Shown in pieces: positions 1 through 64,000 of a DNA stretch of 64,000 bases (position 1 is the stretch's first letter; each line of letters opens with the position of its first letter). The stretch spans positions 62,001 to 126,000 of the forward strand of contig JAAEEP010000002.1 of NCBI GenBank assembly GCA_013415695.1, in the 5' to 3' direction. A program made the translations under genes and the position numbers. This DNA comes from Methanomassiliicoccales archaeon (GTDB lineage Archaea > Thermoplasmatota > Thermoplasmata > Methanomassiliicoccales > JAAEEP01). Under the pieces are notes generated by a model. The model was not told the DNA's origin. It did not search any database and worked only from the letters and a program-made list of their open reading frames with translations.

Positions 1-150
1 AAGCTCTCTCGCTTTGGCGGTGGAAAGTCTCACCAACTTCTGCGAGTGATCCAAGGCTATCTTCTGGTCGGTATTGAGTTCCCTGCTCTCACTCTCCGCC
101 TTGATCATATCAAGGACTTCTGCAAGAGGAACAAAACGATCGGGACTCAT
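1..150 (-). CDS. rpo4: RNA polymerase subunit Rpo4 (RpoF/Rpb4), N-terminal part
   Basis: Minus-strand reading frame that begins at an ATG (148-150) and runs open off the left edge of the window, giving 50 residues beginning MSPDRFVPLAEVLDMIKAE and ending in a helix rich in K, A and E. The sequence resembles the N-terminal half of archaeal Rpo4, which pairs with Rpo7 to form the RNA polymerase stalk. The assignment leans on context: in euryarchaea the gene after L21e is very often rpo4 (rpoF), and here it starts 13 bases after the L21e stop. Only the first half is visible, so the fold cannot be fully confirmed. Confidence 0.7.
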   Translation of the reverse strand, partial: MSPDRFVPLAEVLDMIKAESESRELNTDQKIALDHSQKLVRLSTAKAREL

Positions 151-163
151 AGACATCGCCTCC

Positions 164-454
164 TTAGCCTGATCTCCTCAGATGCTCGGGTCTAGAAACT
201 ACGGTCTTCAGTTTGTTTCCATCGCGGACCTTCACGACGAAGGCCCTGCCCTGGTTTCCCACTATAGTACCGGTCTTTCCGTGGAAGCGGGGATGGGGCA
301 TCCCACGATGAATGCTGGAATCGAGGACGATGTTCACCCTTTCCCCGACCTCAAAATCTTGAAACTCGTGAGTGATGGGAGACAAACCTCTCTTTCTAGG
401 GCTCTTGCTGAGAACCTTCCTGGTCCTTCGCCTCGGTCCTTTTGATGCCTTCAT
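164..454 (-). CDS. rpl21e: Ribosomal protein L21e
   Basis: A 96-residue basic protein with the full L21e pattern: an N-terminal RRRTRKVLSKSPRKRG segment, then an SH3-like core (FEVGERVNIVLDSSIHRGMPHPRFHGKTG). L21e is a component of the archaeal/eukaryotic large ribosomal subunit. Length is normal for the family. The ATG overlaps the stop codon of the upstream Pus10 gene by four bases (ATGA), indicating translational coupling, and rpo4 follows after 13 bases. The whole stretch from aIF1A to here is one strand with short gaps and is probably one operon. Confidence 0.95.
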   Translation of the reverse strand: MKASKGPRRRTRKVLSKSPRKRGLSPITHEFQDFEVGERVNIVLDSSIHRGMPHPRFHGKTGTIVGNQGRAFVVKVRDGNKLKTVVSRPEHLRRSG

Positions 455-1695
455 GGATATACCTCATTAGCGTCATCGGCGATTGCGATCACGTCCAGGG
501 AGATCACCTCGCAGGCGATCCCCAGTTCTTGGGAGAGATTGGGACGGGTCCTTCCCTGGTCCCCATGGACGAACTCCTTGACGTACGTCCCTGACTCTGT
601 AGTCAGGACCAGGCTCATCATCTCGCCATCGAAGGACTCAACGAATGCGTCTTTTATCCTTCTCTCCCTGGCCTTGTCAGCCCGTCTGTGCGTGACCCTC
701 AAAGGCGTCTGCTGGATAATCGCAGTTCCTTTTAATGAGCGCACAACCTCATTAAGTTTTTCCTTATCAACTTTTCCATTCAATCTGATCGTCACCCTAT
801 AGCTCTTATCAGGTGATACCAGCTTGACCCGCCTGACCTCTTCACGAGATGAGGTACGGAGTCCTAGCACCTCGACCCTTCCTTTTGCCTCTAGATTGAT
901 CCTATCATAAAGGGATTCTAGGTCAAGAGTCCTCTTCTTGGGCCCTCTCACCTCGAGGACAAAGGGTCTTCCTGTCCCCAGCATTAAAGCGTCGATGTCC
1001 TCCCTGCCCATGCCGTGGAATAGATGCTCATCACCCTCGACCTCCTCGAGTACTGGGTCCCCGATGATCTCCTGGACGGAGGTTTGGTACATCTTGCCGG
1101 TGAAATTGCACTTCTCGCAACCCTTGCCCCTGCATTTCTTGCAGGGCCACTTGGTCTGAGGTATCTCTCTACTGAGCTTGCGGTAACGCCCATAAAGGAA
1201 AATGGGAGTCACATCCAAGACCACGTGGTTGAATCTCGTGTCCACGATGGCCACCACATCAGGAGATGAGAACTCTACCTCTTTTCCTGTGAGGGGGCCC
1301 ACGACCTTGCCGATCTCCCGGTTCAGCTCTGCCTTTATCGGCTCTGCCTCATCACCGCCCAGCTCGGACCATAACCTTTCCTCCCTCTCTACGATCGCGG
1401 GATCTATCCGGGTTCCAATCAGGTAGTTGGAAAACTCGACCTCCAACAGCTTCTTGGCGGCGCTCTTTGCGTACCTATCCACGTTATCAAAGATATCCTC
1501 GCAAAGCCAGCACTCCATGTGAATGGGCGGCTCATCATCTCTAATGGATCGGATGAGTGCCACTGCTGACCTCAGATTCCTTCCACGAATCTCGTTGGTC
1601 AGCCCTGTTGAACGCAGAGCGAATAACCTTCCGAGACAGTGATCGCAGAGGTCTCGCTGTAGTGCGGCTTCCGCCTTGCTGATGAGGTCATTCAT
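451..1695 (-). CDS. pus10: tRNA pseudouridine synthase Pus10
   Basis: A 414-residue protein matching archaeal Pus10, which makes pseudouridine 54 and 55 in the T loop of tRNA. N-terminal paired cysteines (C17/C20 and C62/C65) fit the zinc-binding THUMP-containing region. A second Cys cluster, CKKCRGKGCEKC, lies at 185-196. The catalytic-domain signature GREDIDALMLGTGRPFVLE is at 230-248 and holds the expected nucleophilic Asp (233 or 235). The C-terminal motif GTYVKEFVHGD..RTRPNL is present. Length is typical. It is preceded by a 25-base gap and overlaps L21e by four bases. I am confident of the family. Confidence 0.95.
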   Translation of the reverse strand: MNDLISKAEAALQRDLCDHCLGRLFALRSTGLTNEIRGRNLRSAVALIRSIRDDEPPIHMECWLCEDIFDNVDRYAKSAAKKLLEVEFSNYLIGTRIDPAIVEREERLWSELGGDEAEPIKAELNREIGKVVGPLTGKEVEFSSPDVVAIVDTRFNHVVLDVTPIFLYGRYRKLSREIPQTKWPCKKCRGKGCEKCNFTGKMYQTSVQEIIGDPVLEEVEGDEHLFHGMGREDIDALMLGTGRPFVLEVRGPKKRTLDLESLYDRINLEAKGRVEVLGLRTSSREEVRRVKLVSPDKSYRVTIRLNGKVDKEKLNEVVRSLKGTAIIQQTPLRVTHRRADKARERRIKDAFVESFDGEMMSLVLTTESGTYVKEFVHGDQGRTRPNLSQELGIACEVISLDVIAIADDANEVYP

Positions 1696-1720
1696 CAGCC
1701 GGTGGATTGTACCCGCGCTC

Positions 1721-2272
1721 TTATAAGTTTCCTGGGATGCGGGGGCAAGATTGTCTTATGAATCTGCTCTCGCAGACATCTATTAGTGGGGTCAGATCGT
1801 CCCTGAGCAGTGATTCGTACCATGCTTTCACCGCGGGCTTGATCGCATTCCAAAGGTCGGCCAGGGTAGCCTTTTCCAAATTTGCCTCGTAGGCAACGAA
1901 GAACGCACACCTGCCTTCCTCCCCTATCTTCTCTGGGATGATGAAGCCCGTTCTCGTTCTGCTCTGACCCTTGACAATGACAAAATCAGAGAATATGGCA
2001 GAGCCTCTTGAGGACTCGTCGATCAGAAGTACCTCTCCCAGCTCTCCGAAGTCGAAATCATTCTTGATCTCCCAAGTCTTGTCGCCGTGGTAGGTTGCCA
2101 CGTCCCACTGGTTGGGAAGCATCTTCATCCGTGCGTCTGTTCCCAGAGAGAATCGCACAAGGATGTTGAGATCGATCTCCACGATTCCTTTGGCTATTGA
2201 CGCCGTGTCGCTCTTTCCCCGACCCACACTCAGTTGTTTATCAAGCTCTTCCAACCAGTCCATGCTGACCAC
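1721..2272 (-). CDS. Uncharacterised protein in translation operon
   Basis: I do not recognise the family. It has 183 residues if it starts at the GTG directly after the KH-protein stop, or 180 if it starts at the ATG three codons in (MDWLEELDKQLS). It is soluble, with no signal peptide or membrane segment and no obvious nucleotide-binding motif. The middle (about 40-140) looks like alternating beta strands with acidic loops, and there are two Cys near the C-terminus (CESRFIRQSC). It sits between the KH/Dim2 protein and Pus10 with almost no spacing, so a role in RNA modification or ribosome assembly is a guess from context only. Confidence 0.6.
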   Translation of the reverse strand: MVSMDWLEELDKQLSVGRGKSDTASIAKGIVEIDLNILVRFSLGTDARMKMLPNQWDVATYHGDKTWEIKNDFDFGELGEVLLIDESSRGSAIFSDFVIVKGQSRTRTGFIIPEKIGEEGRCAFFVAYEANLEKATLADLWNAIKPAVKAWYESLLRDDLTPLIDVCESRFIRQSCPRIPGNL

Positions 2273-2812
2273 TCATTCGAATCCCATTTCCGCTATGCGA
2301 AGATGCCCGCGCTGCCTCTCCATGTACCTGTAGACAGTGGAATGCTCGCTACCCTTGAGCAGCATATCAACTGCCTTCCGGGCGACGGGCATCTGTATGG
2401 AGTTGCCGATCAGGCAGACAGAGGAACCATACACTGAGACAAAGGCACCTGTGAGGTCTTCAATGAGTCTCCTTGTCTTGCCATTGGTTCCGATGACGCG
2501 AGCCCGCATACGGACCACGTGACTGCTCTTCTTGCCCACATAATCACGGATATCTATCACTTCGAAATACTCATCATCATCAAGAAGCCTCAGGGCCCTC
2601 TCGGGAGAGAAACCTCGACCAACGGCCCTTATAAGATCTGTTACCTTCATCACTATTAATGGGTCTTCTGAACCCCTGTTGTATATCCTCACCTCTCCCT
2701 CTGGATCGACCTTGATGAAGGTCTTGGTCCGATCTTCTATCATCTTCTTTGTCTCTCCCCCCTTCCCTATGAGGGAGCCAACTCTATCCATCGGGATCTT
2801 GAGCATGCTCAT
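2273..2812 (-). CDS. KH-domain rRNA-processing protein (Dim2/Pno1-like)
   Basis: 179 residues with two KH domains: the first near 5-60 with the loop GSLIGKGGETKKMIE, the second near 95-165 with GTNGKTRRLIEDLTGA in place of the usual GxxG. This arrangement matches archaeal Dim2/Pno1 (also annotated as KH protein aKrr1), a small-subunit assembly factor that binds the 3' end of 16S rRNA and stimulates aIF2alpha/Rio-type partners. It lies three bases after rio1. In eukaryotes both the Rio1 and Pno1 proteins act in late 40S maturation, so the pairing fits. It is followed without a gap by an unknown gene. Confidence 0.88.
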   Translation of the reverse strand: MSMLKIPMDRVGSLIGKGGETKKMIEDRTKTFIKVDPEGEVRIYNRGSEDPLIVMKVTDLIRAVGRGFSPERALRLLDDDEYFEVIDIRDYVGKKSSHVVRMRARVIGTNGKTRRLIEDLTGAFVSVYGSSVCLIGNSIQMPVARKAVDMLLKGSEHSTVYRYMERQRGHLRIAEMGFE

Positions 2813-2815
2813 CTT

Positions 2816-3586
2816 CTAACCTCCAACGACCATTTTAATCATGCTTTCTGATTCCATCACATCAACGCCCAATCCACGGAAGTACCGGTTGAGATTCTCC
2901 ACATCCCTCTTCAGGAAATCAATGGCGTTCGGATGCTCTGTCAGCAACGCCTGTCCGCAATCGATAACCACTGGCTCTCCATCCCGCATCAGCACGTTGT
3001 ATTCACTAAGGTCTCCATGCACCAGTTCCGCCTTCTGATATGCTCTCTTCACATATTCCACGAGGGTCTTGTAAACTTTTTCCGGATCCTCGAGAACGAC
3101 CTCCCTTAGCAGAGGGGAGGGCGAATCCTCATCGCCTATGTACTCCATTGCCAGCAAGTTCTTGTGGAATCTAATGGGTATAGGTACTCTCACTCCAGCG
3201 GTATGGAGACGCTTAAGGTTCCTGAATTCCTTGCTCGTCCATGCGAATATTATCTTACGATGAGAGCCGAGGATGCCTCTGAACCTGGGATCTCCCTCTA
3301 TGTATCTGGATATACGTTTGAAAGTTGCCGTTGATATCCTGAATATCTTTATGGCTATGAGACCCCCCTCCGGGGTGGTGGCGAGGAACACATTCCCCTC
3401 CTTCCCAGTAGAGATCGAAAATTCGATCGTGTCGACAATACCCTCCTTCATGAGCTTGTAGACAGCAAGTAGCGTCTCCTTATCAAAGACCTCGTCGATG
3501 ACCTTGCGATCCTCGGCACCCTTGTCTTTCTTCCGAAGAGCCTCGACCTTTCTCTCGAGGATGGATTCAATATCCTCCCGAGGCAT
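2816..3586 (-). CDS. rio1: RIO-type serine protein kinase Rio1
   Basis: A 256-residue RIO1 kinase/ATPase. The P-loop-like STGKEGNVFLA is at about 59-69, the ATP-binding Lys is in the IAIKIFR segment, the catalytic loop is LVHGDLSEYNVL, and the metal-binding motif is VIDCGQA. The flexible-loop segment SRYIEGDPRF, diagnostic for Rio1 rather than Rio2, is also present. Rio1 acts in small ribosomal subunit maturation. It starts at an ATG 15 bases after the aIF1A stop and is followed by the KH protein, forming a compact translation/ribosome assembly operon. Confidence 0.95.
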   Translation of the reverse strand: MPREDIESILERKVEALRKKDKGAEDRKVIDEVFDKETLLAVYKLMKEGIVDTIEFSISTGKEGNVFLATTPEGGLIAIKIFRISTATFKRISRYIEGDPRFRGILGSHRKIIFAWTSKEFRNLKRLHTAGVRVPIPIRFHKNLLAMEYIGDEDSPSPLLREVVLEDPEKVYKTLVEYVKRAYQKAELVHGDLSEYNVLMRDGEPVVIDCGQALLTEHPNAIDFLKRDVENLNRYFRGLGVDVMESESMIKMVVGG

Positions 3587-3601
3587 TTACGTTCCCCCAA
3601 A

Positions 3602-3937
3602 TCAGAATACATCCAGGTTCTTGGGGATCATTTTCCTCTTGCTCAGATAATTCGCCTGAGTCTTGGTGTAGCGGTACCTGATATCCGCCTTTTCGTCTTG
3701 AAAGTCCCAGGGACGGACGATGACCAGGTCTCCCTCACGTATCCACATCCTCTTTCTGATCTTACCAGGGATCCTGCCTATCCTGGACTTGCCGTCCTCG
3801 CACATCACCCTAATGCGAGATGCACCCAGTAGCTGATCAGCTATCCCAAGCATCTCCCCGTTCTTCTTATTGGGGAAACGACAGCGAAGGATTTCCTCAC
3901 TTTGCTCCTCGTCCATCTCCTCTTCGTAACCTTCCAA
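3602..3937 (-). CDS. eif1A: Translation initiation factor aIF1A
   Basis: The OB-fold protein aIF1A, which binds the A site of the small subunit during initiation. Core motifs are CRFPNKKNGEMLGIADQLLGA, CEDGKSRIGRIPGKIRKRMW and IVRPWDFQDEKADIRYRYT. The frame is open back to 4009, but a strong TATA box on the minus strand (TTATATAAAC, 3979-3988) puts transcription start near 3958, so upstream starts are excluded if this is the promoter. I chose the TTG at 3937 because GGAGG lies six bases before it; it gives 111 residues, the usual length. The ATG at 3916 is the alternative. The call of the gene is firm, the start is not. Confidence 0.9.
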   Translation of the reverse strand: MEGYEEEMDEEQSEEILRCRFPNKKNGEMLGIADQLLGASRIRVMCEDGKSRIGRIPGKIRKRMWIREGDLVIVRPWDFQDEKADIRYRYTKTQANYLSKRKMIPKNLDVF

Positions 3938-3978
3938 ACGAAGCCTCCGTTCAGTCAACTCCCACATAATCGTACCGT

Positions 3979-3988
3979 TTATATAACC
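3979..3988 (-). promoter_or_regulatory. TATA box of the aIF1A operon
   Basis: TTATATAAAC on the minus strand is a good archaeal box A. With the usual 25-27 base spacing, transcription would begin near 3958, ahead of the aIF1A start codon. It would drive the whole aIF1A-rio1-KH-unknown-pus10-L21e-rpo4 series. Confidence 0.55.
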
Positions 3989-4165
3989 TTGCGTTGGGTT
4001 GTATTCCATGGCCGTAATTTGATCGAATGATGTGCCAGGTCCATTTCATGATGATATATCACAGAGGGTGATCATGCCTTGGAGGTGGTCAACAGCCTCG
4101 GAATATGTGATGGAGTTGACCGCCAAAGTATAAGTACGGTTTCTTGCATCCACGCTTGAAATTCG

Positions 4166-4243
4166 GCTCCCGTAGTGTAGACCGGTCAATCATTTCGGCC
4201 TTTCGAGCCGACGACTCGGGTTCAAATCCCGGCGGGAGCACCA
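4166..4243 (+). tRNA. tRNA-Glu (anticodon TTC), CCA encoded
   Basis: A complete cloverleaf can be drawn: acceptor GCTCCCG (4166-4172) pairs with CGGGAGC (4233-4239), discriminator A is at 4240, and an encoded CCA is at 4241-4243. The anticodon stem TCGGC/GCCGA encloses the loop CTTTCGA with anticodon TTC (Glu). The T arm contains GGGTTCAAATCCC. No intron is seen. An AT-rich AAAGTATAAG about 35 bases upstream could be its box A. It stands alone between the aIF1A operon and hdrA. Confidence 0.96.
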
Positions 4244-4270
4244 TATCACTCATCTCAAAATGGGTCTTTT

Positions 4271-6589
4271 TCATGATCTGTATATGGCTTCCATGGATTG
4301 GATGCTCTGATAGAATTTATCAAGCCTTGATGCCATTCCCTTGAAATGGGGAAGGTAGGCCTCGTAGTAGTAGATCCTGCGAGGGTCGATTCCCAGTTCT
4401 AACATGCTACATCTCAAGCAATCGACATGACTGGATATGCTATCATCTACCGTGCCCTTCGAGGCGTGAACTGTCCCGTCTCCTATGAATATCCCGGCGA
4501 TTCCCTTGTCAAAAGCATGCTTGAGATGCCTGGAATTGAGTCGGAAGACAGAAGGTATGCGTATGATCCTGACGCAGGAAGGATACTTGACACGGTTCAT
4601 GCCTGCGTTGTCAGCTGCCACATATCCTATGTTGCGGTCCAGAAACGCAATGATTCGAGGATCCCCATCGTCAACGCATCCATCTATCCTCGCAAGGAGT
4701 TCCTGGTCGTTGTTGCCCATGATGATGATGGCGTTCTCCGGGCAACTGTTTATGCATCGACCCAACCCGATGCAGGAGATGGGGTCGATGTTCACCGTCC
4801 CGTTGGAGTATATCGCACCGTGAGGACATGCCTGTAGACATCTCCCGCAACGATTGCACAATTCGCTCTCGATCGTGGCGAAGTCAGGCTCGATCTCAAT
4901 AGAGTTCAGCATCATCTCGGCCACCTTTGATGCGGTGGACTGGGCTTGCGCTATGGATTCCGTGATGTCCTTTGCTCCGTTTGCCGTCCCGCATACGAAT
5001 ATTCCGCGCGAGGTGGTGCAGCCTGGCTCGAGTTTCGGGTGTTTCTCCTTGATGAAGTACTCTGGGGTCGAATTCACATTGAGGGTCTTTGCGATCTCAA
5101 CGGTCCCCTCCGAGGGTAATATCGCGCAGGAAAGGACAACCATATCAGTGTCGATGTCGAGTATCTCACTTCCCAGGGTGTCCTCCAACCTGACCATCAG
5201 ATCGCCTCCTTTCTTGAGGACCTCCGACACCCGGCCTCTGATCAAACGCAACCCCTTCCCCTGAGCCTCCTGATAGTAGCTTTCATACGTTCCAAGCGTC
5301 CTCATGTCGGTGTAGCAGATGATGACTTCGATTCCGGGATTGTGCTCCATGATGTAGTTGGCGTGCTTCATCGCAATGATGCAGCAGATCTTGGAGCAGT
5401 ATGGTATGGAACCTGGTTTATTTTCTCTGGAACCCACGCATTGGACCATGATAATTCGGCGGGGTATCTCTCCATTGATTTCCAGTTTGCCTCTGGTGGG
5501 TCCATTGATCGCAAGCAGTCTTGCCAGTTCCATCTGGGTAAGAACCTCGGGATACTTACCGTAGCCTAGCTCAAAACGCTCACTGGGATCCATCTCTGCG
5601 TGGCCAGTGGCAATCACGATGGCACCGACTGAGATGGAGTCCTTGACAACCATCCTGGTGAGATCGATAGCGTGTGAAACGCACGTATCAACGCAGTCCT
5701 CGCACCTGTTGCATGCTTCTGGATCAATGACGTATGAGGGAGGAATAGACTGGGAGAACGGGCGGTAGATGGCCTTGCGAAGTGAGAGACCGACGTTCCA
5801 CTCGTCCGGTGCTGCGATCTTGCATGCATCGCTGCATTTACTACAGGACCTGCAAAGCTCGGGATCAACGTAAAAAGGTCCGGATTCAAGCTCGAGGGTG
5901 AACTCACCGGCGCGTCCTTTGCATCCGACCACACGGGTCAGTGTCTTAATCTCAACATGCTTATCCCTCGCCAATTCACCCATGAGCGGAGAAAGAGAGC
6001 ACATAGCACAGTCTTCCGACAGCTTTTCGGGAGATATGACCTTACCGACCTTCACCATGTTTCCACCTATGGTCGGGCTCTTCTCGATCAGGCAGGTCTC
6101 GATCCCCATCTTTCCAAGGCTTCGAGCTGCGGTAATGCCAGCTATTCCTCCTCCTATCACGGCCACCTTCTTGACAACGGGGATACTCGGGGTTTCATAT
6201 GGCTTCGCGTGCTGGATGGCATACACCGAGGAGCGTATGATGTCCAACGCCCTGCGTGTCGGATCCTCTGCGCTGATCCAGGCACATTGCTCTCGGACAT
6301 TTGCGATGTCCACCATGTGAGGATTCAGACCGCTGTCCCTAGCGCAGGACCGGAATGTGTGCTCATGTATGTTAGGTGAGCAGGCAGCGATCACAATACG
6401 ATCGAGTTTTTTCAATTTTATGCAGTTCTTGATCAGTTCCTGTCCTTCATCTGAACATAGGTACGGGACATCTTTTACCAATCCAACTTCTTCCCTTTGC
6501 AGCCCCTGCTTGATGCTGGAAATATCAATGGCATCGGATATATTGCCGCCGCAATGACATATAAAGACCCCGGTGGAGGATGGCCTCAC
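4271..6589 (-). CDS. hdrA: Heterodisulfide reductase subunit A with fused, cysteine-free MvhD-like domain
   Basis: 772 residues. The N-terminal GVFICHCGGNI and CSDEGQELI segments and the FAD/NAD motif VAVIGGGIAGITAA (143-156) identify HdrA, the flavin-based electron-bifurcating subunit of Hdr complexes. Ferredoxin-type clusters lie at 246-256 (CRSCSKCSDAC), 293-303 (CNRCEDCVDTC), 578-588 (CNRCGRCLQAC) and 606-616. Residues about 640-770 align with MvhD, the [2Fe-2S] electron-transfer subunit (IIAFL..AADNAGMNRVKYP..RIIRI, ELGIDPRRI), but every expected MvhD Cys is replaced. Translation starts at a GTG overlapping the hdrB stop (GTGA). The complex should be cytoplasmic. The natural disulfide or electron donor is not evident from the neighbours. 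Confidence 0.93.
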   Translation of the reverse strand: MRPSSTGVFICHCGGNISDAIDISSIKQGLQREEVGLVKDVPYLCSDEGQELIKNCIKLKKLDRIVIAACSPNIHEHTFRSCARDSGLNPHMVDIANVREQCAWISAEDPTRRALDIIRSSVYAIQHAKPYETPSIPVVKKVAVIGGGIAGITAARSLGKMGIETCLIEKSPTIGGNMVKVGKVISPEKLSEDCAMCSLSPLMGELARDKHVEIKTLTRVVGCKGRAGEFTLELESGPFYVDPELCRSCSKCSDACKIAAPDEWNVGLSLRKAIYRPFSQSIPPSYVIDPEACNRCEDCVDTCVSHAIDLTRMVVKDSISVGAIVIATGHAEMDPSERFELGYGKYPEVLTQMELARLLAINGPTRGKLEINGEIPRRIIMVQCVGSRENKPGSIPYCSKICCIIAMKHANYIMEHNPGIEVIICYTDMRTLGTYESYYQEAQGKGLRLIRGRVSEVLKKGGDLMVRLEDTLGSEILDIDTDMVVLSCAILPSEGTVEIAKTLNVNSTPEYFIKEKHPKLEPGCTTSRGIFVCGTANGAKDITESIAQAQSTASKVAEMMLNSIEIEPDFATIESELCNRCGRCLQACPHGAIYSNGTVNIDPISCIGLGRCINSCPENAIIIMGNNDQELLARIDGCVDDGDPRIIAFLDRNIGYVAADNAGMNRVKYPSCVRIIRIPSVFRLNSRHLKHAFDKGIAGIFIGDGTVHASKGTVDDSISSHVDCLRCSMLELGIDPRRIYYYEAYLPHFKGMASRLDKFYQSIQSMEAIYRS

Positions 6590-7524
6590 GGACCGACCCC
6601 CAATATACCCATATTCTCCAGAAGAGGTTCGACTGGGACGGCATGCATGTCCAATCCAATGACATCGTAGGGATCAGCTCCCAACAAGAGCGCTACCAGC
6701 TCTGTCACATATAGGACTGGGATGTCCTTCTCCACGCCCAGGGTTTCCATAATGTTCTCCTGGTAGAGGTCCAGGTTCAAGGTGCATCCGGCACACTGGG
6801 TGATGATAACGTCTGGATTAACTTCGATTATGCCTGAGTATTTCCGCTTAAGAACTGATCTGGGATAGTCAGTGTTGCAGAGCGTATGGTGGAAGCCGAC
6901 CCCACAGCACAGGAACCTATCCGGGTAATCAAGAGTACGACAACCAAATCCCTCAGCTATGTCATCAAGGACTCTTGGCCTCTCGAAGTTGCCAGATGCG
7001 ACCTCGCGATAGAAGATATTAGAATAATGACAACCATGGTGAGTGACCGCCCTCACCCCTTTCATCGAGTGGACAGACCTTGCAAGGAGATGATTGAGCC
7101 TCTCGCGCAGGATCTCCGAGACGTGATTGATTGAAACCTGTCCTTGATATTCGATACCAGCTTCCCTGAGAGCTGCAATGGCCCTATCTCCAACGGGTGT
7201 TTCCTCATCAAGGAGACCCTTGCAGCTTTTCAGGTTGGCATAGCATGTCGGGCAAGTGCAAATCATGTTGGTCTTGTCTGAGTGGGACACCAATGAGAAA
7301 TTCCTCGCGTTCAGGGCGACATTGGTCAACAAAGGTATCACTCCAATATGATATCCGCATCCAGTGCATGACGATTGTCGGGGATCGTCAGCGAAATTGG
7401 CACCGATTCTCTCTAATATGTAGCGGAGAGCCCGTTCAATGCCCGGATACCAGCTGCCAGCCTGGCAGCTCTTGAAAAGGTAGAAATCATCTCCAGGTAT
7501 GTTCTTCCCCACCGTACCGTACAT
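6586..7524 (-). CDS. hdrB: Heterodisulfide reductase subunit B
   Basis: 312 residues with two CCG domains, which hold the noncubane [4Fe-4S] clusters that reduce heterodisulfides. The second domain is complete: GCHYSN, then FLCCGVGFHHT, then QCAGCTLNLD. The first is atypical: C20, then SSCTGCGYH at 51-59 where classical HdrB has an adjacent Cys pair, then CTCPTC at 89-94. The protein follows hdrC by 12 bases and overlaps hdrA by four. It supplies the catalytic subunit of the HdrABC complex. The variant first motif may reflect a subfamily difference or a changed cluster. Confidence 0.92.
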   Translation of the reverse strand: MYGTVGKNIPGDDFYLFKSCQAGSWYPGIERALRYILERIGANFADDPRQSSCTGCGYHIGVIPLLTNVALNARNFSLVSHSDKTNMICTCPTCYANLKSCKGLLDEETPVGDRAIAALREAGIEYQGQVSINHVSEILRERLNHLLARSVHSMKGVRAVTHHGCHYSNIFYREVASGNFERPRVLDDIAEGFGCRTLDYPDRFLCCGVGFHHTLCNTDYPRSVLKRKYSGIIEVNPDVIITQCAGCTLNLDLYQENIMETLGVEKDIPVLYVTELVALLLGADPYDVIGLDMHAVPVEPLLENMGILGVGP

Positions 7525-7536
7525 ATCGTATCGCCC

Positions 7537-8109
7537 CTATCGAAAACCGGTCTTCTCAAGCAGGATCCTCACCTCGATCAGGGCGTCTTTGGGTAGCGGG
7601 GTCGCACGAGCTGTATCACCTGCGTAACCCAGTCGCTCCTTTCGCTTTGAATTGTCAAAGCACCTTTCCCTTGTACGACCCCCCAGATTCTCAAGTGGAA
7701 GGAGCAAGGTCGAAGGCAGTATGGTCTCTCCAGTTTCGTAGAGGTTCTTCTTCAGCGACGCTTCGATCTGCCTTATTTCATTATTCAGGGGCATCCTCTG
7801 CAACGACTGGCTCCTTAGCGCGAGTATGGCGTTTGCCACGCTGTTATCCCTTGGACACCGTGCAGCACAAGAGAAGCACTGACCGCATCTCCATATCTCG
7901 TTGCCAGCGACGAGATTCTCTACCTCTCCCATCATCAAACGTCGCATGATGTCTCGGGGGGTAAAATCCTCATAGATCAATGCGGCAGGACAGCTGGCAG
8001 AGCACCTTCCGCATTGAATGCATTTCTGAAATCCGCTATATGAGTCGATTTTCATATCATCCAATTTAGATGATATCCTATCATGATCCTGCATTCTGCA
8101 ATATGTCAT
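7537..8109 (-). CDS. hdrC: Heterodisulfide reductase subunit C
   Basis: 190 residues with two [4Fe-4S] motifs: CIQCGRCSASCP at about 30-41 and CGQCFSCAARCP at about 75-86. HdrC carries electrons between HdrA and HdrB. The C-terminal ~90 residues are longer and less conserved than the core. It is the first gene of hdrCBA; its ATG is at 8107-8109 and an AT-rich stretch around 8185-8193 on the minus strand is a candidate box A. In methanogens HdrABC reduces CoM-S-S-CoB; related complexes in non-methanogens use other disulfides or carriers. Confidence 0.92.
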   Translation of the reverse strand: MTYCRMQDHDRISSKLDDMKIDSYSGFQKCIQCGRCSASCPAALIYEDFTPRDIMRRLMMGEVENLVAGNEIWRCGQCFSCAARCPRDNSVANAILALRSQSLQRMPLNNEIRQIEASLKKNLYETGETILPSTLLLPLENLGGRTRERCFDNSKRKERLGYAGDTARATPLPKDALIEVRILLEKTGFR

Positions 8110-8203
8110 TAGCTCAAACCCCCCATTTCAAGCTAGATCTCTGCTGAGGCGATTCTACCTTCCTTATGGTATTCTACACTTGAGAAAATAAGTCTTGTGG
8201 GTT

Positions 8204-8309
8204 TGAATAATGGGAAAATCCGCACTATTCACCCATCCTCCATTATCCTGAAAACTCCTTTTTGACCCTGAATAGTCACGAACTAAGATCATTTTTTTTA
8301 GAATAGTTC
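8204..8309. promoter_or_regulatory. Repeat-rich region upstream of hdrCBA
   Basis: The 276-base space between hdrC and the next gene holds the heptamer GAATAGT three times: inverted at 8224-8230, direct at 8270-8276 and direct at 8301-8307. The last lies inside GAACTA...TAGTTC (8280-8285 and 8304-8309). ATAATGG near 8206 is mirrored by CCATTAT near 8240. The spacing and orientation suggest regulator sites for the hdr promoter, but this is only a pattern reading. Confidence 0.3.
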
Positions 8310-8339
8310 ATCAACCTTCAAGGAAAATGAAGAAAAAGT

Positions 8340-8356
8340 GGGAGGGGGCGACTCCC
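8340..8356 (-). terminator. Possible terminator after the secreted protein gene
   Basis: On the minus strand GGGAG and CTCCC pair across a 7-base loop, followed by the T-rich tract CTTTTTCTTCATTTTCC. It lies about 30 bases after the stop codon at 8386. The stem is short. Confidence 0.35.
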
Positions 8357-8385
8357 TAACTCAAACGATGGGACCCCGTCCATGT

Positions 8386-8784
8386 TCATTCTTCGGGTGT
8401 GTCTCCAGAGTACTGGTGAGCCCACTCGTATTGCCAGGACCACTCATTCTGGTTCTGCACCTGGTCTCCGCCTAGGGTCTCTATATCTCCTTCACATCCG
8501 TTTTGGTTGCTGTTCTGATACTGGTATGACCACTGGTACTGATTCTGTGCCATATCGCCATCGCCGCAGAGTTCTTGGTTCTCGCAGCAACTCCCGTCGC
8601 GAAGTTGATCCTTTGTCATATTCTGATTTTGATCACAATCACCGCTCCCTTGAGCCATCATTTGGCCGTCCGAGAGTGCTGACGTGGAGGAAACCCCGTC
8701 CGCAGACACCACGGAAACACCGATGATGCCGATGACGGCAACGATCCCCAATATGGCGAGGATCTTGGTGGTAATGCTTGTCAT
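8386..8784 (-). CDS. Small secreted Gln/Asn/Trp-rich protein
   Basis: I do not recognise a family. The chosen ATG (8784) has GGAGGTG five bases upstream; the frame is open further back but that extension lacks sense. The 132-residue product starts with a hydrophobic signal segment (ILAILGIVAVIGIIGVSVVSADG). The rest is low-complexity and acidic, rich in Q, N, W and Y, with tandem-like QNQ and QYxW motifs (YQWSYQYQNSNQ, NEWSWQYEWAHQY) and several Cys (CDQN, SCCENQELC, NGC). It looks like an exported, possibly disulfide-bonded or aggregating surface peptide. Its neighbour upstream is a membrane-anchored HTH regulator on the same strand. Confidence 0.7.
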   Translation of the reverse strand: MTSITTKILAILGIVAVIGIIGVSVVSADGVSSTSALSDGQMMAQGSGDCDQNQNMTKDQLRDGSCCENQELCGDGDMAQNQYQWSYQYQNSNQNGCEGDIETLGGDQVQNQNEWSWQYEWAHQYSGDTPEE

Positions 8785-8954
8785 TTGTGCACCTCCATCG
8801 ACGCGGTTCTCCCGCATCACTGTCTCTCTCGAGTGTGTGAAAAAGCCCTTGAATGTTCCCTTGAAATGGATGAAAAGCATTTCATCAGGGTGAAATAAGG
8901 TATTGAAAAGTACATCAATGAATTGATATGTGCAAATTATTCTTTGAGCCCGGG

Positions 8955-9518
8955 TCAATCACGATCGATGTCAATTCGCACCTTGTTGGTCATTCCGTGC
9001 CTCTCTTTCACGATGAGGCCCTTTTCCTCAAGACGGTCAAGGACCCGGGTGACCTTCGCATTAGACATCTTCGTTTTCTCGATCAGATCCTTCTGCAGCG
9101 ATTCTCCCCCCGCATCCCTCAAAGCGAGGAACATTCGTCTCTCATCACCATCGAGCAAGCGAAGAACAAGCCCTTCTACCTCTCCCCCTTCGGATGAATC
9201 TCCTTTGGAATCGGACCTAACCTCAATTGTATCTGATGTAGCAGTAGGAATGGCATCCTCTCTGACCCTCTCAAGCCCGGTGGAGCTTATTCGATGGTTT
9301 TCGCCAAGGGTGGCGTAGGTTACCCCTAACCCCAGCAGAAATGCTCCTGCAATTCCAAGGATGATGTTCTCCAGGCCATACCAGATGTAGCTGTCACCTC
9401 CACCCTGATGTCCTCCGCCCACCTGGTAGAATATCAGGGATACAGCGATCATTATGATTCCTGATAGAATGGCGATCGTGGAGATGATAGTCCGCTTGCG
9501 AGGTCCTTTCTTCGTCAT
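8955..9518 (-). CDS. Membrane-anchored winged-helix (MarR-like) regulator
   Basis: 187 residues from the ATG at 9518; a TTG at 9566 would add 16 residues. The N-terminus is basic, followed by two hydrophobic helices (IISTIAILSGIIMIAVSLIF and a second around IILGIAGAFLLGLGV) separated by a Gly/His-rich extracellular loop. After a charged linker rich in Ser, Asp and Glu comes a winged helix: MFLALRDAGGESLQKDLI, MSNAKVTRVLDRLEEKGLI, VKERHGMTNKV. Many archaea carry such membrane-bound HTH proteins, probably sensors at the membrane acting on nearby promoters. The 170-base gap before the secreted protein gene is a plausible target. Confidence 0.75.
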   Translation of the reverse strand: MTKKGPRKRTIISTIAILSGIIMIAVSLIFYQVGGGHQGGGDSYIWYGLENIILGIAGAFLLGLGVTYATLGENHRISSTGLERVREDAIPTATSDTIEVRSDSKGDSSEGGEVEGLVLRLLDGDERRMFLALRDAGGESLQKDLIEKTKMSNAKVTRVLDRLEEKGLIVKERHGMTNKVRIDIDRD

Positions 9519-9595
9519 TGTACCTACCGAATATGAGGGATCGGCCTTTTCAGATTTGCGGGGCAACTCTCAGAATTGGATATCTCCTCTCTTGA

Positions 9596-10108
9596 TCAGA
9601 TGTCCCTTCCTTTTATTGAATAATCTTTGACACCAAGGGCGGAGGCGATATTCTTGAGCACCTTTACCTCGTCCTTGCTGATGACCTCACCACCTATTCC
9701 CATGAATTCGTCGGTGAGAAATGCATTGGCCACCTCCTCCCCGATGAATAGCAGCCATCGTTTGAATCCCTCTGTCTCCCCCTGATCGGAATTCCCAGCA
9801 AGTATTGATGACGCATTCTCGCATAGTTTGACGGTCCCTTCATGATAGCTTGCCCTTCTTTTGCGAAGGCTGCGATGCCCATCTTCTTTTTTCCTTTCGG
9901 ATTCCGCGAATGGGGTTATCTCTTTAACAAGCTGGTTGCCGATGAAGTTACCGGTCATGTCAGCGATGGCGTCCTTCATGGCCCTCATCTCCCTTCGTCC
10001 TCCGAACAACCTGGTTGTGCTGGCTATCATCACCGAATGCCCGATCCTGCTTGGGAGACTCGCAAGCAATTGCCAGTCTGCATCGCTAAAATCCTTCCTT
10101 CCACTCAA
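9596..10108 (-). CDS. Uncharacterised protein coupled to ABC exporter
   Basis: 170 residues, family not recognised. No signal peptide or membrane helix is clear. It begins with FSDADWQLLASLPSRIGHSVMIAS, has a highly basic central stretch (SERKKEDGHRSLRKRRASYHEG) and ends with an acidic helix-turn region (GGEVISKDEVKVLKNIASALGV). It overlaps the stop codon of the upstream ABC transporter subunit by four bases, so it is co-translated with the exporter pair. A regulatory or cargo-related role is possible but unproven. Confidence 0.6.
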   Translation of the reverse strand: MSGRKDFSDADWQLLASLPSRIGHSVMIASTTRLFGGRREMRAMKDAIADMTGNFIGNQLVKEITPFAESERKKEDGHRSLRKRRASYHEGTVKLCENASSILAGNSDQGETEGFKRWLLFIGEEVANAFLTDEFMGIGGEVISKDEVKVLKNIASALGVKDYSIKGRDI

Positions 10109-11928
10109 ATGGTCACCTCCTCCGTGTCATCGAAGGGAATGACCTCCGCAACCCTCCCCTTGTACTGGGTCATGTACAGATTGTAGTAGAATCCCCTTCT
10201 ATCCATGAGCTCCTCGTGAGTTCCCCGCTCCACGATCTCTCCTTCATTAATGACAAGTATCTGGTCAGCATCTTTAATGGTGCTCAGTCGATGGGCTATG
10301 ACAAAACTGGTCTTTCCCTCCTGCAAGTTATCAAGGGCCTCCTGGATAGCCTTCTCGGTTCTGGTGTCAACATTGCTCGTGGCCTCGTCCAAGATTAGCA
10401 TTCGGGGGTTGGCCACCATGGCACGGGCGATGGTGAGTAGCTGCCTTTGACCCTGGCTGAGATTATTCCCTCTTTCACTCAGGACCGTTTCATAACCCTG
10501 TGGCAAACGGGTTATGAACTCGTGGCAGTTTGCTTTCTTGGCGGCCTCTATGCATTCCTCGTCAGTAGCCCCTTCCCTTGCATATTTGAGGTTTTTCATC
10601 ACAGTGTCCGAGAACAGGAAAGCCTCTTGCAGCACGACTCCGACCTGCTTCCGTAGGCTCTCCTGAGTCACGTCGTATACGCTCTGTCCATCGATGACTA
10701 TCGTTCCGCTATCGATGTCATAGTACCTGGTGAGGATATTGATGATAGTGCTTTTACCCGCCCCCGTGGGACCGCAGAGACCGATCATCTGGCCCGGCTT
10801 CGCCTCGAAGGTGTTCTTCTTCAGGACTTTCCTCCCAGGAATATAAGAGAAGTCAACCTCCTCGAAGACCACATGTCCCTCGACAGGTTTCATTGGCAAG
10901 GCGCTTGGCCTGTCAACTATCTGGGGCTTCTCATCAATGATCTTGAAAACCCTACTCGCTCCAGTTGCTGCCGAGATTATGTAGTTGTAGTTGGCAAATA
11001 TGCTTATCAGAGGGAAGATGAAGAGGAGCGTGAGCGAAAGGAAGCTGGACAGGGTGCCAACGCTCACTATATCCCTTAACACGAAGACCGAACCGATAAG
11101 GCCGACTATGGCAAGGTCCAGATAGGTGCTCATCACGGTCAAGGGGTTTATCACTAGAGACAGTATCTGGGCCTTGGCCCCGCTGTTCCTAGCTCTCACA
11201 CTCGCATCTTCCAAAGAATCTGCTGCGTGCTTCTGCTGCCTGTAGGCGATGACTGTCCTTTCCCCATCCAGGGTTTCCTCCATTATTCCATTGAGATCGG
11301 CCAAATTATCCTGCAGAGCAGCGAATGCTGGACCCGCGAATTTGCTGAGGAACCAGACCAGACCCAGGATCAGAGGAATAACCAATAATGCTATGATGGC
11401 GAGTTCCCAGCTGAGGAACACCATGGATATGACCGAGATCACCAGCATGAAAGCCCCAAGTATCAGTGTTCCGATCGGCGCCTGGTAAAGGACAGAGACG
11501 GTATCCATATCGTTGGTGATCCTGCTCATCAGCTCTCCTATGGGCTGCCTGTCGAAGAAGTTCAACGATAGTGTCTGAATGTGGTCAAACAGCTCCTTCC
11601 TTAGTTGGTAGAGAGCCGTCTGAGTTATGTCCGCCAACCACCTATAGGCTATGAAAAGCGTAATGAATGACACGAAGGCGGCTATCAACATGTAAAGGGC
11701 GGTGGTTAGGAGTGCATCCTTGTCCATCACCGTGGTAAGATTCTCGATCGCCTCTCCCAGAAGAACGGAGATCGAGAGGAACGATAACGCCCCTATGAAG
11801 AAGAGTACTACCACGCCAGCAAGCTTGGTCTTCTTTATCGTTAGATATCTGAGTAATCTGACCATAGTCTCCAGCCTTGAGACGCTGGCCTCTTCATGAC
11901 CATTTGTTCCAGTGATATCGCGGGTCAT
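10105..11928 (-). CDS. ABC exporter subunit, canonical NBD
   Basis: 607 residues: six membrane helices in the first ~330 residues (type IV exporter fold, as in MsbA and BmrCD), then a nucleotide-binding domain. Walker A is CGPTGAGKSTII, the signature NLSQGQRQLLTIARA, and Walker B plus catalytic Glu LILDEATSNVD; H-loop VIAHRLST. All catalytic residues are intact. It overlaps its partner gene upstream by four bases and the 170-residue protein downstream by four. The two subunits should form a heterodimer exporting a hydrophobic compound, lipid or peptide. The substrate is unknown. Confidence 0.9.
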   Translation of the reverse strand: MTRDITGTNGHEEASVSRLETMVRLLRYLTIKKTKLAGVVVLFFIGALSFLSISVLLGEAIENLTTVMDKDALLTTALYMLIAAFVSFITLFIAYRWLADITQTALYQLRKELFDHIQTLSLNFFDRQPIGELMSRITNDMDTVSVLYQAPIGTLILGAFMLVISVISMVFLSWELAIIALLVIPLILGLVWFLSKFAGPAFAALQDNLADLNGIMEETLDGERTVIAYRQQKHAADSLEDASVRARNSGAKAQILSLVINPLTVMSTYLDLAIVGLIGSVFVLRDIVSVGTLSSFLSLTLLFIFPLISIFANYNYIISAATGASRVFKIIDEKPQIVDRPSALPMKPVEGHVVFEEVDFSYIPGRKVLKKNTFEAKPGQMIGLCGPTGAGKSTIINILTRYYDIDSGTIVIDGQSVYDVTQESLRKQVGVVLQEAFLFSDTVMKNLKYAREGATDEECIEAAKKANCHEFITRLPQGYETVLSERGNNLSQGQRQLLTIARAMVANPRMLILDEATSNVDTRTEKAIQEALDNLQEGKTSFVIAHRLSTIKDADQILVINEGEIVERGTHEELMDRRGFYYNLYMTQYKGRVAEVIPFDDTEEVTI

Positions 11929-13754
11929 GTCAGATCACTCCTTCTCAGCCCCCCTAACTGGGATTCGAATATTTCGCGGTAAAGCGGGCTTGAGGTCATG
12001 AGTTCGGTGTGGCTTCCAAAAGCCACCATCTCACCGCCGTCCAGAAGAACGATCTTATCGGCGTTGAGTACCGTGCTTATCCGTTGGGCGACCACCAGCT
12101 TGGTGGTCCCCTTCAACAGCTCATCCATCGCCTCCTGGATTCGTGTCTCGGTGGCGACATCCACAGCACTGGTGCTATCATCAAGTATCAGTATACGAGG
12201 CTTGACAGTGATCGCCCTAGCAATCGATATTCTCTGTCTCTGTCCTCCAGAGAAATTGGCGCCTCTCCTAGCGACCCTTGCTTCATAGCTCTCTGGTATC
12301 GCCGAGATGAAGCCATCGGCGTCTGCGGCCCTTGCCGCCTCTATGATCTCATCGTATGTCGCCTCTGGCTTGCCGAAAGAGATGTTGCCCTTGGCGGTTC
12401 CGCTGAAAAGGACTGCCTCCTGAAGTGCGATTCCCACGATCTCCCTCAGTCTCTCCTGGGACATATCGCGTACGTCAATACCATCTATCGTGACCTTCCC
12501 CTCGGTCACATCGTAGAACCTGGGGATGAGGTTGACAAGGGTGGATTTGCCAGCGCCTGTAGCGCCTAGGAACGCAACGGTCTGTCCAGGTTCGGCAACC
12601 AGATTGATGTTTCTGATAGATTCTCTGCCATTTACACCCTCATAGCTGAAGGAGACATTATCGAAGACGATCCTCCCCTTGATATCGGATGGGTCAACTG
12701 GTCTTGGTCTGGGCGGATCTTTGATGTCGGGTTGGGAATCAATGAGCTCACCCAGTCTTGCAGCCGAGGCTTCCGCAGAGGTGATCTGAGGAAGCACGAT
12801 TGAGAGTATCCAAAGCTGGGCCAGTATTATGAAGAAGTACTGGCTGAACGCTATCAACTCTCCCACGTTGGTGGGTCCGCCATCGATGATCTCAACGCCG
12901 CCAAACCACACCACCATGGCTGTGGCTACACCCAATATCATGAAGACGGATGGTATTATCAGTGCCACCGAGCGAAGGGGTTTCATGGACGTACCCTTGA
13001 GCGCCTCATTAGCACTGTCGAACCTCTTCGATTCGTATTCCTCTCTGACGAAGGTCTTCACCACTCTGATGCCTGCTAGATCCTCCTGGAGAATGTCGTT
13101 TAGGTCGTCCGTCCTCTCCTGCCTTACCTTGTATTGCTTCTGCAGGAGATATGCAATGCCGCCGAGTATCAGCCCCCCAGTGGGAATGACGAATAGGAAT
13201 ATCCAGACAAGACTGGGGCTGTTGTACCAAACAAGGATCACCGCAATAATTATCTGGAAACCGGCCGCCAGTAAGAATCTCACTGAGAGCTGCACAGCCA
13301 GGTTGATCTGGTAGATATCGTTGGTCAGGCGAACCATCAGCTCTCCAGTTGGGTATTCATCCAGGTTCTTGAATGAGAATCTCTGGACCTTTCGATACAT
13401 CCTGGTCCTCAGGTAGTTGGCGGTACCCTCGGCGAACAGGATCGCAAAGACCAGATTTAGCATGGTGAATGTGCCTGAAATGAAGGCGAATAGTATCATT
13501 AGAAGAGCACTGTCCAGGACCGCATTCAGATCTCCCTCTACGATCCCGTAGTTGATGATGTTGGATATTTGAGCCGGCACCAGCATGAGGAAAATTCCAG
13601 CAAGAAGAACGAATATTTGGGAGATGACAAGGGATTTCCACGCCTTACGGTAGATACCCATCATCCTCAGCAGCGCCGGAAAGAAAGCCACTTCTATCCT
13701 CCCCCAGGATGTCCCTTGCTTCTTTCTCTCATGAGGGAGAGCATCCTGATCCAT
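11925..13754 (-). CDS. ABC exporter subunit, degenerate NBD
   Basis: 609 residues with six N-terminal membrane helices and a C-terminal nucleotide-binding domain. Walker A is LGATGAGKSTLV, the signature NFSGGQRQRISIARA. Walker B ends LILDDSTSAVD, so Asp stands where the catalytic Glu should be, and the H-loop reads VVAQRIST with Gln in place of His. This is the degenerate-site partner typical of heterodimeric exporters. A minus-strand box A (ATTATTTTATG, about 13779-13789) lies about 26 bases before transcription near the ATG, implying a leaderless message separate from the HxlR gene upstream. Confidence 0.9.
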   Translation of the reverse strand: MDQDALPHERKKQGTSWGRIEVAFFPALLRMMGIYRKAWKSLVISQIFVLLAGIFLMLVPAQISNIINYGIVEGDLNAVLDSALLMILFAFISGTFTMLNLVFAILFAEGTANYLRTRMYRKVQRFSFKNLDEYPTGELMVRLTNDIYQINLAVQLSVRFLLAAGFQIIIAVILVWYNSPSLVWIFLFVIPTGGLILGGIAYLLQKQYKVRQERTDDLNDILQEDLAGIRVVKTFVREEYESKRFDSANEALKGTSMKPLRSVALIIPSVFMILGVATAMVVWFGGVEIIDGGPTNVGELIAFSQYFFIILAQLWILSIVLPQITSAEASAARLGELIDSQPDIKDPPRPRPVDPSDIKGRIVFDNVSFSYEGVNGRESIRNINLVAEPGQTVAFLGATGAGKSTLVNLIPRFYDVTEGKVTIDGIDVRDMSQERLREIVGIALQEAVLFSGTAKGNISFGKPEATYDEIIEAARAADADGFISAIPESYEARVARRGANFSGGQRQRISIARAITVKPRILILDDSTSAVDVATETRIQEAMDELLKGTTKLVVAQRISTVLNADKIVLLDGGEMVAFGSHTELMTSSPLYREIFESQLGGLRRSDLT

Positions 13755-13816
13755 AAGGGCATACTCTGGAGTTCATAAAATAATTATCGACAGAATTGGA
13801 TATTGTGATTAGAACA

Positions 13817-14173
13817 TCAGAGCTCGCAATCGCCGCAATCTTGGAGGGCGCAAATCTCGTTGTCCACTCGCCACCGAAGGGCCCACCGCTTGATATCCTT
13901 GATTATGTCGATGGCTTCCATTCCGCACTCTGTGAGTGAGTACTCTGCTTTGATCGGAAATGTAGATGAATCGACATTCTTGTTGATCAAGCCCTCGTCC
14001 TCCAGTTCCTTGAGGCGAATGCTCAGGACCTTGGGGGTGATATCATTTAGACAAATCTTCAGTTCGGAGAATCTTCGTGAACCGCCTCCTTTGTATAGTT
14101 CGAGGAGAATCAGCAGAGCCCATTTTCTCCCGAGATACTCGACGGTCCGCTGTACGGTGCACCCATGGTTCAT
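13817..14173 (-). CDS. HxlR-family transcriptional regulator with Cys-rich ends
   Basis: 118 residues from the ATG at 14173 (MNHGCTVQRTVEYLGRKW); the frame is open upstream but without similarity. The HxlR winged helix is clear: KWALLILLELYKGGGSRRFSELK, the recognition region ITPKVLSIRLKELEDEGLI, then the wing. An N-terminal Cys (HGC) and a C-terminal CALQDCGDCEL cluster resemble HxlR proteins that sense oxidants or nitrosative stress through Cys or metal. It is divergent from hcp, a nitric-oxide/hydroxylamine enzyme, and upstream of the ABC exporter pair. An inverted repeat in the divergent promoter is a candidate operator. Confidence 0.88.
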   Translation of the reverse strand: MNHGCTVQRTVEYLGRKWALLILLELYKGGGSRRFSELKICLNDITPKVLSIRLKELEDEGLINKNVDSSTFPIKAEYSLTECGMEAIDIIKDIKRWALRWRVDNEICALQDCGDCEL

Positions 14174-14211
14174 GATATCGTCGAAGAAACCTACCACTAT
14201 TAATAGCTTAG

Positions 14212-14224
14212 TATACATTGTATA
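14212..14224. promoter_or_regulatory. Inverted repeat between hxlR-like gene and hcp
   Basis: TATAC-ATT-GTATA, a perfect 5-base inverted repeat, lies in the 84-base space between the divergent start codons. HxlR proteins bind short palindromes of this kind as dimers, so this is a plausible operator for control of hcp and of the regulator itself. The AT-richness means part of it may simply be a TATA element. Confidence 0.4.
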
Positions 14225-14257
14225 TCTAATATCTTTATGATACAATGGAGGAATAAG

Positions 14258-15871
14258 ATGTTCTGTTTCCAGTGCGAGGAGACCCTCAACGGTCAGGGTT
14301 GCACGAAGCGAGGAATCTGCGGCAAGCCATCGGAAGTTGCAGAGCTTCAGGATCTGCTGATCAATATAATGAAGGGTATGGCATATAAGGCTGAGATATC
14401 CAATCTAAATTTCGATCTTGGAAAGGTGGATGCCTTCATAATCGACAGCCTTTTCTCGACCATTACCAATGTGAACTTCGACCCAACGCACTTCCAAGAA
14501 TCTGTGACTCAAGCTCTAGCACTTAGGGATTCGATAGACGTGGATGATACTGATTCATTACCAGAAGCCTGCACTTGGGTCCCCAGCGGTCCTGAGGACA
14601 TCCAGGCAAAAGCAAGGGAGGTCGGAGTACTTTCCACCGACAACGTTGATGTCCGCTCTCTCAGAGAGCTGCTGATATATGGGCTCAAAGGGATTGCAGC
14701 CTACTACCATCATGCCTCAGTCCTCGGCTATGAGGACTCCGAGGTCACTGACTTCATCAGACGGGCACTTGCCTCCACTCTCAAGGAGTTGACCGTAGAC
14801 GAGATGACCGCCCTGGTGCTCGAGTGTGGCACGATAGGCGTCAGGACAATGGCCCTTCTCGACAAGGCAAATACTTCCACCTATGGTAATCCCGAGATAA
14901 CCAACGTTGATATTGGAACTAGAGGCCGACAGGGAATACTGATCAGCGGTCACGATCTTTTAGACCTTGAAGAGCTGCTGAAGCAGACAGAAGGTCAAGG
15001 GATCGACATTTACACCCATGGTGAAATGCTTCCAGCGAACGCCTATCCTGAGTTGAAGAGGTACGAACACTTGGTGGGTAACTACGGAGGTTCTTGGTGG
15101 CGGCAGAAGGAGGAGTTCGAGAGCTTCAACGGTCCCGTACTCATGACCACCAACTGCCTGGTTCCCCCTAAGGATTCGTACAAGGACCGGGTGTACACCA
15201 CCAGCATCGTGGGCTACCCTGGGCTGAAACATATCCCAGGAAAGACAGGGAAGGAAAAGGACTTCTCAGTTATCATCGAGCACGCCAAGTCATGTGACCC
15301 GCCTCAACAGATCGAATCTGGGAAATTGATAATCGGTCTCGCTCACAAGACGGTGATCGACATGGCCGGGGACGTTCTTGAACTCGTTAGTCAGGGCAAG
15401 ATCAAAAGGTTCGTCGTGATGGCCGGTTGTGACGGTAGGCACAAGGACCGGGATTACTACACCAAGTTCGCGGAGGCTTTGCCATCGGATACCATCATAT
15501 GCACTGCGGGTTGTGCGAAGTACCGTTACAACAAGCTTCCACTGGGAGATATAGAGGGTGTTCCGAGAGTGCTGGACGCTGGACAGTGCAATGATTCCTA
15601 CTCCTTGGTGGCCATTGCTATGGCGCTGGCTGAGGCATTGGATGTAGGGATAAACGACCTTCCGATATCCTATAACATCGCCTGGTACGAACAGAAGGCT
15701 GTCCTGGTTCTCCTCGCCCTGCTGAGCCTGGGCGTGAAGGATATAACCTTGGGGCCCAACCTTCCAGCGTTTGTTTCCCCCAATGTTCTTAATGTCCTTG
15801 TCGACAAGTTCAATATCCGGAAGAACACCTCTGTGGATGAGGATCTACCATTGCTAGTCCCTGAGGTATAG
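14258..15871 (+). CDS. hcp: Hybrid cluster protein (hydroxylamine reductase)
   Basis: 537 residues starting [10 protein letters not shown], with GGAGG seven bases ahead of the ATG; an earlier in-frame ATG at 14237 would only add seven residues. N-terminal cluster Cys are C3, C6, C15 and C21 (CxxC-x8-C-x5-C, class I spacing). Hybrid-cluster ligands are visible in [38 protein letters not shown] and the Glu of AWYEQKA. Length fits full-size Hcp with the three-helix insertion. Hcp reduces hydroxylamine and nitric oxide in anaerobes. It is followed after eight bases by a ferredoxin-domain protein that probably feeds it electrons. Confidence 0.96.
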
Positions 15872-15879
15872 GGGTAGAA

Positions 15880-16713
15880 ATGAAGAGGAGCATAATCAGC
15901 ATCGATGAGGACCTCTGTGATGGCTGCGGCCAATGCGCAGATGCCTGTCCCGAGGGTGCCATACAGATAATCGACGGGAAGGCCCGTTTGGTGAGTGGGA
16001 TATTCTGTGATGGCCTGGGGGCATGCATCGGTGACTGCCCGACTGGGGCGATATCCATAAAGGAAAGGGAAGCAGAGGTTTACGATGAGCGCAGGGTGAT
16101 GGAGAACATCATCAAGAAGGGAGAGGGAACCATCAGGGCGCATCTCAAGCATCTGAAGGATCATGGGGAAACTGGTTACCTGAAGGAAGCCCTTGAATTC
16201 CTGGAAGAAAAAGGAATTGATGTGGATTTCGAAGGCTTAAAGAAACCCCAAGCGAAAATACCCATGGTTTCATCAGAGTTTCCGGGTGGGGGAAAAGCGA
16301 GCTCGTTAATAGTTACGGAGGGGTCAGAGCTCAGTCACTGGCCGGTCCAGATGCATCTTATCTCCCCTACCGCCCCACAGTACAGGGATGCTGATCTCGT
16401 CCTTGCAGCGGACTGTGTGGCATTCGCCAGCGGGAGGTTCCATCAAGATTTCCTGAAGGGGAAGAGCCTCGCCATAGCCTGTCCAAAGCTTGACTCTGGT
16501 CTTGATCGATATCTTGAAAAGCTGGTATCACTCATCGACGAGGCCCGCGTAAGGACAATCACCGTGGTGACCATGGAGGTACCGTGCTGCCAGGGCCTTA
16601 CCAGATTGGTGAAGGAGGCAATAGGAAGAGCAGAGAGGAAGGTGCCGTTGGAGCTCGTAGTGATCAGTACAGCTGGAGAGGTCTTGAAAAGGGAATGGAT
16701 CAACCTGAGCTAA
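15880..16713 (+). CDS. Ferredoxin-domain protein, probable Hcp partner
   Basis: 277 residues. Residues 8-60 hold two ferredoxin motifs: CDGCGQCADACPEGA complete, and CDGLGACIGDCPTGA with one Cys replaced as often seen in 2[4Fe-4S] relatives. The C-terminal domain (about 135-275) has SHWPVQMHL, ADLVLAADCVAFA, IACPKLD and EVPCCQGL, a conserved pattern in iron-sulfur proteins found beside hcp in many anaerobes. It has no membrane segment. As the gene directly after hcp, it is the likely electron donor or maturation partner. The exact role is not established. Confidence 0.85.
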   Translation: MKRSIISIDEDLCDGCGQCADACPEGAIQIIDGKARLVSGIFCDGLGACIGDCPTGAISIKEREAEVYDERRVMENIIKKGEGTIRAHLKHLKDHGETGYLKEALEFLEEKGIDVDFEGLKKPQAKIPMVSSEFPGGGKASSLIVTEGSELSHWPVQMHLISPTAPQYRDADLVLAADCVAFASGRFHQDFLKGKSLAIACPKLDSGLDRYLEKLVSLIDEARVRTITVVTMEVPCCQGLTRLVKEAIGRAERKVPLELVVISTAGEVLKREWINLS

Positions 16714-16751
16714 CTTCATCAGACGACTGAAAGCACCTGGGATAGCAAGTT

Positions 16752-17873
16752 CTAACCAAGGCTACCTATCTCTAATCCTCTCACAGTCTTCCTGAATGCG
16801 GAACTCTCCCTAGTGAGACGATCGATGTTGTTGAAGGTGATCCTCTCAAGAGTGGGTAGCTTGTCTGGAAAGACCCTCTCAAGTTCCTTGATCAAGTAAT
16901 CATGAACACAACCAGAGCGCCTCAGGAACTCCACCTCCCAGTTCTCCACTAGGTTCATGATCCCCTCCCTTCCTGCGGTACTGAATGTCTCCGCCAACAC
17001 CGAGGTGACGACAGTGTTCGGTGAGATCACACAGATCTCTGCTTCCCTGACCGCATAAGCATTACCATTGAACGAGACAGCGACACCTCCACCATCTCGC
17101 ACAAGCTGAAGTGCCTGTACATCTGTTATACTGTCCCCAAGGTACATGGTGCTCTCGAGCCCAATTCCGGTAGAACGCTGTATTTCAAGAATGGAATTAG
17201 CCTTCTCATCCCCTCCCACTGGATTCACCTCGAGTATAAGCTGGTATGTTGAGAGGTCGGTCATCTCTTCCCAGAATAGCAGGTCCAACCTTTCTATGGT
17301 CTGCCTGCTCTTGTCGTCGAAGTCATCCAAGGAAATGGCTCTATCTGGTATCTCTATCATCGGAAGCCGGGTGATCTCTCTCGCATAGTTGCGAAGGATA
17401 TCACGCTCCCAGTCAGACATCCTTGCCGAATCGATCCTCAATGTGGTACAGTAGGCATTCTCGAATGGAAATCCGATCGTCTCGCACACGGCGTTGACAT
17501 AGTGCTCGTAACTCGTCGACACAATGAACGCGGGCATGAGCTCGTTCACGAAGCGCATGGTCTTCTCGGCACCGGGGACCATGAGTATGTTCTTGCGCGA
17601 GAACTCGATCATGTTGCGATCAGTGGCACCATATGCTTTCAGGAAGGGAAGGATCAGTCTGAGGGTATCCCCTGCTTTGTACCTTGGCTTTCGGATGATG
17701 TCCGCGAGCACGTCGTCGTATTTGCTAACAAGACTGAATAGACGATCCCCGTCCTCTATCAACTCGCAGGATATCTCGAAAGCGTTATCGTTCTTGGTGA
17801 CCGGTCCCTCCCCGTCGGTGATGAACTGCCTACCCTCATACCCTATGATCTCCCCGATATCATCGTAATCCAT
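16752..17873 (-). CDS. HAD-superfamily-like protein with atypical motif I
   Basis: 373 residues. A HAD fold is indicated by motif II IVSTSYEHY (about 116-124) and motif IV MYLGDSITDVQAL (about 242-254), with a large helical insertion between them. Motif I near residue 20 reads ITDGEGPVTKND, with Glu where the second Asp of DxD is expected. Similar archaeal proteins have been annotated as EhaR-type phosphatases associated with energy-converting hydrogenase A, but no eha gene is present here. It is soluble. Two genes follow upstream on the same strand (formyltransferase-like, PfkB kinase), spacing 13 bases, so the three may share a pathway. Confidence 0.7.
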   Translation of the reverse strand: MDYDDIGEIIGYEGRQFITDGEGPVTKNDNAFEISCELIEDGDRLFSLVSKYDDVLADIIRKPRYKAGDTLRLILPFLKAYGATDRNMIEFSRKNILMVPGAEKTMRFVNELMPAFIVSTSYEHYVNAVCETIGFPFENAYCTTLRIDSARMSDWERDILRNYAREITRLPMIEIPDRAISLDDFDDKSRQTIERLDLLFWEEMTDLSTYQLILEVNPVGGDEKANSILEIQRSTGIGLESTMYLGDSITDVQALQLVRDGGGVAVSFNGNAYAVREAEICVISPNTVVTSVLAETFSTAGREGIMNLVENWEVEFLRRSGCVHDYLIKELERVFPDKLPTLERITFNNIDRLTRESSAFRKTVRGLEIGSLG

Positions 17874-17886
17874 TTATCCCACCATG

Positions 17887-18714
17887 CTACCTGGATATTT
17901 CCTCATCAACCTCTTTGGTAAGGTCGTATGCCTCATCTAGATGAACACCTTCCACGTAAAGTCTCTGGTCCCTTATGAATACCTTCCCATCAGCAAAGAG
18001 CTTGATGGATTGGGCGAGCAGGGGAAGTTCCCTCATCTCTCCATCAGTCCTGATCCTCTTGAAGAGGGGCTCTGTTTCCCCCTCCTCACTGATGATGTCC
18101 TTCAGGGACCTGGTCCTGAGTTTATTTTCCATCTGTTCCCACAAGGGCAGGTACTCATCCGTCCTCAAAGAGAACGAGCAGTAGGTCAGGGCGGGCCCCT
18201 CGTCCCATTCCGGGGTCGTGAGGTGGATCATCGCTCCCTGTTTCTCAGCCTTCTGCTCTATCAGCTGCCAAATGACCTCCTGCCAGGTTCCTTTCGGACC
18301 TCCAGGTAGCGCCGGGTGCAGGTTGATGAGGTCGAACTCCTGGCAGGATTCATCATCTACCCAGAGCATGTATCCTGCCAGAATCCCGAGGTCGAATGGA
18401 TGACTGGAGAGAAGTTTCCTCATCTCTCTACCGTATTCAATTCTCCATCGCTCCTTGTCCTCCTTTTTGAGGGCAGGCTCGAATTTCTTCCAGGAAAGAG
18501 TGACGATTGGAATTCCATAGGCGTGAATAAGTTCGAAGAACTCCTCTCTTTCCTTGAAGTCCTTCTGTTCCGGCTCTTCCCCCTCTTCCCAGTTGCTGAA
18601 GACGAACTCGATGGAGATTTCGAAGAAACCCTCCTCCTTTCGTTTAGTGACGGTCTTAAGAAGTTCCCTGGCCGCCTCATCCCTTCCCGTGGAGAACCAT
18701 CCGATCCTCAGCAT
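17887..18714 (-). CDS. Formyltransferase-fold protein, PurN-like
   Basis: 275 residues. The N-terminal Rossmann-like half begins MLRIGWFSTGRD. A formyltransferase active-site pattern follows: DLGILAGYMLWV, then INLHPALPGGPKGTWQEVIW, with Asn and His in the positions used by PurN, and DEGPALTYCSF in place of the DxGxII loop. The C-terminal third is acidic and unlike PurN. It may act on a nucleotide- or sugar-linked amine rather than on GAR. It overlaps the PfkB-family kinase gene by seven bases and is followed by the HAD-like gene. I would not call it purN without comparison. Confidence 0.7.
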   Translation of the reverse strand: MLRIGWFSTGRDEAARELLKTVTKRKEEGFFEISIEFVFSNWEEGEEPEQKDFKEREEFFELIHAYGIPIVTLSWKKFEPALKKEDKERWRIEYGREMRKLLSSHPFDLGILAGYMLWVDDESCQEFDLINLHPALPGGPKGTWQEVIWQLIEQKAEKQGAMIHLTTPEWDEGPALTYCSFSLRTDEYLPLWEQMENKLRTRSLKDIISEEGETEPLFKRIRTDGEMRELPLLAQSIKLFADGKVFIRDQRLYVEGVHLDEAYDLTKEVDEEISR

Positions 18715-19679
18715 TTCCCCGTCTCCCTTTCAAACGATTCCAGAAATTCCTGATCGGGATAACCGTCCCTTCCATAATCAGATATGCTCCTGGCAGATGC
18801 CAGGGCGGCGAATTTACCGCACATCTCAAGCTCCCAGCCCTTGAGCATACCGGCTAGCATGGCAGCCGCGAAAACATCACCTGCCCCTGTCTTGTCCACG
18901 ACCTCAGTCTTCACCGCAGGGATTTCGATCATCGTACCCTTGGTCACGATGATGGCGCCCTCCGCCCCCTTGGTGCAGACAACGATATCTGGTCCCATCT
19001 TCAGGAGCTTCTTGGCCCCCTTAATAGGATCGGTCCCGGTCAGCATCTTTATCTCATGGTCGCTTGGGAAGATGATGTCCGCTCTCTCAATGAGGGGTTT
19101 GATCACTTTCAAACCTTTCCTGGCGTAGATCTCACCCGGATCCAAGGAAACCATCACCCTGGGTTCAAGATCCTTGGCAATCCTCATCTGGGCTCTCATT
19201 GACCTTTCACCCACGAATGAGGTTAGGTGGACGACCTTGAATTTTCTCAAGTATTCCAGATCACAGGGGGCGGTGATATACATGTCATTGGCGTTGGGAA
19301 GGACCAGCAGACTCCTTTCACCATCACTAATGATCGATATGCATAGACCAGTCCCATTTGCCCTTCTTATCTTGGTGGCGTCTAGGTACTTGAGATTTTT
19401 TATTATGAAATCGCCATAAGCATCTTTACCCACCATCCCAAGCAACCCTGTTCGAAAACCCATTCGGCTAAGGGCGCACACGGTGTTCGCGGCAGAACCT
19501 CCCCCGCTCTGGCTTACCATCTTACCCTTTGTTCTAACGATTTCAAGCAAATTCGAGAAATCTTCGGAGGTGCCAAAGACCTCTCTACCTGGTCGCAGTC
19601 TGAGATCCAGTAGTTCAGACTTGTCCACCTCGAATATCAGGTCAACATTGAGCGATCCTATTCCCGCGGCATCCATCAA
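18708..19679 (-). CDS. PfkB-family sugar/nucleoside kinase
   Basis: 323 residues of the ribokinase/PfkB fold. Motif 1 is SGGGSAANTVCALSRMGF (58-75) and motif 2, with the catalytic Asp and anion hole, is KTGAGDVFAAAMLAGML near 265. GMVGKDAYGDFI is the usual segment after motif 1. The substrate is not evident; adenosine/nucleoside and sugar kinases share these motifs. It is the first gene of a three-gene set (kinase, formyltransferase-like, HAD-like), overlapping the next gene by seven bases. That mix of a kinase, a one-carbon transferase and a phosphatase suggests metabolism of a phosphorylated small molecule. Confidence 0.88.
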   Translation of the reverse strand: MMDAAGIGSLNVDLIFEVDKSELLDLRLRPGREVFGTSEDFSNLLEIVRTKGKMVSQSGGGSAANTVCALSRMGFRTGLLGMVGKDAYGDFIIKNLKYLDATKIRRANGTGLCISIISDGERSLLVLPNANDMYITAPCDLEYLRKFKVVHLTSFVGERSMRAQMRIAKDLEPRVMVSLDPGEIYARKGLKVIKPLIERADIIFPSDHEIKMLTGTDPIKGAKKLLKMGPDIVVCTKGAEGAIIVTKGTMIEIPAVKTEVVDKTGAGDVFAAAMLAGMLKGWELEMCGKFAALASARSISDYGRDGYPDQEFLESFERETGKC

Positions 19680-19781
19680 TCCTAGAAATTACTTCCGTCC
19701 AAAAATAAGTTGGCCCATGTCAGTGTTCGAAGCAGTCGATGAAAATCATTTATACAAATGCCTCAATTATATTCCTTGCCC

Positions 19782-20471
19782 ATGGCGGATCTGACATATG
19801 CTTTGGAGTTCATCGGGGGAGCAATTATTTCCATAATTGTCATCTCCAATCCCATCTCCACCTCGGCGGTATTCATTGCCCTGACCCAGGGCATGACCCA
19901 GGATGAGAAGATCCGCATTGTGAAGAAGTCTGTCACCTACTCAACGGGCATCCTTCTTTTCTTCGCTCTGACCGGTTTCCTGATCTTTACGATATTTGGG
20001 TTCAGCATAGGTGCCTTCAGGATCGCAGGCGGTGTCCTGTTGTTCAGCACTGCGGTATACATGCTCAACCCTAAACCTAGCAGTGTGGCCGCCGATGAGA
20101 CCTCTCGCGATATTGCGCTGATACCGCTTGCCATCCCATTCACAGCGGGTCCAGGAACGATTGTGACCGTGGTTGTGTTGATGTCGGAAGCCCAGAACCT
20201 GGTGGACGTCATCGACCCGGTAACCGGGATTCTGGCCATGATCGGTGTGATTATCGGCATCATGGTGACCATCATTGTATCGTACTTCATGATGGCCCGC
20301 TCCGACAAGATTGACGCGGCTCTCAAGGAAGGTGGACGCAACGTTGTGACCCGACTCATGGGCCTGTTGGTAATGGCGATAGCGATTCAATTCATAATCA
20401 ACGGGATCAAGGACATTCTCCCCGAGTTCATCGAGATCGTGAATAACGCGGCTATCTTGCCTCTCTTCTGA
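19782..20471 (+). CDS. MarC-family integral membrane protein
   Basis: 229 residues, six predicted membrane helices, with the MarC/UPF0056 pattern: ISNPISTSAVFIALTQGM near the N-terminus, GFSIGAFRIAGGVLLF, and LIPLAIPFTAGPGTIVTVVVL in the middle. The function of MarC proteins is unresolved (the early link to antibiotic resistance was withdrawn). An upstream ATG at 19758 exists, but the box A (ATTTATACAAATG, about 19747-19756) places transcription near 19777, which selects the ATG at 19782 and a leaderless message. It is divergent from the PfkB-family kinase. Confidence 0.9.
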   Translation: MADLTYALEFIGGAIISIIVISNPISTSAVFIALTQGMTQDEKIRIVKKSVTYSTGILLFFALTGFLIFTIFGFSIGAFRIAGGVLLFSTAVYMLNPKPSSVAADETSRDIALIPLAIPFTAGPGTIVTVVVLMSEAQNLVDVIDPVTGILAMIGVIIGIMVTIIVSYFMMARSDKIDAALKEGGRNVVTRLMGLLVMAIAIQFIINGIKDILPEFIEIVNNAAILPLF

Positions 20472-20607
20472 GGGCCGCATGGATGAACCCGAAATCTAGG
20501 GGGCTTGTGAATTCCTAATCTCAGGGTTGACTGGTCACTTGCCATTGTGCTGATGGTAGGACGCTCGAAAAAGGGTTCTCAGAGGACTTAAGAAAGAGAA
20601 AATATGG

Positions 20608-20639
20608 AAAAAAGATGTTTGTCCGGCCCTGCGGGCCGG
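20608..20639 (-). terminator. Intrinsic-type terminator of surface protein gene
   Basis: On the minus strand a perfect 7-base stem CCGGCCC/GGGCCGG with a 3-base loop (20623-20639) is followed a few bases later by TTTTTT. It lies 12 bases after the stop codon of the 679-residue surface protein. Confidence 0.7.
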
Positions 20640-20650
20640 TTGGATGGCGA

Positions 20651-22690
20651 TCACTTCCTCATCAACAAGACCACAGCGGCGATCACTATCACCACGATCA
20701 CGATGATGATGATGGCCATGATCTCAATGGAGAGTCCACCATCACCACCTGCCTCCGAAATCTCGAAGTTGGCGGAGCTCATGCCGAAGACCTCGGGATC
20801 GTCAATGGCGACGATCTTGATCTTGAAGTCCTCTCCGGTGGCTTGACCCTCGCTGATGTTCCAGCTGAAACTACCATCGTTCGCGGTGGTAGCGGAAATT
20901 GTGGTGTTCAACGAACCGTCCTTGTACAGCTCGATCTTCACGTTCTCCACATCTCCGGTCGAGTTCCAGGTGATGTTGTGTATATCACCCTTCACCCAGT
21001 TCTCACCGCCATCTGGCGAGGTAACGGTGATGGTGGGCGGAATTATCGCATCGAAGCTGGCGTTGGCTGAATTCACGGTGTACCCGAAGGTGAACAGGCA
21101 CTCAACAGTGTAACTGCCCGCAACAGACGGTACATATTCGATGCTTGCCACACCACTGGCGTTGGTCGTCGCTTCCCCTATCTTATCGTCACCGATCCAG
21201 AAAGTGATGTTCTGACCGCCGATGGGGGTCTGATCGCTGATGGTGGCGCTGATCTCCACAGAATCGCCAACGGCGATCTCGCTCTCGCTCGCTTCCGCTT
21301 CGATGTCAACTACCCAGTTGAGAACGATGTCTGAAACCCCTTTTATTTTGAAGGATTTACTGGGCAGATCGCCCTCGAGCTTCAGAGGCGGGTACATGTC
21401 GGTAAGAGGTTCTTCGTCGAACATGTTCGCCACTATGATGTCATCATTCTCGTCCACTTCATCGAAGGTAAGAGTCTTGTTGAATCCATCTGCAGCGTAC
21501 ACGGTGATGGTGTAGTTCAGACCAGTGGCGTACTCGTGAGCTCCTATTGACTCGGGATCGTCAACGTAACCACATAGCCTCCATAGCGGAATGCCTGAGT
21601 AGTTACCGTAAACCTCATTGTGGCAGGCTGCTCCACTATCGAAGGTTGCGCGGTCCATCTCCATCCTGAAAGCTCCTGTCAGGTTGAGCTGATAATCGAC
21701 CACGCCCTGCAGAATGGTCATCGATGAAACCATCTTCGCCCATAAGTGTCCATCGGTCAGGGGGTCATCCTCGCCTATCAGGACGATTCTGGGCACTTCA
21801 TCCTCATCCATGGGCACTCCATTCATGTCGTAGGCAAGTACCATCTCCACGGAATCATTCCAAAGTATCTGGTCGTAGGTGTATGTCAAATTGTAGTAAC
21901 CATCTCTTGATTTGACCAACATCCCTTGACCCTCAGAAATCCCTCCAACGGCTTCCAGAAGATAGGTAACGTTTACACCGGTGTATGTGAATGGCCCTTC
22001 AATCGTACCTGATGATTTCTCGAAACTACCGTTAGCAGTATATGCAGTCATGTTCCTGATCATGAGGTCGCTGTACACAATGGACCAAGAATCATTCGTA
22101 AGAGTAACATTCCAGTTCGCTGTGTTTACAGTGATTGTCTGGACATACTTCGCCCACCTCTTACTTGCAGAGCTTGCCACCTCGTCCAGTGTTGTTGTCG
22201 CCGCACTATCGTTATTGTCATAAATCTCATCGTCGGGAAGGAATGCAATCAGAAGACCACTTGTCCAGGTTGGGACAAGGTCGCCCTCAAACTCGTATGC
22301 GAGTATCATATCTCCCTGGGTAGACGGATCGGGCCAAATATCGTACACATTGTTGTAGGAATATGTGGTGTTCCAATCATCCGAGGAAGTCACGGTTATG
22401 GTGTCACCGGGCTCCATTCCACCAACAAGTTCGACAAGGTCCGAGACCAAAACGCCGGTGTAGTTGCCCTCTCCGCCCCAGCCGACGCTCTTCTCGTACA
22501 TGCTCTTTCCTGAGACCGCGGTCATTGCTTGAAGCTCGCTAAGGCTCAGTGTTTCTGTACCAGTCTTCCCGATTATGTTAACCTCCACTGTGGTATCAGC
22601 AGCTACCGAAGTATTAGATAAGAAAGCTACTCCCAACACGGAGAACATGGAGAAGACTACTAGAAATGTCAGAATCTTTGTAAGATTCAT
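20651..22690 (-). CDS. Cell-surface protein with three SUOX-fold-like modules and C-terminal anchor
   Basis: 679 residues: signal peptide (to about 31), then three copies of a module resembling the sulfite-oxidase/molybdopterin-binding fold. Landmarks are NYTGVLVSDLVELVGGMEPGD at about 76, TYTGVNVTYLLEAVGG with SRDGYYNLTY at about 240-275, and YSGIPLWRLCGY with AADGFNKTL at about 365-410. An Ig-like domain (about 470-545) and a domain starting TSPDGGENWVKGD follow. The end is a Gly-rich spacer plus a hydrophobic helix and MRK tail, a typical archaeal membrane anchor. Many N-glycosylation sequons occur. SD AGGAGG precedes the ATG. No Moco-ligating Cys is evident, so a binding rather than catalytic role is likely. 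Confidence 0.75.
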   Translation of the reverse strand: MNLTKILTFLVVFSMFSVLGVAFLSNTSVAADTTVEVNIIGKTGTETLSLSELQAMTAVSGKSMYEKSVGWGGEGNYTGVLVSDLVELVGGMEPGDTITVTSSDDWNTTYSYNNVYDIWPDPSTQGDMILAYEFEGDLVPTWTSGLLIAFLPDDEIYDNNDSAATTTLDEVASSASKRWAKYVQTITVNTANWNVTLTNDSWSIVYSDLMIRNMTAYTANGSFEKSSGTIEGPFTYTGVNVTYLLEAVGGISEGQGMLVKSRDGYYNLTYTYDQILWNDSVEMVLAYDMNGVPMDEDEVPRIVLIGEDDPLTDGHLWAKMVSSMTILQGVVDYQLNLTGAFRMEMDRATFDSGAACHNEVYGNYSGIPLWRLCGYVDDPESIGAHEYATGLNYTITVYAADGFNKTLTFDEVDENDDIIVANMFDEEPLTDMYPPLKLEGDLPSKSFKIKGVSDIVLNWVVDIEAEASESEIAVGDSVEISATISDQTPIGGQNITFWIGDDKIGEATTNASGVASIEYVPSVAGSYTVECLFTFGYTVNSANASFDAIIPPTITVTSPDGGENWVKGDIHNITWNSTGDVENVKIELYKDGSLNTTISATTANDGSFSWNISEGQATGEDFKIKIVAIDDPEVFGMSSANFEISEAGGDGGLSIEIMAIIIIVIVVIVIAAVVLLMRK

Positions 22691-22722
22691 GGCTATCCTC
22701 CTAAGGGTTCAGAACTCGATAT

Positions 22723-22748
22723 GAATATAAAAACATAACGATTTTCGT
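22723..22748 (-). promoter_or_regulatory. TATA box and upstream Lrp-type site of surface protein gene
   Basis: On the minus strand TTTATATTCAT (22723-22733) is box A, giving transcription near 22702. Immediately upstream lies ACGATTTTCGT (22738-22748, read on plus), the 11-base core of the archaeal Lrp/Ptr2 consensus GGACGATTTTCGTCC. A site just upstream of the TATA/BRE is where Ptr2 acts as an activator. Confidence 0.5.
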
Positions 22749-22768
22749 AATCTAGTCACCATCACTAT

Positions 22769-24565
22769 CTACGAATAGCAAAGGACCTCGATGTATGCCA
22801 CGTATTTGACAAATCTTGCGCCCGCCGACAGGTATACGTTACCGCCCTGTCCCTTACAAGAGGTCGCAAGGCAATCCTCGTTACTATAGCCCTCGTCTTC
22901 AGGAAGGAAGGCGGTACGGAAACCCTCATCCCACTCGGGGGGCATCTCCCCCTCGAAGCTGTATGCCAGTATGAATGGGCCCTGAATCGAGAGCCAGGTG
23001 GAATTCGGATAGACGTTTCCGTAGCAGAAATCCTGGTAGTATCCATCAATGCTCTTCACACGGAGCGTGTCGTTCACATTCATTCCACCAACGAGTTCTA
23101 TTAGGTCCGCGATCAGCACGCCAGTGTAGTTACCTTTGTCTCTCCAGTTGCCGAAATTGTTCTCGTAAGAACTGTATCCTTCAACCGGGGTCATGGCGAG
23201 CAGGTCGCTCAGGTTCACGGTCACGCTACCATCGGGTCCGGAGATCAATATGGTCAGAGATTCTGGCTGCACCGGCTCGACCTCTACCACTTCCCAATTG
23301 ATCGAAGTTGGTGTCACCGTGAATACCAGGAAATGATAGAAACCACCATCATCCAGTGGAACGTAGAGGTTGCCCCCCGCACCACCGCTGATGAAGTAAT
23401 CGGTTCCGTTCCTGAAGGTGTGATTGAACATGTGGACATGTCCATTCAATACGATTTCCACATCATACTCGTCGACGATCGACTGGAATTCCTGACAATC
23501 ATTCGGATCGTCCAAATGGTGGTCCTCCCCCTCACGTGGATCGTAGGACGGAACGTGCGAGAAGATGATCGCCCTCATATCTGTCGACTGATCCAGCAGC
23601 TGTCTCAACCATGTGAACTGATCTTGAGTAATGTTCTGTGATGAAGAATCGATCGATATGAACCTGCAGTCGCCCCGATCGAAGTAGTAATCCCCTGTCT
23701 CAAAGTAATCGTAGAATATCGTATCGTTCGCCATCACATCGTGGTTGCCAGGGGTGACATGAAGATCGGCCTCGAGACCTTCAACATGGGAAACGAATGT
23801 GTCCAGCAACCCCTCGGTCGCTCTAGGGACCGTATCTCCAAGATGCAGAACGAATTCTATGCTGCGATTGTTCATTTCTTCGACAACCGCATCTAGCACC
23901 AGGTTGTTACCTTGAGAATCACCCATCACCGCGAAGGTGAATACCTGATCTCCCTTGGTGAGGACGAGGTTCTCGGCATTTCTCACCCAGCGCGATCCGG
24001 CTGAAAGGTAGACATGGCCGCCCTGTCCCTCGCAGGAGGTGTTCAGGCAGTCCTGATTGCTGTACTCCCCGTCATCAGGCATGAAGATGATCATGGGCCC
24101 CTCCTCCCATTCCGGAATCCGGGTCCCGTTGAACTCGTAGGCGAGGACCATATTGCCCTGGATTGATGGATCGGACCACTCGTTCATCACATTTCTCCAA
24201 CAGTAGGTCTGGTTGTATCCGTCTGTGGCGTAAACAGTGACATTGTCTCCCTCGGATATTCCCCCTATGAGATCAACCAGGTCGGATACGTTAACCCCTC
24301 GATAGATACCGTGCCCTCTCCAGTTGCCGAAGAAGTTCTGGTAAGAGGAGAACGCCTCTATGGATTCCATGGAAAGGAGATCATTCATAGTGATGTCGAC
24401 CTCACTTTCGGGATCACCTTCGACTGATAACGAGAAAACTGCATCACCTTCGTTTCCTTCGTTGGTCAGGTAGAGAAATGCTAGCGGTGAGATGATTACT
24501 AGAAGCACCACGATCAAGGCGGCTAGTGCCTTTCTATTGACCGCTTGTCCCCCAGCTTCAGGCAT
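22769..24565 (-). CDS. Membrane-anchored metallophosphoesterase flanked by two SUOX-fold-like modules
   Basis: 598 residues: N-terminal signal anchor (about 13-33), module 1 (about 50-198), calcineurin-type phosphoesterase (about 208-420), module 2 (about 436-598). Phosphoesterase ligands: GDSQ (D216), LGDTV (D244), GNHD (N274, H275), SHVP (H337), GHVH (H376, H378). The two modules are near duplicates: each has FGNWR, YxGV...DL..L.GG, DGYxQ, and ends with a DCLxTSCxGQGGxVYLSAG segment holding a Cys pair. It should act outside the cell. The message is leaderless: box A is about 25 bases before the ATG, within an operator-like repeat shared with the divergent ECF gene. The phosphorylated ligand is unknown. 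Confidence 0.8.
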   Translation of the reverse strand: MPEAGGQAVNRKALAALIVVLLVIISPLAFLYLTNEGNEGDAVFSLSVEGDPESEVDITMNDLLSMESIEAFSSYQNFFGNWRGHGIYRGVNVSDLVDLIGGISEGDNVTVYATDGYNQTYCWRNVMNEWSDPSIQGNMVLAYEFNGTRIPEWEEGPMIIFMPDDGEYSNQDCLNTSCEGQGGHVYLSAGSRWVRNAENLVLTKGDQVFTFAVMGDSQGNNLVLDAVVEEMNNRSIEFVLHLGDTVPRATEGLLDTFVSHVEGLEADLHVTPGNHDVMANDTIFYDYFETGDYYFDRGDCRFISIDSSSQNITQDQFTWLRQLLDQSTDMRAIIFSHVPSYDPREGEDHHLDDPNDCQEFQSIVDEYDVEIVLNGHVHMFNHTFRNGTDYFISGGAGGNLYVPLDDGGFYHFLVFTVTPTSINWEVVEVEPVQPESLTILISGPDGSVTVNLSDLLAMTPVEGYSSYENNFGNWRDKGNYTGVLIADLIELVGGMNVNDTLRVKSIDGYYQDFCYGNVYPNSTWLSIQGPFILAYSFEGEMPPEWDEGFRTAFLPEDEGYSNEDCLATSCKGQGGNVYLSAGARFVKYVAYIEVLCYS

Positions 24566-24572
24566 GGAATTT

Positions 24573-24612
24573 AAGTTAACCGATATGTATATTTATGCCT
24601 ATCGCTTAACTT
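24573..24612. promoter_or_regulatory. Divergent promoter enclosed by 13-base inverted repeat
   Basis: AAGTTAACCGATA (24573-24585) and TATCGCTTAACTT (24600-24612) are inverted copies matching at 12 of 13 positions, around a 14-base core TGTATATTTATGCC that provides TATA elements in both directions. The two start codons lie only 56 bases apart, at 24565 and 24622, each about 26 bases from the TATA core. The repeat is well placed to control both the phosphoesterase and the ECF importer. Confidence 0.65.
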
Positions 24613-24621
24613 GGGAATGGG

Positions 24622-25647
24622 ATGAAGGACCGCTTCTATTTCAGCACCAGGGACCTGGTCACCATCGCTATTCTGAGCGCGCTAGGAGGTGTGCTCAGCA
24701 CGTACATAGGGTACCTTGGCAATCTTATCAACACCACTTTGGGTGTCCCATTCGGTGCTGGGCAGATCATGGCAGGCCTTCACATATTCTGGATGATTGT
24801 TGCCTATGCCATAATCCCCCGGTTCGGTACCGGCACCCTGGTGGGATTGCTGAAGGGAACCGTTGAGCTCTTCGCAGGAAGTGCCCACGGAGTCCCGATA
24901 GTCCTGGTGTCCCTGGTGGAGGGAATACTTGTCGACATGACATTCGCGGTCTTCAGAAAGCCGACAACTGTTTCGTTTGTGTGCGCAGGTGCGTTGGCAT
25001 CAGCGAGCAATGTTTTCGTCTTTCAAGCGCTGTACTTCGCTTCTGTGCCCTTCACCTATATACTACTTATCGCGGCGATGGCTGCCATATCTGGAGCGGT
25101 CTTCGCTGGTTACTTTGGACAGGGGGCCTACCAGATACTGGTCGAATCCGGTATCGTGAAGGTCAAGGGTGAGAAACCGGTTTTCAAGAAACTCACAGTG
25201 CAGAAGGCTTTTACGATTGCTGTAGCGGTAGCTCTCATCGGCGGGGCGGTCATCTACTTTACCGTGGTTTACAAACCCTTCATGGATCCTCTGACTTGTG
25301 ATGTGGACGGTAATGTGGAGAGCCCCTTCGTCTACCGACCGGCCGACTTCGCAGATTACGAGGTGACGATAACCGCGGAGCTCATCGGTGAGTACACATA
25401 TGTCCCCCCAACTGAGTACACGGGGGTACCATTGCACATCATCCTTGAACGGGCAAATCCCAATAGTGGCGCATCCAACATAAAGGTCATAGCCTCAGAT
25501 GGATACGAAGCGAGGTTCGATTACACAGACGTGATGGAAGATGTGAACCTCATCCTCATTCAGGAGGATGGCAGGTTACGCCTCATAGCCGGAGAATATG
25601 AAGGTCAGTACTGGGTGAAAAAGGTCTCCGAGATAAGGGTGTCGTAG
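24622..25647 (+). CDS. ECF transporter S component (YkoE-like) with extracellular SUOX-fold-like domain
   Basis: 341 residues. The first ~185 form a six-helix substrate-binding membrane domain resembling YkoE (start FYFSTRDLVTIAILSALGG; then GTGTLVGLLKGTVELFAGSAHG and VEGILVDMTFAVF), the S component of the thiamine-precursor importer YkoEDC. After a further helix (about 192-215) an outer domain (about 225-341) carries YTGVPLHIILERA, VIASDGYEARFDY and WVKKVSEIRV, the same module as in the two divergent surface proteins. A normal S component stops after the membrane domain, so the fusion is unusual. The ATG at 24622 fits a leaderless start. The ATPase and T-component genes follow in the same operon. 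Confidence 0.82.
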   Translation: MKDRFYFSTRDLVTIAILSALGGVLSTYIGYLGNLINTTLGVPFGAGQIMAGLHIFWMIVAYAIIPRFGTGTLVGLLKGTVELFAGSAHGVPIVLVSLVEGILVDMTFAVFRKPTTVSFVCAGALASASNVFVFQALYFASVPFTYILLIAAMAAISGAVFAGYFGQGAYQILVESGIVKVKGEKPVFKKLTVQKAFTIAVAVALIGGAVIYFTVVYKPFMDPLTCDVDGNVESPFVYRPADFADYEVTITAELIGEYTYVPPTEYTGVPLHIILERANPNSGASNIKVIASDGYEARFDYTDVMEDVNLILIQEDGRLRLIAGEYEGQYWVKKVSEIRVS

Positions 25648-25654
25648 GGGGTGG

Positions 25655-27181
25655 TTGCACATAATCGATATTAGGGATGTTTCCTTCAAGTTCTCGGGCT
25701 CCAGCGAACCGGTTCTGAAGGACATAAATCTCAGGATCGGTACCAGTGAGTTCATCACCCTCACCGGCCCCTCAGGTTGTGGCAAGTCGACGCTGTGCCT
25801 GCTGATGTGCGGTTTCCTTCCACAGGAGGGGGACGACTTCCAAGGCACCATTCATCTTGGTAGGCAGGACGTACGAGATCATTCTGTCTACCAGCTATCC
25901 AGATGGATCGGCATCGTGCAGCAGGATCCCGAGGCACAGCTCTGCACCCTGAGCGTCATGGATGAGGTGGCGTTTGGACCCGAGAATTTCCTCATGTCCG
26001 AAGGCGAGATCAACGATAAGGTGGAGTGGGCCTTGGATGTGGTGGGTGCGAAGCACCTTATAGGCCGAGAGACCACCAATCTTAGCGGTGGGGAGAAGCA
26101 GAGGCTGGCGATCGCTTCAATCCTTGCGCTGGAGCCCAAGGCAATAATCTTCGACGAACCGACTTCCCAGCTGGATCCAAAGGGCAGTGCCCAGATATTC
26201 TCTATCATCACCGAACTCCAGCGCAGGACCGACATGACAATCGTGGTGGTGGAGCACAAGCTACGGCAGATACTGCCCCTGTCATCCAGGGTGGTCGTGA
26301 TGGACCAGGGAAGGATTCTGGTGGACACTCCCTCAGATCAGCTGAAGGAACATCGATCCATTCTCCAGAGCGTGGGGGTCAGGCTGCCGGGCCAAGATTG
26401 GATCTCCAGGCCTCCAAGGGAGGAGAACGGTCACGACGGTGAGATATTGAGGATCGAGGGTCTCCACATGGCTTACCCCGAGGGGAAGAAGGTGCTAAAC
26501 GGCGTGGATCTCTCCATAAGGAAAGGAGAGAAGGTCGGGTTAATGGGGGACAACGGCTCTGGAAAGAGCACGCTCCTCCTCAACATCCTTGGACTTGAAC
26601 AGCCCAAGTCAGGAAAGATCATTCTCGACGGGAAGGATGCCAACAGGATGAGCATGAAGGACCGGGCCAAGACGATCGGCTTCATCTTCCAGAACCCCAA
26701 CCACCAAATATTCGAGTCCACCGTGATCAAGGAGGTCCTGTTCGCTACCGAGAATTTCGGCATGGATGCCACGGAGTCGGTCGAGAGGTCCAGGAAACTG
26801 CTGGAAAGCTGCAACATAGGTCAGTATGTGGAGAGGCACCCATACGGTCTCAGCTATGGTGAGAAGCGGAGGCTGAACCTTGCTTCCATATTCATCTACA
26901 TGCCCAAACTTCTTCTGATGGACGAACCATTCATCGGGCAGGATCTGAACAACCTGAATCAGCTAATGTCCCTTACCGACGACTTCGCTCGAAATGGTGG
27001 AGGGGCAATTATGGTCCTCCACGAGCCGGAAATAGCGGAGATGTACTGCGACCGGCTTGTCTTCCTAAGAGACGGGAAGATCGTCGTAGATGAGCCAACC
27101 TCGAGAGCCTTCCACATCCTGAGGGAGATGGGCGAGATAGAGTACGTTCCGGAGGTGTTACCCAATGGCCCTCGTCCCTGA
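25655..27181 (+). CDS. ECF transporter ATPase with two ABC domains (YkoD-like)
   Basis: 508 residues, two fused CbiO-type nucleotide-binding domains. Domain 1: Walker A GPSGCGKSTL, signature NLSGGEKQRLAIA, Walker B AIIFDEPTSQLD. Domain 2: Walker A GDNGSGKSTLL, signature GLSYGEKRRLNLA, Walker B LLLMDEPFIGQD. These energise ECF importers. The frame has no ATG at its start; the TTG at 25655, seven bases after the S-component stop and within a GGGGGTGG stretch that may serve as ribosome-binding site, is the best choice. It overlaps the T-component gene by 17 bases. Cytoplasmic face of the membrane. Confidence 0.93.
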   Translation: MHIIDIRDVSFKFSGSSEPVLKDINLRIGTSEFITLTGPSGCGKSTLCLLMCGFLPQEGDDFQGTIHLGRQDVRDHSVYQLSRWIGIVQQDPEAQLCTLSVMDEVAFGPENFLMSEGEINDKVEWALDVVGAKHLIGRETTNLSGGEKQRLAIASILALEPKAIIFDEPTSQLDPKGSAQIFSIITELQRRTDMTIVVVEHKLRQILPLSSRVVVMDQGRILVDTPSDQLKEHRSILQSVGVRLPGQDWISRPPREENGHDGEILRIEGLHMAYPEGKKVLNGVDLSIRKGEKVGLMGDNGSGKSTLLLNILGLEQPKSGKIILDGKDANRMSMKDRAKTIGFIFQNPNHQIFESTVIKEVLFATENFGMDATESVERSRKLLESCNIGQYVERHPYGLSYGEKRRLNLASIFIYMPKLLLMDEPFIGQDLNNLNQLMSLTDDFARNGGGAIMVLHEPEIAEMYCDRLVFLRDGKIVVDEPTSRAFHILREMGEIEYVPEVLPNGPRP

Positions 27182-27989
27182 GATGGCATTCCGCAAGGAA
27201 GATTCCATAATTCATAGACTTCATCCCATCACCAAGTTAGTCTTTCTCGTATGTTTCTGCATACTCGTCCTCGTTCTGGCCAACCTTTTCTTCTCCCTCC
27301 TGTTCCTTGTCATCATATTGCTTCTCATCAAGTTGGCCAAGATACCCTTAAGGGTCTTCGCAAGGAGGGCCAGGTTCATCATAATGTTCACGATCGTCCT
27401 GTTCCTGCTTCAGGTGATCTTCGTGGATAACGGGCGGATCCTCTTCTGGCTGATACCTGAGCTGGCCCCGGGTGTAGGACCTTTTGTGCCAGTGACAACT
27501 CTTGGGGTGGAGAGAGGTGTCGTGATCGCGTGCCGTTTCCTGTGCATAATCGCATCTTCCTTCCTGTTCGTCGCCACCACCCATCCCAACGACTTCGCCT
27601 ATGCGCTCATGCAGATCGGCCTTCCATACCGCTACGGCTTCACTTTGATCACGACGCTCCGCTTCCTCCCCTTGTTCGGCAGCGAGTTCAACGTGGTGAG
27701 GAGGGCCCAGATCGCCAGGGGTATGGATACGGCGGTGAGACCCAGGACCCTGATGCGCACCATCAAGCTCACCTTCCTCCCACTCTTGGTCTCCGGTATG
27801 TCCAAGGTTGATGCCCTCTCCATATCCATGGAGGGAAGGGGATTCGGGCTTCACAAGAAGAGGACCTTCGTCAGGACTCTGAAATTCACGGGTACCGATA
27901 CAGCGATTACCATGATCATCATATTGACCACCGTGCTGCTGTCACTATGGACAATGCTTGTGAGCATACCGATCGAGTACCATCTATGA
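27165..27989 (+). CDS. ECF transporter T component (YkoC/CbiQ-like)
   Basis: 274 residues with about five to six membrane helices. The two coupling motifs that contact the ATPases are visible: RRAQIARGMD near 185 and SISMEGRGFG near 225. This is the scaffold that links the S component to the ATPase dimer. It starts at the ATG at 27165 inside the end of the ATPase gene and is followed after ten bases by a kinase-like gene. Together with the two genes before it this gives a complete ECF module of dedicated (group I) type. Confidence 0.92.
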   Translation: MALVPEMAFRKEDSIIHRLHPITKLVFLVCFCILVLVLANLFFSLLFLVIILLLIKLAKIPLRVFARRARFIIMFTIVLFLLQVIFVDNGRILFWLIPELAPGVGPFVPVTTLGVERGVVIACRFLCIIASSFLFVATTHPNDFAYALMQIGLPYRYGFTLITTLRFLPLFGSEFNVVRRAQIARGMDTAVRPRTLMRTIKLTFLPLLVSGMSKVDALSISMEGRGFGLHKKRTFVRTLKFTGTDTAITMIIILTTVLLSLWTMLVSIPIEYHL

Positions 27990-27999
27990 GCTGAGGCAT

Positions 28000-28761
28000 A
28001 TGAACACGCTGGAGAAGACCATGACTGATCTCCTGGGAAGGGGAATCGATGTCACGCACGTCTCAGAGATGCCCCTGAATGCTCCCGTCCTCGAGGTCTT
28101 AAGATTGACCAGCAGGAAGAATGCCGTTTACTTGATCAAGACCCCCGATAGGGAGCTGGTCCTCAAGGTCTTCGAGAACGATAGGTGGGAAAGAGAGCAA
28201 ACCATCCTACTTTCATGCCAGTCCAGGGGAGTCCTGGCCCCCAAGCCCCTCCTCATGGGTGAGGGGTTCATCGTCATGGATTATCTAAAGGGTCCCAACC
28301 TCTGTGACCTGGTCAACGAGACACTGGACCCGGTCTATCCCAGGATGATCGCCAGGTGGCTGGCCGACTTTCATGGAAACCTTGGAGATGAGGAGGTAAC
28401 CCTCGTCAAGTCTGATGCAAAGCTCCAGAACTTCATCCTGACCGAGCGAGGTGTGGCGGGACTGGACTTTGAGCTGGCCCATGAGGGGGACCCGTTAGAG
28501 GACCTGGGCGAGGTCTGTGCCCATATACTCAACACCGATCCCATGTTCATCGAGGAAAAGTATGCACTTTGCGACCAATTCCTCCGGTGCTACCTGTCGA
28601 TCACCGATCACTCGTTGGAGGGCATCACTTACTGGGTGGTCTCGGCTCTCAAGGAGGCCGCTCACTTCAGGCCCGATCAGCGGGAGAGGCTAGAAAAGGA
28701 GATTGAGGAACTCGATAGAGGAGAGGTTTGGCCATTTTATCATCACGATCAGAAAAGGTGA
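28000..28761 (+). CDS. Protein-kinase-like small-molecule phosphotransferase
   Basis: 253 residues of the aminoglycoside/choline-kinase-like fold: nucleotide Lys in ELVLKVFE, a hinge-like IVMDYLKGPNL, catalytic-loop equivalent KSDAKLQNFIL (Asp and Asn), and metal-binding LDFELAHEGDPLEDLG. It is soluble. As last gene of the ECF operon it may phosphorylate the imported compound, as thiamine or other vitamin kinases do; ThiK-type kinases belong to this fold. An alternative is a protein-kinase-like regulator of the transporter. Its 3' end overlaps the convergent mevalonate-pathway gene by 13 bases. Confidence 0.75.
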   Translation: MNTLEKTMTDLLGRGIDVTHVSEMPLNAPVLEVLRLTSRKNAVYLIKTPDRELVLKVFENDRWEREQTILLSCQSRGVLAPKPLLMGEGFIVMDYLKGPNLCDLVNETLDPVYPRMIARWLADFHGNLGDEEVTLVKSDAKLQNFILTERGVAGLDFELAHEGDPLEDLGEVCAHILNTDPMFIEEKYALCDQFLRCYLSITDHSLEGITYWVVSALKEAAHFRPDQRERLEKEIEELDRGEVWPFYHHDQKR

Positions 28762-29708
28762 TCATCGGTCAGCGCGGCCTCTCCACCAACCGTGCAGGCC
28801 AGCGTCTTGATTCCAAGTGATCCGATCCTGGACCTGACCTCTTCGAGATCGTGAGTTCTCGTGTTGATGTAGACCGTGGCACCAGTGTCAATTGAGAAGT
28901 AGCACTTGACCCCCTCTTCGAACATCCTCTTGACCTCCAATATCACCCTCAGGGTGTCGGGTCTCCAGAGAATGAGCCTCTCATCACCAGTCATGGTAAT
29001 TCCGTGGAGGAGCAGCGTGTCCCTTTCGGCCAGTTCTCCGATGCCATTCACATCGCCCCTGCCGATAGCCTGTTCCATCTCGTCCAGCACGGAGGGCATG
29101 TACTCCAGGCGTGCCTTGAAGAAGGGCGAGCTGGTGACCTCGCGGTGGGCGGTGTCCGTGAACTTCATCGCTGGGACCACCGCCACCAGCATGGCCATGT
29201 GCGAATCTGCAGGAGAAGATATCCTTCGCGAAAAGGAACTCTCATCGTCATGGCCGGCGTACCATCGGGAGAATCCCCCGGTCACAGCCCGGGAGGCGGA
29301 GCCCGCTCCTCTCCTTGCGAATCTTGAGATCTCTTCCAGGGTGAGATCAAGGCCCAACGCGTCCGAGCAGGCGAGGGCGAGGGCAGCGAACCCAGAGGAG
29401 CTTGCGCCCAGTCCGATGTTCGAGGGAAAGTCGTTGATGGATGCCATCCTCATCCCCTTATCGATGCCAGCCATCTCCCTTATGGGCTCCACAACTGCGA
29501 GTATCCTCTCCAATTCTCTCTCGCCCGCCGATTTTCCGTCAATTTCCGCGCAATCGGGCCATCTCCCAAAATCCACCGTGGTCCGGGTGCAGAGGGGGGC
29601 AGTGCAGACGGAAATGGAATCATGATAGGGCAGCCTGAGGACCTCGTCTTTCAGGCCATGATATTTTATCAGTCCCTGTATGGGGTGCGCGGTGGCGCTG
29701 GACTTCAT
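28749..29708 (-). CDS. mvaD: Mevalonate-pathway decarboxylase (phosphomevalonate type)
   Basis: 319 residues of the GHMP-fold diphosphomevalonate decarboxylase family. The N-terminal pattern HPIQGLIKYHGLKDE.LRLPYHDSISV closely resembles what I recall of the haloarchaeal phosphomevalonate decarboxylase. The ATP loop is PSNIGLGASSSGFAALA, the Arg in GSASRAVTGGF, and the catalytic Asp in FSIDTGATVY; all residues needed for decarboxylation are kept. It acts in isoprenoid precursor synthesis for archaeal lipids. Thermoplasma relatives of this family act on mevalonate or its 3,5-bisphosphate, so the exact substrate is open. Archease precedes it by eight bases. Confidence 0.88.
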   Translation of the reverse strand: MKSSATAHPIQGLIKYHGLKDEVLRLPYHDSISVCTAPLCTRTTVDFGRWPDCAEIDGKSAGERELERILAVVEPIREMAGIDKGMRMASINDFPSNIGLGASSSGFAALALACSDALGLDLTLEEISRFARRGAGSASRAVTGGFSRWYAGHDDESSFSRRISSPADSHMAMLVAVVPAMKFTDTAHREVTSSPFFKARLEYMPSVLDEMEQAIGRGDVNGIGELAERDTLLLHGITMTGDERLILWRPDTLRVILEVKRMFEEGVKCYFSIDTGATVYINTRTHDLEEVRSRIGSLGIKTLACTVGGEAALTDDHLF

Positions 29709-29716
29709 GGTTCACC

Positions 29717-30121
29717 TCATATGTCGAACAGCACGGTCACCGAAGGCGTGTCCTTGTCGACATTAAGCATGTGGTATGTCACTGCCTTGATCTCGGTCTT
29801 TGGTCTGTGCTTCTTCAGATCGAGCTCCTCTCCCTTGGCCAGGCAGCTAAGGCCTTCCTCCGAGAAGGAGACGTCGAAGGAGGAGAGCACCACATGTTCA
29901 ACATCATGGAGGTATAAGAGCTCGGAAAGAAGGTCGAACAGAAGCTCTTCCTTCTCGTCGCCCTCGATCTTCACCTCCACCTCTCCAATTGGCTGGATAG
30001 TAGAGACATCTACTATCTGATCGAACATAGCCAGTGCGGCGTTGGCGAAGCATTCCTCAAGCGTGTTTCCGTATGCTCTAACCAGAATGTCGGCGGTGTG
30101 GTCAAGAAGCTCGAATCTCAT
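29717..30121 (-). CDS. Archease, RtcB ligase cofactor
   Basis: 134 residues with the archease pattern: FELLDHTADILVRAYG at the N-terminus and conserved acidic residues, LLFDLLSELLYLHD in the middle, and KAVTYHMLNVD near the C-terminus (His and Asp used for metal). Archease activates the tRNA-splicing ligase RtcB. Size is normal. A minus-strand box A (ATTTTTATCC, about 30143-30152) is about 26 bases before the ATG, implying a leaderless message. The mevalonate-pathway gene follows in the same direction. Confidence 0.95.
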   Translation of the reverse strand: MRFELLDHTADILVRAYGNTLEECFANAALAMFDQIVDVSTIQPIGEVEVKIEGDEKEELLFDLLSELLYLHDVEHVVLSSFDVSFSEEGLSCLAKGEELDLKKHRPKTEIKAVTYHMLNVDKDTPSVTVLFDI

Positions 30122-30168
30122 CGTTCTTGGATTGCATGACAGGATAAAAATTGTTGTGCAGCGGTTCG

Positions 30169-30180
30169 AAATTCGAATTT
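30169..30180. promoter_or_regulatory. Perfect palindrome between archease and nadX
   Basis: AAATTCGAATTT is a perfect 12-base palindrome in the 144-base divergent region, about 86 bases from the nadX ATG and 48 from the archease ATG. The preceding TTCGAA gives an overlapping second copy of the core. Possible regulator site; chance is not excluded in AT-rich DNA. Confidence 0.3.
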
Positions 30181-30265
30181 TCCAGGTAATCTACGCTTTA
30201 AAGCTCCCTTAGAACACTCTGATTTTCAATAGTGTTATATTGCCGTTGTATATTCTCTCGGTACA

Positions 30266-31084
30266 ATGCGAATCCTGATAATTGGGTGCGGTTCCATCGG
30301 CACTCAGATAGCAAGGGCCGTTGACGAGATGGAGGAGTTCGACAAGGTGTACATCACTGATCAAAGCCACATGTGCGCTGTCCACCTTCAAAGGATCCTT
30401 CGGAACGTGGAGTACGTCGAGCACGACGACGAAACGATGAACAATCTAGCCAAGGAACTTGACCTGGTGGTCGAGGCAGCCAGCCAGGCGGCGGCAAGAC
30501 ACTACGCCCCCTTTTTCTTGGGGCGCGGAGTCGATACCATGGTCATGAGTGTGGGGGTCTTTGCGGATGATGAACTCCGGGAGAGGTGCTTCAATCTTTC
30601 CAAGGAGAAGAACGCAAGACTCTACGTCCCATCAGGAGCGGTGTGCGGTACGGATGGTCTTCGAGCGGCATCGATAGGTCGCATCGATGAGGTCACGCTC
30701 ATTACCAGGAAGGGCAGGAAGGGCATGTGCGAAGAGTCCAAGCTTAGGGAGAGAGGTGTTTCAATGGAGTCTCTCGCTGAGCCCTGTGTAATCTTCGAGG
30801 GAACGGCGAGAGAGGCTGCTCTTGCCTTTCCCAGGAACATGAACGTATCGGGCACGCTCAGCCTCCTTGGTGTAGGGTTTGACGACACCAGGGTGAAGAT
30901 AATATGTGATCCAGATATTGAGAGCAACCAACATACTGTGATCGTGAAGGGAGAATTCGGTGAGTTGAGAGCCGAGACCAAGAATGTTCCTTCTCCAAAG
31001 ACCCCATCCACGAGCTTTCTCGCAGCACTATCCGCGGTGGCGGCCATCAAGCGGATCGCGTCCAACATTTGGATAGGAATCTGA
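30266..31084 (+). CDS. nadX: L-aspartate dehydrogenase
   Basis: 272 residues. N-terminal NAD(P) motif ILIIGCGSIGTQIARAV, a central segment VVEAASQAAARHYAP with the family pattern, SVGVFADDEL, YVPSGAVCGTDGLRAA, and a C-terminal PKTPSTSFLAALSAVAAI are characteristic of aspartate dehydrogenase. The enzyme makes iminoaspartate for NAD synthesis in archaea lacking NadB. Box A GTTATATTG (about 30234-30242) sits about 26 bases before the ATG, so the message is leaderless. An M24 peptidase gene follows on the same strand after 54 bases with its own AT-rich upstream region. Confidence 0.93.
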   Translation: MRILIIGCGSIGTQIARAVDEMEEFDKVYITDQSHMCAVHLQRILRNVEYVEHDDETMNNLAKELDLVVEAASQAAARHYAPFFLGRGVDTMVMSVGVFADDELRERCFNLSKEKNARLYVPSGAVCGTDGLRAASIGRIDEVTLITRKGRKGMCEESKLRERGVSMESLAEPCVIFEGTAREAALAFPRNMNVSGTLSLLGVGFDDTRVKIICDPDIESNQHTVIVKGEFGELRAETKNVPSPKTPSTSFLAALSAVAAIKRIASNIWIGI

Positions 31085-31138
31085 ACAGGCTCCTTACTGT
31101 TATATTGGAGATAATGCCTTTATCGATTAAGTGATCCG

Positions 31139-32227
31139 ATGAAGAGCAGGGTAGAGCGAATTTTCCAGCAGTTGGGTGAGGGGATAGATGCGGTCATATT
31201 CATGAACGCAACCGAACCCAATATCGATCTCTCATTCTTCTACATCACGGGGGCGGAGTCAGGGATCTTCGAGGGCTGTTCATCCATAATCTGGCCCGAT
31301 GGTAGAATGGAACTGATAGTCAGTGAGCTGGAGGAGACGAGCTCCCGGAGGGTGAGTGCAGAGATCAAGACCTTCAAGACCACCGAGCAGAGGGCGGAGC
31401 TATTGAAAGAGTCCCTGAATGGCGTGAAGACGCTCGGAATTAACGGTGCCGCTCTCACCTATGGCAATCTCAAGAAGCTCAAGGAGACCGTGCCTGATTT
31501 CACCGAGGTGGATATAAGCAAGACGGTGGAGATGGTCAGGATGATAAAGGACGAGGAAGAGGTTGAGCGCATCAGGAAGGCCTGTCAGATCGCTTCTAGG
31601 GTGGCTGATGACATTCCCAATTTTCTCAAGGAAGGGATGCGCGAGAGTGAGGTCGGGGCCGAGATTTCGTACCGAATGCAGAGACTCGGGGCCAGCGGTC
31701 CAAGCTTTGATATGATCGCTGCGTTCGGTGAGAACTCGGCGGAACCCCACTACCTTGCAGGAGACCGCCCTCTGAATAGGGGGGAGGTCGCTCTATTCGA
31801 TTTTGGAGCCCTCTATCGCAAGTACTGTTCCGACATCACGCGTACCTTCTTCGCTCGGGAGGCCAGCGAAAAGCAGGAGAGGATCTACGAGCTGGTGAGG
31901 GATGCCAACGAGCTGGCTCTTACCACGATTCGGGCCGGGATCCCAGCCAAGGAAGCGGATGCCGCGGCACGCGAGCTGATAGACTCCACGGAGTTCAAAG
32001 GGAGGTTCATCCACTCTCTGGGACATGGGTTGGGGCTCTCGGTTCATGACGGTGGAAGCATGAGCCCCGTAACCGACATCGTGCTGCAGGAGAACATGAT
32101 CCTCACCGTAGAGCCAGGGATATACATACCAGGGTTCGGTGGAGTCAGGATAGAGGACGATGTAAGGATCACCAAGGAGGGTTGCGAGGTTCTCACCAAC
32201 GCCTCCAAGGAGCTCATGGTGATATGA
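31139..32227 (+). CDS. M24-family aminopeptidase (Xaa-Pro dipeptidase-like)
   Basis: 362 residues: an N-terminal creatinase-like domain (about 1-130) and a pita-bread metallopeptidase domain. Metal ligands are the Asp of VALFDFG, the Asp of CSDITRT, the His of SLGHGLGLSVHD, and the Glu of TVEPGIY and VRIEDDV. It would remove N-terminal residues before proline or cleave Xaa-Pro dipeptides in the cytoplasm. It overlaps the tldD start by four bases (ATGA), so it is coupled to the TldD/TldE pair and the three probably form a peptide-degradation unit. Confidence 0.92.
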   Translation: MKSRVERIFQQLGEGIDAVIFMNATEPNIDLSFFYITGAESGIFEGCSSIIWPDGRMELIVSELEETSSRRVSAEIKTFKTTEQRAELLKESLNGVKTLGINGAALTYGNLKKLKETVPDFTEVDISKTVEMVRMIKDEEEVERIRKACQIASRVADDIPNFLKEGMRESEVGAEISYRMQRLGASGPSFDMIAAFGENSAEPHYLAGDRPLNRGEVALFDFGALYRKYCSDITRTFFAREASEKQERIYELVRDANELALTTIRAGIPAKEADAAARELIDSTEFKGRFIHSLGHGLGLSVHDGGSMSPVTDIVLQENMILTVEPGIYIPGFGGVRIEDDVRITKEGCEVLTNASKELMVI

Positions 32228-33603
32228 TGAGAGATATTCTTCATGAAGCGCTAGAACGGATGACCGAAAACGGCGCAGAATTCTGTGATGCCAGGTTCCA
32301 GCAGCTAAGCATGCTTTCGGTGAAGGTGGTGGATGGCGGTGTCCGGTCCATCAAGAACGATTCAATGAGCGGGGTGTGCTTCCGCTCCAGGATAGGAGGA
32401 TCGTGGGGATACTCTTCCACGGTCTCCTTGGACAAGGAATCGCTCCTCGAAGCATGTCTGGAGGCTCCCAGGAACGCTAATAGAGGAACAGCTCCCGGTG
32501 ATCCACTACCCGAATACAGGTTCGACACCGGAACGGTGAAGGCCAAGGTGAGGTACTATCCCGCAGATATAGCACTAGAGGAGAAGCTGGCCGATCTGAT
32601 GGAACTCGACAAGGCACAGAGGATCGAGGCCAGGATAGTGAACACCAATTCGGAGTACGACGAGGGATTGAAGCGGAATATACTCATCAATTCCATGGGA
32701 GCAGACCTCGAGTGGGAGGAGATCCGGACAAGGGTAACTGCCATGACCGTCGCATCCGACGGGGACAGGACCGAGTTCTACTACGATGCCCACGGTGGAA
32801 CCAAGGGTTACGAGCTCGTGAAAGAGCTGGACCTGAACGAGATCGGCGATAAATGCGCAAGGGAGGCCATAGCCATGCTATTGGCCAAGAAGCCCCCTTC
32901 GGGCCTCTTGACCTGCATCAGCGATCCAGGAATTACTGGAACTCTGGCCCACGAGGTGATCGGTCACGCCGCGGAAGCGGACGAAGTGGTAAAGAACAGG
33001 TCCTTCCTAACCGGAGTCGTTGGAGAAAGGGTGGCTTCAGATCTAATCACCATGGTGGACGACGGTACTGTTCCAGGGGCAAGAGGGACTATTCCCTATG
33101 ACGACGAGGGAATCAGAGGATCTCGTACAGTACTGATAGAGAATGGAATATACAAGGGGTACATGCACTCGCTGGAGACCGCGGCCATGATGAACGAGGC
33201 TCCAACCGGGAACGGGCGCGCCGAGGATTATTCAAGGAGGGTCTGGGTTAGAATGACCAACACCTACTTCGAGCCTGGAGACTGGACGCTGGAGGAGATG
33301 GTGGAGGATATAGATTTTGGCGTGGTCACGGACAAGACCATAAGCGGGATGGAAGATCCGGTGGGAGGCGGATTCGAGGCACAGACCCTAAGAGGCTACC
33401 TGATTGAGAGAGGCAAGATCTCTGGAATGATCAGATCCTTCGCTCTCACCGGGGACGCGCTGGAGATTTTGAAGACCACGGATGCCGTAGGGAAGGATTT
33501 CAAGCTTGACGGTGGAACCTGCGGGAAGGGAATAGAGGACTGGGCCCCGGTCTCCACAGGGGGAGCATACTGCAGATCCAAGATCATGGTTGGTGGTGGT
33601 TGA
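32224..33603 (+). CDS. tldD: TldD-family metalloprotease
   Basis: 459 residues from the ATG that overlaps the M24 stop; an upstream in-frame ATG at 32182 lies within the M24 gene and is not favoured. The metal motif AHEVIGHAAEADE (HExxxH) identifies TldD, the catalytic half of the TldD/TldE protease, along with GTIPYDDEGI and the C-terminal GGTCGKGIEDWAPVSTGGAYCRSKIM region. In bacteria TldD/E processes peptide antibiotics and CcdA; in archaea the targets are unclear. The tldE gene overlaps its end by 14 bases. Confidence 0.92.
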   Translation: MMRDILHEALERMTENGAEFCDARFQQLSMLSVKVVDGGVRSIKNDSMSGVCFRSRIGGSWGYSSTVSLDKESLLEACLEAPRNANRGTAPGDPLPEYRFDTGTVKAKVRYYPADIALEEKLADLMELDKAQRIEARIVNTNSEYDEGLKRNILINSMGADLEWEEIRTRVTAMTVASDGDRTEFYYDAHGGTKGYELVKELDLNEIGDKCAREAIAMLLAKKPPSGLLTCISDPGITGTLAHEVIGHAAEADEVVKNRSFLTGVVGERVASDLITMVDDGTVPGARGTIPYDDEGIRGSRTVLIENGIYKGYMHSLETAAMMNEAPTGNGRAEDYSRRVWVRMTNTYFEPGDWTLEEMVEDIDFGVVTDKTISGMEDPVGGGFEAQTLRGYLIERGKISGMIRSFALTGDALEILKTTDAVGKDFKLDGGTCGKGIEDWAPVSTGGAYCRSKIMVGGG

Positions 33604-34966
33604 ATTGTATCTCAATGACGTGGTAGAAAAGGCTCTCAGGAAGGCACTTTTAGAGGGAGCAGAGCAGGCAGAAGTGTTTACCGTTAAGAGCAGAACTCTT
33701 TCTCTGTACATTGAGGATTCCAAGGTGAAGAACCTGGAGGAGAAGTTCGATGTTGGCATCTCGGTAAGAGTTGCTGATGGCAAGAAGCTGGGGGAGGCTT
33801 CCTCGACTATAGCCTCACCTGAGCAGGTTGATGTGTGTACCGATTCAGCGATCAAAGCGGCCAGGGTTTCAGAGCCCGATGCCTTCTTCCAGGGGTTTGG
33901 CCTAGGCGGTGAGGCCGTGATCAGTAGGCCTCATGTGTGGGATGAGGAGGTTGCCAACCTCGACACCAAGAAGCTATCATCGAAAGGGGTAGAGATTGTC
34001 GACGCTTGCATTGGAGTTGGCGATGTCAAGATCCCAAGAGGTCTTATCCGGACTGCCAGTATCGAGACCGAGATAGGGAACTCCAACGGTATGAGCACTA
34101 CTCACAGGAGCACGATGGTCTATCTCCACTTCACATCCATGACATCATCCGGTGTTGCGGGCGAGGGGGAAGAGTCGTTCTTCTCGACAAAACTGGATAT
34201 GGACACCTCTGCGATAGGGACCTCTCTTGCCCAGGGAGCTATGAATTCCGCCAGGGCTGTTACCTTTAAAGGAAGGAGCGAAGTCCCCGTCTTCATTCAG
34301 GCAGCCTCCCTTGCTGAGATGTTCAAGACCTCGGTCGGTTTCTCCATCGACTCGGAGAATGTCAACAGGATGAGGAGCGCCTGGGTTGGGAAGATGGGAA
34401 ACGAAGTAGCTTCCCCAAGCATCTCGATCGTGGACGACCCCACTGATCCCAGGGGCATCCTATGCACTACGCACGACGATGAGGGTACCCCAACGTGCAA
34501 GAGAAACATCGTTGAAGATGGGGTATTGAAGTCAATACTGTTCGACGGATACAACGCCTCGATGGCTGGAGTAAGATCCACAGGGAACGGGCTCAGGAGA
34601 ACTGAACGAGATTCACAGAGCCTCTACCAGTTACCCGTGCATGTGTCCCCTATCAACATGGTAGTTCAGCCTGGATCCAAGGATAGGGATGAACTCATAT
34701 CCACATTCGATAGGGCGGTACTTATCGAGAGGTTCGCCTGGCCTCAGGTGAATCCCATAACCGGAGCGATCGGTCTTGAAGTCAGATGTGCCCACATCAT
34801 GGAAAGAGGAGAGATCGTCGAGACGGTGAAGCACGCGCTGCTTACTGGCAACTTCTACGAATCTCTCAAGAAAGTTGTTGGGATAGCCAATGATCAGAAG
34901 GTCCAGGGATCCTGGATAGTTCCCACAATAGGGTTCGATGGCATGGAGCTTGTGGGGAACCCCTAG
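33590..34966 (+). CDS. tldE: TldE/PmbA-family protease partner
   Basis: 458 residues related to TldD but without HExxxH, as expected of TldE/PmbA. Family patterns include ISVRVADGKKLGEASS near 45, GNSNGMSTTHRST near 165, VDDPTDPRGILCTTHDDEGTPT near 285, and NPITGAIGLEVRCAHIMERGEI near the C-terminus. It has no ATG at the start: the frame opens at TTG 33590 or GTG 33593/33596, within tldD, or TTG 33605 just after it. It forms the inactive half of the heterodimeric protease. Confidence 0.9.
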   Translation: MVVVELYLNDVVEKALRKALLEGAEQAEVFTVKSRTLSLYIEDSKVKNLEEKFDVGISVRVADGKKLGEASSTIASPEQVDVCTDSAIKAARVSEPDAFFQGFGLGGEAVISRPHVWDEEVANLDTKKLSSKGVEIVDACIGVGDVKIPRGLIRTASIETEIGNSNGMSTTHRSTMVYLHFTSMTSSGVAGEGEESFFSTKLDMDTSAIGTSLAQGAMNSARAVTFKGRSEVPVFIQAASLAEMFKTSVGFSIDSENVNRMRSAWVGKMGNEVASPSISIVDDPTDPRGILCTTHDDEGTPTCKRNIVEDGVLKSILFDGYNASMAGVRSTGNGLRRTERDSQSLYQLPVHVSPINMVVQPGSKDRDELISTFDRAVLIERFAWPQVNPITGAIGLEVRCAHIMERGEIVETVKHALLTGNFYESLKKVVGIANDQKVQGSWIVPTIGFDGMELVGNP

Positions 34967-34982
34967 ATCTCGAAAGAAGTGA

Positions 34983-35351
34983 TCATCCTTTGACCAGGCT
35001 GACCCTGGTCCTATCTCCTATTTTTTTCAGGACTTTAGCATCTCCCATGACCATTCCCACGGGAGATACATCGCTTACGGCTGTAGGGGCACCGTCGGCA
35101 CTGACTGGCGTGGGACCGAAGAAGAAGCAGAGAGCGTTCCCGTTAGGCCAGAATGCCACCTCTCCCACCTTCATTCGGGTCCTGCCGTTCTCGATGGGCA
35201 TCTCAACGGGTATCTCGAAGTAGATCTCCTCTCCCCAGACGTTGACGTACGCTTCGAATGGCAGAGCAAGCCATATGGCGTTGGCGGTATCCGAGTCGTT
35301 CAGCTCTATCTCGAACAGCTGATCCGGAGTCCTCATAACCATTTTCTTCAT
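34983..35351 (-). CDS. Cyclophilin-like fold protein
   Basis: 122 residues. The sequence FEIELNDSDTANAIWLALPFEAYVNVWGEEIYFEIPV, followed by VGEVAFWPNGNALCFFFGPTP, matches the small archaeal/bacterial cyclophilin-like family (PF04126 type). These share the cyclophilin barrel, but peptidyl-prolyl isomerase activity has not been shown to my knowledge. No signal peptide is present. It is convergent with tldE, separated by 16 bases, and stands alone on its strand. Confidence 0.85.
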   Translation of the reverse strand: MKKMVMRTPDQLFEIELNDSDTANAIWLALPFEAYVNVWGEEIYFEIPVEMPIENGRTRMKVGEVAFWPNGNALCFFFGPTPVSADGAPTAVSDVSPVGMVMGDAKVLKKIGDRTRVSLVKG

Positions 35352-35429
35352 GACATCTCCTCCATTGAAAATATGATTATAGGCTATATGAATAAGGATT
35401 GAGAGGTAAATGGTTTAGGAGGGAGTTGA

Positions 35430-36428
35430 TTACTCCTTCGGATCGCCCATCTCGAAGAGTGTGCGCAGCTCTCTGCCAACTACCTCGATCTGGCGGTCGT
35501 ACTCTTCCTGGTACATCCCCTTCATCCGCTTGATCCCGGTCTTCCAGTCCGCTATCCACTCGTCCGAGAACTTGCCGGAAAGGATGTTGTCCAGCATCTC
35601 CTGCATGCCCTTCTTCACCCTCTCATCGATGATCATGCCCCTCTGGGACAGGCCACCGAACTCCGCGGTATTGGAAACGTTGTCCCACATGCCGGTAAGA
35701 CCTCCAGCGTAGATGAGGTCAACGATGAGCTTCAGCTCGTTGAGGACCTCGAAGTATGCGATCTCGGGCTGGTATCCGTTCTCGACAAGCACTTCGAAAC
35801 CAGCTATTATGAGTCCGGTAACGCCGCCGCACAGCACAGCCTGCTCACCGAAGAGATCGGAGGTGACCTCCTCGTGGAATGTTGTCTCAAGCACCCCGGG
35901 CTTGGTGGCGCCGATCCCCTTCGCGATGGCCAGGGCCACTTCCTTAGCTTGACCAGATACGTCCCTCTCGACCGCGATGAGCGCGGGAACGCCGAATCCC
36001 TGAAGGAAGACTTCCCTCTCTCTCTTTCCCGGTGACTTAGGGGCCATCATGATGACGTCCACACCCTCAGGAGGCACAATCTGATTGTAGATGATGCTGA
36101 ATCCGTGAGCGAAGTCCAGTGTGCAACCAGGCTTGAGGTAGGGTTCGATCTGTTCATCGTACACGATCTTCTGAACCTCGTCAGGAACCAGGATCATTAC
36201 GATATCCGCGCCATTCACCGCGTCGGGTATCTCGGCAACGGTCATTCCTTCCTCTTGGGCTTTCTTCCAGGAAGCTCCATCCTTCCTAACGCCAACAACC
36301 ACATCGCAACCACTGTCCCTGAGGCATAGGGACTGGGCCCTGCCCTGGCTGCCATAACCAATCACTGCGATCTTCTTGCCGTCCAGGACCGAAAGGTCAA
36401 CGTCGGCCTCATGATACACTTTTACCAT
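35430..36428 (-). CDS. ilvC: Ketol-acid reductoisomerase
   Basis: 332 residues, class I size. The NADPH motif VIGYGSQGRAQSLCLRDSG, the Arg/Lys-containing VGVRKDGASWKKA loop, and the catalytic region MMAPKSPGKREREVFLQG are clear; metal ligands lie in the ETTFHEEVTSDLFGEQAVLCGG segment. It converts acetolactate to dihydroxyisovalerate in valine, isoleucine and leucine synthesis. It is the last of ilvB-ilvN-ilvC on the minus strand, 74 bases after the ACT gene, with an AT-rich stretch just upstream that could be an internal promoter. Confidence 0.97.
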   Translation of the reverse strand: MVKVYHEADVDLSVLDGKKIAVIGYGSQGRAQSLCLRDSGCDVVVGVRKDGASWKKAQEEGMTVAEIPDAVNGADIVMILVPDEVQKIVYDEQIEPYLKPGCTLDFAHGFSIIYNQIVPPEGVDVIMMAPKSPGKREREVFLQGFGVPALIAVERDVSGQAKEVALAIAKGIGATKPGVLETTFHEEVTSDLFGEQAVLCGGVTGLIIAGFEVLVENGYQPEIAYFEVLNELKLIVDLIYAGGLTGMWDNVSNTAEFGGLSQRGMIIDERVKKGMQEMLDNILSGKFSDEWIADWKTGIKRMKGMYQEEYDRQIEVVGRELRTLFEMGDPKE

Positions 36429-36502
36429 ACTCTCACCTTTAAATTGAACCTTATTCCGCTAAAGACAGATGCGTATAAAGAATATTCGCATTCCGCGGTC
36501 CC

Positions 36503-36823
36503 CTAGAAGGACAGCGAGCCTTTCTCCTTAGCGCTCTTAATGATATCGAAGGTATGCCCATTCTGGGGAACCGCCTCCCAATTACAGACCACTCGCTCGT
36601 TCAGGTACTCTGCCGAAAGCACGTCTGGTATAGCCTTCAAGGCGTAGAGGGTCTTCCCCTTTCCGGGAAGGTTGGTAATTCCCAGCAACATGATCATCTT
36701 ACCCTCTTTCTTCCCTATGATGGCCGTCTCGACCATGATCTTTCGCCGCACCAGCTCGATGAACACCCTCTGACACAGACCCTGCGAATCCCTACCTACC
36801 ACTTGGACGATTTCCATTTGCAT
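36503..36823 (-). CDS. ilvN: ACT-domain subunit, probable acetolactate synthase regulator
   Basis: 106 residues with one N-terminal ACT-like domain (MEIVQVVGRDSQGLCQRVFIELVRRKIMVETAIIGKK). IlvH subunits have about 160 residues with a second domain; this one is closer in size to E. coli IlvN. It overlaps the ilvB 3' end by 28 bases and precedes ilvC, so the valine-sensing subunit of acetohydroxyacid synthase is the natural call. The sequence is divergent, and the usual Asn-rich effector-binding loop is not obvious. Confidence 0.7.
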   Translation of the reverse strand: MQMEIVQVVGRDSQGLCQRVFIELVRRKIMVETAIIGKKEGKMIMLLGITNLPGKGKTLYALKAIPDVLSAEYLNERVVCNWEAVPQNGHTFDIIKSAKEKGSLSF

Positions 36824-38475
36824 CTCCCCTGTATTACCTGATCGGCTCCCGCTCCTGCGGGTACCATCGGGAGGACATCTTCCTCTGGATCCGTTATGAC
36901 ATCAACCATGAACGGGACGTCGGATTTTAACCCTCTTTCCAGCGCTTCTCTCAATTCAGAGGGTCTTTCGACTCTGACCCCCTCGGCACCGTACCCCTCT
37001 GCCAGCTTCACGAAATCTGGGTTATCCCTGAGCTCGGTGCCTGAGTAGCGCTTATCCTTGAAGAGCTTCTGCCACTGCTTAACCATGCCGAGCCAGCCAT
37101 TGTTCATTACCACGACCATCACTGGCAGGTCCTCGGAAACAGCGGTGGCGAATTCCTGGATTACCATCTGGATGCTGCCATCGCCAGCGATATCCAACAC
37201 CGGTCGGTCCGGGTATGCGACCTTGACACCCAGCGCAGCTGGGAAGCCGAATCCCATGGTCCCAAACCCTCCGGATGAGATGAACTGTCTGGGGCTCTTG
37301 ACCCTGAAGAGATGAGCGGCCCACATCTGGTTCTGACCGACCTCCGTGGTGACCATCGCATTCTCTGGTACGAGTTCGTTGAGTTCATGCATGATCTTCT
37401 GGGGTTTAACAGGCATCTCCCCCAGGTCTATGTTACAGTCACAGAACTCCCTCATCTCCGTAATCCTCTGTGACCAGGGCGTATCGCCCCTGGAAGCTCC
37501 AAGACCCTGAATTATCGCGTTAAGAGCTTTCTTAGCATCTCCCACAAGCCTGACCTCTGTCTGGGGGCTCTTTCCCGCCTCGCCGGGATCGATATCCACG
37601 TGCACTATCTTCGTCTCGCTCGGAAGGTCGTTCTTGCCCGTGCTCCGGTCTGAGAATCTTGTGCCCACGGCTAGGAGAACATCGCACTCCATGTAAGCCC
37701 GTCTTGGACACGCTCTTCCATGCATGCCTATCAACCCCAGAGCCAGCGGGTGAGTCTCAGGAACAACGCTCTTTCCCATTAGCGTGGTTGTTATTGGGGC
37801 CATTAGTGTCTCGGCCAGCTTCACGATCTCCTGATGTGCCCCTGCCCATACACATCCGCCACCGACCATGATGAGAGGGCGCTCAGCGTTCTTCAGAAGC
37901 TTGATTGCCTGAGGCAGTTCTGAAAGATCCTCGGGATGAGGGTCTACTGGGTACTTCATCCTCATGAGTTCGTCTGGCACTTCTCCTAGCATGGCGTCCA
38001 TGGGGAGGTCGATGTGAACGGGTCCGTAACGTCCCGTGGTGGCTATGGCCATCCCTCTGATGACCGCTTCTGGAAGATCGCAAGGATCAAGGATCCTGTA
38101 GTTGTGCTTTGTAACCGGCATCATGAGGCTGAAGGAGTCCCCCTCCTGGAAGGCCTGGTGGCCGATCACAGGGGTCCTGACTTGGCCAGTAATGGCCAAT
38201 ATTGGTGACGAATCGACGAAGGCCGTTGCAACCCCCGTAACGAGGTTGGTTGCCCCAGGCCCTGAGGTGGACATACACACCCCGATCCTTCCCGTGGCCC
38301 TGGCGTACCCATCGGCCATGTGGGCCGCACACTGCTCGTGTCGGACCAGCACGTGGCGTATGTTCGAGTCCAGGAGATCATCGTAGATGGGCATGGTGGT
38401 GCCCCCTGGGATGCCGAACATGACATCGACGCCTTGTTGTTCCAGAAGCTCTAGAAGCGCCTTACTACCTCTCAT
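36796..38475 (-). CDS. ilvB: Acetolactate synthase, catalytic subunit
   Basis: 559 residues from the ATG at 38475 (MRGSKALLELLEQQGVDV), preceded by GGAGTGG; the frame extends upstream to 38571 but without homology. It has the thiamine diphosphate enzyme layout: the catalytic Glu in VRHEQCAAHMADGYAR, SGPGATNLVTG, the central FAD-binding domain, and the C-terminal cofactor motif GDGSIQMVIQEFATA..VMNNGWLGM. It joins two pyruvates, or pyruvate and 2-oxobutyrate. First gene of ilvB-ilvN-ilvC. Transcription likely starts near 38609, leaving a leader of about 130 bases with a strong hairpin. Confidence 0.96.
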   Translation of the reverse strand: MRGSKALLELLEQQGVDVMFGIPGGTTMPIYDDLLDSNIRHVLVRHEQCAAHMADGYARATGRIGVCMSTSGPGATNLVTGVATAFVDSSPILAITGQVRTPVIGHQAFQEGDSFSLMMPVTKHNYRILDPCDLPEAVIRGMAIATTGRYGPVHIDLPMDAMLGEVPDELMRMKYPVDPHPEDLSELPQAIKLLKNAERPLIMVGGGCVWAGAHQEIVKLAETLMAPITTTLMGKSVVPETHPLALGLIGMHGRACPRRAYMECDVLLAVGTRFSDRSTGKNDLPSETKIVHVDIDPGEAGKSPQTEVRLVGDAKKALNAIIQGLGASRGDTPWSQRITEMREFCDCNIDLGEMPVKPQKIMHELNELVPENAMVTTEVGQNQMWAAHLFRVKSPRQFISSGGFGTMGFGFPAALGVKVAYPDRPVLDIAGDGSIQMVIQEFATAVSEDLPVMVVVMNNGWLGMVKQWQKLFKDKRYSGTELRDNPDFVKLAEGYGAEGVRVERPSELREALERGLKSDVPFMVDVITDPEEDVLPMVPAGAGADQVIQGRCKWKSSKW

Positions 38476-38507
38476 AGAGTATCCACTCCGCAAACCAACA
38501 ATTCCTT

Positions 38508-38534
38508 GAGGACATCCAGAAAAGGGATGTCCTC
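38508..38534 (-). promoter_or_regulatory. Perfect 10-base hairpin in ilvB leader
   Basis: GAGGACATCC (38508-38517) and GGATGTCCTC (38525-38534) are perfect inverted copies around a 7-base loop. The hairpin lies about 33 bases ahead of the ilvB start codon and downstream of the likely promoter (minus-strand TGTTATATAC, 38631-38640), so it would form in the transcript. No T-run follows, so it does not look like a simple terminator. Confidence 0.5.
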
Positions 38535-38743
38535 TATCTAATGATAATCCCCACTCTGCGAATAACAGCAATGATGGGCGTTTCCCTCAGAATGGGTTGC
38601 TTAGACACGATTCTCGAAATCTTACCCATCGTATATAACATTTCCTCAAATTGTCGAACTTGAAGAATTCGATCTTTTCCCATGTTATTAGATAATGATT
38701 CCATGGAAAGTTATTTCGATTGGTCCTCACCTTCTACCCATGA

Positions 38744-39736
38744 ATGAGCATCATCTTCCATCCACGATTTCTCGACCATCAGCAGTGGGAGAGTCATCCG
38801 GAATCTCCATTAAGGCTGGTAAGGGCGGTGGACAAGATGATGGAGCTATGGGTATGGAACAACGTCGTGTTTCCACAACCAGCGACCAAGGAGGATCTCC
38901 TGCTGGTCCATACAGATAGGCTGGTGTCCAGTGTGGCCAATTCAAGAGAATGCTATCTTGATCCAGACACCTTCGTCCACGAGGAGACCTATGGGATTGC
39001 CCTTTTAGCCGCAGGAGGAACCATCGAGGCTGCCCGTAGGGCGAAAGAGGAGGAAACACCGTCGGTCGCTCTGGTAAGGCCCCCTGGCCATCATGCAGGG
39101 GCCGATTTTCTGGGCGGATTCTGCTATTTCAACAACGCCGCCATCGCCGTCAAGAAGCTGGGAATAAGAGCAGCCATCGTTGATATCGACGTTCATCATG
39201 GCAATGGCACGCAGAGCATCTTCTGGGATGATGATGACGTTCTCTACATCTCGACTCACCAGTACGGCATATACCCGGGTACGGGAGCAGCTGAGGAAGT
39301 GGGTGAGGGTGCTGGTGAAGGGTTCACAGTGAACATCCCGTTCGACGGAGGGGCGGGGGATGCATCCTTCATGATGGCCTTTGATCGAATCGTGAAACCC
39401 GTTGTTGAGCAGTTCAAACCCCAGATGGTCATCATCGATATTGGCGTAGACGCCCATTACATGGACCCACTAGCATCCCTATCACTGTCATCACCCGGAT
39501 ACCTCGAGCTGTGCAAGAGGCTGATGACAATACCAGCGGATTATGGCGCCACATTCGTGTTGGAGGGAGGTTATCACCTTGATTCGACCGCGGAGGTGAT
39601 CGGTGGTCTGGTAGCCATGTGTCAGGGAGTTCCCGCCAGGATGAAGTACTATCAGAACATGGATAACGAGTTGTGTGGTCTTCCCAACATCGAGCGGGTC
39701 GTTTCAATCCAGAAGGATTACTGGGACATAGAATGA
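38744..39736 (+). CDS. Histone-deacetylase-family (acetoin-utilisation-like) deacetylase
   Basis: 330 residues of the class II HDAC/AcuC superfamily. Catalytic His pair in RPPGHHAG, zinc ligands in DIDVHHGNGTQ and IGVDAHYMDPL, and the glycine-rich VLEGGYHLDS near the C-terminus. These enzymes remove acetyl groups from lysines or polyamines. Box A AGTTATTTCG (about 38710-38719) is about 26 bases before the ATG at 38744, indicating a leaderless message. It is divergent from ilvB and precedes the GAPDH/PGK cluster by 106 bases. Whether it acts on chromatin protein or on metabolic enzymes is not visible. Confidence 0.92.
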   Translation: MSIIFHPRFLDHQQWESHPESPLRLVRAVDKMMELWVWNNVVFPQPATKEDLLLVHTDRLVSSVANSRECYLDPDTFVHEETYGIALLAAGGTIEAARRAKEEETPSVALVRPPGHHAGADFLGGFCYFNNAAIAVKKLGIRAAIVDIDVHHGNGTQSIFWDDDDVLYISTHQYGIYPGTGAAEEVGEGAGEGFTVNIPFDGGAGDASFMMAFDRIVKPVVEQFKPQMVIIDIGVDAHYMDPLASLSLSSPGYLELCKRLMTIPADYGATFVLEGGYHLDSTAEVIGGLVAMCQGVPARMKYYQNMDNELCGLPNIERVVSIQKDYWDIE

Positions 39737-39842
39737 TTGAGGGATGCCCTGAAATATACCGTATGCCTTCTCAATTCCGAGCGGTAGGGGACCGCAAGGA
39801 AAATAATGACAAACCCATATCCCCTATGACGGAGGTATCAGG

Positions 39843-40859
39843 ATGAAGGTCAGGGTCGGCATCAACGGATATGGTACCATCGGCAAGAGGACCGCCTACG
39901 CCATCATGAATCAGGATGACATGGAGATCGTGGGGGTCACCAAACGGAGACCATCTTACGAGGCCAGATTGGCAGTCAAACAGGGTCTGCCTCTCTATGT
40001 CACCAATGCGGAGGACATTGAGGTTTTCGAGAAGGAGGAAATCCCGGTGACCGGGACCCTCAAGGAGCTGTCGGAAAAAGCCGATATCATCGTGGACTGC
40101 ACCCCAGGCGGGGTTGGAGCAACCTGGAAGGAGCTCTATGACCAATCCGGGGTGAAAGCCATATTCCAGGGCGGTGAGGAACATTCCCTCGCAGGCGTTT
40201 CCTTCAACTCTTTTGCCAACTACCACGAGTCTTGGGGGGCAAGGTACTCAAGGGTGGTCTCCTGCAATACAACCGGACTGATCAGGACCCTTTACCCATT
40301 GGACCGTGTTTTCGGGGTGGAGAGGGTCTTCGCATCATTGGTCAGGAGGGGGGCCGATCCCGGCGACAGGAAGGGCGCACCTCTGAACGCGGTTGAACCC
40401 TCATTGAAGCTACCCACTCATCACGGGCCAGATGTACAGACGATCCTGCCTTGGCTCAATATTCACACCATGGCCGTCAAGACGCCGACAACCATGATGC
40501 ATATCCACTGCATCACGGCCGATCTAAAGCGAAAGACGAACGAGACGGACGTGTTGTCAGTATGGGATAACGTGCCAAGGATCAAGTTCGTCAGCGGAAA
40601 GCACGGGATCAAGTCCTCGGCTCAGATCATGGAGTTGGCCAGGGACCTCAATAGGCCCAGAGGGGACTTCATGGAGATAATCGTCTGGTCAGATGGTATC
40701 AAGGTGGAGGATAAGACGCTGTATTACTACCAGGCAGTCCACCAGGAGAGCGACGTTGTCCCGGAGATCATTGATTGCATACGGTCGATGATGAAGCTCG
40801 AGGAGGATCCGATCAAGTCCATCAGGAAGACAGATCGCAGCATGGGAATCGGGAAGTGA
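39843..40859 (+). CDS. gap: Glyceraldehyde-3-phosphate dehydrogenase, archaeal type II
   Basis: 338 residues of the archaeal-specific GAPDH: N-terminal VGINGYGTIGKRTAYAI, ITVD-like DCTPGGVGA near 86, catalytic Cys141 in VVSCNTTGL, and HTMAVKTPTTMMHIH in the catalytic domain. It interconverts glyceraldehyde 3-phosphate and 1,3-bisphosphoglycerate with NADP(H), and in many archaea serves gluconeogenesis. GGAGGT lies six bases before the ATG. A second, type I GAPDH follows after 47 bases and phosphoglycerate kinase after that, all on the same strand. Confidence 0.96.
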   Translation: MKVRVGINGYGTIGKRTAYAIMNQDDMEIVGVTKRRPSYEARLAVKQGLPLYVTNAEDIEVFEKEEIPVTGTLKELSEKADIIVDCTPGGVGATWKELYDQSGVKAIFQGGEEHSLAGVSFNSFANYHESWGARYSRVVSCNTTGLIRTLYPLDRVFGVERVFASLVRRGADPGDRKGAPLNAVEPSLKLPTHHGPDVQTILPWLNIHTMAVKTPTTMMHIHCITADLKRKTNETDVLSVWDNVPRIKFVSGKHGIKSSAQIMELARDLNRPRGDFMEIIVWSDGIKVEDKTLYYYQAVHQESDVVPEIIDCIRSMMKLEEDPIKSIRKTDRSMGIGK

Positions 40860-40906
40860 AGCGCAGAAGGATTTTTTAGCTCCTGAGGACGTGCAATATC
40901 GATAGT

Positions 40907-41914
40907 ATGCTAAAGATCGCCATCAACGGATTCGGGAGGATCGGCAGGTCTTTCTTGAGGGCGGCGATGTTCCGTCGCGAGTACGGGTCGAAGTATGAAG
41001 TGGTTGCGGTGAACGACCTGGCCGCAGCCTCCACACTAGCATATCTACTGAAACACGACTCGGTCCATGGAAATCTTAGCAATGATATCAAGGCTACCGA
41101 TGGAGGAGTATCGGTCGATGATAGATTGATATCGTTCATTAGCGAGAAGGATCCTTCCAGGCTTCCCTGGGAGAAGCTTGGGGCGGATGTGGTGATCGAG
41201 TCAACCGGTTTCTTCACGGATAGAAAGAGCAGCCAGATGCATCTGGATGCAGGTGCTGACAAGGTGATCATCTCAGCTCCGGCCAAGAATCCAGATGTCA
41301 CCGTTGTGTTGGGCGCGAACCAGGAGGCTTACCACAGAGATGAGCACAGGATAATATCAATGGCATCTTGCACCACCAACAGTGTGGCGCTTCCGGCAAA
41401 AGTGCTCAACGACCGCTTTCACATCATGGCTGGGCTGATGACTACGGTACACGCGTACACCGGGGATCAGAGGCTTCTGGACTTCCCCCACACCGATCTC
41501 CGAAGGGCCAGGGCTGCCCCCCTGTCAATCGTACCGACGACAACTGGAGCGGCGAGAGCGGTCTCTCTGGTGCTTCCGGAGCTGAAGGGCAAACTGAACG
41601 GATTGGCGTTGAGAGTTCCCGTGCCTGATGGATCGATAACCGACCTCACGGTTTGGGTAGCTGAGGAAGCAGATCGGGAGAAGGTCAACTCCGCGCTTAA
41701 GGATGCGTCGGAGGGTGTGATGAAAGGGTTCCTGGGTTACTCTGAGGAACCATTGGTTTCCGTTGATATTGTGGGAGACCCAAGGTCGTCTATCGTTGAT
41801 GCACCCAGCACGCTTGTTTCCAAGGAAAAGGGTAATCTAGTGAAAGTCTTATGCTGGTACGACAACGAGTGGGGATACGCCAACCGGCTTGTTGACTTTC
41901 TTTCCTATATCTGA
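40907..41914 (+). CDS. gapA: Glyceraldehyde-3-phosphate dehydrogenase, bacterial-like type I
   Basis: 335 residues of the classical bacterial/eukaryotic GAPDH: IAINGFGRIGRSFLRA, VNDLAAASTLAYLLKHDSVHG, catalytic Cys155 in SMASCTTNS, His182 in TTVHAYTGDQRLLDFPH, LRRARAAPLSIVPTTTGAA, and the C-terminal WYDNEWGYANRLVD. Asp37 at the end of beta-strand 2 favours NAD, while the YTGDQRLLDFPH loop is intermediate between NAD and NADP types. Type I enzymes are rare in archaea, and most are thought to have come from bacteria. Base composition resembles its neighbours, so any transfer is not recent. A possible box A (ATTTTTTAG, about 40870) may give it its own promoter. Confidence 0.96.
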   Translation: MLKIAINGFGRIGRSFLRAAMFRREYGSKYEVVAVNDLAAASTLAYLLKHDSVHGNLSNDIKATDGGVSVDDRLISFISEKDPSRLPWEKLGADVVIESTGFFTDRKSSQMHLDAGADKVIISAPAKNPDVTVVLGANQEAYHRDEHRIISMASCTTNSVALPAKVLNDRFHIMAGLMTTVHAYTGDQRLLDFPHTDLRRARAAPLSIVPTTTGAARAVSLVLPELKGKLNGLALRVPVPDGSITDLTVWVAEEADREKVNSALKDASEGVMKGFLGYSEEPLVSVDIVGDPRSSIVDAPSTLVSKEKGNLVKVLCWYDNEWGYANRLVDFLSYI

Positions 41915-41925
41915 GGTGGAAGGGG

Positions 41926-43143
41926 ATGAAGGATTTCAACACTCTTGACGACTTCGATGTTAGCGGTAAGACGGTCATACTCAGGGTGGACATCAATCTT
42001 CCCTTGGACAAGGATCGTCTTGAGATAGTCGATGAAAACAGGGTAAGGATGATAGTACCCACCCTGAGAGAACTCCTAGACAGGGGGGCAAAGGTGGTCA
42101 TATTGGCCCACCAGGGCCGTCCCGGGAGTTGGGATTTCACTTCCCTGGAGAGGCATTCCAAATCGCTTTCCTCCTGCCTTGGGAGGGAAGTCAGGTATGT
42201 GGATGATGTTCTTGGCGAAGAGGCGGAGAACGCCATCAAGAGCCTTAGAAAGGGGGAGGCGATCCTGCTTGGGAATGTCAGGGCATTAGAATGCGAAATG
42301 AAGAAGGCCAGCATGGAGGAGCACGGAGAATCGGAACTGGTGCAAAAACTGGCTCCCATGGCCGACCTTTATGTAAATGATGCTTTTGCAGCCTCTCACA
42401 GGCCTCAATGCTCTCTCGTAGGGTTCCAGGCAAAGCTGCCTTCCGCAGCGGGAAGGCTGTTGGAGCGGGAGCTGGATGCGCTTGCGAGCGTTTTCGACGA
42501 ACCAAGAAGACCATCAGTCTTCGTCCTCGGGGGCGCAAAGTACTCCGATGCCATCGAGGTCATCGACCGTCTGATCGGAACCGAGAAGGCAAGCTGGGTC
42601 ATCGTAACCGGAGCATGCGCCAACTTCTTCCTCAAAGCCTGGGGAATCAATCTGGGCCCCAAGACCGAGGAATTCCTCTTGGAGGAGATGACACCGGAGC
42701 TGCTTGAGGATGCGAAGTCCCTTCTGAGGAAGAGGGGAAACAGAATGATTCTTCCTTTCGACGTGGCAGTGGACGAGGATGGAAGGCGCGTCAACGTCAT
42801 GGTAGGAGACCTTCCCTCGGACTATCCTATCCTAGACATAGGTGAGAGGTCGATAATTAAGTTCTGCAAGGTCCTGAAAGCCGCGAATACCATCTTCATT
42901 TCCGGTCCTGCGGGCATGATCGAACGCAAAGAATTCGCCCATGGAACGGAGGAGCTCATGAGGGCTGCCGTCGCATCCAACGCCTTTTCCATGGTGGGTG
43001 GAGGGCATACTGTGGGGATGGTGAACAAATTGGGGTTGGCCGATGGATTCTCCTATGTCAGCACAGGCGGTGGTGCCTTGGAAACCTATCTGAGGGGAAA
43101 GCCACTGCCTGTCGTTGAGGCGCTCAAGGCCGCTAAGCGCTGA
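41926..43143 (+). CDS. pgk: Phosphoglycerate kinase, archaeal type
   Basis: 405 residues. VILRVDINLPLD and HQGRPGSWDFTSL in the N-terminal domain, DLYVNDAFAASHRPQCSLVGF, FVLGGAKYSDAI, and the C-terminal SMVGGGHTVGMVNKLG with STGGGALETYLRGK follow the archaeal PGK pattern. It makes ATP from 1,3-bisphosphoglycerate, directly using the product of the two GAPDH genes upstream. It starts 11 bases after the type I GAPDH stop with GAGGTGG as ribosome-binding site. Its archaeal character contrasts with the bacterial-like GAPDH before it. Confidence 0.96.
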   Translation: MKDFNTLDDFDVSGKTVILRVDINLPLDKDRLEIVDENRVRMIVPTLRELLDRGAKVVILAHQGRPGSWDFTSLERHSKSLSSCLGREVRYVDDVLGEEAENAIKSLRKGEAILLGNVRALECEMKKASMEEHGESELVQKLAPMADLYVNDAFAASHRPQCSLVGFQAKLPSAAGRLLERELDALASVFDEPRRPSVFVLGGAKYSDAIEVIDRLIGTEKASWVIVTGACANFFLKAWGINLGPKTEEFLLEEMTPELLEDAKSLLRKRGNRMILPFDVAVDEDGRRVNVMVGDLPSDYPILDIGERSIIKFCKVLKAANTIFISGPAGMIERKEFAHGTEELMRAAVASNAFSMVGGGHTVGMVNKLGLADGFSYVSTGGGALETYLRGKPLPVVEALKAAKR

Positions 43144-44295
43144 TCAAAGTACCTCTTCCATCCTTTCCAACGCTTCCCTCACCCTTTCGACTGATCGAGT
43201 AAGGGCAAGCCTGACGAATCCCTCTCCGTGCGCTCCGAAACCTATACCTGGAGTCACGACCACGCCAACGTCCAGCATCTTCTTTGTGAACTCCATGGAG
43301 TCGCCTCCAACGTTCAACCAGAGGTAGAATGTAGCCTTTGGATCAGGGGCGTCAAAGCCCAATTTTCTGAGCCCCTTTACCATCACGTCCCTCCTCTCCA
43401 TATAGATGTCGCAGTTCCTCTTCACCATTGGTGGGATCTCCCTGCCCTGGTATTCCGCAAGAGCCTTCACAGCAGCCCTCTGGATGAACTTGGGGGCTCC
43501 TGAGTCTATCTGGGACTTTACCTTCTTAAGACCGGATATCAGGTCAGGGGATCCAACCGCATAACCCAGGCGGTACCCGGTCATATTGAATGTCTTGCTC
43601 ACCGAGCCGAACTCGATGGCATTATCCCCGAACTCCAGAATGCTAGGGGCCGTGTAGCCGTCAAAGGTTATCTCGGAGTAGGCGTTATCGTAGCACAGGA
43701 TGGTCCGGTTCTCATCACACCATTCCAAAGTCTCCCTGAGGAACGAATCGGTGGCAATGGCCCCCGTTGGGTTATTGGGATAGTTCATATAGAGCATCTT
43801 GGCGTCCCGGGGGAGCTCGGAGATTTCCATAATGAAACCATTCTCCTCCCTGAGAGGTGTCTTGACCGGTACTGCGTCGGTAAGAAGGGCGCCTCCCTGC
43901 GCATAGACCGGGTAAGATGGATCGGGCACGATCACCTTCTCCCCTGCGTTCACGAAGGCACGGCAGATATTGGCCAGACCCTCCTTGCTTCCAAGAAGCA
44001 CGCACACCTGCCTATCGGGATCTATTTCCACACCGAATCTCTTAGAGTACCACTCGGTTATTGCCACCCGAGTGCCTTTCTCACCCTGGCTTGAGGGGTA
44101 GGTGTGGTTCTCGGGTTTTGTCACCTCTTCCCTCAATATGTCAACGATCTTCTTGGGGGTGGGGATGTCAGGATCGCCTATTCCAAAATCTATAAGGTCG
44201 ACCCCCTGAGCCCTCTTCTTGGCGGCCTGCTCTTCCATCTCTGCGAACAGGTACGGTGGGAGGGCTCTCAATCTCGATGCGAATTCGAAACTCAT
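43144..44295 (-). CDS. dapL: LL-diaminopimelate aminotransferase
   Basis: 383 residues from the ATG at 44295 (MSFEFASRLRALPPYLFAEM); an upstream in-frame start at 44385 lies within dapF. It is a class I/II PLP aminotransferase with DFGIGDPDIPTP, MNYPNNPTGAIA, YDNAYSEI and the PLP-Lys motif GSVSKTFNMTGYRLGY. In the context of dapF, lysA and dapAB, the DapL reaction (tetrahydrodipicolinate to LL-diaminopimelate in one step) is the natural call. No dapD, dapC or dapE is seen, consistent with this short route. It is the last gene of the lysine operon and directly abuts pgk tail to tail. Confidence 0.92.
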   Translation of the reverse strand: MSFEFASRLRALPPYLFAEMEEQAAKKRAQGVDLIDFGIGDPDIPTPKKIVDILREEVTKPENHTYPSSQGEKGTRVAITEWYSKRFGVEIDPDRQVCVLLGSKEGLANICRAFVNAGEKVIVPDPSYPVYAQGGALLTDAVPVKTPLREENGFIMEISELPRDAKMLYMNYPNNPTGAIATDSFLRETLEWCDENRTILCYDNAYSEITFDGYTAPSILEFGDNAIEFGSVSKTFNMTGYRLGYAVGSPDLISGLKKVKSQIDSGAPKFIQRAAVKALAEYQGREIPPMVKRNCDIYMERRDVMVKGLRKLGFDAPDPKATFYLWLNVGGDSMEFTKKMLDVGVVVTPGIGFGAHGEGFVRLALTRSVERVREALERMEEVL

Positions 44296-44297
44296 GC

Positions 44298-45149
44298 TTA
44301 CCAGTCCTCGATCTCTCCTTTGAAGACCCGGTAGGCTGGCCCTCTCATATAAGCTGCTGAGAGATCTTTTGGTAGCCGGACCCAAAGTTCGCCCCCAGTG
44401 AGCCTGATCCGGTTCTCTATGTCATAAGGCAATCTGCCGGTCAGCACAGCCGCCACAACGGTGGCGCATGCCCCGGTACCGCAGGCGAGCGTCCAGCCAA
44501 CTCCGCGCTCGAAGACTCTGGCTTTCAAACCATCATCGTCAAAGGACGCGAATTCAACGTTGGTTCTCCGAGGAAATAAGCCATGTCTTTCCATTCGCGG
44601 TCCCAGCTTGTCTATCTCCTCATCTTTGAAAGGTTCGAAGGTGATGAAGTGTGGATTGCCCATCGAAACAGCAGTCCCCTTTATGGCCCTTCCATCGACT
44701 AGGATGTTCGATTCGATGAACCTTCCTTTCTCGTCGGTGGGGAGGTCCCTGCAATCCATGGGTATCTCCTTGCACTTCAGTCTAGGAGGTCCCATGTTGA
44801 CAGTCACCTCATTTGCCTCCCCGCTCTCGATCTTCAGGTCCAGGGTCATGATACCCGCGAGGGTTTCAACCGTGATCCTTTCCTTCTTCTCCTTGTAGTC
44901 GAAATAATGCTTGGCAAGACATCTGATTCCGTTGCCGCACATCTCGGCCTCGCTGCCATCAGAGTTCATAATCTGCATGCGGCAATCTGCTTTGTCACTC
45001 TGCTGGAGATAGAGGATGCCATCCGCACCTATTCCAAAATGGCGGTCGCATAGCCTGGTGACGAATTTCTCGTCCTTTGGAGAACTATCATCCCAGTCCT
45101 CCAGTAGAATGAAATCGTTGCCCAAACCTTGATATTTCCAGAATTTCAC
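44298..45149 (-). CDS. dapF: Diaminopimelate epimerase
   Basis: 283 residues from a GTG at 45149 (VKFWKYQGLGNDFIL) that overlaps the lysA stop (GTGA). The frame is open back to 45254 but that part belongs to lysA. The two active-site Cys lie in AEMCGNGIRC and LACGTGACAT, as required for the two-base epimerase that converts LL- to meso-diaminopimelate. RHFGIGADGIL and MGNPHFITF are further family marks. It is followed by dapL two bases later. Confidence 0.95.
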   Translation of the reverse strand: MKFWKYQGLGNDFILLEDWDDSSPKDEKFVTRLCDRHFGIGADGILYLQQSDKADCRMQIMNSDGSEAEMCGNGIRCLAKHYFDYKEKKERITVETLAGIMTLDLKIESGEANEVTVNMGPPRLKCKEIPMDCRDLPTDEKGRFIESNILVDGRAIKGTAVSMGNPHFITFEPFKDEEIDKLGPRMERHGLFPRRTNVEFASFDDDGLKARVFERGVGWTLACGTGACATVVAAVLTGRLPYDIENRIRLTGGELWVRLPKDLSAAYMRGPAYRVFKGEIEDW

Positions 45150-46405
45150 AGCATCAACCTCGAAGGAATCCTTTGATGTTTCAAAATGTCGTCCAAACTC
45201 TCCGCCTCCCTGATGAGGCTTGCGTGCTCCCCCTCGACCAGAACCTCCCTGCATCTGGGGCGGGAGTTGTACTGGGAGCTCATCACGAAGCCGTATGCTC
45301 CAACATCATAAATCGCGATCAGATCACCTTCCTCCGCTTTTGGAAGAAGGCGATCCTTGGCTAGGTAATCACCCGTCTCGCATATCGGACCTACAATATC
45401 GTAGTTGATCTCCCCAGGGAGTGAGAACTTATTTGCGATCGCAGCGTGGTGATATGAACCGTAGAATGCAGGCCTAATGAGAGTGTTGAATCCGGCATCC
45501 ACTCCCAGGAAGTTCTTCTCCCCGGTATATTTGATGTCGTTCACTCTCGTGAGAAGCACGGTGGAGTCTGCCACGATGAATCTGCCTGGCTCCAGTGCGA
45601 ATGTGGGAATGGAGGAGTTTTCCTTCACAATGGATGTCATCTCCTCCGCGAGGGAATCAAGATCCAGTTTCCTTTCCTCTGGACGGTATGGGATGCCAAT
45701 TCCGCCCCCAATATCCAGGAACTCGAGTGATATACCTAGCTCCTCCTCGATCTCGTTGGCGAACGCTACCAGTACATGGGTGACATCTAAGAATGGCTGG
45801 GTGTCGAGACCACCTGATCCAGTGTGGGCGTGAATTCCCACGGGTTTCAAGCCTAACTCTCTGGCTTCCCTGTATGCCGTAATGACCTGGTCCTTGGGTA
45901 TCCCGAATTTCGTTCCCTTGGCCCCGGTGACCACCTTCTCGTGATGACCAGAACCAACTGCCGGGTTTATCCTCAAGGACACTGGGATATCCGTCACTAG
46001 CCTGGCCAGCCTTCTCATCTCCGAGATTGAGTCGATGTTGATGAGAATCTCCCTGGCAACCAGGGCTTTCAGATCCTTATTGGGAACCGATACTCCTGTG
46101 AAGAGAATTCGATTGGGAGAGAACCCCGCCCGGATACTAATGTCAACCTCTCCCATTGACACGGCATCGATGAAGCTGCCCTCCTGCTCAAGTACTCTGA
46201 GAATCGCGAGATTGGAGTTGGCCTTGCAGGCATAGTGGATGCGAGTTGGCATGTGCCTATTGAAAGCCTCATTTATCGTCCTGAAATTCTCCCTCACGGC
46301 ATTTTCTTCCGTGACGTAGAGTGGTGTGCCAAATCGCTCCGCGACCTCCACTGCGGACAGTTTTCCTATCATCATATTATTGTCAACACTCTCAAAGTTG
46401 CGCAT
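45146..46405 (-). CDS. lysA: Diaminopimelate decarboxylase
   Basis: 419 residues from the ATG at 46405, with GGTGA six bases upstream; a TTG two codons earlier overlaps the lysC stop and is the alternative. The alanine-racemase-like barrel carries the PLP Lys in IHYACKANSN, HTGSGGLD, the phosphate-binding DIGGGIGIPY and EPGRFIV, and the C-terminal GPICETGDYLAKD with the active-site Cys. It makes L-lysine from meso-diaminopimelate, the final step of this operon's pathway. It overlaps dapF by four bases. Confidence 0.95.
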   Translation of the reverse strand: MRNFESVDNNMMIGKLSAVEVAERFGTPLYVTEENAVRENFRTINEAFNRHMPTRIHYACKANSNLAILRVLEQEGSFIDAVSMGEVDISIRAGFSPNRILFTGVSVPNKDLKALVAREILINIDSISEMRRLARLVTDIPVSLRINPAVGSGHHEKVVTGAKGTKFGIPKDQVITAYREARELGLKPVGIHAHTGSGGLDTQPFLDVTHVLVAFANEIEEELGISLEFLDIGGGIGIPYRPEERKLDLDSLAEEMTSIVKENSSIPTFALEPGRFIVADSTVLLTRVNDIKYTGEKNFLGVDAGFNTLIRPAFYGSYHHAAIANKFSLPGEINYDIVGPICETGDYLAKDRLLPKAEEGDLIAIYDVGAYGFVMSSQYNSRPRCREVLVEGEHASLIREAESLDDILKHQRIPSRLML

Positions 46406-46407
46406 GA

Positions 46408-47763
46408 TCAATCACCGATAAACATGCTGTGGAGCTTTCTTATTACCGATGGAGCGGCGTAGCTCGGTACCACGAAGTTCAGGGCGACATCTGAAGCACC
46501 TTCCGAGATCATCTCCAAATTTGCCCCTGCGTGCTCCACTGCATCGAATATTCTGGCCGCGACACCTGGGATATCTATCATGTTATCTCCGACGGCACAA
46601 ACCAGGCATACATTGTCCTTCACTTTGATCCTCTCAATCTGACTCTCCTCCAGTGCGTTGAGGCTTGCCAGTGCCTCTCCCACCGCTGAGGAATGGATGA
46701 CCACCGCAAGGGTGGAAAGTGATGTGGATATGGCGTAGGTGTTAACGCCGCTCCCAGAGATCGAACTTATGATCTTGCAGACCAGCTGCGGATCGTAGAC
46801 GATCTCCGATGAGTATATCTTGACTATGGACAGGTTGGGTTTTAAAGCCACGCTTCTCAAGAGACCCTTACCGGGTCCCCTAAGGCGGTGGATGGTCGTA
46901 CCCTTCCCTCTTGAGTTGAATGTGTTCCTCACTTTGATCTCTATGCTCTTTTGCCTGGCTGGCTCCATTGTGCGGGCGTGGAGCACCTTCGCCCCGAAGT
47001 ATGCGAGCTCGGCCGCTTCGGTGTAGTTCATCTCCTCAATAGTCTCCGCATCCTCCACAAGCCTGGGATCGGCCGTCATGAAACCATCGACATCGGTCCA
47101 GATCTCTAAGCAGTCGGCATCCAATCCGTAGGCAACTACGGCAGCGGAGTAGTCAGACCCACCTCTTCCCAGGGTCAGTGGCCTGCCCTTATCATCGATA
47201 CCATAGAATCCAGTCAGGACGACGGTCTTTCCCTCCTCAATGAGGGGAAGGATGCTCCTCTTCAGATTGGGGCTTGTGGCCTCTAGATCGCAAGCCCCCA
47301 TACCTGGAGGGCCCTTGGCGACAATGCCCGCTACCTCCGATGTCAGACGAACTGCATCGACTCCGGCGCTCCTCAGGACATACAATAAGGACAATGAAGA
47401 GAGGCGCTCACCCCAACTTGATATGGCATCGGCCAGCACGGCCGATGGTCTGAAACTATAGTGCTTCATAAGTTCGGCCAGCTTCTCCAGCCGCTTCCTG
47501 ACATCTTGTATGTAGGCTTCACCGAGTTCATTAGAAAGCAGAGGTTCCATGATCTCCATGTGCCTGTTGCAGAGCGTGTCCAAGATGTCCCCTATTGGAG
47601 GCTGCTGGCAGTCTATCCATGAGATGAGGAGATTGGTCACTTTAGACATGGCCGAAACAACGATAACCTTCTTGCTTGGCTCGTTGTTGACGATTGAAAC
47701 CACATTGGAAAGGGCCTCCACCGATCCCATGCTGGTCCCGCCAAACTTCATCACCTTGATCAT
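46408..47763 (-). CDS. lysC: Aspartate kinase
   Basis: 451 residues from the ATG at 47763 (MIKVMKFGGTSMGSVEAL), overlapping the dapB stop by four bases. The kinase domain has KFGGTSMG, VVSAMSKVT, and GFYGIDDKGRPLTLGRGGSDYSA. The C-terminal ~150 residues carry two ACT repeats (SIVKIYSSEIVYDPQL.. and VCLVCAVGDNMIDIPGVAARIFDAVEHAGANLEMIS), the usual site of feedback inhibition by lysine or threonine. It commits aspartate to the lysine/threonine/methionine pathway. Genes dapA and dapB precede it, lysA follows. Confidence 0.95.
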   Translation of the reverse strand: MIKVMKFGGTSMGSVEALSNVVSIVNNEPSKKVIVVSAMSKVTNLLISWIDCQQPPIGDILDTLCNRHMEIMEPLLSNELGEAYIQDVRKRLEKLAELMKHYSFRPSAVLADAISSWGERLSSLSLLYVLRSAGVDAVRLTSEVAGIVAKGPPGMGACDLEATSPNLKRSILPLIEEGKTVVLTGFYGIDDKGRPLTLGRGGSDYSAAVVAYGLDADCLEIWTDVDGFMTADPRLVEDAETIEEMNYTEAAELAYFGAKVLHARTMEPARQKSIEIKVRNTFNSRGKGTTIHRLRGPGKGLLRSVALKPNLSIVKIYSSEIVYDPQLVCKIISSISGSGVNTYAISTSLSTLAVVIHSSAVGEALASLNALEESQIERIKVKDNVCLVCAVGDNMIDIPGVAARIFDAVEHAGANLEMISEGASDVALNFVVPSYAAPSVIRKLHSMFIGD

Positions 47764-48539
47764 AGCCCGAGCACCTCGCCCATTCCATGGACTACGCCAT
47801 CCTTTCTTCCCGAAACCCATTCTATTGCAGTTATGCATCCTTCGGCGAATGCCTCCCTTGAATGCGCTCGATGGGTCAACTCAATTCGCTCCTTCTTGCC
47901 AGCGAAAATCACGGTGTGTTCCCCTACAATATCTCCAGCCCTCACCGCGTGAATTCCAATTTCCCTCTTCCTAGCACCAACATCGCCCTGCCTTCCGTGT
48001 ACAACATCATCGATTCCTACCGTGCTGGCGATTATCTCAGCTGCCCTGATCGCTGTGCCAGATGGTGCGTCCTTCTTCTTGTTGTGATGGACCTCGATGA
48101 TCTCAACATCGTAATCCTTCAGGACACTTGCAAGATTCTCGCAGGTCTTCCAGAAAACATTGACCCCCACCGAGAAGTTGGGGGAGACAACTGCCGAAAG
48201 GCCGTTCTCCTTCACGCCCATTGCAAATTCTTCCATGACCTCTAGTGATATGCTGGTGGTGCCAATCACGGAGTTCACCCCAGTGCTGGGGATCCGAGGA
48301 AGGTTCTGGTTTGCCGCCGAGGGCGATGTCAGATCCACATACACATCAATTCCATGAAGCGCAGATTCCAGATCAGCAGGGCTGATTGTTGTTACTCCCG
48401 GAAATAACTCGTTACCGAGGTCAGGGTTCTCAGGAGAAACTATTGCCGCAACCAGTTCCATTCCTGGATGCGACTGGATAAGACTGGAGACCATGCTTCC
48501 CAGCTTACCGCTGGCTCCTGCAACAGCGACACGAATCAT
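47760..48539 (-). CDS. dapB: 4-hydroxy-tetrahydrodipicolinate reductase
   Basis: 259 residues: NAD(P) motif VAVAGASGKLGSMV, DLTSPSA, SPNFSVGVNVFWK, and the catalytic EVHHNKKKDAPSGTA, with FAGKKERIELTHRAHSREAFAEG near the C-terminus. It reduces the DapA product in lysine synthesis. It starts 12 bases after dapA and overlaps lysC by four bases. Confidence 0.95.
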   Translation of the reverse strand: MIRVAVAGASGKLGSMVSSLIQSHPGMELVAAIVSPENPDLGNELFPGVTTISPADLESALHGIDVYVDLTSPSAANQNLPRIPSTGVNSVIGTTSISLEVMEEFAMGVKENGLSAVVSPNFSVGVNVFWKTCENLASVLKDYDVEIIEVHHNKKKDAPSGTAIRAAEIIASTVGIDDVVHGRQGDVGARKREIGIHAVRAGDIVGEHTVIFAGKKERIELTHRAHSREAFAEGCITAIEWVSGRKDGVVHGMGEVLGL

Positions 48540-48551
48540 ATTTAATCCGCC

Positions 48552-49424
48552 TCAGATTAGTTCAAGGTCCGTCAGAGTACCCTTCAGGATCTCGAGATTC
48601 TTGTCCTCCATGTCGCACATGGGTGACCGGAAACTTCCCGAGGGTTTACCCATCAGGCGAAGACTTGTCTTCACCGGTATAGGGTTCGTCTCCAAGAACA
48701 GGTGTTTGAATAATCTCAAGAGCCTGTAATTTAGATTCCGGGAACCTTCGAGATCACCTTCGAGCAACCTGTGGACCATGGAACTCACCTTATCAGGTAC
48801 AATATTTGATGCCACTGATATCACTCCCTTGGCTCCCGAAGCCATCATGGGGAATGTCATGCTATCATCGCCAGAAAGCACCGAGAAGCTATCCCGAGCA
48901 CCTTCGATTATCTCCATCACCTGTACTATGTTCCCGCTAGCCTCCTTGATCCCCACGACTCCCGGGATCTCGCTGAGTTCCAGGGTGGTTGAGGCCGGGA
49001 GGTTCACTCCAGTACGGCTCGGCACATTGTACAATATGATAGGCACATCAACCGCCTCTGCGATGGTCGAGAAATGCTGGACCATTCCCTTTCGCGTCGG
49101 CTTGTTATAGTAAGGAGAGATGGATAGCAGGTAATTGGCACCAAGGTCCTCAGCCGCCCGGCTGAGCTCCACTGCTTCATATGTAGAGTTGCTTCCGGTG
49201 CCAGCGATGACCTTCGCTTTCTTGACCTGATCTATTACTATCTCGATGACCTTAACATGCTCCTCAAAGTTGAGGGTGGCGGACTCACCAGTTGTACCGC
49301 AAGGCACTATGGCATCAACTCCTCCAGCCTCTTGGAAGTCAACAAGCTCCCTAAGGCCAGCCTCGTCGATCTGCCCGTCTTTTGTGAATGGTGTGATGAT
49401 GGCGGTCCCGCACCCTTTGAACAA
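48552..49424 (-). CDS. dapA: 4-hydroxy-tetrahydrodipicolinate synthase
   Basis: 290 residues of the DapA/NAL barrel: AIITPFTKDGQID, PCGTTGESATLNFEEH, YYNKPTRKGMVQHF, the catalytic-triad Tyr and YNVPSRTGVNL, and the Schiff-base Lys in VVGIKEASGN. It condenses pyruvate with aspartate semialdehyde. Context (dapB, lysC, lysA, dapF, dapL) makes DapA rather than a KDG aldolase the right call. It starts immediately after the Lrp-family gene stop, so regulator and enzymes share a message. Confidence 0.95.
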   Translation of the reverse strand: MFKGCGTAIITPFTKDGQIDEAGLRELVDFQEAGGVDAIVPCGTTGESATLNFEEHVKVIEIVIDQVKKAKVIAGTGSNSTYEAVELSRAAEDLGANYLLSISPYYNKPTRKGMVQHFSTIAEAVDVPIILYNVPSRTGVNLPASTTLELSEIPGVVGIKEASGNIVQVMEIIEGARDSFSVLSGDDSMTFPMMASGAKGVISVASNIVPDKVSSMVHRLLEGDLEGSRNLNYRLLRLFKHLFLETNPIPVKTSLRLMGKPSGSFRSPMCDMEDKNLEILKGTLTDLELI

Positions 49425-49847
49425 TTAATCTCCTCCGAAATGCTCCTTGAGTATCAACCTCGTCCTGGTGGACTGGACATTATCGAATTTACGTACTCTC
49501 TCGATAATCTCGTTCAATTGGGGGGATGAGGCAACGTCGATTATAGCCACAATGTCCTCCTCGCCCGTGACCTCGAAAACCTCGGAAACGCCATCGAACT
49601 TAGCAATCTCCGATGCCACCTCGGCCGTGTTTACGTTGACGTCGATCTTGATCTCGATGATAGCCTTGACATTCTTGCTGCTGGTTTTAATGGTGAAGCT
49701 TTGAATGATCTCTTCATCAACCAGCTTCCTAACCCTGCTCCTGATCGTCCCCTCGGAAACCTTCAGTTGGTTAGCGATATCAACAAATGGCCGCCTCGAG
49801 TCCTTCTTCAGGATCTCAATGATTTTTTCGTCTAGATGATCCATCAT
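49425..49847 (-). CDS. Lrp/AsnC-family regulator of the lysine operon
   Basis: 140 residues: N-terminal helix-turn-helix (LDEKIIEILKKDSRRPFVDIANQL, VSEGTIRSRVRKLVDEEII) and a C-terminal RAM (ligand-binding) domain with AIIEIKIDVN, FEVTGEEDIVAIIDVAS and the RVRKFDNVQSTRTRLILKE end. As first gene of the dap/lys operon it parallels LysM, the Lrp-type regulator of lysine synthesis in Sulfolobus, though that operon encodes a different route. An ACGATTTTCGT site at its transcription start suggests autoregulation. Lysine or a related amino acid is the likely ligand. Confidence 0.92.
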   Translation of the reverse strand: MMDHLDEKIIEILKKDSRRPFVDIANQLKVSEGTIRSRVRKLVDEEIIQSFTIKTSSKNVKAIIEIKIDVNVNTAEVASEIAKFDGVSEVFEVTGEEDIVAIIDVASSPQLNEIIERVRKFDNVQSTRTRLILKEHFGGD

Positions 49848-49891
49848 GTAATCGCCTCGTACTTATCATCCAGGTGTCTTCCCAGTATTCG

Positions 49892-49931
49892 TACGATTTT
49901 CGTAGATATCAAAGAATTCCTATATATAAAT
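49892..49931 (-). promoter_or_regulatory. Promoter and Lrp-type operator of the lysine operon
   Basis: On the minus strand TTTATATATA (49921-49930) is a strong box A, predicting transcription near 49900. Exactly there lies the inverted repeat TACGA-TTT-TCGTA (49892-49904), whose ACGATTTTCGT core equals that of the M. jannaschii Ptr2 consensus GGACGATTTTCGTCC. A site over the start of transcription implies repression. Confidence 0.65.
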
Positions 49932-49986
49932 TCCGAAAAAAAGTGGGGATTTCTGGTTATACAATAATATAGACAATTATCGATAA

Positions 49987-50418
49987 TTACTTCAGAGAAC
50001 GGACGAAATCCAGCCAGCGTCTCTCGTCATCAACTTTGCACAGGAGTGCCTGGAGCTTGACATCGGAACCGGGTCCTCCTCTCTTCTTGAGCTCGTCGAT
50101 GGCCCTCATCAATCCCAGCGTGTGGTCCAGGATTTTTTCTGCCTCTCCTATGGTCAGGTCAGCATGCTTGATCTGACATTCCATATCGTCGACTTTATGC
50201 TGAAGATGCCTGGCCAGGGAGTAGGCTCCCTCCATCTCCTGAAGGGAGGGGTTTTCGTCGGCGATATATCTGAATACGATGTCCCTGAGATCCACCATCT
50301 CCCCTTCCACGTCCTCCTTTTCCGGTATTTGTCTTCCTACCCAGAATAGGGCAGAGTGGATTTTGGACAGGAGCTTCCTCCTGTCCGATTCGGTCAGGCT
50401 GGCATCATCAGCGTTCAT
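49987..50418 (-). CDS. Small helical protein, function unknown
   Basis: 143 residues, all-helical in appearance, acidic and soluble. Landmarks are LTESDRRKLLSKIHSALFWVGRQIP near the N-terminus, YSLARHLQHKVDDMECQIKHADLTIGEAEKILD in the middle and DDERRWLDFVRSLK at the end. It may belong to an archaeal uncharacterised family (a DUF5788-type assignment is possible but I cannot verify it). Ten bases separate it from the GfcR-like gene upstream on the same strand, so the two are probably co-transcribed. Confidence 0.65.
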   Translation of the reverse strand: MNADDASLTESDRRKLLSKIHSALFWVGRQIPEKEDVEGEMVDLRDIVFRYIADENPSLQEMEGAYSLARHLQHKVDDMECQIKHADLTIGEAEKILDHTLGLMRAIDELKKRGGPGSDVKLQALLCKVDDERRWLDFVRSLK

Positions 50419-50427
50419 CAGCCTTAC

Positions 50428-51069
50428 TCAGCCATACGGGAACGAATGAAGTGGACCTCCGCCCAGTATGGTGCCTCCCATTGACCTAGCCCTGACGATA
50501 CCGCGCAGAGGAACGCCATTGATATCGTTTCGGCTGCTCTTGTTGACGATCACCACCACCAGGACGGGGTCACCACCGGCTTCCTTTATGTCCTTGATTG
50601 TCTCTTCGACCGTTCCACCGGTCGAAAGCACGTCGTCCACGATAACAACCTTTTTTCCCTCGACGCTGGCATAGTTGGAGCTGAAGGCTCCCCCTTTCTT
50701 GCCTCTCTCAGCAGGGGGTCGGTAGACCACCAACTCGGTCTCGAGCATCTCGGAGATTATAGTAGCAAAGCTCACGCCGTTGATAGCGATGCCCAAGACC
50801 GAATCGATCTCCAGGTTTCGCTTTTCCAACTCCTCAACGATGATATCAGCCATGATCTCGCTCATCATGCCGATCCTCGTCCCATAGACGCCAATGCTAC
50901 GCCATCCGATCTTCACGTCCGAGGGTGGGCAGGCGCCGGCGGCGCCCTCCTCCACCAAGAACCCGACCGTATCGACGCTGACATGAAGCTCGTCAGCGAT
51001 CTCGCGATCGCTCAGGCCCTTTTCCTTATACTCCATGGCTTTCGCGGCCAGTTTCTTGACATCGACCAT
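50428..51069 (-). CDS. gfcR: Orotate-phosphoribosyltransferase-like regulator (GfcR type)
   Basis: 213 residues: an N-terminal helix-turn-helix (KEKGLSDREIADELHVSVDTVGFLV) fused to a phosphoribosyltransferase domain with the PRPP motif VVIVDDVLSTGGTVEE. This architecture is that of GfcR, which in haloarchaea activates glycolytic and sugar-catabolic genes; it is not the pyrimidine enzyme PyrE. With gap, gapA and pgk in the same window, glycolytic control is possible but untested. A minus-strand TTAATATCG near 51099-51107 may be its box A. Confidence 0.88.
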   Translation of the reverse strand: MVDVKKLAAKAMEYKEKGLSDREIADELHVSVDTVGFLVEEGAAGACPPSDVKIGWRSIGVYGTRIGMMSEIMADIIVEELEKRNLEIDSVLGIAINGVSFATIISEMLETELVVYRPPAERGKKGGAFSSNYASVEGKKVVIVDDVLSTGGTVEETIKDIKEAGGDPVLVVVIVNKSSRNDINGVPLRGIVRARSMGGTILGGGPLHSFPYG

Positions 51070-51139
51070 GGTATCCCGGATGCAAAATCATGTACTGGCG
51101 ATATTAACCTTTCTAAAGATTGCCGAGCGGTCTTCATCA

Positions 51140-52048
51140 TTACCGATCGAGGAGAACTGGGCCGTTGGCGGAGTATCTCACTAGTTCCCATAGTGTCCTG
51201 TTCACGGGTGTGGGTACTCCCATATCCTCGCCTTTTCTCACGATTGAACCATTTATTTCGTCTATCTCGGTACGCCTCCCCCTTTCGATATCCTGGAGCA
51301 TGCTGGACCTATTTCCACTTGTCATATCCACGACCTCCATCACCCGTCCGAAAGGGTCGTCCCATGGAAGCTCGACTCCAGCCCTCTGGGAGACTTCGAC
51401 AGCCTCATTACAGGCGCTTCTAGCAATCTGCAAGAGTCCCGAGTCTCTCAGACATCCGTTCTCCCTCCTGACCAAGGCCGTGATTGGATTGATGCACGCA
51501 TTGACGATCGCCTTCATCCATATCTCTGGCCCTATGATGGAAGACACCCTGCACTCGATCTCCGCAATCCTGAAAGCCTGAGCCACCTTCTCGGCATCCT
51601 CAATTTCTCCAGCGATGGAACCGAAGACCACATCACCCCTTCCGGCAAACCTGACCTCTCCAGGGCTAATAAGTGTCGCTCCCCATGAGGTGAGGCCCGA
51701 GACAGCCCGTTGGATCTTCTTCGCAATGAGAAAATGATTGTCGATTCCGTTCTGGAGCGATACCACGATGGTGTCTTTCTTCTTCACAGAATCGACAATA
51801 GGGAGCACTCCCATGGTGTCGAAGGCCTTGACCATCAGGATGATCATGTCGGGTGTGTCGATCTCTTCGAGGTTCTCTACCACTTCTGGCCAGCATATCA
51901 TGCCCTCCAGGCCAACAACCCTTAATCCTCTCTCTTTGATGCTCTTTACCTGCTTGTTCCGTGCTATAAGTGTGACATCATGAGCTTGGGAAAGATGGGC
52001 ACCCATGAGCGATCCCATCGCCCCCGCACCCAGAATTGCTATCCTCAT
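51140..52048 (-). CDS. panE: 2-dehydropantoate 2-reductase
   Basis: 302 residues: NADP-binding ILGAGAMGSLMGAHLSQAHDVTLIAR at the N-terminus, KAFDT, SLQNGIDN, and the catalytic Lys region GPEIWMKAIVNACINPITALVRRENG, with SSMLQDIERGRRTEIDEINGSIV near the C-terminus. This is the ApbA/PanE family; it reduces ketopantoate to pantoate for coenzyme A synthesis. It lies seven bases after the AGT-EndoV fusion gene, probably one transcript with the phosphoesterase upstream. Confidence 0.93.
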   Translation of the reverse strand: MRIAILGAGAMGSLMGAHLSQAHDVTLIARNKQVKSIKERGLRVVGLEGMICWPEVVENLEEIDTPDMIILMVKAFDTMGVLPIVDSVKKKDTIVVSLQNGIDNHFLIAKKIQRAVSGLTSWGATLISPGEVRFAGRGDVVFGSIAGEIEDAEKVAQAFRIAEIECRVSSIIGPEIWMKAIVNACINPITALVRRENGCLRDSGLLQIARSACNEAVEVSQRAGVELPWDDPFGRVMEVVDMTSGNRSSMLQDIERGRRTEIDEINGSIVRKGEDMGVPTPVNRTLWELVRYSANGPVLLDR

Positions 52049-52055
52049 ATCAGCT

Positions 52056-53000
52056 TCACTCCCAATCGACCCGAGCTTGATTGGCTAGAGCATGTGCTTT
52101 CCTCAAAGGTTCGGGTACCCTGTACTTCATGAAACGCCTACAAACTGATTCGCATATGGGAAGTGATGTTCTGTGTCCCACAGAGGCATATACCCCCTTG
52201 CCACCGTTCTTCTTCAACATCACTCCAGCCAGCTCCCCGTTCAAATAGACCGGTGCCGAATCCCCTCCTGAGTCATCCACTTTTCCGCAGAGGAGGCTCT
52301 TCGCCACCCCAATCGTGGGCACGTCCATGAATACCCCTAGGTGGCAGGCTATTCCAAATCTCCTGGGGTGAAGGGAGCCCTGTCCGTCCACGAGATACAA
52401 TGTGTTCTCACTATCATCGATCAAATCTGCAAGCAAGGGAAGTTCTCTATATGAAAGATACCCAGGAATATATGGAAACTTGACTTCTTTGCTTACAACC
52501 CTCTCCTCGATGAGATCACCACTCTCCAGATCGAACGATGCCGCTGCCGAGAATCCCATGTTCTCCCGGTAGGCGACATCAAGACCAACCACCCTCTCAA
52601 CCTCGAGGAGATTCTGATCCATCACTCTCTCACTGAGTTGTCGCTGTTCCTCCATCATCTCGGAAAGTACTGGTTCTATCTGAAAATCATGGAAGCGTCG
52701 TCTTTCGAAGTCGTGAACCACCCCGTGATCGATCATTATACCTTCCGAATCTAGTAGCTCAGTTTTTCTGTCGTTGCCCTTTCCCATTCCGCCATACCAT
52801 CCCACACGACCGTTGGAGTATACTACCCTGTGACAGGGAATGATTATCGGCCTCTCGTTTGCTGCCATTATCATTCCCACCACTCTTGATGCCCTCACGT
52901 CCCCGAGAGCCCGGGCTATATCCCCATATGTCGAGACCATTCCTCGAGGTATCTGAGCTGCGGCATGACACACAATGCTTGTCAGATCAGGTATCCTCAT
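52056..53000 (-). CDS. Fusion of O6-alkylguanine-DNA alkyltransferase and endonuclease V
   Basis: About 314 residues (323 if started at 53027). Numbered from the ATG at 53000, residues 1-100 are the alkyltransferase DNA-binding/active-site domain: PRGMVSTYGDIARALG, the acceptor Cys56 in IPCHRVVYSNG. Residues about 105-310 are endonuclease V with its catalytic acids: D141 in VGLDVAY, E186 in PYIPGYLSYRELP, D205 in YLVDGQGSLHPRRFG, and K234 in GVAKSLLCG. Such a bifunctional protein was described in Ferroplasma acidarmanus. It would repair alkylated guanine and nick beside deaminated bases. It directly follows the phosphoesterase stop. Confidence 0.93.
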   Translation of the reverse strand: MRIPDLTSIVCHAAAQIPRGMVSTYGDIARALGDVRASRVVGMIMAANERPIIIPCHRVVYSNGRVGWYGGMGKGNDRKTELLDSEGIMIDHGVVHDFERRRFHDFQIEPVLSEMMEEQRQLSERVMDQNLLEVERVVGLDVAYRENMGFSAAASFDLESGDLIEERVVSKEVKFPYIPGYLSYRELPLLADLIDDSENTLYLVDGQGSLHPRRFGIACHLGVFMDVPTIGVAKSLLCGKVDDSGGDSAPVYLNGELAGVMLKKNGGKGVYASVGHRTSLPICESVCRRFMKYRVPEPLRKAHALANQARVDWE

Positions 53001-53001
53001 C

Positions 53002-53757
53002 TCAGATTCTGGTGATATGAATCCCATAACTATCCCTTTCTAGATCCAATATGGTTACGCGTTCGACTGCTGGAAGAGCCACATTAATCACGAGCACCTT
53101 CCTCCTTCGCTTACCGAAATCCTCAAGGCTCGTTTGTGTTTCGAAGATCTCCACCCCTTTTCTACCCTTGTGCACGTGCCCATGGATCACAATGTCTGGC
53201 TTTCTTTGCTTGATGATTTCCTCGAACATTTTTGACCCCATCTCAGGAAAGCGGCTCTCATTCTCACCATCCATGGTGAGGTATGTGGGTGAGTAATGCA
53301 TGAGAAGTACGAGTATATCTTCCCTGCCCCTAATCAGGAGATCCGAGATCCTCTGTATCCTCTCCTTGTACAATTGCCAGATGCCCTGAATATTGTTTCT
53401 CTGCCACCACGTTGGTCGATCCAAGGCGCCCTGGGTTCCGACAATCCTCACCCTCAACCCATCAATGTCTAGGACAAGGGATTCATCGTCCAGGAACTTT
53501 ATTGGGAATCTGCTCCTGTATTCCTCATGACTCTGGGAGTACTCTTCGTTGCCGAATACTGATATTATGGGAGCATCGGTGCTGTTCTTCAGGATCTCTG
53601 TCGTCAAGGAGAAAGACTCCAAATCGTTCCTGTCTGTCAGGTCTCCTGCCAGGAGCAAGAGATCCATCTTCGCGAGATCCCTCAAGGAAGGAAGTAGGAA
53701 CTCCATGTATCGATCTCCGTGGAGGTCCCCGAAGGCAGCAATCTGCATGCAACTCAA
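53002..53757 (-). CDS. Calcineurin-like metallophosphoesterase
   Basis: 251 residues. Metal-binding motifs: FGDLHGD, LLAGDLTD, VFGNEEYS, LLMHYSP, and VIHGHVHKG. The usual GNHE reads GNEE, so one active-site His is changed. No signal peptide, so it is intracellular. Upstream of the DNA-repair fusion by one base, which hints at a nucleic-acid or nucleotide substrate, but the family is broad (Icc/YfcE-like). Confidence 0.85.
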   Translation of the reverse strand: MSCMQIAAFGDLHGDRYMEFLLPSLRDLAKMDLLLLAGDLTDRNDLESFSLTTEILKNSTDAPIISVFGNEEYSQSHEEYRSRFPIKFLDDESLVLDIDGLRVRIVGTQGALDRPTWWQRNNIQGIWQLYKERIQRISDLLIRGREDILVLLMHYSPTYLTMDGENESRFPEMGSKMFEEIIKQRKPDIVIHGHVHKGRKGVEIFETQTSLEDFGKRRRKVLVINVALPAVERVTILDLERDSYGIHITRI

Positions 53758-53869
53758 TCTGTTTCAACCATAGAAATGACTGTTGGTTGCAGAGAAATAT
53801 CTGGTATGGGCTTCAAAACACTCTCAAATGATCTTTTTCTCGTGTCTTCTTTCAGAAATCGAAAGTAAC

Positions 53870-53907
53870 GAAATCGCCGGATAATGACTCAGAAATGGAG
53901 CGATTTC
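53870..53907. promoter_or_regulatory. Inverted repeat upstream of K+ channel-like gene
   Basis: GAAATCGC (53870-53877) and GCGATTTC (53900-53907) are perfect 8-base inverted copies with a 22-base spacer, immediately followed by the TATA-like GATATATATT (53908-53917). It lies in the 218-base divergent space between the phosphoesterase and the channel gene. A regulator site is possible. Confidence 0.3.
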
Positions 53908-53975
53908 AGATATATATTATGATGTTGTTATTAATAACAGATTTTAAATAGAGCAATCACACATAAAAATCCATA

Positions 53976-54665
53976 GTGGATGGTCTAATTGAGAATATAA
54001 AGGGTCTACTAGATCGGATTTATGAGCGCCGCTTCACATACTTCTTAATCTTGCTTATCCTGACCCTATTCTCCTTGCCATTGGGTGTGATCGACCCCGA
54101 ATTGAATCCGATTTTCATCCTGTTTCTATCACTATCAATAGTCTCAGGTGTATTTGCGATGAGCAGGGAACGGACCTTTATTTCAATCGCATTGCTCGTT
54201 GGGATACCGGCGATCCTAGCTAAGTGGATCACATATGCATTTCACTCCGACACGGGGGATATTTTTGGGTACGTCTTTTCAATCATCTTCTTTGGGTTCT
54301 TTGCAATTTTCCTTCTGATACAAGTACTCAAGTCAGATAGGATTACGGGCGATACCATTGCGGGCGCCATAAGCATCTATTTACTGATCGGCATCGCCTT
54401 CGCATTTTCCTACATATTAATGGAACAGCTCCAGCCCGGATCTTTCTATTTCAATGCTGAGATCAAACCCAATGGACTCAACCTTATGGATTATGTCTAC
54501 TTCAGTTTCGTGACAATGACCACCATGGGATATGGGGACATCACGCCCGTTACCCCGACCTTACAGTCTGTCGCGTACTTCGAGGCGCTGATAGGGTCGA
54601 TATACATCGTGGTGTTCATCGCCCGGCTCGTCAGCAGTTATGGGAAAGAACGTCAGAGGTTGTAA
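53976..54665 (+). CDS. Potassium-channel-like membrane protein
   Basis: 229 residues with about six hydrophobic helices and a pore loop near the C-terminus: YVYFSFVTMTTMGYGDITPVTP, containing the selectivity filter TMGYGD of K+ channels, followed by the last helix. There is no cytoplasmic RCK domain. Start is the GTG at 53976; ATTTTAAATAG (53940-53950) is about 26 bases upstream, giving a leaderless message. It would form a tetrameric plasma-membrane channel. Confidence 0.88.
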   Translation: MDGLIENIKGLLDRIYERRFTYFLILLILTLFSLPLGVIDPELNPIFILFLSLSIVSGVFAMSRERTFISIALLVGIPAILAKWITYAFHSDTGDIFGYVFSIIFFGFFAIFLLIQVLKSDRITGDTIAGAISIYLLIGIAFAFSYILMEQLQPGSFYFNAEIKPNGLNLMDYVYFSFVTMTTMGYGDITPVTPTLQSVAYFEALIGSIYIVVFIARLVSSYGKERQRL

Positions 54666-54718
54666 TCCATCCAACGTCATCCAATCCGGATCATCATCGA
54701 ATAATGTGCTGGCTGTCT

Positions 54719-56203
54719 TTACTCAGGTTGCAGAATGGCTTCAGCTGCCGGTCTTTCCCTGACCATTAGCACAATAGAGGCACTGATGAAAAGCAATATT
54801 CCAGTGACCACCACCGATAGTGTCCAGTCCCCCGTGATGTCCCGAAGGGTGCCAGCAACGACGGGTGATAGCACCGCACCTATCTCCGCCACGAGATTCC
54901 ACATACCGAAAGCCTGACCCATCATCTCCTTTGGTGCTAGATCTGATGTCAAGGTCATATGGACCGTCTGCATAGCCGCAAATGGAATCCCTATGGAGAA
55001 CATTGTGATTCCAAGAACGAAAACGTCATTACCCCCCGTCCATAGGTATACGGCCAGGAAAAGCACCAATCCACCAACCATGGCACAGAGAGCGATATAA
55101 GGCCATTTTCTACCACTCCCCCTTACGGCTGTATGATCACATACCTTCCCCCCTAAAGGATATCCGATAGCGTTGGCCACGCCAAAAAGACCGGCATAGA
55201 TGGCTGCCCCTGACAGCCCAATGTCAGAAGCCTCCGAGACCACTAGAAGGCTCCAGAATCCGAAGAACCAGAGGGTGTACAGGATGGGGACGGCAGAAAC
55301 ATACATCAGGACCAGATTGCCGTCCTTCAGTACCGCTGCGGACTTCTGACCAAGCAGTCTGTAGATCACCGCCACCAATATCAATGCCACAAGCACCACG
55401 GCCAGCGCCTGTTCTATTGGGCCCCAGCCCTGCCAGAGGGTGAGCGTGAAGGTCGTCATTATGATCGCCATGAATATTCCGGTAAAGATGAGCAGTCTGG
55501 CGAGCGCTGGAAGGAATCTCTGTTTCCTCTCTCCCGGTGGCCTCACGAACCTCATGACCCCCATGGCTACCAGCACGGTGGGCAAGGAAAACAGGAGGAA
55601 AGGAACGAACCAAGCGATTTCATTTCCCCAGACCTCCGCTGCAAGATCAAGAATGTAGGGCGTGGCAATGGTGGCAATGGTCAGTCCAGCCGACAAGCCC
55701 ACGAAGACAATGCCCATGCCAAGCCCTTTCTTCTCTTTGGGGGTGACCTCGCTAACCAATGCCCTGTCATTTGAGTAATAGGCTCCCTCACCGAGTCCTG
55801 TCAGAACCCGAGCGGCAACGAAAGCGTTCAAGGAACGGGTAAGGGCACTGATAAAGGTCGCCACACCCGCCCAAGCAGTGCTAATGACCACCAAGGTCTT
55901 CCGACCGAATTTATCGCCAAGGTAGCCGGCAGGGAATTGGGTAAGCATGTAACCCGCAAAGAACATGCTTCCAATGATGCCTCCAAGGGCATGGGGCATG
56001 GGAGCATCCACCATGAATGCCACATTGTTATCGATCATCCAGGCGACCACCGGACCGGTGATACTTCTATCGATGTACAAGAACATCCATGCAAGGAATA
56101 GCCAGACCCAGGCCGTATGGTATGGCTTCCAGCCTTTCCGAGCCTTTGATGTGGCAATCTCCGGATCTCTAGAATTATCAAGGCTCTTAGACTCGCCCGC
56201 CAT
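54719..56203 (-). CDS. MFS transporter
   Basis: 494 residues with twelve or more hydrophobic helices. Major facilitator marks are GYMLTQFPAGYLGDKFGRKTLVVIS between helices 2 and 3 and GLGEGAYYSNDRALVSEVTPKEKKGLGMGI after helix 4, similar to the anion/organic-acid (ACS, hexuronate-type) group. The middle cytoplasmic region (about 210-300) contains extra hydrophobic segments. GGAG lies about ten bases before the ATG and an AT-rich box A around 56278-56290 precedes it. Substrate unknown. Confidence 0.9.
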   Translation of the reverse strand: MAGESKSLDNSRDPEIATSKARKGWKPYHTAWVWLFLAWMFLYIDRSITGPVVAWMIDNNVAFMVDAPMPHALGGIIGSMFFAGYMLTQFPAGYLGDKFGRKTLVVISTAWAGVATFISALTRSLNAFVAARVLTGLGEGAYYSNDRALVSEVTPKEKKGLGMGIVFVGLSAGLTIATIATPYILDLAAEVWGNEIAWFVPFLLFSLPTVLVAMGVMRFVRPPGERKQRFLPALARLLIFTGIFMAIIMTTFTLTLWQGWGPIEQALAVVLVALILVAVIYRLLGQKSAAVLKDGNLVLMYVSAVPILYTLWFFGFWSLLVVSEASDIGLSGAAIYAGLFGVANAIGYPLGGKVCDHTAVRGSGRKWPYIALCAMVGGLVLFLAVYLWTGGNDVFVLGITMFSIGIPFAAMQTVHMTLTSDLAPKEMMGQAFGMWNLVAEIGAVLSPVVAGTLRDITGDWTLSVVVTGILLFISASIVLMVRERPAAEAILQPE

Positions 56204-56341
56204 CCTTTCATCTCCTTGCCATTTCCTGGATTGGCGGGCTGGAAAAGGTCAAACAATGCCCGGCTTGAAGATGTTGATTTTTATTATTAACTGTTGCCCT
56301 CGATACGGGATTGTCCGCTATTCAAAGTTGACGTTGATCGT

Positions 56342-56665
56342 TCATGGGAACTGAACCTCGACCATCACGAGGTCCCTGGAACAGCTATCGAAATAGTGCT
56401 CTTCGTTCTTGTCGAAGTACATGAAGTCCCCCTCATGGAACTCCCTGATCTCCTTTCCGTTATCGACCTTTCCACTGCCGGAGATGATGTACATCGCTTG
56501 TCTCATCGGGCGTCTGTGAATTCTCTTCGGCAGGTAAGTGGCCGGACCAGCAATTCTCAGTCCGAATACGATTTGCTCATCATTCAAGAAGTCGATGATC
56601 TTCACCTTACCTCTTTCAACTTTCACATCGATACTTCCCAGATCAGATGAGTTGACGATTCTCAT
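56342..56665 (-). CDS. Small cupin protein
   Basis: 107 residues, single cupin barrel. Motif 1 is degenerate: RIHRRPMRQAMYIISGSG has one His and Gln in place of the Glu; motif 2 is FHEGDFMYFDKNEEHYF. Such one-domain cupins bind a metal or small ligand. Its ATG overlaps the nitroreductase stop by four bases, so the two genes are coupled. No function can be named. Confidence 0.85.
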   Translation of the reverse strand: MRIVNSSDLGSIDVKVERGKVKIIDFLNDEQIVFGLRIAGPATYLPKRIHRRPMRQAMYIISGSGKVDNGKEIREFHEGDFMYFDKNEEHYFDSCSRDLVMVEVQFP

Positions 56666-57162
56666 TCCGTACCACCGTACTCCTCCCAGTGGAATAGATC
56701 TTCCATCTCCTTCCTGTGCCTTGGTTCTGGATCCTCGGCGGGATATCCAAGGGTGAGGCAGGCGGTGACAACCTTTCCTTCGGGGACCTTCAAGTATCTA
56801 GCCACAGCTTCACGGTCGAATGCTCCGATCCAACAGGTCCCAAGTCCCTTTTCCACCGCGGCGAGAGCGATGTGGTCGAATGCAATGGCCAGATCGACCC
56901 TCTGCCATTTCTGCTCCGGATTATCAACACCGACCAATAATACTGAGCAGTCTGCGATGAACTTCTGATCCTTGCACAAGGGTACCAGCTCTTTCTTCCT
57001 GGTCTCATCCCGGACCAAAATGATCTCCCAGGGCTGCCTGTTGGATCCTGATGGCGCCAGCCTGGCAACCTCGAGTAATTCCCTGAGATCCTTCTCAAGT
57101 ATGGGCTTCTTGGTGTACTTCCTAATGCTCCTTCTTTTCTTGATTGCGTTCAGGACATTCAG
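56662..57162 (-). CDS. Nitroreductase-family FMN protein with non-canonical start
   Basis: About 166 residues. Translated from 57162 the frame gives LNVLNAIKKRRSIRKY, then RLAPSGSNRQPWEIILV, both FMN-binding parts of the nitroreductase fold, and continues to a C-terminus with LGTCWIGAFD and LTLGYPAEDP. There is no in-frame ATG, GTG or TTG before the conserved N-terminus; the first TTG (57018) would cut off 48 conserved residues. GGAGGTG at 57168-57174 stands five bases before the CTG at 57162, so CTG initiation is the best reading. A base error near the out-of-frame ATG at 57158 is the alternative. It is coupled to the cupin gene. Confidence 0.82.
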   Translation of the reverse strand: MNVLNAIKKRRSIRKYTKKPILEKDLRELLEVARLAPSGSNRQPWEIILVRDETRKKELVPLCKDQKFIADCSVLLVGVDNPEQKWQRVDLAIAFDHIALAAVEKGLGTCWIGAFDREAVARYLKVPEGKVVTACLTLGYPAEDPEPRHRKEMEDLFHWEEYGGTE

Positions 57163-57259
57163 TAAACCACCTCCTTTCCGCTTTCATCATATTATTACAC
57201 CCCTGTCTAGAAATCGTTTTGGGAAAGGGTTAAGTCCAACTTGGGACGAATAGCTGGTG

Positions 57260-58288
57260 ATGACCGATCCATTGGCAAGGTATTGGGGTATCCTCGAGGG
57301 AAGATCCAAGGCCTCCTATCTCTTGCTCCGCTCTCACGACGTGGAATTTGATACGACTCGCTCAACCGACGAACTCTGGGATATTCATCGTAAAGAGATG
57401 GATCGGTTTCGTCGAGGGGAGCATCCAGACTCTCACGCCACTAACCTATTGGATCTTAAAGAGGAGATCGCCAAGCGCATCATGCGCTCCTGCCAGTTCT
57501 GTGAGAGAAGGTGTCGTGTCGACAGAACCGAGGGGAAGAGAGGGCACTGCGGGGTACTCGAACCGCGGATATCAAGCGAGTTCATTCACCGCGGGGAGGA
57601 ACCCCCTCTAGTACCTTCGTACACCATCTTCTTCGCGGGTTGCACCTTCGATTGCGTTTTCTGTCAAAACTACGACATCAGCACTGATCCTGACGCGGGG
57701 ATATCCTTCGAACCAGAGGTTCTAGCCGATCGGATTGAGAGGCGGTTTGAACCAACCAGTATCGGAAGGTACTCGATCATCGAAAAGGCCAGAAATGTCA
57801 ATTGGGTGGGAGGGGATCCTACCCCCAATCTCCCCTACGTCCTGACTGTGCTGAGGGAGTGCAGGGCCAACATTCCACAGGTATGGAACTCCAACATGTA
57901 TCTCACCCCTGAGTCGATGGCGATTTTGGACGGCGTTATCGACCTGTATTTGACCGACTTCAAGTATGGAAATGATGAGTGCGCGGAGAGACTTTCCAAC
58001 GCTGCCCGCTATTGGGAAGTCGCCACCAGAAACCATATCGAGGCTTATCGACAGGCCGATATCATCGTTCGGCATTTGGTCCTGCCCAATCATGTCGAAT
58101 GCTGTTCCCACCCCATCCTTGAGTGGCTTGCGGACAACATGCCTAAAGCATTGGTGAATGTCATGGCCCAGTATCGTCCGGTCCACCGAGCAAAGGAGCA
58201 TAGGGATATTTCACGTCATCTTCGAAACGATGAATACCTGGCGGCATTGAGTCGTGCAAGGGATCTAGACCTTCATCTGGTTATCTAG
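57260..58288 (+). CDS. Radical SAM protein, PflX/activase-like
   Basis: 342 residues. The radical SAM motif is GCTFDCVFCQNYDIS (CxxxCxxC) near 127-141, preceded by an N-terminal Cys cluster CQFCERRCRVDRTEGKRGHCG. GGDPTPN and the later barrel segment VWNSNMYL follow. It resembles PflX, a pyruvate-formate-lyase-activase homologue of unknown target. A GTG directly before the ATG is an alternative start. No glycyl radical enzyme gene is near. Its 3' end overlaps the convergent MscS gene by four bases. Confidence 0.88.
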   Translation: MTDPLARYWGILEGRSKASYLLLRSHDVEFDTTRSTDELWDIHRKEMDRFRRGEHPDSHATNLLDLKEEIAKRIMRSCQFCERRCRVDRTEGKRGHCGVLEPRISSEFIHRGEEPPLVPSYTIFFAGCTFDCVFCQNYDISTDPDAGISFEPEVLADRIERRFEPTSIGRYSIIEKARNVNWVGGDPTPNLPYVLTVLRECRANIPQVWNSNMYLTPESMAILDGVIDLYLTDFKYGNDECAERLSNAARYWEVATRNHIEAYRQADIIVRHLVLPNHVECCSHPILEWLADNMPKALVNVMAQYRPVHRAKEHRDISRHLRNDEYLAALSRARDLDLHLVI

Positions 58289-59808
58289 TTCCCGCCCTTA
58301 TCGTTCTGTAACCAAACCGTTCTCTGCGGGAACGGTATATTGACATCATGCTCCCTGAACGCACGGTCAATGTTCTCCCTAACATTCGAGCCTACAAGCC
58401 ATTGGTTGTTTAGGTCATCTACCCACAAGAACAGCTTGAATACCAGTGCGGAGTCCGCGAACTCGGTGAACCTGATCCAGGGATAATGTTCTGGGTCTTT
58501 GAGGACATGCGGCTCTGCCATGGCTGATTCCATGATCAGCTTCTTCACAAGTTCGATGTCAGAACCATAGGCCACACCCACTTCGACCTTGACCTTGTAC
58601 CGGAGATCGGGTCTCACTATGTTGGTGATCTTGCGGCTTGCCATTTCGTTATTGGGGACGATGAAGTTCTCGGATTTGAATGTGTTATATAATGTCGTGG
58701 AACGCATCCCTATGCGCCTCACTTCGCAGACATCATCCTCATAGAGTATGAGGTCACCCACCTTGAACGGCCTGTCCAGGAGTATGGACATACCGCTGAA
58801 GAAGTTGGAAAGGGTGTCCTGTGCGGCGAATCCGATTATGATTCCCAGTACGCCGAATCCAGCAAGGAATACTGTAAGATCGTACCCGAAGTGATTGAAT
58901 ACGAGCATGACCCCTATGAACGGGATTATGATCATCCCTAGTTTCTCGAAGAGAGGTACCAAGGTATCATCCAGGTCCATCTCGGTCTTGTTTGAGTAAG
59001 CATGGGCGTATGATATCAGCACGTTATCATAGATCTTGTATGAAAGCCAGACGAGAAGAATGATGAAGCCTACTGCATAAATGTCCTCTATTGCTAGGAG
59101 TACGTTGGACGGTAGATTGAGTATCTTCAGCGACGACGTGAATCCATATAGTAGGATTATGAAGAAGACTGGGCCTCTTAGTATTTTGACGACACGGTCG
59201 TCAAGATCGGTTTCTGTTTTTCTAGAAATTCGGTGGACGATTGGATCCACGATCAGAATGATGAAGAATGCAATTCCAATCCAGCCCAATACCGTGATTA
59301 TGAAAGCGCCGTATGTGGTGTCAAGGGGCGGAGGGAATGGATTGTCCCAGATGCCGAATATCTTGTTGTTTCCGGCCGTGGTCCCGTAGAGCGCCTTGAC
59401 GGTTAGATCGAACTCCTTTGTGATGGTGATCTGGCTTTCAGGTGATTCCATGAGGGTTGCGTTGAAGAAGATGGTGAATTCGATCTCACTGCTGGACATC
59501 TCCCTGTGGGCGACCAAATAGACAATGAAAGTTGTTGAGTTGCTAGGCGTAATCGTTTGATATGCTGGTGAAATGCTGATCTCTAGATGTTCGATCGATG
59601 AAGGAGATAGTGAAGGTTTTACGATGATGACAGAGGTGTCGTTGTTGTACACCACCCATTCAAAAGATGTTCCCTCACTGGCGGTTATCTCCTTGTCATA
59701 GCTGTCCACCTCGAAGATGGTTATACTCTGAGCTGAGGCCATCGGTGCGACCACAGATACCAATATCAGTGCGAGCGGGATCGCCAGCAAGAGTGCCTTT
59801 GCCCTCAT
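58285..59808 (-). CDS. mscS: MscS-family mechanosensitive channel with extracellular domain
   Basis: 507 residues: a signal peptide (cut near residue 26, ASA-QS), an Ig-like extracellular domain with several glycosylation sequons (about 30-140), four to five membrane helices, then the MscS core. The pore-lining helix and vestibule start are LAGFGVLGIIIGFAAQDTLSNFFSGMSILLDRPFKVGD, followed by the beta domain with VCEVRRIGMRSTTL and VPNNEM. The channel releases solutes on hypo-osmotic shock. The extra N-terminal domain is unusual compared with the 286-residue E. coli MscS. Confidence 0.92.
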   Translation of the reverse strand: MRAKALLLAIPLALILVSVVAPMASAQSITIFEVDSYDKEITASEGTSFEWVVYNNDTSVIIVKPSLSPSSIEHLEISISPAYQTITPSNSTTFIVYLVAHREMSSSEIEFTIFFNATLMESPESQITITKEFDLTVKALYGTTAGNNKIFGIWDNPFPPPLDTTYGAFIITVLGWIGIAFFIILIVDPIVHRISRKTETDLDDRVVKILRGPVFFIILLYGFTSSLKILNLPSNVLLAIEDIYAVGFIILLVWLSYKIYDNVLISYAHAYSNKTEMDLDDTLVPLFEKLGMIIIPFIGVMLVFNHFGYDLTVFLAGFGVLGIIIGFAAQDTLSNFFSGMSILLDRPFKVGDLILYEDDVCEVRRIGMRSTTLYNTFKSENFIVPNNEMASRKITNIVRPDLRYKVKVEVGVAYGSDIELVKKLIMESAMAEPHVLKDPEHYPWIRFTEFADSALVFKLFLWVDDLNNQWLVGSNVRENIDRAFREHDVNIPFPQRTVWLQNDKGGN

Positions 59809-59938
59809 CTAGCAGCGGTCATCATCCCGAGACAATAAATAAGTAACCGTCTCCAAGCCCGCTTTTTCCTTTATTAATATTAACTCCATCGAATCCTAAC
59901 AAAGCCTTTTTATTTCTGCAGGGGATAGCTGCCATCAC

Positions 59939-60826
59939 ATGGACTGGATGCCCATCCTAAAGATCGCCATCGCCTTCATCGTACTACTGCTCGCATCTTG
60001 GTCTGACTGGCGAACAAGGATGGCTTCCGATGGCTTCTGGATAATCATCGGTACCTTAGGTATGATCTTCCTTGCCTTCCAGATCTATCAAGATGGTGTA
60101 TCCCCGCTGTACTACCTCTTCCTGTTCCCGTTGGGTGTATTCTTCTATGACATCTTCTGGGACAGGCCAGGTCTTTTTGAAAAGGATGGCGACGAGATTG
60201 CTCTAGGTCTCTATATATCCGCCTTCATAGTGCTCGGAGCCCTACTTGTGATATTCCAGACCGATGAATACTTCTGGAAAATGATATCCATTCCCATCGT
60301 CTTCCTCATCCTCATACTTCTTTATGTCTTCGATATATTGAAGGGTGGGGCAGATGCCAAGGCTTTGATATCCCTGGCATTACTATTCCCCTTCTACCCC
60401 GTGTTCCTCAATTTCCCTCTGATAACTATACCATCCGAGCTGGTTCAATATTTCTTCCCGTTTGCGATACTAATGCTCTTCAACGCGGCCTTGTTCCTTA
60501 TGGTGTTCCCCATTTCCTTTGCGTTCTATAACGTGATCAAGGGCGATGCGAGGTTCCCGCTGATGTTCTTCGGTTATAGGATGAGCGTTGAGGATGCCAA
60601 GAAGAAGTTCGTCTGGACAATGGAAAGGGTGGACGATGATGGTGAGCGAAAGACCTTCCTCTTCCCCAAGGGAGATTACGAGCATGAAGAAGTCCTTGAC
60701 GGGCTGGAAGCAGCGGGTGCAGATAAGATATGGGTAACGCCCAAGATACCCTTCCTGATACCGCTGACGATATCGCTCCTCTTCTCTGCATTCGTAGGGA
60801 ACATCTTCTTCTACTTCTTTCCCTGA
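59939..60826 (+). CDS. flaK: Preflagellin/prepilin peptidase (A24 family)
   Basis: 295 residues with about six to eight membrane helices. The two catalytic aspartates are in SWSDWRTRMA (D23) and GGADAKAL (D139), the pattern of archaeal FlaK/PibD aspartic peptidases that cut class III signal peptides of archaellins and pilins. A soluble segment (about 205-265) contains DGERKTFLFPKGDYEHE, and a terminal helix follows. An AT-rich stretch around 59906-59914 may be its box A. Its end overlaps the convergent glycosylase gene by 16 bases. Confidence 0.9.
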   Translation: MDWMPILKIAIAFIVLLLASWSDWRTRMASDGFWIIIGTLGMIFLAFQIYQDGVSPLYYLFLFPLGVFFYDIFWDRPGLFEKDGDEIALGLYISAFIVLGALLVIFQTDEYFWKMISIPIVFLILILLYVFDILKGGADAKALISLALLFPFYPVFLNFPLITIPSELVQYFFPFAILMLFNAALFLMVFPISFAFYNVIKGDARFPLMFFGYRMSVEDAKKKFVWTMERVDDDGERKTFLFPKGDYEHEEVLDGLEAAGADKIWVTPKIPFLIPLTISLLFSAFVGNIFFYFFP

Positions 60827-61467
60827 GCGAGACCGGTACTGCACTCCCATTCCAATGGACATTCCACGCATCTCGGATCGGGACGGCAGTACGTTTTTGC
60901 CAGCTGTATGAAAAGTGCGTACAATCTGCCAAGTTCGACCGGGTCATTGGAGAACCTGGACTCAACGTATTGCTGAACCTCGTCGTAATCGGTGGAGTCA
61001 AGAAGACCTGTTCTTTCCAGGATTCTGAGGACGTAGGCTGCGGCGACGAACTTGGATCTTTTTCCGGCGAAAAGAAGTATGGAATCCGCAGTCTCCTTCC
61101 CCACTCCTTTCAGGGATAGGAGCTCGGCCCTTGCGCTTTCGATCTCCTTGTTCAATAATAGTTCCGGCATTCCTTCGTACTCAAGTTGAATGTGAAGTGC
61201 CAATTCCCTAATCCTCTCGGCCTTCTGACGGTAGAACCCGCAAGGCCTGATTGATTTTTCCAACAAGTCAATATCGGCATATGCAAGCTTATCGGGCTCT
61301 AGCAAACCCCTTCTCCTCAGCTCGTTCAAGGACTTCTCCACACTGTCCCAGTTGGTCTGTTGGGTAAGGATGGCTCCCACCATCACCTCGAAGGCCGATT
61401 CGGAAGGCCACCAGTCTTCGACCTCGAAGCATTCTTGAAGTCTGTTGTAGAGGAGATCAAGGTCCAT
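60811..61467 (-). CDS. HhH-GPD DNA glycosylase homologue without catalytic Asp
   Basis: 218 residues of the endonuclease III-like family: SAFEVMVGAILTQQTNWDSVEKSL, PCGFYRQKAERI, helix-hairpin-helix LLSLKGVGKETADSILLFAG, and a C-terminal iron-sulfur cluster (C194, C200, C203, C209). The catalytic Asp normally found in a VVDAYTRR-type segment is absent: here KFVAAAYVLRIL, with Ala at position 143. The helix-hairpin-helix Glu (KETAD) is as in the mono-functional subgroup that lacks the lyase Lys. It may bind DNA without cutting or use another residue. Convergent with the peptidase gene. Confidence 0.88.
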   Translation of the reverse strand: MDLDLLYNRLQECFEVEDWWPSESAFEVMVGAILTQQTNWDSVEKSLNELRRRGLLEPDKLAYADIDLLEKSIRPCGFYRQKAERIRELALHIQLEYEGMPELLLNKEIESARAELLSLKGVGKETADSILLFAGKRSKFVAAAYVLRILERTGLLDSTDYDEVQQYVESRFSNDPVELGRLYALFIQLAKTYCRPDPRCVECPLEWECSTGLAQGKK

Positions 61468-61518
61468 CAGAATCGCGAATGATCATTCCACGATAAAACG
61501 CTTATACATACGCATCTT

Positions 61519-62520
61519 TCATCGGACGATCATGTTGAGCGAACGTCCGCATTTTCCACATTTCCCATCCTTCAATTCAACGACATTCGTCCTGAATCCC
61601 GTTCTCTGGATGACCAAGGTCCCACAGTCTGGGCAGTAGGTGTTCTCCCGATCATCGGAAGGTACATTTCCAAGATATACGAATGCCAAGCCTTCTTTCT
61701 TTGCGGTGTTGAAGGCCATGTCCAGCGTGGAAATCGGAGTGGGTTTGATGTCTGTCATCATGTAATCAGGATGGAATCGGGTGAAATGAACGGGCATCTC
61801 GATGGAGATCGAGGAGACCCATTTCGAGAAATCCCTTATCTCATCCTCAGAGTCGTTCATGTCTGGAATGATGAGATACGTCAGCTCGACGTGGATTCCG
61901 AGAGAGTGGGCGAGTTCCACGGTGTTGAGCACAGGTTGAAGGTATGCCTTGCAGACCTTGCGGTAGAAGTCATCCCTAAAGGCCTTCACATCGATGTTCA
62001 TCGCATCGAGGAAAGGAGCGATCTCCCTAAGGGGTTCCTCGTTGATGTAACCATTCGTTACATATGTCGTGGCCAAACCCCTCTCCTTGGCAACCACTGA
62101 ACTGTCGAATGTGAACTCATGCCATATGGTAGGCTCGTTGTAAGTCCAGGAGATGATTCTGCACCTGTCACGCTCACTGATTTCGCTCACCTGCTCCGGG
62201 GACAGATTGCTAATTTGAAACATCTCCACATTGGCTTGCGATATGGAATAATTCTGGCAGTGAAGGCAGCGGAAGTTGCAGCCGATACTTCCCAGAGATA
62301 GTGCCATCTCTCCTGGCATGAAGTGGAATAATGGCTTCTTTTCTATTGGATCCACATGAATAGATGATGCTTTTCCATAGATCAAGGTCATTAGATTGCC
62401 GTTGTGGTTCTGCCTTACACCGCATATTCCTTTCTTATCAGGGGCTATGGCGCAAGTATGGGGGCAGAGGCCGCAGGAGACCTTTCCACCAGCCTTCTTC
62501 CAGAACTTGGCCATTTTCAT
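61519..62520 (-). CDS. AmmeMemoRadiSam-type radical SAM enzyme
   Basis: 333 residues from the ATG at 62520, four bases after the thiL stop codon; an earlier in-frame start at 62556 overlaps thiL. N-terminal SCGLCPHTCAIAPDKKGICGVRQN, radical SAM motif GSIGCNFRCLHCQNYSIS, WTYNEPTIWHE, and a C-terminal zinc-ribbon-like CPDCGTLVIQR...CGKCG. This set matches the radical SAM member of the AMMECR1-Memo-radical SAM trio found in many archaea. The AMMECR1 and Memo genes are not in this window. It is probably co-transcribed with thiL. Confidence 0.9.
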   Translation of the reverse strand: MKMAKFWKKAGGKVSCGLCPHTCAIAPDKKGICGVRQNHNGNLMTLIYGKASSIHVDPIEKKPLFHFMPGEMALSLGSIGCNFRCLHCQNYSISQANVEMFQISNLSPEQVSEISERDRCRIISWTYNEPTIWHEFTFDSSVVAKERGLATTYVTNGYINEEPLREIAPFLDAMNIDVKAFRDDFYRKVCKAYLQPVLNTVELAHSLGIHVELTYLIIPDMNDSEDEIRDFSKWVSSISIEMPVHFTRFHPDYMMTDIKPTPISTLDMAFNTAKKEGLAFVYLGNVPSDDRENTYCPDCGTLVIQRTGFRTNVVELKDGKCGKCGRSLNMIVR

Positions 62521-62524
62521 ATTA

Positions 62525-63481
62525 TCAGGCAAAATGTTCCCAACCTCGATTCTCAAGGTTAACTATCTCCCCCTGCCTGGATAAAATGTTTTCTCTGCCC
62601 TCCATCGCCCTTCCAATGATCCTGATGCCTGGAATATCTCTCCTGACGTCATCCAGTCCATCTGGGGAGATGGTGAAGAGCAATTCATAGTCACCGCCGA
62701 AGAATAGCACCAGCTCTTCTAGGTCTACCCCAGATATCCCCGACATCTGAGCAACATCCTTTCCCATGGGAATCGATTCCCATTCCAGTTCGAAGGCTAC
62801 TCCACTGGCGTTCGAAAGCAGATGTACAGAATGAGCCAGTCCATCTGATATGTCAATGCAGGCCGTGACATGACCCGATCCCGACAAGGACCTCCCTTCT
62901 ATTATTCTAGGCCATGGCTCCATGAGAGCTCTTATTCCCCTAGGACAGTCGATTTTCTCCCTAATTGAAATGAATCCAGCTGCTGCCTGGCCAAGTTCCC
63001 CGGTCACGGCCAGGAGATCACCAGGTACCGCCCCGCTCCTTCTGAGGAGTCCCTCCTTATTGACCTTACCCAAGGCGGTGCCGGTCAGGATGATCTCCTT
63101 TGCTTCCTTGGTATCTCCGCCCAGGAGGCTCACTCCCATTTTTCTGGAGCAATCGTCGGCACCTTGGATCATTGCCATCACCCTATCGGCATCCATATCC
63201 CTGGGCAACCCCATTGCCAACAGCAGTCCGAGCGGTTCTGCTCCCATAGCTGCAATGTCACTGTAGTTAACCGCGGCCACCATCCAACCGATCTGCCAGT
63301 CAGTCATGCCAGATGGCGAGTGCGAGACCTTAGAGACAAGGTCGGTGCTGACAACAAGGTAAAAGGATCCCATATCGATGGCCGCAGCATCGTCACCCGG
63401 TCCTACTGCCACCCCACTTTCCAACCTTTCCAGTATTCTGGAGACAATGGCTTTCTCCCCCAGGTCGTCCAGTCTCGCCAT
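62525..63481 (-). CDS. thiL: Thiamine-monophosphate kinase
   Basis: 318 residues of the ThiL/PurM-type fold: EKAIVSRIL near the N-terminus, VGPGDDAAAIDM (metal/ATP), STDLVSKVSHSP, WMVAAVNYSDIAAMGAEPLG, ALGKVNKEGLLRRSGAVPGD, and CIDISDGLAHSVHLL. It phosphorylates thiamine monophosphate to the cofactor ThDP. Note that ilvB in this window is a ThDP enzyme and that a YkoEDC-like importer is also present, so thiamine acquisition may be a theme. The ATG is at 63481. Confidence 0.95.
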   Translation of the reverse strand: MARLDDLGEKAIVSRILERLESGVAVGPGDDAAAIDMGSFYLVVSTDLVSKVSHSPSGMTDWQIGWMVAAVNYSDIAAMGAEPLGLLLAMGLPRDMDADRVMAMIQGADDCSRKMGVSLLGGDTKEAKEIILTGTALGKVNKEGLLRRSGAVPGDLLAVTGELGQAAAGFISIREKIDCPRGIRALMEPWPRIIEGRSLSGSGHVTACIDISDGLAHSVHLLSNASGVAFELEWESIPMGKDVAQMSGISGVDLEELVLFFGGDYELLFTISPDGLDDVRRDIPGIRIIGRAMEGRENILSRQGEIVNLENRGWEHFA

Positions 63482-63720
63482 GATGCATGGAGGGTACTAG
63501 GTTCGAGAAATAATTTTCTGAGGTTGCCAATCAATTTCATCATCACTTTTTCCATTTTATTCGATGAATTACTAGGATATTCGGAATGAAAATCCATTGA
63601 GATAACTGTATTCGAGATGATTCCCCGATTAATATCATAATTCTTGGTAGAAGTGAATTGATATTGATGTTCATTTTTTCCAAAGGATTAAAAAGCACCT
63701 TCCGATTAATCCTAGTTCCA

Positions 63721-64000
63721 ATGAAGATCGAAGTCCCCTATGGCGTAGATGAGATTTTGGAGGCGGAGATCCCCGATATCAATTTGATTGGAATCGTCGA
63801 GCCGAATGAGGTCGAGTCCAAAGACGGCTTCGATGAAATACGGGATTCCCTTGACAACCCAATTGACTCTCCTGAGCTTGCTGAGTTTCTAAAGGGTTCC
63901 GAGAACCCAGTGTTCATACTCAATGATGGGACCAGACCAACACCTTCCAGCAAGGTCCTTGAGGCACTCTCAACAAGGATCAACATGTCATTCCCCAAAT
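63721..64000 (+). CDS. LarA-family nickel-dependent racemase, N-terminal part
   Basis: 93 residues are visible before the window ends. MKIEVPYGVDEILEAEIPD, a LDNPIDSPELAEFLKGSE segment and ILNDGTRPTPSSKVLEAL match the N-terminal domain of LarA (lactate racemase) and its many relatives (DUF2088-type). The DxTRPTP signature is reduced to DGTRPTPS. Box A GATTAAAAAG (about 63686-63695) is about 26 bases before the start, implying a leaderless message. The substrate of LarA homologues varies, so lactate racemase is not claimed. Confidence 0.85.
   Translation, partial: MKIEVPYGVDEILEAEIPDINLIGIVEPNEVESKDGFDEIRDSLDNPIDSPELAEFLKGSENPVFILNDGTRPTPSSKVLEALSTRINMSFPK

Follow-up and report, generated by a model that had tools for sequence, protein, structure and literature searches.

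An hdrCBA operon in the 64,000-nucleotide stretch of Methanomassiliicoccales DNA analysed here (hereafter referred to as the window) encodes a heterodisulfide reductase subunit HdrA with a fused C-terminal MvhD/FlpD-like domain in which all six cluster-cysteine columns of MvhD hold other residues. The operon probably specifies a soluble, accessory HdrCBA that belongs to the ferredoxin-type (HdrA1B1C1-like) branch, is fed by ferredoxin and carries an MvhD arm that would be redox-dead but structural or docking in nature.

The three genes lie on the minus strand and form one operon in the order hdrC (7537..8109, 190 aa), hdrB (6586..7524, 312 aa) and hdrA (4271..6589, 772 aa, GTG start), with a four-base overlap between the hdrB stop and the hdrA start. 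The leading gene, assigned from the ORF list and profile matches, encodes an HdrC with both 4Fe-4S motifs intact. HdrA, recognised from the ORF list and Pfam, is 36-38% identical to solved HdrA structures; its residues 1-640 match 5odc_A (6e-153), and HdrA structures are the top structural matches of the full-length model. Among the ORFs and domains of the window no hydrogenase genes adjoin hdrCBA, and a scan for promoters and terminators around the operon returned signals at or near chance. A tRNA-Glu (TTC) gene is found immediately past the 3' end of hdrA (4166-4243, plus strand). Elsewhere in the window, two neighbouring minus-strand ORFs (20654-24565) carry oxidoreductase molybdopterin-binding domains, fused in one case to Ig-like domains and in the other to a metallophosphatase domain.

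The initial annotation had aligned positions 4271-4672, as HdrA residues 640-770, with MvhD and had reported the loss of all cluster cysteines, and both observations hold. This segment encodes residues 640-772 on the minus strand, and the MvhD/FlpD-like domain within it (residues 645-766, 4292..4657) matches PF02662 over residues 646-766 and model positions 1-122/123 (5.5e-21, 75.3 bits, cut-off 22.3), or with 8.1e-22 when searched alone, while phmmer aligns it with the MvhD of 8rvu, 5odc, 9sfi and 7bkb. A domain-only AF2 model (pLDDT 88.5), built from an input alignment that contained cysteine-bearing FlpD sequences, matches the MvhD structures in fold: its four best Foldseek matches in the PDB are all MvhD subunits (TM 0.77-0.78; 0.77 for 5odc_D), well above the rest. 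With M. thermolithotrophicus HdrA and MvhD as the reference in a joint alignment, 0 of the 6 MvhD cysteine columns (CC..C, C, C, C) are kept, the window reading L, D, I, S, G and S. On the minus strand, LDRNI takes the place of MvhD CCNWC at residues 650-654 (4628..4642), PSV that of MCS at residues 679-681, with S680 in the cysteine column (4547..4555), and GDGTVHAS that of GGCHLGDC at residues 703-710 (4460..4483). Sequence and fold are thus those of the MvhD/FlpD family (PF02662) and the [2Fe-2S] cysteines are missing, which supports a domain that would be unable to hold an MvhD-type [2Fe-2S] cluster. The candidates for substitute ligands elsewhere in the domain, C672 and a CLRC motif (~724-727), are replaced in both available orthologues, leaving no conserved ligand set. 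Since the ten other FlpD domains of the host genome each retain most or all of the MvhD cysteines, the loss is specific, within this genome, to the HdrA copy linked to hdrCBA.

The two full-length orthologues, each with 60% identity to the window HdrA, show the same cysteine loss and the same hdrCBA order. Their records (Methanomassiliicoccaceae bin_107_IMCAS and Methanomassiliicoccales PtaU1.Bin124) have FlpD sequences identical to those of genomes G048 and G054, both Methanomassiliicoccales of a family other than that of the host. Both read LDN[KE]I at residues 650-654, and the motif YEAYLPH is conserved in the cysteine-less FlpD of these proteins. Selection was estimated between the two orthologues, the dS against the window being large or saturated; by NG86 (G048 versus G054), dN/dS is 0.33 (0.276/0.846) in FlpD, 0.22 in the HdrA core and 0.29 in the C-terminal ferredoxin. 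These results support retention of a folded domain under purifying selection, and the lost cysteines, the dN/dS values and the modelled fold agree with the earlier suggestion that the domain is only structural or regulatory and that electrons enter elsewhere. This HdrA type was found in 3 of the 147 Methanomassiliicoccales genomes searched, and a phylum sample of 390 contained no carrier beyond the host; because its spread across genomes is patchy, the distribution hints at horizontal transfer. No relatives were detected in viral contigs, and the viral structure library returned no relevant match.

Elsewhere in HdrA (minus-strand coordinates throughout), the N-terminal, thioredoxin-reductase-domain and inserted-ferredoxin clusters all keep their four cysteines, as in a standard HdrA core. 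The thioredoxin-reductase-domain ligands are C384, C398, C402 and C403 (5381..5440), and the inserted ferredoxin domain, our proposed entry point for ferredoxin, spans residues 246-303 (5681..5854) with both four-cysteine motifs intact. Also intact is motif I of the C-terminal ferredoxin, CNRCGRCLQAC (residues 578-588, 4826..4858). Three losses go beyond those initially reported: the ferredoxin-motif cysteine at 609, E356 and one HdrB cysteine. In motif II of the C-terminal ferredoxin, CIGLGRCINSC (residues 606-616, 4742..4774), alignment and model scoring identify Leu609 in place of the second cysteine. The three orthologues (window included) read CIGLGRC, CIGKGAC and CAGLGRC at this site, with L/K/L at 609 where 33 of 33 other HdrA rows of the alignment have Cys, so that the ligand set for the second C-terminal cluster is CLCC in the window and CKCC and CLCC in the others. 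C-x2-X-x2-C is the ligand pattern of the [3Fe-4S] sites of 7Fe ferredoxins, and because of this resemblance motif II may bind a [3Fe-4S] cluster or use a non-cysteine ligand. The same C-x-G-L-G-x-C pattern recurs in the window in the second motif, CDGLGACIGDCP, of a ferredoxin encoded at 15880-16710 (plus strand) beside a prismane/Hcp gene (14237-15868).

The remaining substitution concerns flavin chemistry. At the site of the bifurcation residue Glu356, the window HdrA has Ala356 (5522..5524); all three orthologues have Ala here, and every other HdrA row of the alignment has Glu. Lys408 (5366..5368), the counterpart of the flavin-stabilising Lys409, is kept. E356 and K409 (M. thermolithotrophicus numbering) have been proposed as a diagnostic pair for bifurcating HdrA (PMC12054007); the window HdrA has the lysine and lacks the glutamate. 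Hydrogenase electrons have been routed from MvhD through the C-terminal ferredoxin domain to FAD (PMC9012536), and in Elp-Hdr the N-terminal clusters precede MvhD and the C-terminal cluster acts as a shuttle (PMC12350162). The electron-input arm of the window HdrA is altered whichever of these routes holds.

Curated NCBIfam models were used to place the protein. It scores 915.6 bits on NF041891 (cut-off 1300), 761 on NF041778 (1400) and 697 on the HdrA2 model NF040770 (1100), and reaches none of the three cut-offs. The two best-scoring models, NF041891 (hdrA_Methbact) and NF041778 (hetero_SS_HdrA), are both named ferredoxin:CoB-CoM heterodisulfide reductase HdrA. Because it falls below both ferredoxin-type cut-offs, the window HdrA is a divergent relative of these families and not an equivalog. 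One of three control genomes, most plausibly M. acetivorans, scores above the NF041778 cut-off, and this model most likely includes the Methanosarcina HdrA1.

The expectations of the models were probed by scoring point variants of the last 433 HdrA residues, with changes given below in bits in the order NF041891/NF041778/HdrA2. Restoring the three cysteines of CC..C changed the scores by -9.1/-5.0/+10.2, and single restorations behaved similarly: -3.8/-1.3/+6.2 for D651C, -2.5/-3.3/+4.9 for I654C, -2.7/-0.7/+4.8 for S680C, 0.0/-0.8/+4.3 for G705C and -0.6/-1.2/+3.4 for S710C. Replacement of Ala356 by Glu gave -2.5/-2.9/+3.4, and the control K408A lowered the score on all three models. Scored by itself, the window FlpD segment reaches ~105 bits at NF041891 positions 641-761 and 44-58 bits on NF041778, confirming that both families possess this domain; cysteine-bearing FlpD domains score 42-52 bits on the FlpD region of NF041891 and 135-198 on HdrA2. 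HdrA2 scoring serves as a positive control because the iron and sulfide content of HdrA2 fits an Fe2S2 cluster in its MvhD domain (PMC5296606). As the ferredoxin-type models score down and HdrA2 up when the FlpD cysteines or E356 are restored, the absence of both is a built-in trait of the HdrA1-like models NF041891 and NF041778, and would hence be one of the ferredoxin-type branch. L609C, on the other hand, raised all three scores (+4.8/+4.8/+5.2), which indicates that the motif II cysteine is lost in the window type alone and kept by the ferredoxin-type models.

The window HdrA resembles the NF041891 and NF041778 families in its full-length match, in a C-terminal FlpD-type domain that disfavours cysteines, in disfavouring E356 and in keeping K409, but differs from them in its motif II and in its scores below both cut-offs. 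With the HdrA2 of Methanosarcina (NF040770; a type Ia HdrA-MvhD fusion) it has in common the domain order including the fused MvhD; HdrA2, however, has a cysteine-bearing MvhD domain and a model that wants E356, and the window HdrA has neither. We found no statement in the searchable literature that HdrA1 has a cysteine-less MvhD domain, and a review describes HdrA2 as extending into MvhD and HdrA1 as not doing so (PMC6019823). What appears to be new is that the curated ferredoxin-type HdrA models contain a cysteine-less MvhD domain and that, in the three-genome clade, the input arm is altered still further.

Alteration extends to HdrB. Alignment and model scoring show that its N-terminal CCG site (7357..7371, minus strand) reads S52-C53-T-G-C56 instead of CC, and the three orthologues all have SSC[TVI]GC, with an extra Cys three residues on. 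Of the two CX31-39CCX35-36CX2C motifs of HdrB, the C-terminal one is complete and the N-terminal one has SCxxC for CC. S52C raised the score on both HdrB models, of which the ferredoxin-type NF041780 (220.5) scores above TIGR03288 (152.8). NF041780 is itself almost indifferent to loss of the first C-terminal CCG cysteine. Because this HdrB is without one conserved CCG cysteine, the identity of the disulfide that it reduces is unsure.

A NiFe hydrogenase, MvhD and a long HdrA are encoded elsewhere in the host genome (contig C6), and Mvh-linked HdrA is known for the order Methanomassiliicoccales (PMC4153887). Hydrogen thus most likely enters the host via this separate system. All three genomes (host, G048 and G054) contain mcrA, and in none of them was an F420 ligase found, with three control genomes positive, which makes F420H2 an unlikely donor. 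With a separate Mvh-Hdr for hydrogen and F420H2 unlikely, reduced ferredoxin remains as the donor. It would deliver electrons to the intact inserted ferredoxin domain of HdrA, from where they may reach HdrC by way of FAD and the thioredoxin-reductase-domain cluster, and a disulfide, presumably CoM-S-S-CoB, would be reduced at HdrB. Hydrogenase electrons via MvhD would not be used by this HdrCBA; its fused MvhD domain would be a redox-dead remnant of the input arm, retained in HdrA for a structural or docking function, and normal bifurcation would not be expected because E356 is Ala. In M. acetivorans, deletion of hdrA1B1C1 led to slower growth and higher efficiency, attributed to less ferredoxin cycling and a CoM-SH imbalance (PMC9963511), and HdrA1B1C1 biochemistry has been described as needing validation (PMC6019823). 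By analogy, the window-type HdrCBA would fit a ferredoxin-oxidising overflow.

Among the alternatives, we give some weight, well short of an even chance, to the cysteine-less FlpD acting as a docking or regulatory module that recruits a donor other than free ferredoxin, such as an unlinked flavoprotein. The purifying selection on FlpD (0.33 versus 0.22 in the core) and conserved motifs such as YEAYLPH speak for such a role, as does the addition of fumarate-reductase-like subunits in the f9/f17 relatives with cysteine-poor FlpD, which makes other partners possible; no candidate partner gene, however, adjoins hdrCBA in the window, G048 or G054. Direct transfer of hydride from F420H2 to the HdrA flavin, as in Methanosarcina acetivorans HdrA2B2C2, would dispense with the MvhD domain altogether. 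HdrA2 does reduce F420, and no additional subunits are needed for HdrA2B2C2 to bifurcate electrons from F420H2 (PMC5296606). The host genome encodes two FrhB/FdhB-type proteins, but an FrhB_FdhB_C match is lacking in G048 and G054, the F420 ligase result applies to all three genomes, and HdrA2 is a more distant match to the window HdrA than the ferredoxin-type models are, so that we regard this donor as improbable.

Decay of the whole operon towards pseudogenes could also account for what FlpD, ferredoxin motif II, position 356 and HdrB have lost, and the number of cofactor ligands lost and the scarcity of the type in the order are compatible with it. Identical losses within open frames in three genomes at 60% identity, dN/dS well under 1 in every region and the integrity of all remaining HdrA cluster ligands nevertheless make decay very hard to credit. 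As for a sequencing or assembly artefact, nothing was found in its favour, the same loss recurs in two independent genomes, the MAGs coming from two families, and the chance of error is negligible. The ferredoxin-fed HdrCBA with a redox-dead MvhD arm is thus the reading we retain.

Compared with MvhD, VhuD and ElpC (PF02662), the window domain is alike in fold and sequence but cysteine-free and fused to HdrA. The HdrA subunits of the Mvh-Hdr, Fdh-Hdr and Elp-Hdr complexes (5odc, 7bkb, 8rvu) share with it a core of 36-38% identity and the N-terminal, thioredoxin-reductase-domain and inserted-ferredoxin cysteines; unlike these systems, the window HdrA has neither a hydrogenase nor a formate dehydrogenase encoded as its partner, lacks E356 and has one C-terminal ferredoxin cysteine fewer. 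HdrA-FlpD fusions in which all or most FlpD cysteines are gone (FFGDxLAY, FADDMCTY) also occur in the Thermoplasmata families f8, f20 and f9/f17. These form separate HdrA branches in which E356, K409 and ferredoxin motif II are intact, and in f8 and f20 no HdrBC adjoins, unlike in the window. In some f8 members Trp replaces the second cysteine of ferredoxin motif I, and f20 is without one thioredoxin-reductase-domain cysteine. A single origin for all sampled cysteine-less FlpD fusions was rejected, as the HdrA core tree needs three changes, at least two of them forced by well-supported branches; such fusions appear to have arisen separately in other Thermoplasmata. The cysteine loss first noticed in the window is thus real, but its implied restriction to the host genome does not stand, given the apparent ferredoxin-type family trait and these separate origins.

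A fused MvhD in HdrA is usually taken to be a module for electron input. Should the version in the ferredoxin-type branch be cluster-free, MvhD fusions could not be counted as electron inlets throughout the HdrA tree, and cysteine content together with E356 would offer a simple sequence test for hydrogenase-fed or bifurcating Hdr. More tentatively, the repeated turning of a fused MvhD input domain into a redox-dead scaffold might mark a general change of electron donor as HdrA evolved, seen in the HdrA1 branch, in the three-genome clade (with its possible [3Fe-4S] site and altered HdrB site) and in the separate Thermoplasmata branches, the retained domain taking on a new docking or gating role.

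Other HdrA-linked loci were noted during this comparison. The host itself carries, on contig C3 (locus L017, C3:117000-136999), an operon (4154-12293) for HdrC, HdrB, an FrdB-like protein, a TfrA/FrdA-like protein, HdrA with an intact FlpD and an HdrD-like protein, possibly a thiol:fumarate-reductase-type complex linked to HdrA; its relatives in L086, L091 and L092 have lost the FlpD cysteines. Loci L083-L085, L087-L090 and L093-L095, from two Thermoplasmata families, encode lone HdrA-FlpD fusions with a cysteine-less FlpD and no HdrBC seen adjoining. Several Thermoplasmata HdrA-like frames have an in-frame TAG or TGA inside the matched stretch, which could reflect pyrrolysine, selenocysteine or two adjoining genes.

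Follow-up and report, generated by a model that had tools for sequence, protein, structure and literature searches.

Gene organization at the divergent locus

Within the window (the whole 64,000-nucleotide stretch of DNA that was analysed), two genes for surface proteins on one strand face genes for an ECF importer and a kinase on the other, across a 56-bp spacer (24566-24621) that carries an inverted repeat (Table 1). The ECF importer is complete, with its S component, T component (CbiQ) and ECF ATPases encoded together, and the C-terminal Oxidored_molyb-like match of the S component has 23.9 bits, just below the model cut-off of 24. The phosphoesterase profile of the first surface protein gives matches to phosphodiesterases of the GpdQ/Rv0805 type and to purple acid phosphatases. 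Beside the cassette, at 28749-31084, GHMP-kinase-like, archease-like and aspartate-dehydrogenase-like genes were recognized by eye.

Table 1. Positions of the cassette genes and of the promoter and operator elements in the window (a point marks features without a strand).
Feature	Position	Strand	Remark
Second surface protein, 679 aa, Oxidored_molyb-like and Ig-like domains	20651..22690	-	
Second operator copy CGATATGAATATAAAAACATAACG	22717..22740	.	26 nt before the second surface-protein gene start; score 19.7
Surface protein, 598 aa, calcineurin-like phosphoesterase and Oxidored_molyb-like (sulfite-oxidase-like) domains	22769..24565	-	
Inverted repeat	24573..24612	.	13-nt arms, 12/13; extendable to 19-nt arms
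Outer half AAGTTAA	24573..24579	+	Partner at 24606-24612; absent from other operators
Palindromic core CGATATGTATATTTATGCCTATCG	24581..24604	.	Putative ModE-type operator common to both divergent promoters
Shared TATA element TATATTTA / TAAATATA	24588..24595	.	Distance to both ATGs fits the genome-wide pattern
ECF S component, 341 aa, YkoE-type membrane part and C-terminal Oxidored_molyb-like domain	24622..25647	+	PF09819
Double ECF ATPase, 508 aa	25655..27181	+	
ECF T component (CbiQ type), 274 aa	27165..27989	+	
APH/Bud32-like kinase, 253 aa	28000..28761	+	

Among 400 genomes of the class, the S component is present in 24 genomes besides the present one, and in none of 60 genomes of the same order. 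In all 20 class loci that were retrieved, the S component is immediately preceded, on its own strand, by an ORF matching the phosphoesterase and/or the second surface protein, and these genes are thus linked even without a divergent promoter. The tie between surface phosphoesterase and ECF importer, which an earlier sequence-only reading of this DNA had proposed, is therefore real. The divergent layout itself occurs in none of the 20 loci and was seen in this genome alone, and a kinase homologue flanks the cassette in 16 class loci, in the opposite direction. Five loci of bacterial (Bipolaricaulota) metagenome-assembled genomes (L003-L007) also carry this fused S component, at 43-54% identity, which suggests a transfer between bacteria and archaea.

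An inverted repeat around a probable shared promoter

The 13-base inverted repeat between the divergent genes is present as the earlier reading had it: the left arm AAGTTAACCGATA (24573-24585) and the right arm TATCGCTTAACTT (24600-24612) are complementary at 12 of 13 positions around a loop of 14. A repeat finder lengthens the ungapped arms to 19 nt, of which 16 (84%) are complementary, with 2 nt in between. When the 56-bp spacer was shuffled with its dinucleotides preserved, a 12/13 repeat (with any loop of 0-30) appeared in 4 of 5000 shuffles and a 16/19 repeat in 0 of 5000. Across the whole 64-kb window, four such repeats are listed, although two of these are a single repeat read in different registers; 60 shuffles gave 1.6 on average. 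Such repeats are thus not rare window-wide, and it is the location in a short divergent spacer that makes this one unusual.

The minus-strand ATG at 24565 and the plus-strand ATG at 24622 are 57 bp apart, and one TATA element is common to both genes, so that the core promoter is shared, as had been claimed. The distance of about 26 bases given for both start codons holds for the minus-strand ATG (26.5 from the centre of the TATA element) and is slightly short for the plus-strand ATG (30.5). In this genome the A+T content upstream of the ATG reaches its maximum at -32 to -27 (121 gene starts), and the listed TATA hexamers, present in 35 of 225 upstream regions, lie mostly at -31 to -29. From these genome-wide positions, both divergent messages are probably leaderless or nearly so, in agreement with the earlier proposal. 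An 18-column promoter matrix built by expectation maximization was too weak for use, and ranked the window promoters under most others.

In Pyrococcus furiosus, BRE-TATA-BRE promoters have been described that fire in both directions from starts 49-50 bp apart (PMC6640164). The present site resembles them in having one TATA element with inverted flanks and, judged from the ATGs, predicted divergent starts about 50 bp apart; the P. furiosus case concerns antisense transcripts, whereas here two protein genes share the promoter and an operator lies on top of it. With the ATGs 57 bp apart around one TATA element, the palindrome could be a mere footprint of overlapping core promoters to which no regulator binds. 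This reading is quite improbable, since the 24-bp motif described below precedes the cassette in all 16 relatives examined, whose promoters are not divergent, and also occurs in an aldehyde ferredoxin oxidoreductase (AOR) promoter of the present genome.

The 24-bp core is the conserved unit

On comparison with other genomes, the conserved unit is the 24-bp core, not the 13-base arm. In the search for further copies that the sequence-only reading had called for, the arms define no regulon, because AAGTTAASCGATA at up to two mismatches gives 44 matches in the genome against 60 for the reversed control pattern; the sole other match with one mismatch (C1:26332) falls in what, by eye, seems to be a coding region. 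The 24-bp core, on the other hand, does recur. It is two mismatches away from the pattern CGNTATGC-N8-GCATANCG, and in the relatives CGATATGCTCAATTGAGCATAACG or a near copy of it is located upstream of the surface-protein gene.

The relatives were tabulated where the surface-protein gene was available with its 5′ end, which was the case for 16 of the 24 other cassette genomes (G077, G103, G123, G129, G136, G147, G169 and G194 were left out, and G182 is represented by its copy on contig C54). In all 16 of these distant relatives, the motif was found at up to two mismatches before the surface-protein gene, the next-best matches having 5-6 mismatches, and in 15 a plausible start codon is no more than about 25 nt away, the contig of the sixteenth ending too early to show one. 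Counted by genome, the pattern CGNTATGC-N8-GCATANCG occurs at up to two mismatches in all 25 cassette genomes, but a control pattern also matches in most of them, and in G103 the control gives more matches than the pattern itself. In the five Bipolaricaulota loci the operator was not found at up to three mismatches (L007 has one match at four), in a scan whose pattern had W at places that were later relaxed to N.

A scoring matrix built from the 16 relatives alone was scanned over 506 kb (25%) of the present genome. It picks four sites, namely C5:92778 (24.9), window 22717 (19.7), C7:30853 (19.5) and window 24581 (17.9), and the score then drops to 11.4 for the fifth. In 20 simulated genomes the top scores ranged from 10.7 to 18.9, and one of the 20 exceeded the divergent site at 24581, which is the weakest of the four and the fourth-best in the 506 kb. 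Its score alone is thus within reach of chance, and it is convincing because it is placed at the cassette promoter. Taken with its position over both promoters, the sequence evidence makes it very probable that 24581-24604 is an operator shared by the two divergent genes. The sequence-only reading overlooked the second operator at 22717-22740, the Mo/W (ModE-like) character of the divergent site and the link to cofactor metabolism. Its proposal of one regulator for two messages holds, in that a single bound regulator, as judged from the sequence, would span both directions.

The targets of the recurring sites point to molybdenum and tungsten. In the present genome, C7:30853 is located at the promoter of an AOR-family gene (AFOR_N and AFOR_C domains), and in G154 a site lies 8 nt before the solute-binding protein gene of an ABC operon that has a TOBE-domain ATPase and adjoins moeA. 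From its sequence motif, we take this operon to be a tungstate/molybdate (Wtp-type) system. For the strongest site of the present genome, C5:92778, which is flanked by convergent genes, no target is obvious. This site (C5:92778-92801, or L135:4779-4802) follows an AT-rich, TATA-like stretch by about 15 nt, has no ORF of at least 70 aa starting downstream and has no Rfam match; its target is perhaps a small RNA or a short ORF.

The outer halves of the repeat have to be considered apart from the core. They pair at 7 of 8 positions, which was equalled by 38 of 200,000 flank shuffles and is thus above chance. They could stem from an inverted duplication of the promoter, or form a second protein dimer site, so that the repeat would be partly historical, and the occurrence of the divergent layout in none of the 20 relatives' loci is in keeping with such an origin. 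At their spacing of 26 nt, the halves have no second full copy in the genome at 0-1 mismatches, and with the S component in none of the 60 same-order genomes there is no close relative by which to date the event. We consider both of these readings of the outer halves unlikely.

Likeness to ModE operators and a candidate regulator

For the E. coli regulator ModE, the operator consensus has been given as ATCGNTATATA-N6-TATATANCGAT (PMC545781). Against the 28-mer consensus, the window sites match at 14 of 20 letters (24581) and at 15 of 20 letters, and only four positions in the window score at least 14. When compared with CGNTATATA-N6-TATATANCG at 24-bp spacing, the core has equal length and the same outer letters. 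The resemblance to the E. coli operator thus comprises a 24-bp palindrome, CGNTAT...ATANCG ends, target genes related to Mo/W and the presence of a ModE-type HTH protein in the genome. The differences are that the inner letters are TATGC here instead of TATATA, and that the targets here, unlike those of the E. coli regulon, include an ECF importer.

We have searched the 25 cassette genomes for the ModE-type HTH. In the present genome, the best match is a protein of 246 aa (L150:5884-6624), with 82 bits against a curated TIGR00637 cut-off of 98.5. Matches with E values up to 1e-8 are found in 23 of the 25 genomes (none in G129 and G169), and none of the 25 passes the curated cut-off. The second domain of the protein is a Nudix domain whose Nudix box looks intact, and this domain is present in 23 of 24 aligned proteins, the exception being the second copy in G154 (115 aa). 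A profile of the family aligns in two parts, residues 7-104 with the solved structure of E. coli ModE (E 3.8e-15) and the remainder with Nudix structures. Where ModE has its C-terminal molybdate-binding (MOP/TOBE) domain, this protein has the Nudix domain instead, and for that reason it does not strictly count as a ModE.

A DNA-binding domain joined to a Nudix domain is also the arrangement of the Nudix-type regulators such as NrtR and AraR. The present protein differs from them in that its HTH is of the ModE type and N-terminal, and we know of no name for this fusion, which is conserved across 23 genomes. From its domains and its distribution, the ModE-HTH/Nudix protein is likely to be the regulator that binds the operator, and the joint assignment of operator and regulator is, on the same evidence, a likely one as well. 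In G109, a MarR-type gene ends 14 nt before the cassette operator, and a similar-looking ORF occupies the same place in G087 (ORFs L137:4191-4631 and L140:4683-5129, with a Pfam match for L137 only); this MarR-type protein may act as an additional regulator in that family.

The S component has a predicted PruR-like fold

The profile of the S component has a match to YkoE (5edl, E 1.7e-11) and a weak one to a sulfite dehydrogenase (E 0.006). Using its AlphaFold model (mean pLDDT 83), Foldseek retrieved enzymes of the sulfite oxidase family, YedY, YkoE and pterin-binding proteins of the PruR type, one of which had been solved with neopterin. In an alignment of 24 S components, no column has cysteine in half or more of the rows, and a Mo-ligating cysteine is therefore not seen. 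PruR is described as having a sulfite-oxidase fold without the Mo-ligating cysteine and as binding pterins in the periplasm, with a pocket thought to be too small for Moco (PMC13259868). The present domain resembles PruR in the fold match, in the lack of a mostly-cysteine column and in its predicted location outside the cytoplasm. It differs in being fused to an importer, PruR signalling to DcpA instead (PMC13259868). The size of the PruR pocket favours cPMP or another small pterin as the ligand.

The importer as a whole is built like the YkoEDC importer of HMP/thiamine, having a YkoE-type S component, a double ATPase and a T component. Unlike YkoEDC, it has an extra extracellular sulfite-oxidase-like domain, surface phosphoesterase partners and a Mo/W-type operator, and no riboswitch is present in the window, where Rfam found a tRNA only.

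The cassette accompanies AOR and is nearly exclusive of MoaC

The counts for cassette, MoaC and AOR are treated as one set of 400 genomes drawn from the class, with genome labels that agree; MoaC is present in 218 and AOR in 124. The cassette was found in 25 AOR-bearing genomes and in none of the 276 that lack AOR. MoaC is missing from 24 of the 25 cassette genomes, including the present genome, which is 99.6% complete. It occurs in 1 of 25 genomes with the cassette against 217 of 375 others (Fisher p 3.8e-8, relatedness ignored), and among AOR-bearing genomes alone in 1 of 25 with the cassette against 79 of 99 without it (p 1.4e-12, relatedness ignored); these p values are inflated by relatedness, several genomes are incomplete, and MoaC is the single molybdopterin-pathway enzyme surveyed.

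The exchange is also seen within genera. In genus g58, G103 and G123 have the cassette without MoaC, and G116, G130 and G142 have MoaC without the cassette. In genus g30, G182 (cassette, no MoaC) stands against G062, G075, G164 and G190 (MoaC, no cassette). G154 carries both. A further 20 AOR-bearing genomes carry neither (G061, G080, G090, G098, G101, G106, G112, G119, G126, G132, G144, G148, G150, G153, G156, G178, G200, G313, G382 and G398); incomplete assemblies, another salvage route or cofactor-free AOR homologues are the alternatives here.

These distributions bear on what the importer carries. Ordinary salvage of HMP/thiamine by a YkoE-type importer, with the phosphoesterase removing phosphate from thiamine phosphates outside and the kinase restoring it inside, would account for the YkoE match and for a weak match of the kinase to thiamine kinase, far under the cut-off. 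The operator targets are Mo/W genes, though, and the co-occurrence with AOR is strict; of thiamine-type regulation, neither a THI riboswitch in the window nor ThiR was seen, the genome's only ThiN match lying within a 457-aa frame. Thiamine salvage is thus very improbable. That the regulon is correctly recognized and the importer, controlled by a ModE-like regulator, takes up the oxyanion itself (molybdate or tungstate) is somewhat less remote, since ModE-type operators are known at molybdate transport genes (PMC545781) and a site precedes the Mo/W-type ABC operon in G154. Import of the oxyanion would give no reason for the near-exclusion of MoaC, and the YkoE-like S component has a fold that in PruR binds pterins; we therefore regard it as unlikely.

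Discussion

Taken together, it is well supported by the sequence comparisons that the palindrome is a conserved ModE-type operator, shared by genes that belong together and placed on a probable bidirectional promoter; that it serves a Mo/W-cofactor regulon is likely. A single TATA element, flanked by BRE-like sequences, would drive the leaderless or near-leaderless messages of the phosphoesterase (minus) and of the ECF importer (plus), and a dimeric repressor bound at 24581-24604 would mask this element and block TBP/TFB both ways. The presumed ModE-HTH/Nudix repressor (L150:5884-6624) may sense the cofactor or its dinucleotide form, and would leave the site when the Mo/W-pterin cofactor is short, so that the putative surface pterin-binding proteins, the phosphoesterase, the importer and an AOR are switched on. 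The palindrome, the conservation of its motif, the regulon members, the co-occurrences and the folds are read from sequence, and DNA binding, repression instead of activation, the ligand sensed and the substrate carried are what we infer.

The derepressed cassette would then salvage a pterin of the molybdopterin pathway, which the cell probably cannot make because MoaC is missing. The surface proteins with the sulfite-oxidase fold and the extracellular domain of the S component would catch the pterin, the phosphoesterase would remove its phosphate or open its cyclic phosphate, the YkoE-type ECF importer would bring it in and the APH-type kinase would re-phosphorylate it. On the gene content and the distribution, we give this salvage function about an even chance. 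The wider proposal, that prokaryotes have in this cassette a dedicated means of importing cPMP, MPT or Moco, which replaces de novo synthesis in AOR-using archaea, is equally balanced between being right and wrong.

Among the papers listed on uptake, transport and salvage of molybdopterin or Moco, we have found no prokaryotic importer of this kind; some T11SS proteins have been suggested to act in molybdopterin uptake (PMC12282271). A survey has listed 5 archaea and 305 bacteria that have Moco-dependent enzymes without a Moco pathway, with the caveat that gaps in the sequencing may account for part of this (PMC6147048). For Moco enzymes without the pathway, an import cassette that is regulated and takes the place of moaC in some members of a genus would be a testable answer. 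The ModE-Nudix regulator would add a new type of sensor to those of Mo/W regulons, and at the divergent site a single operator would clearly shut an archaeal bidirectional promoter in both directions.
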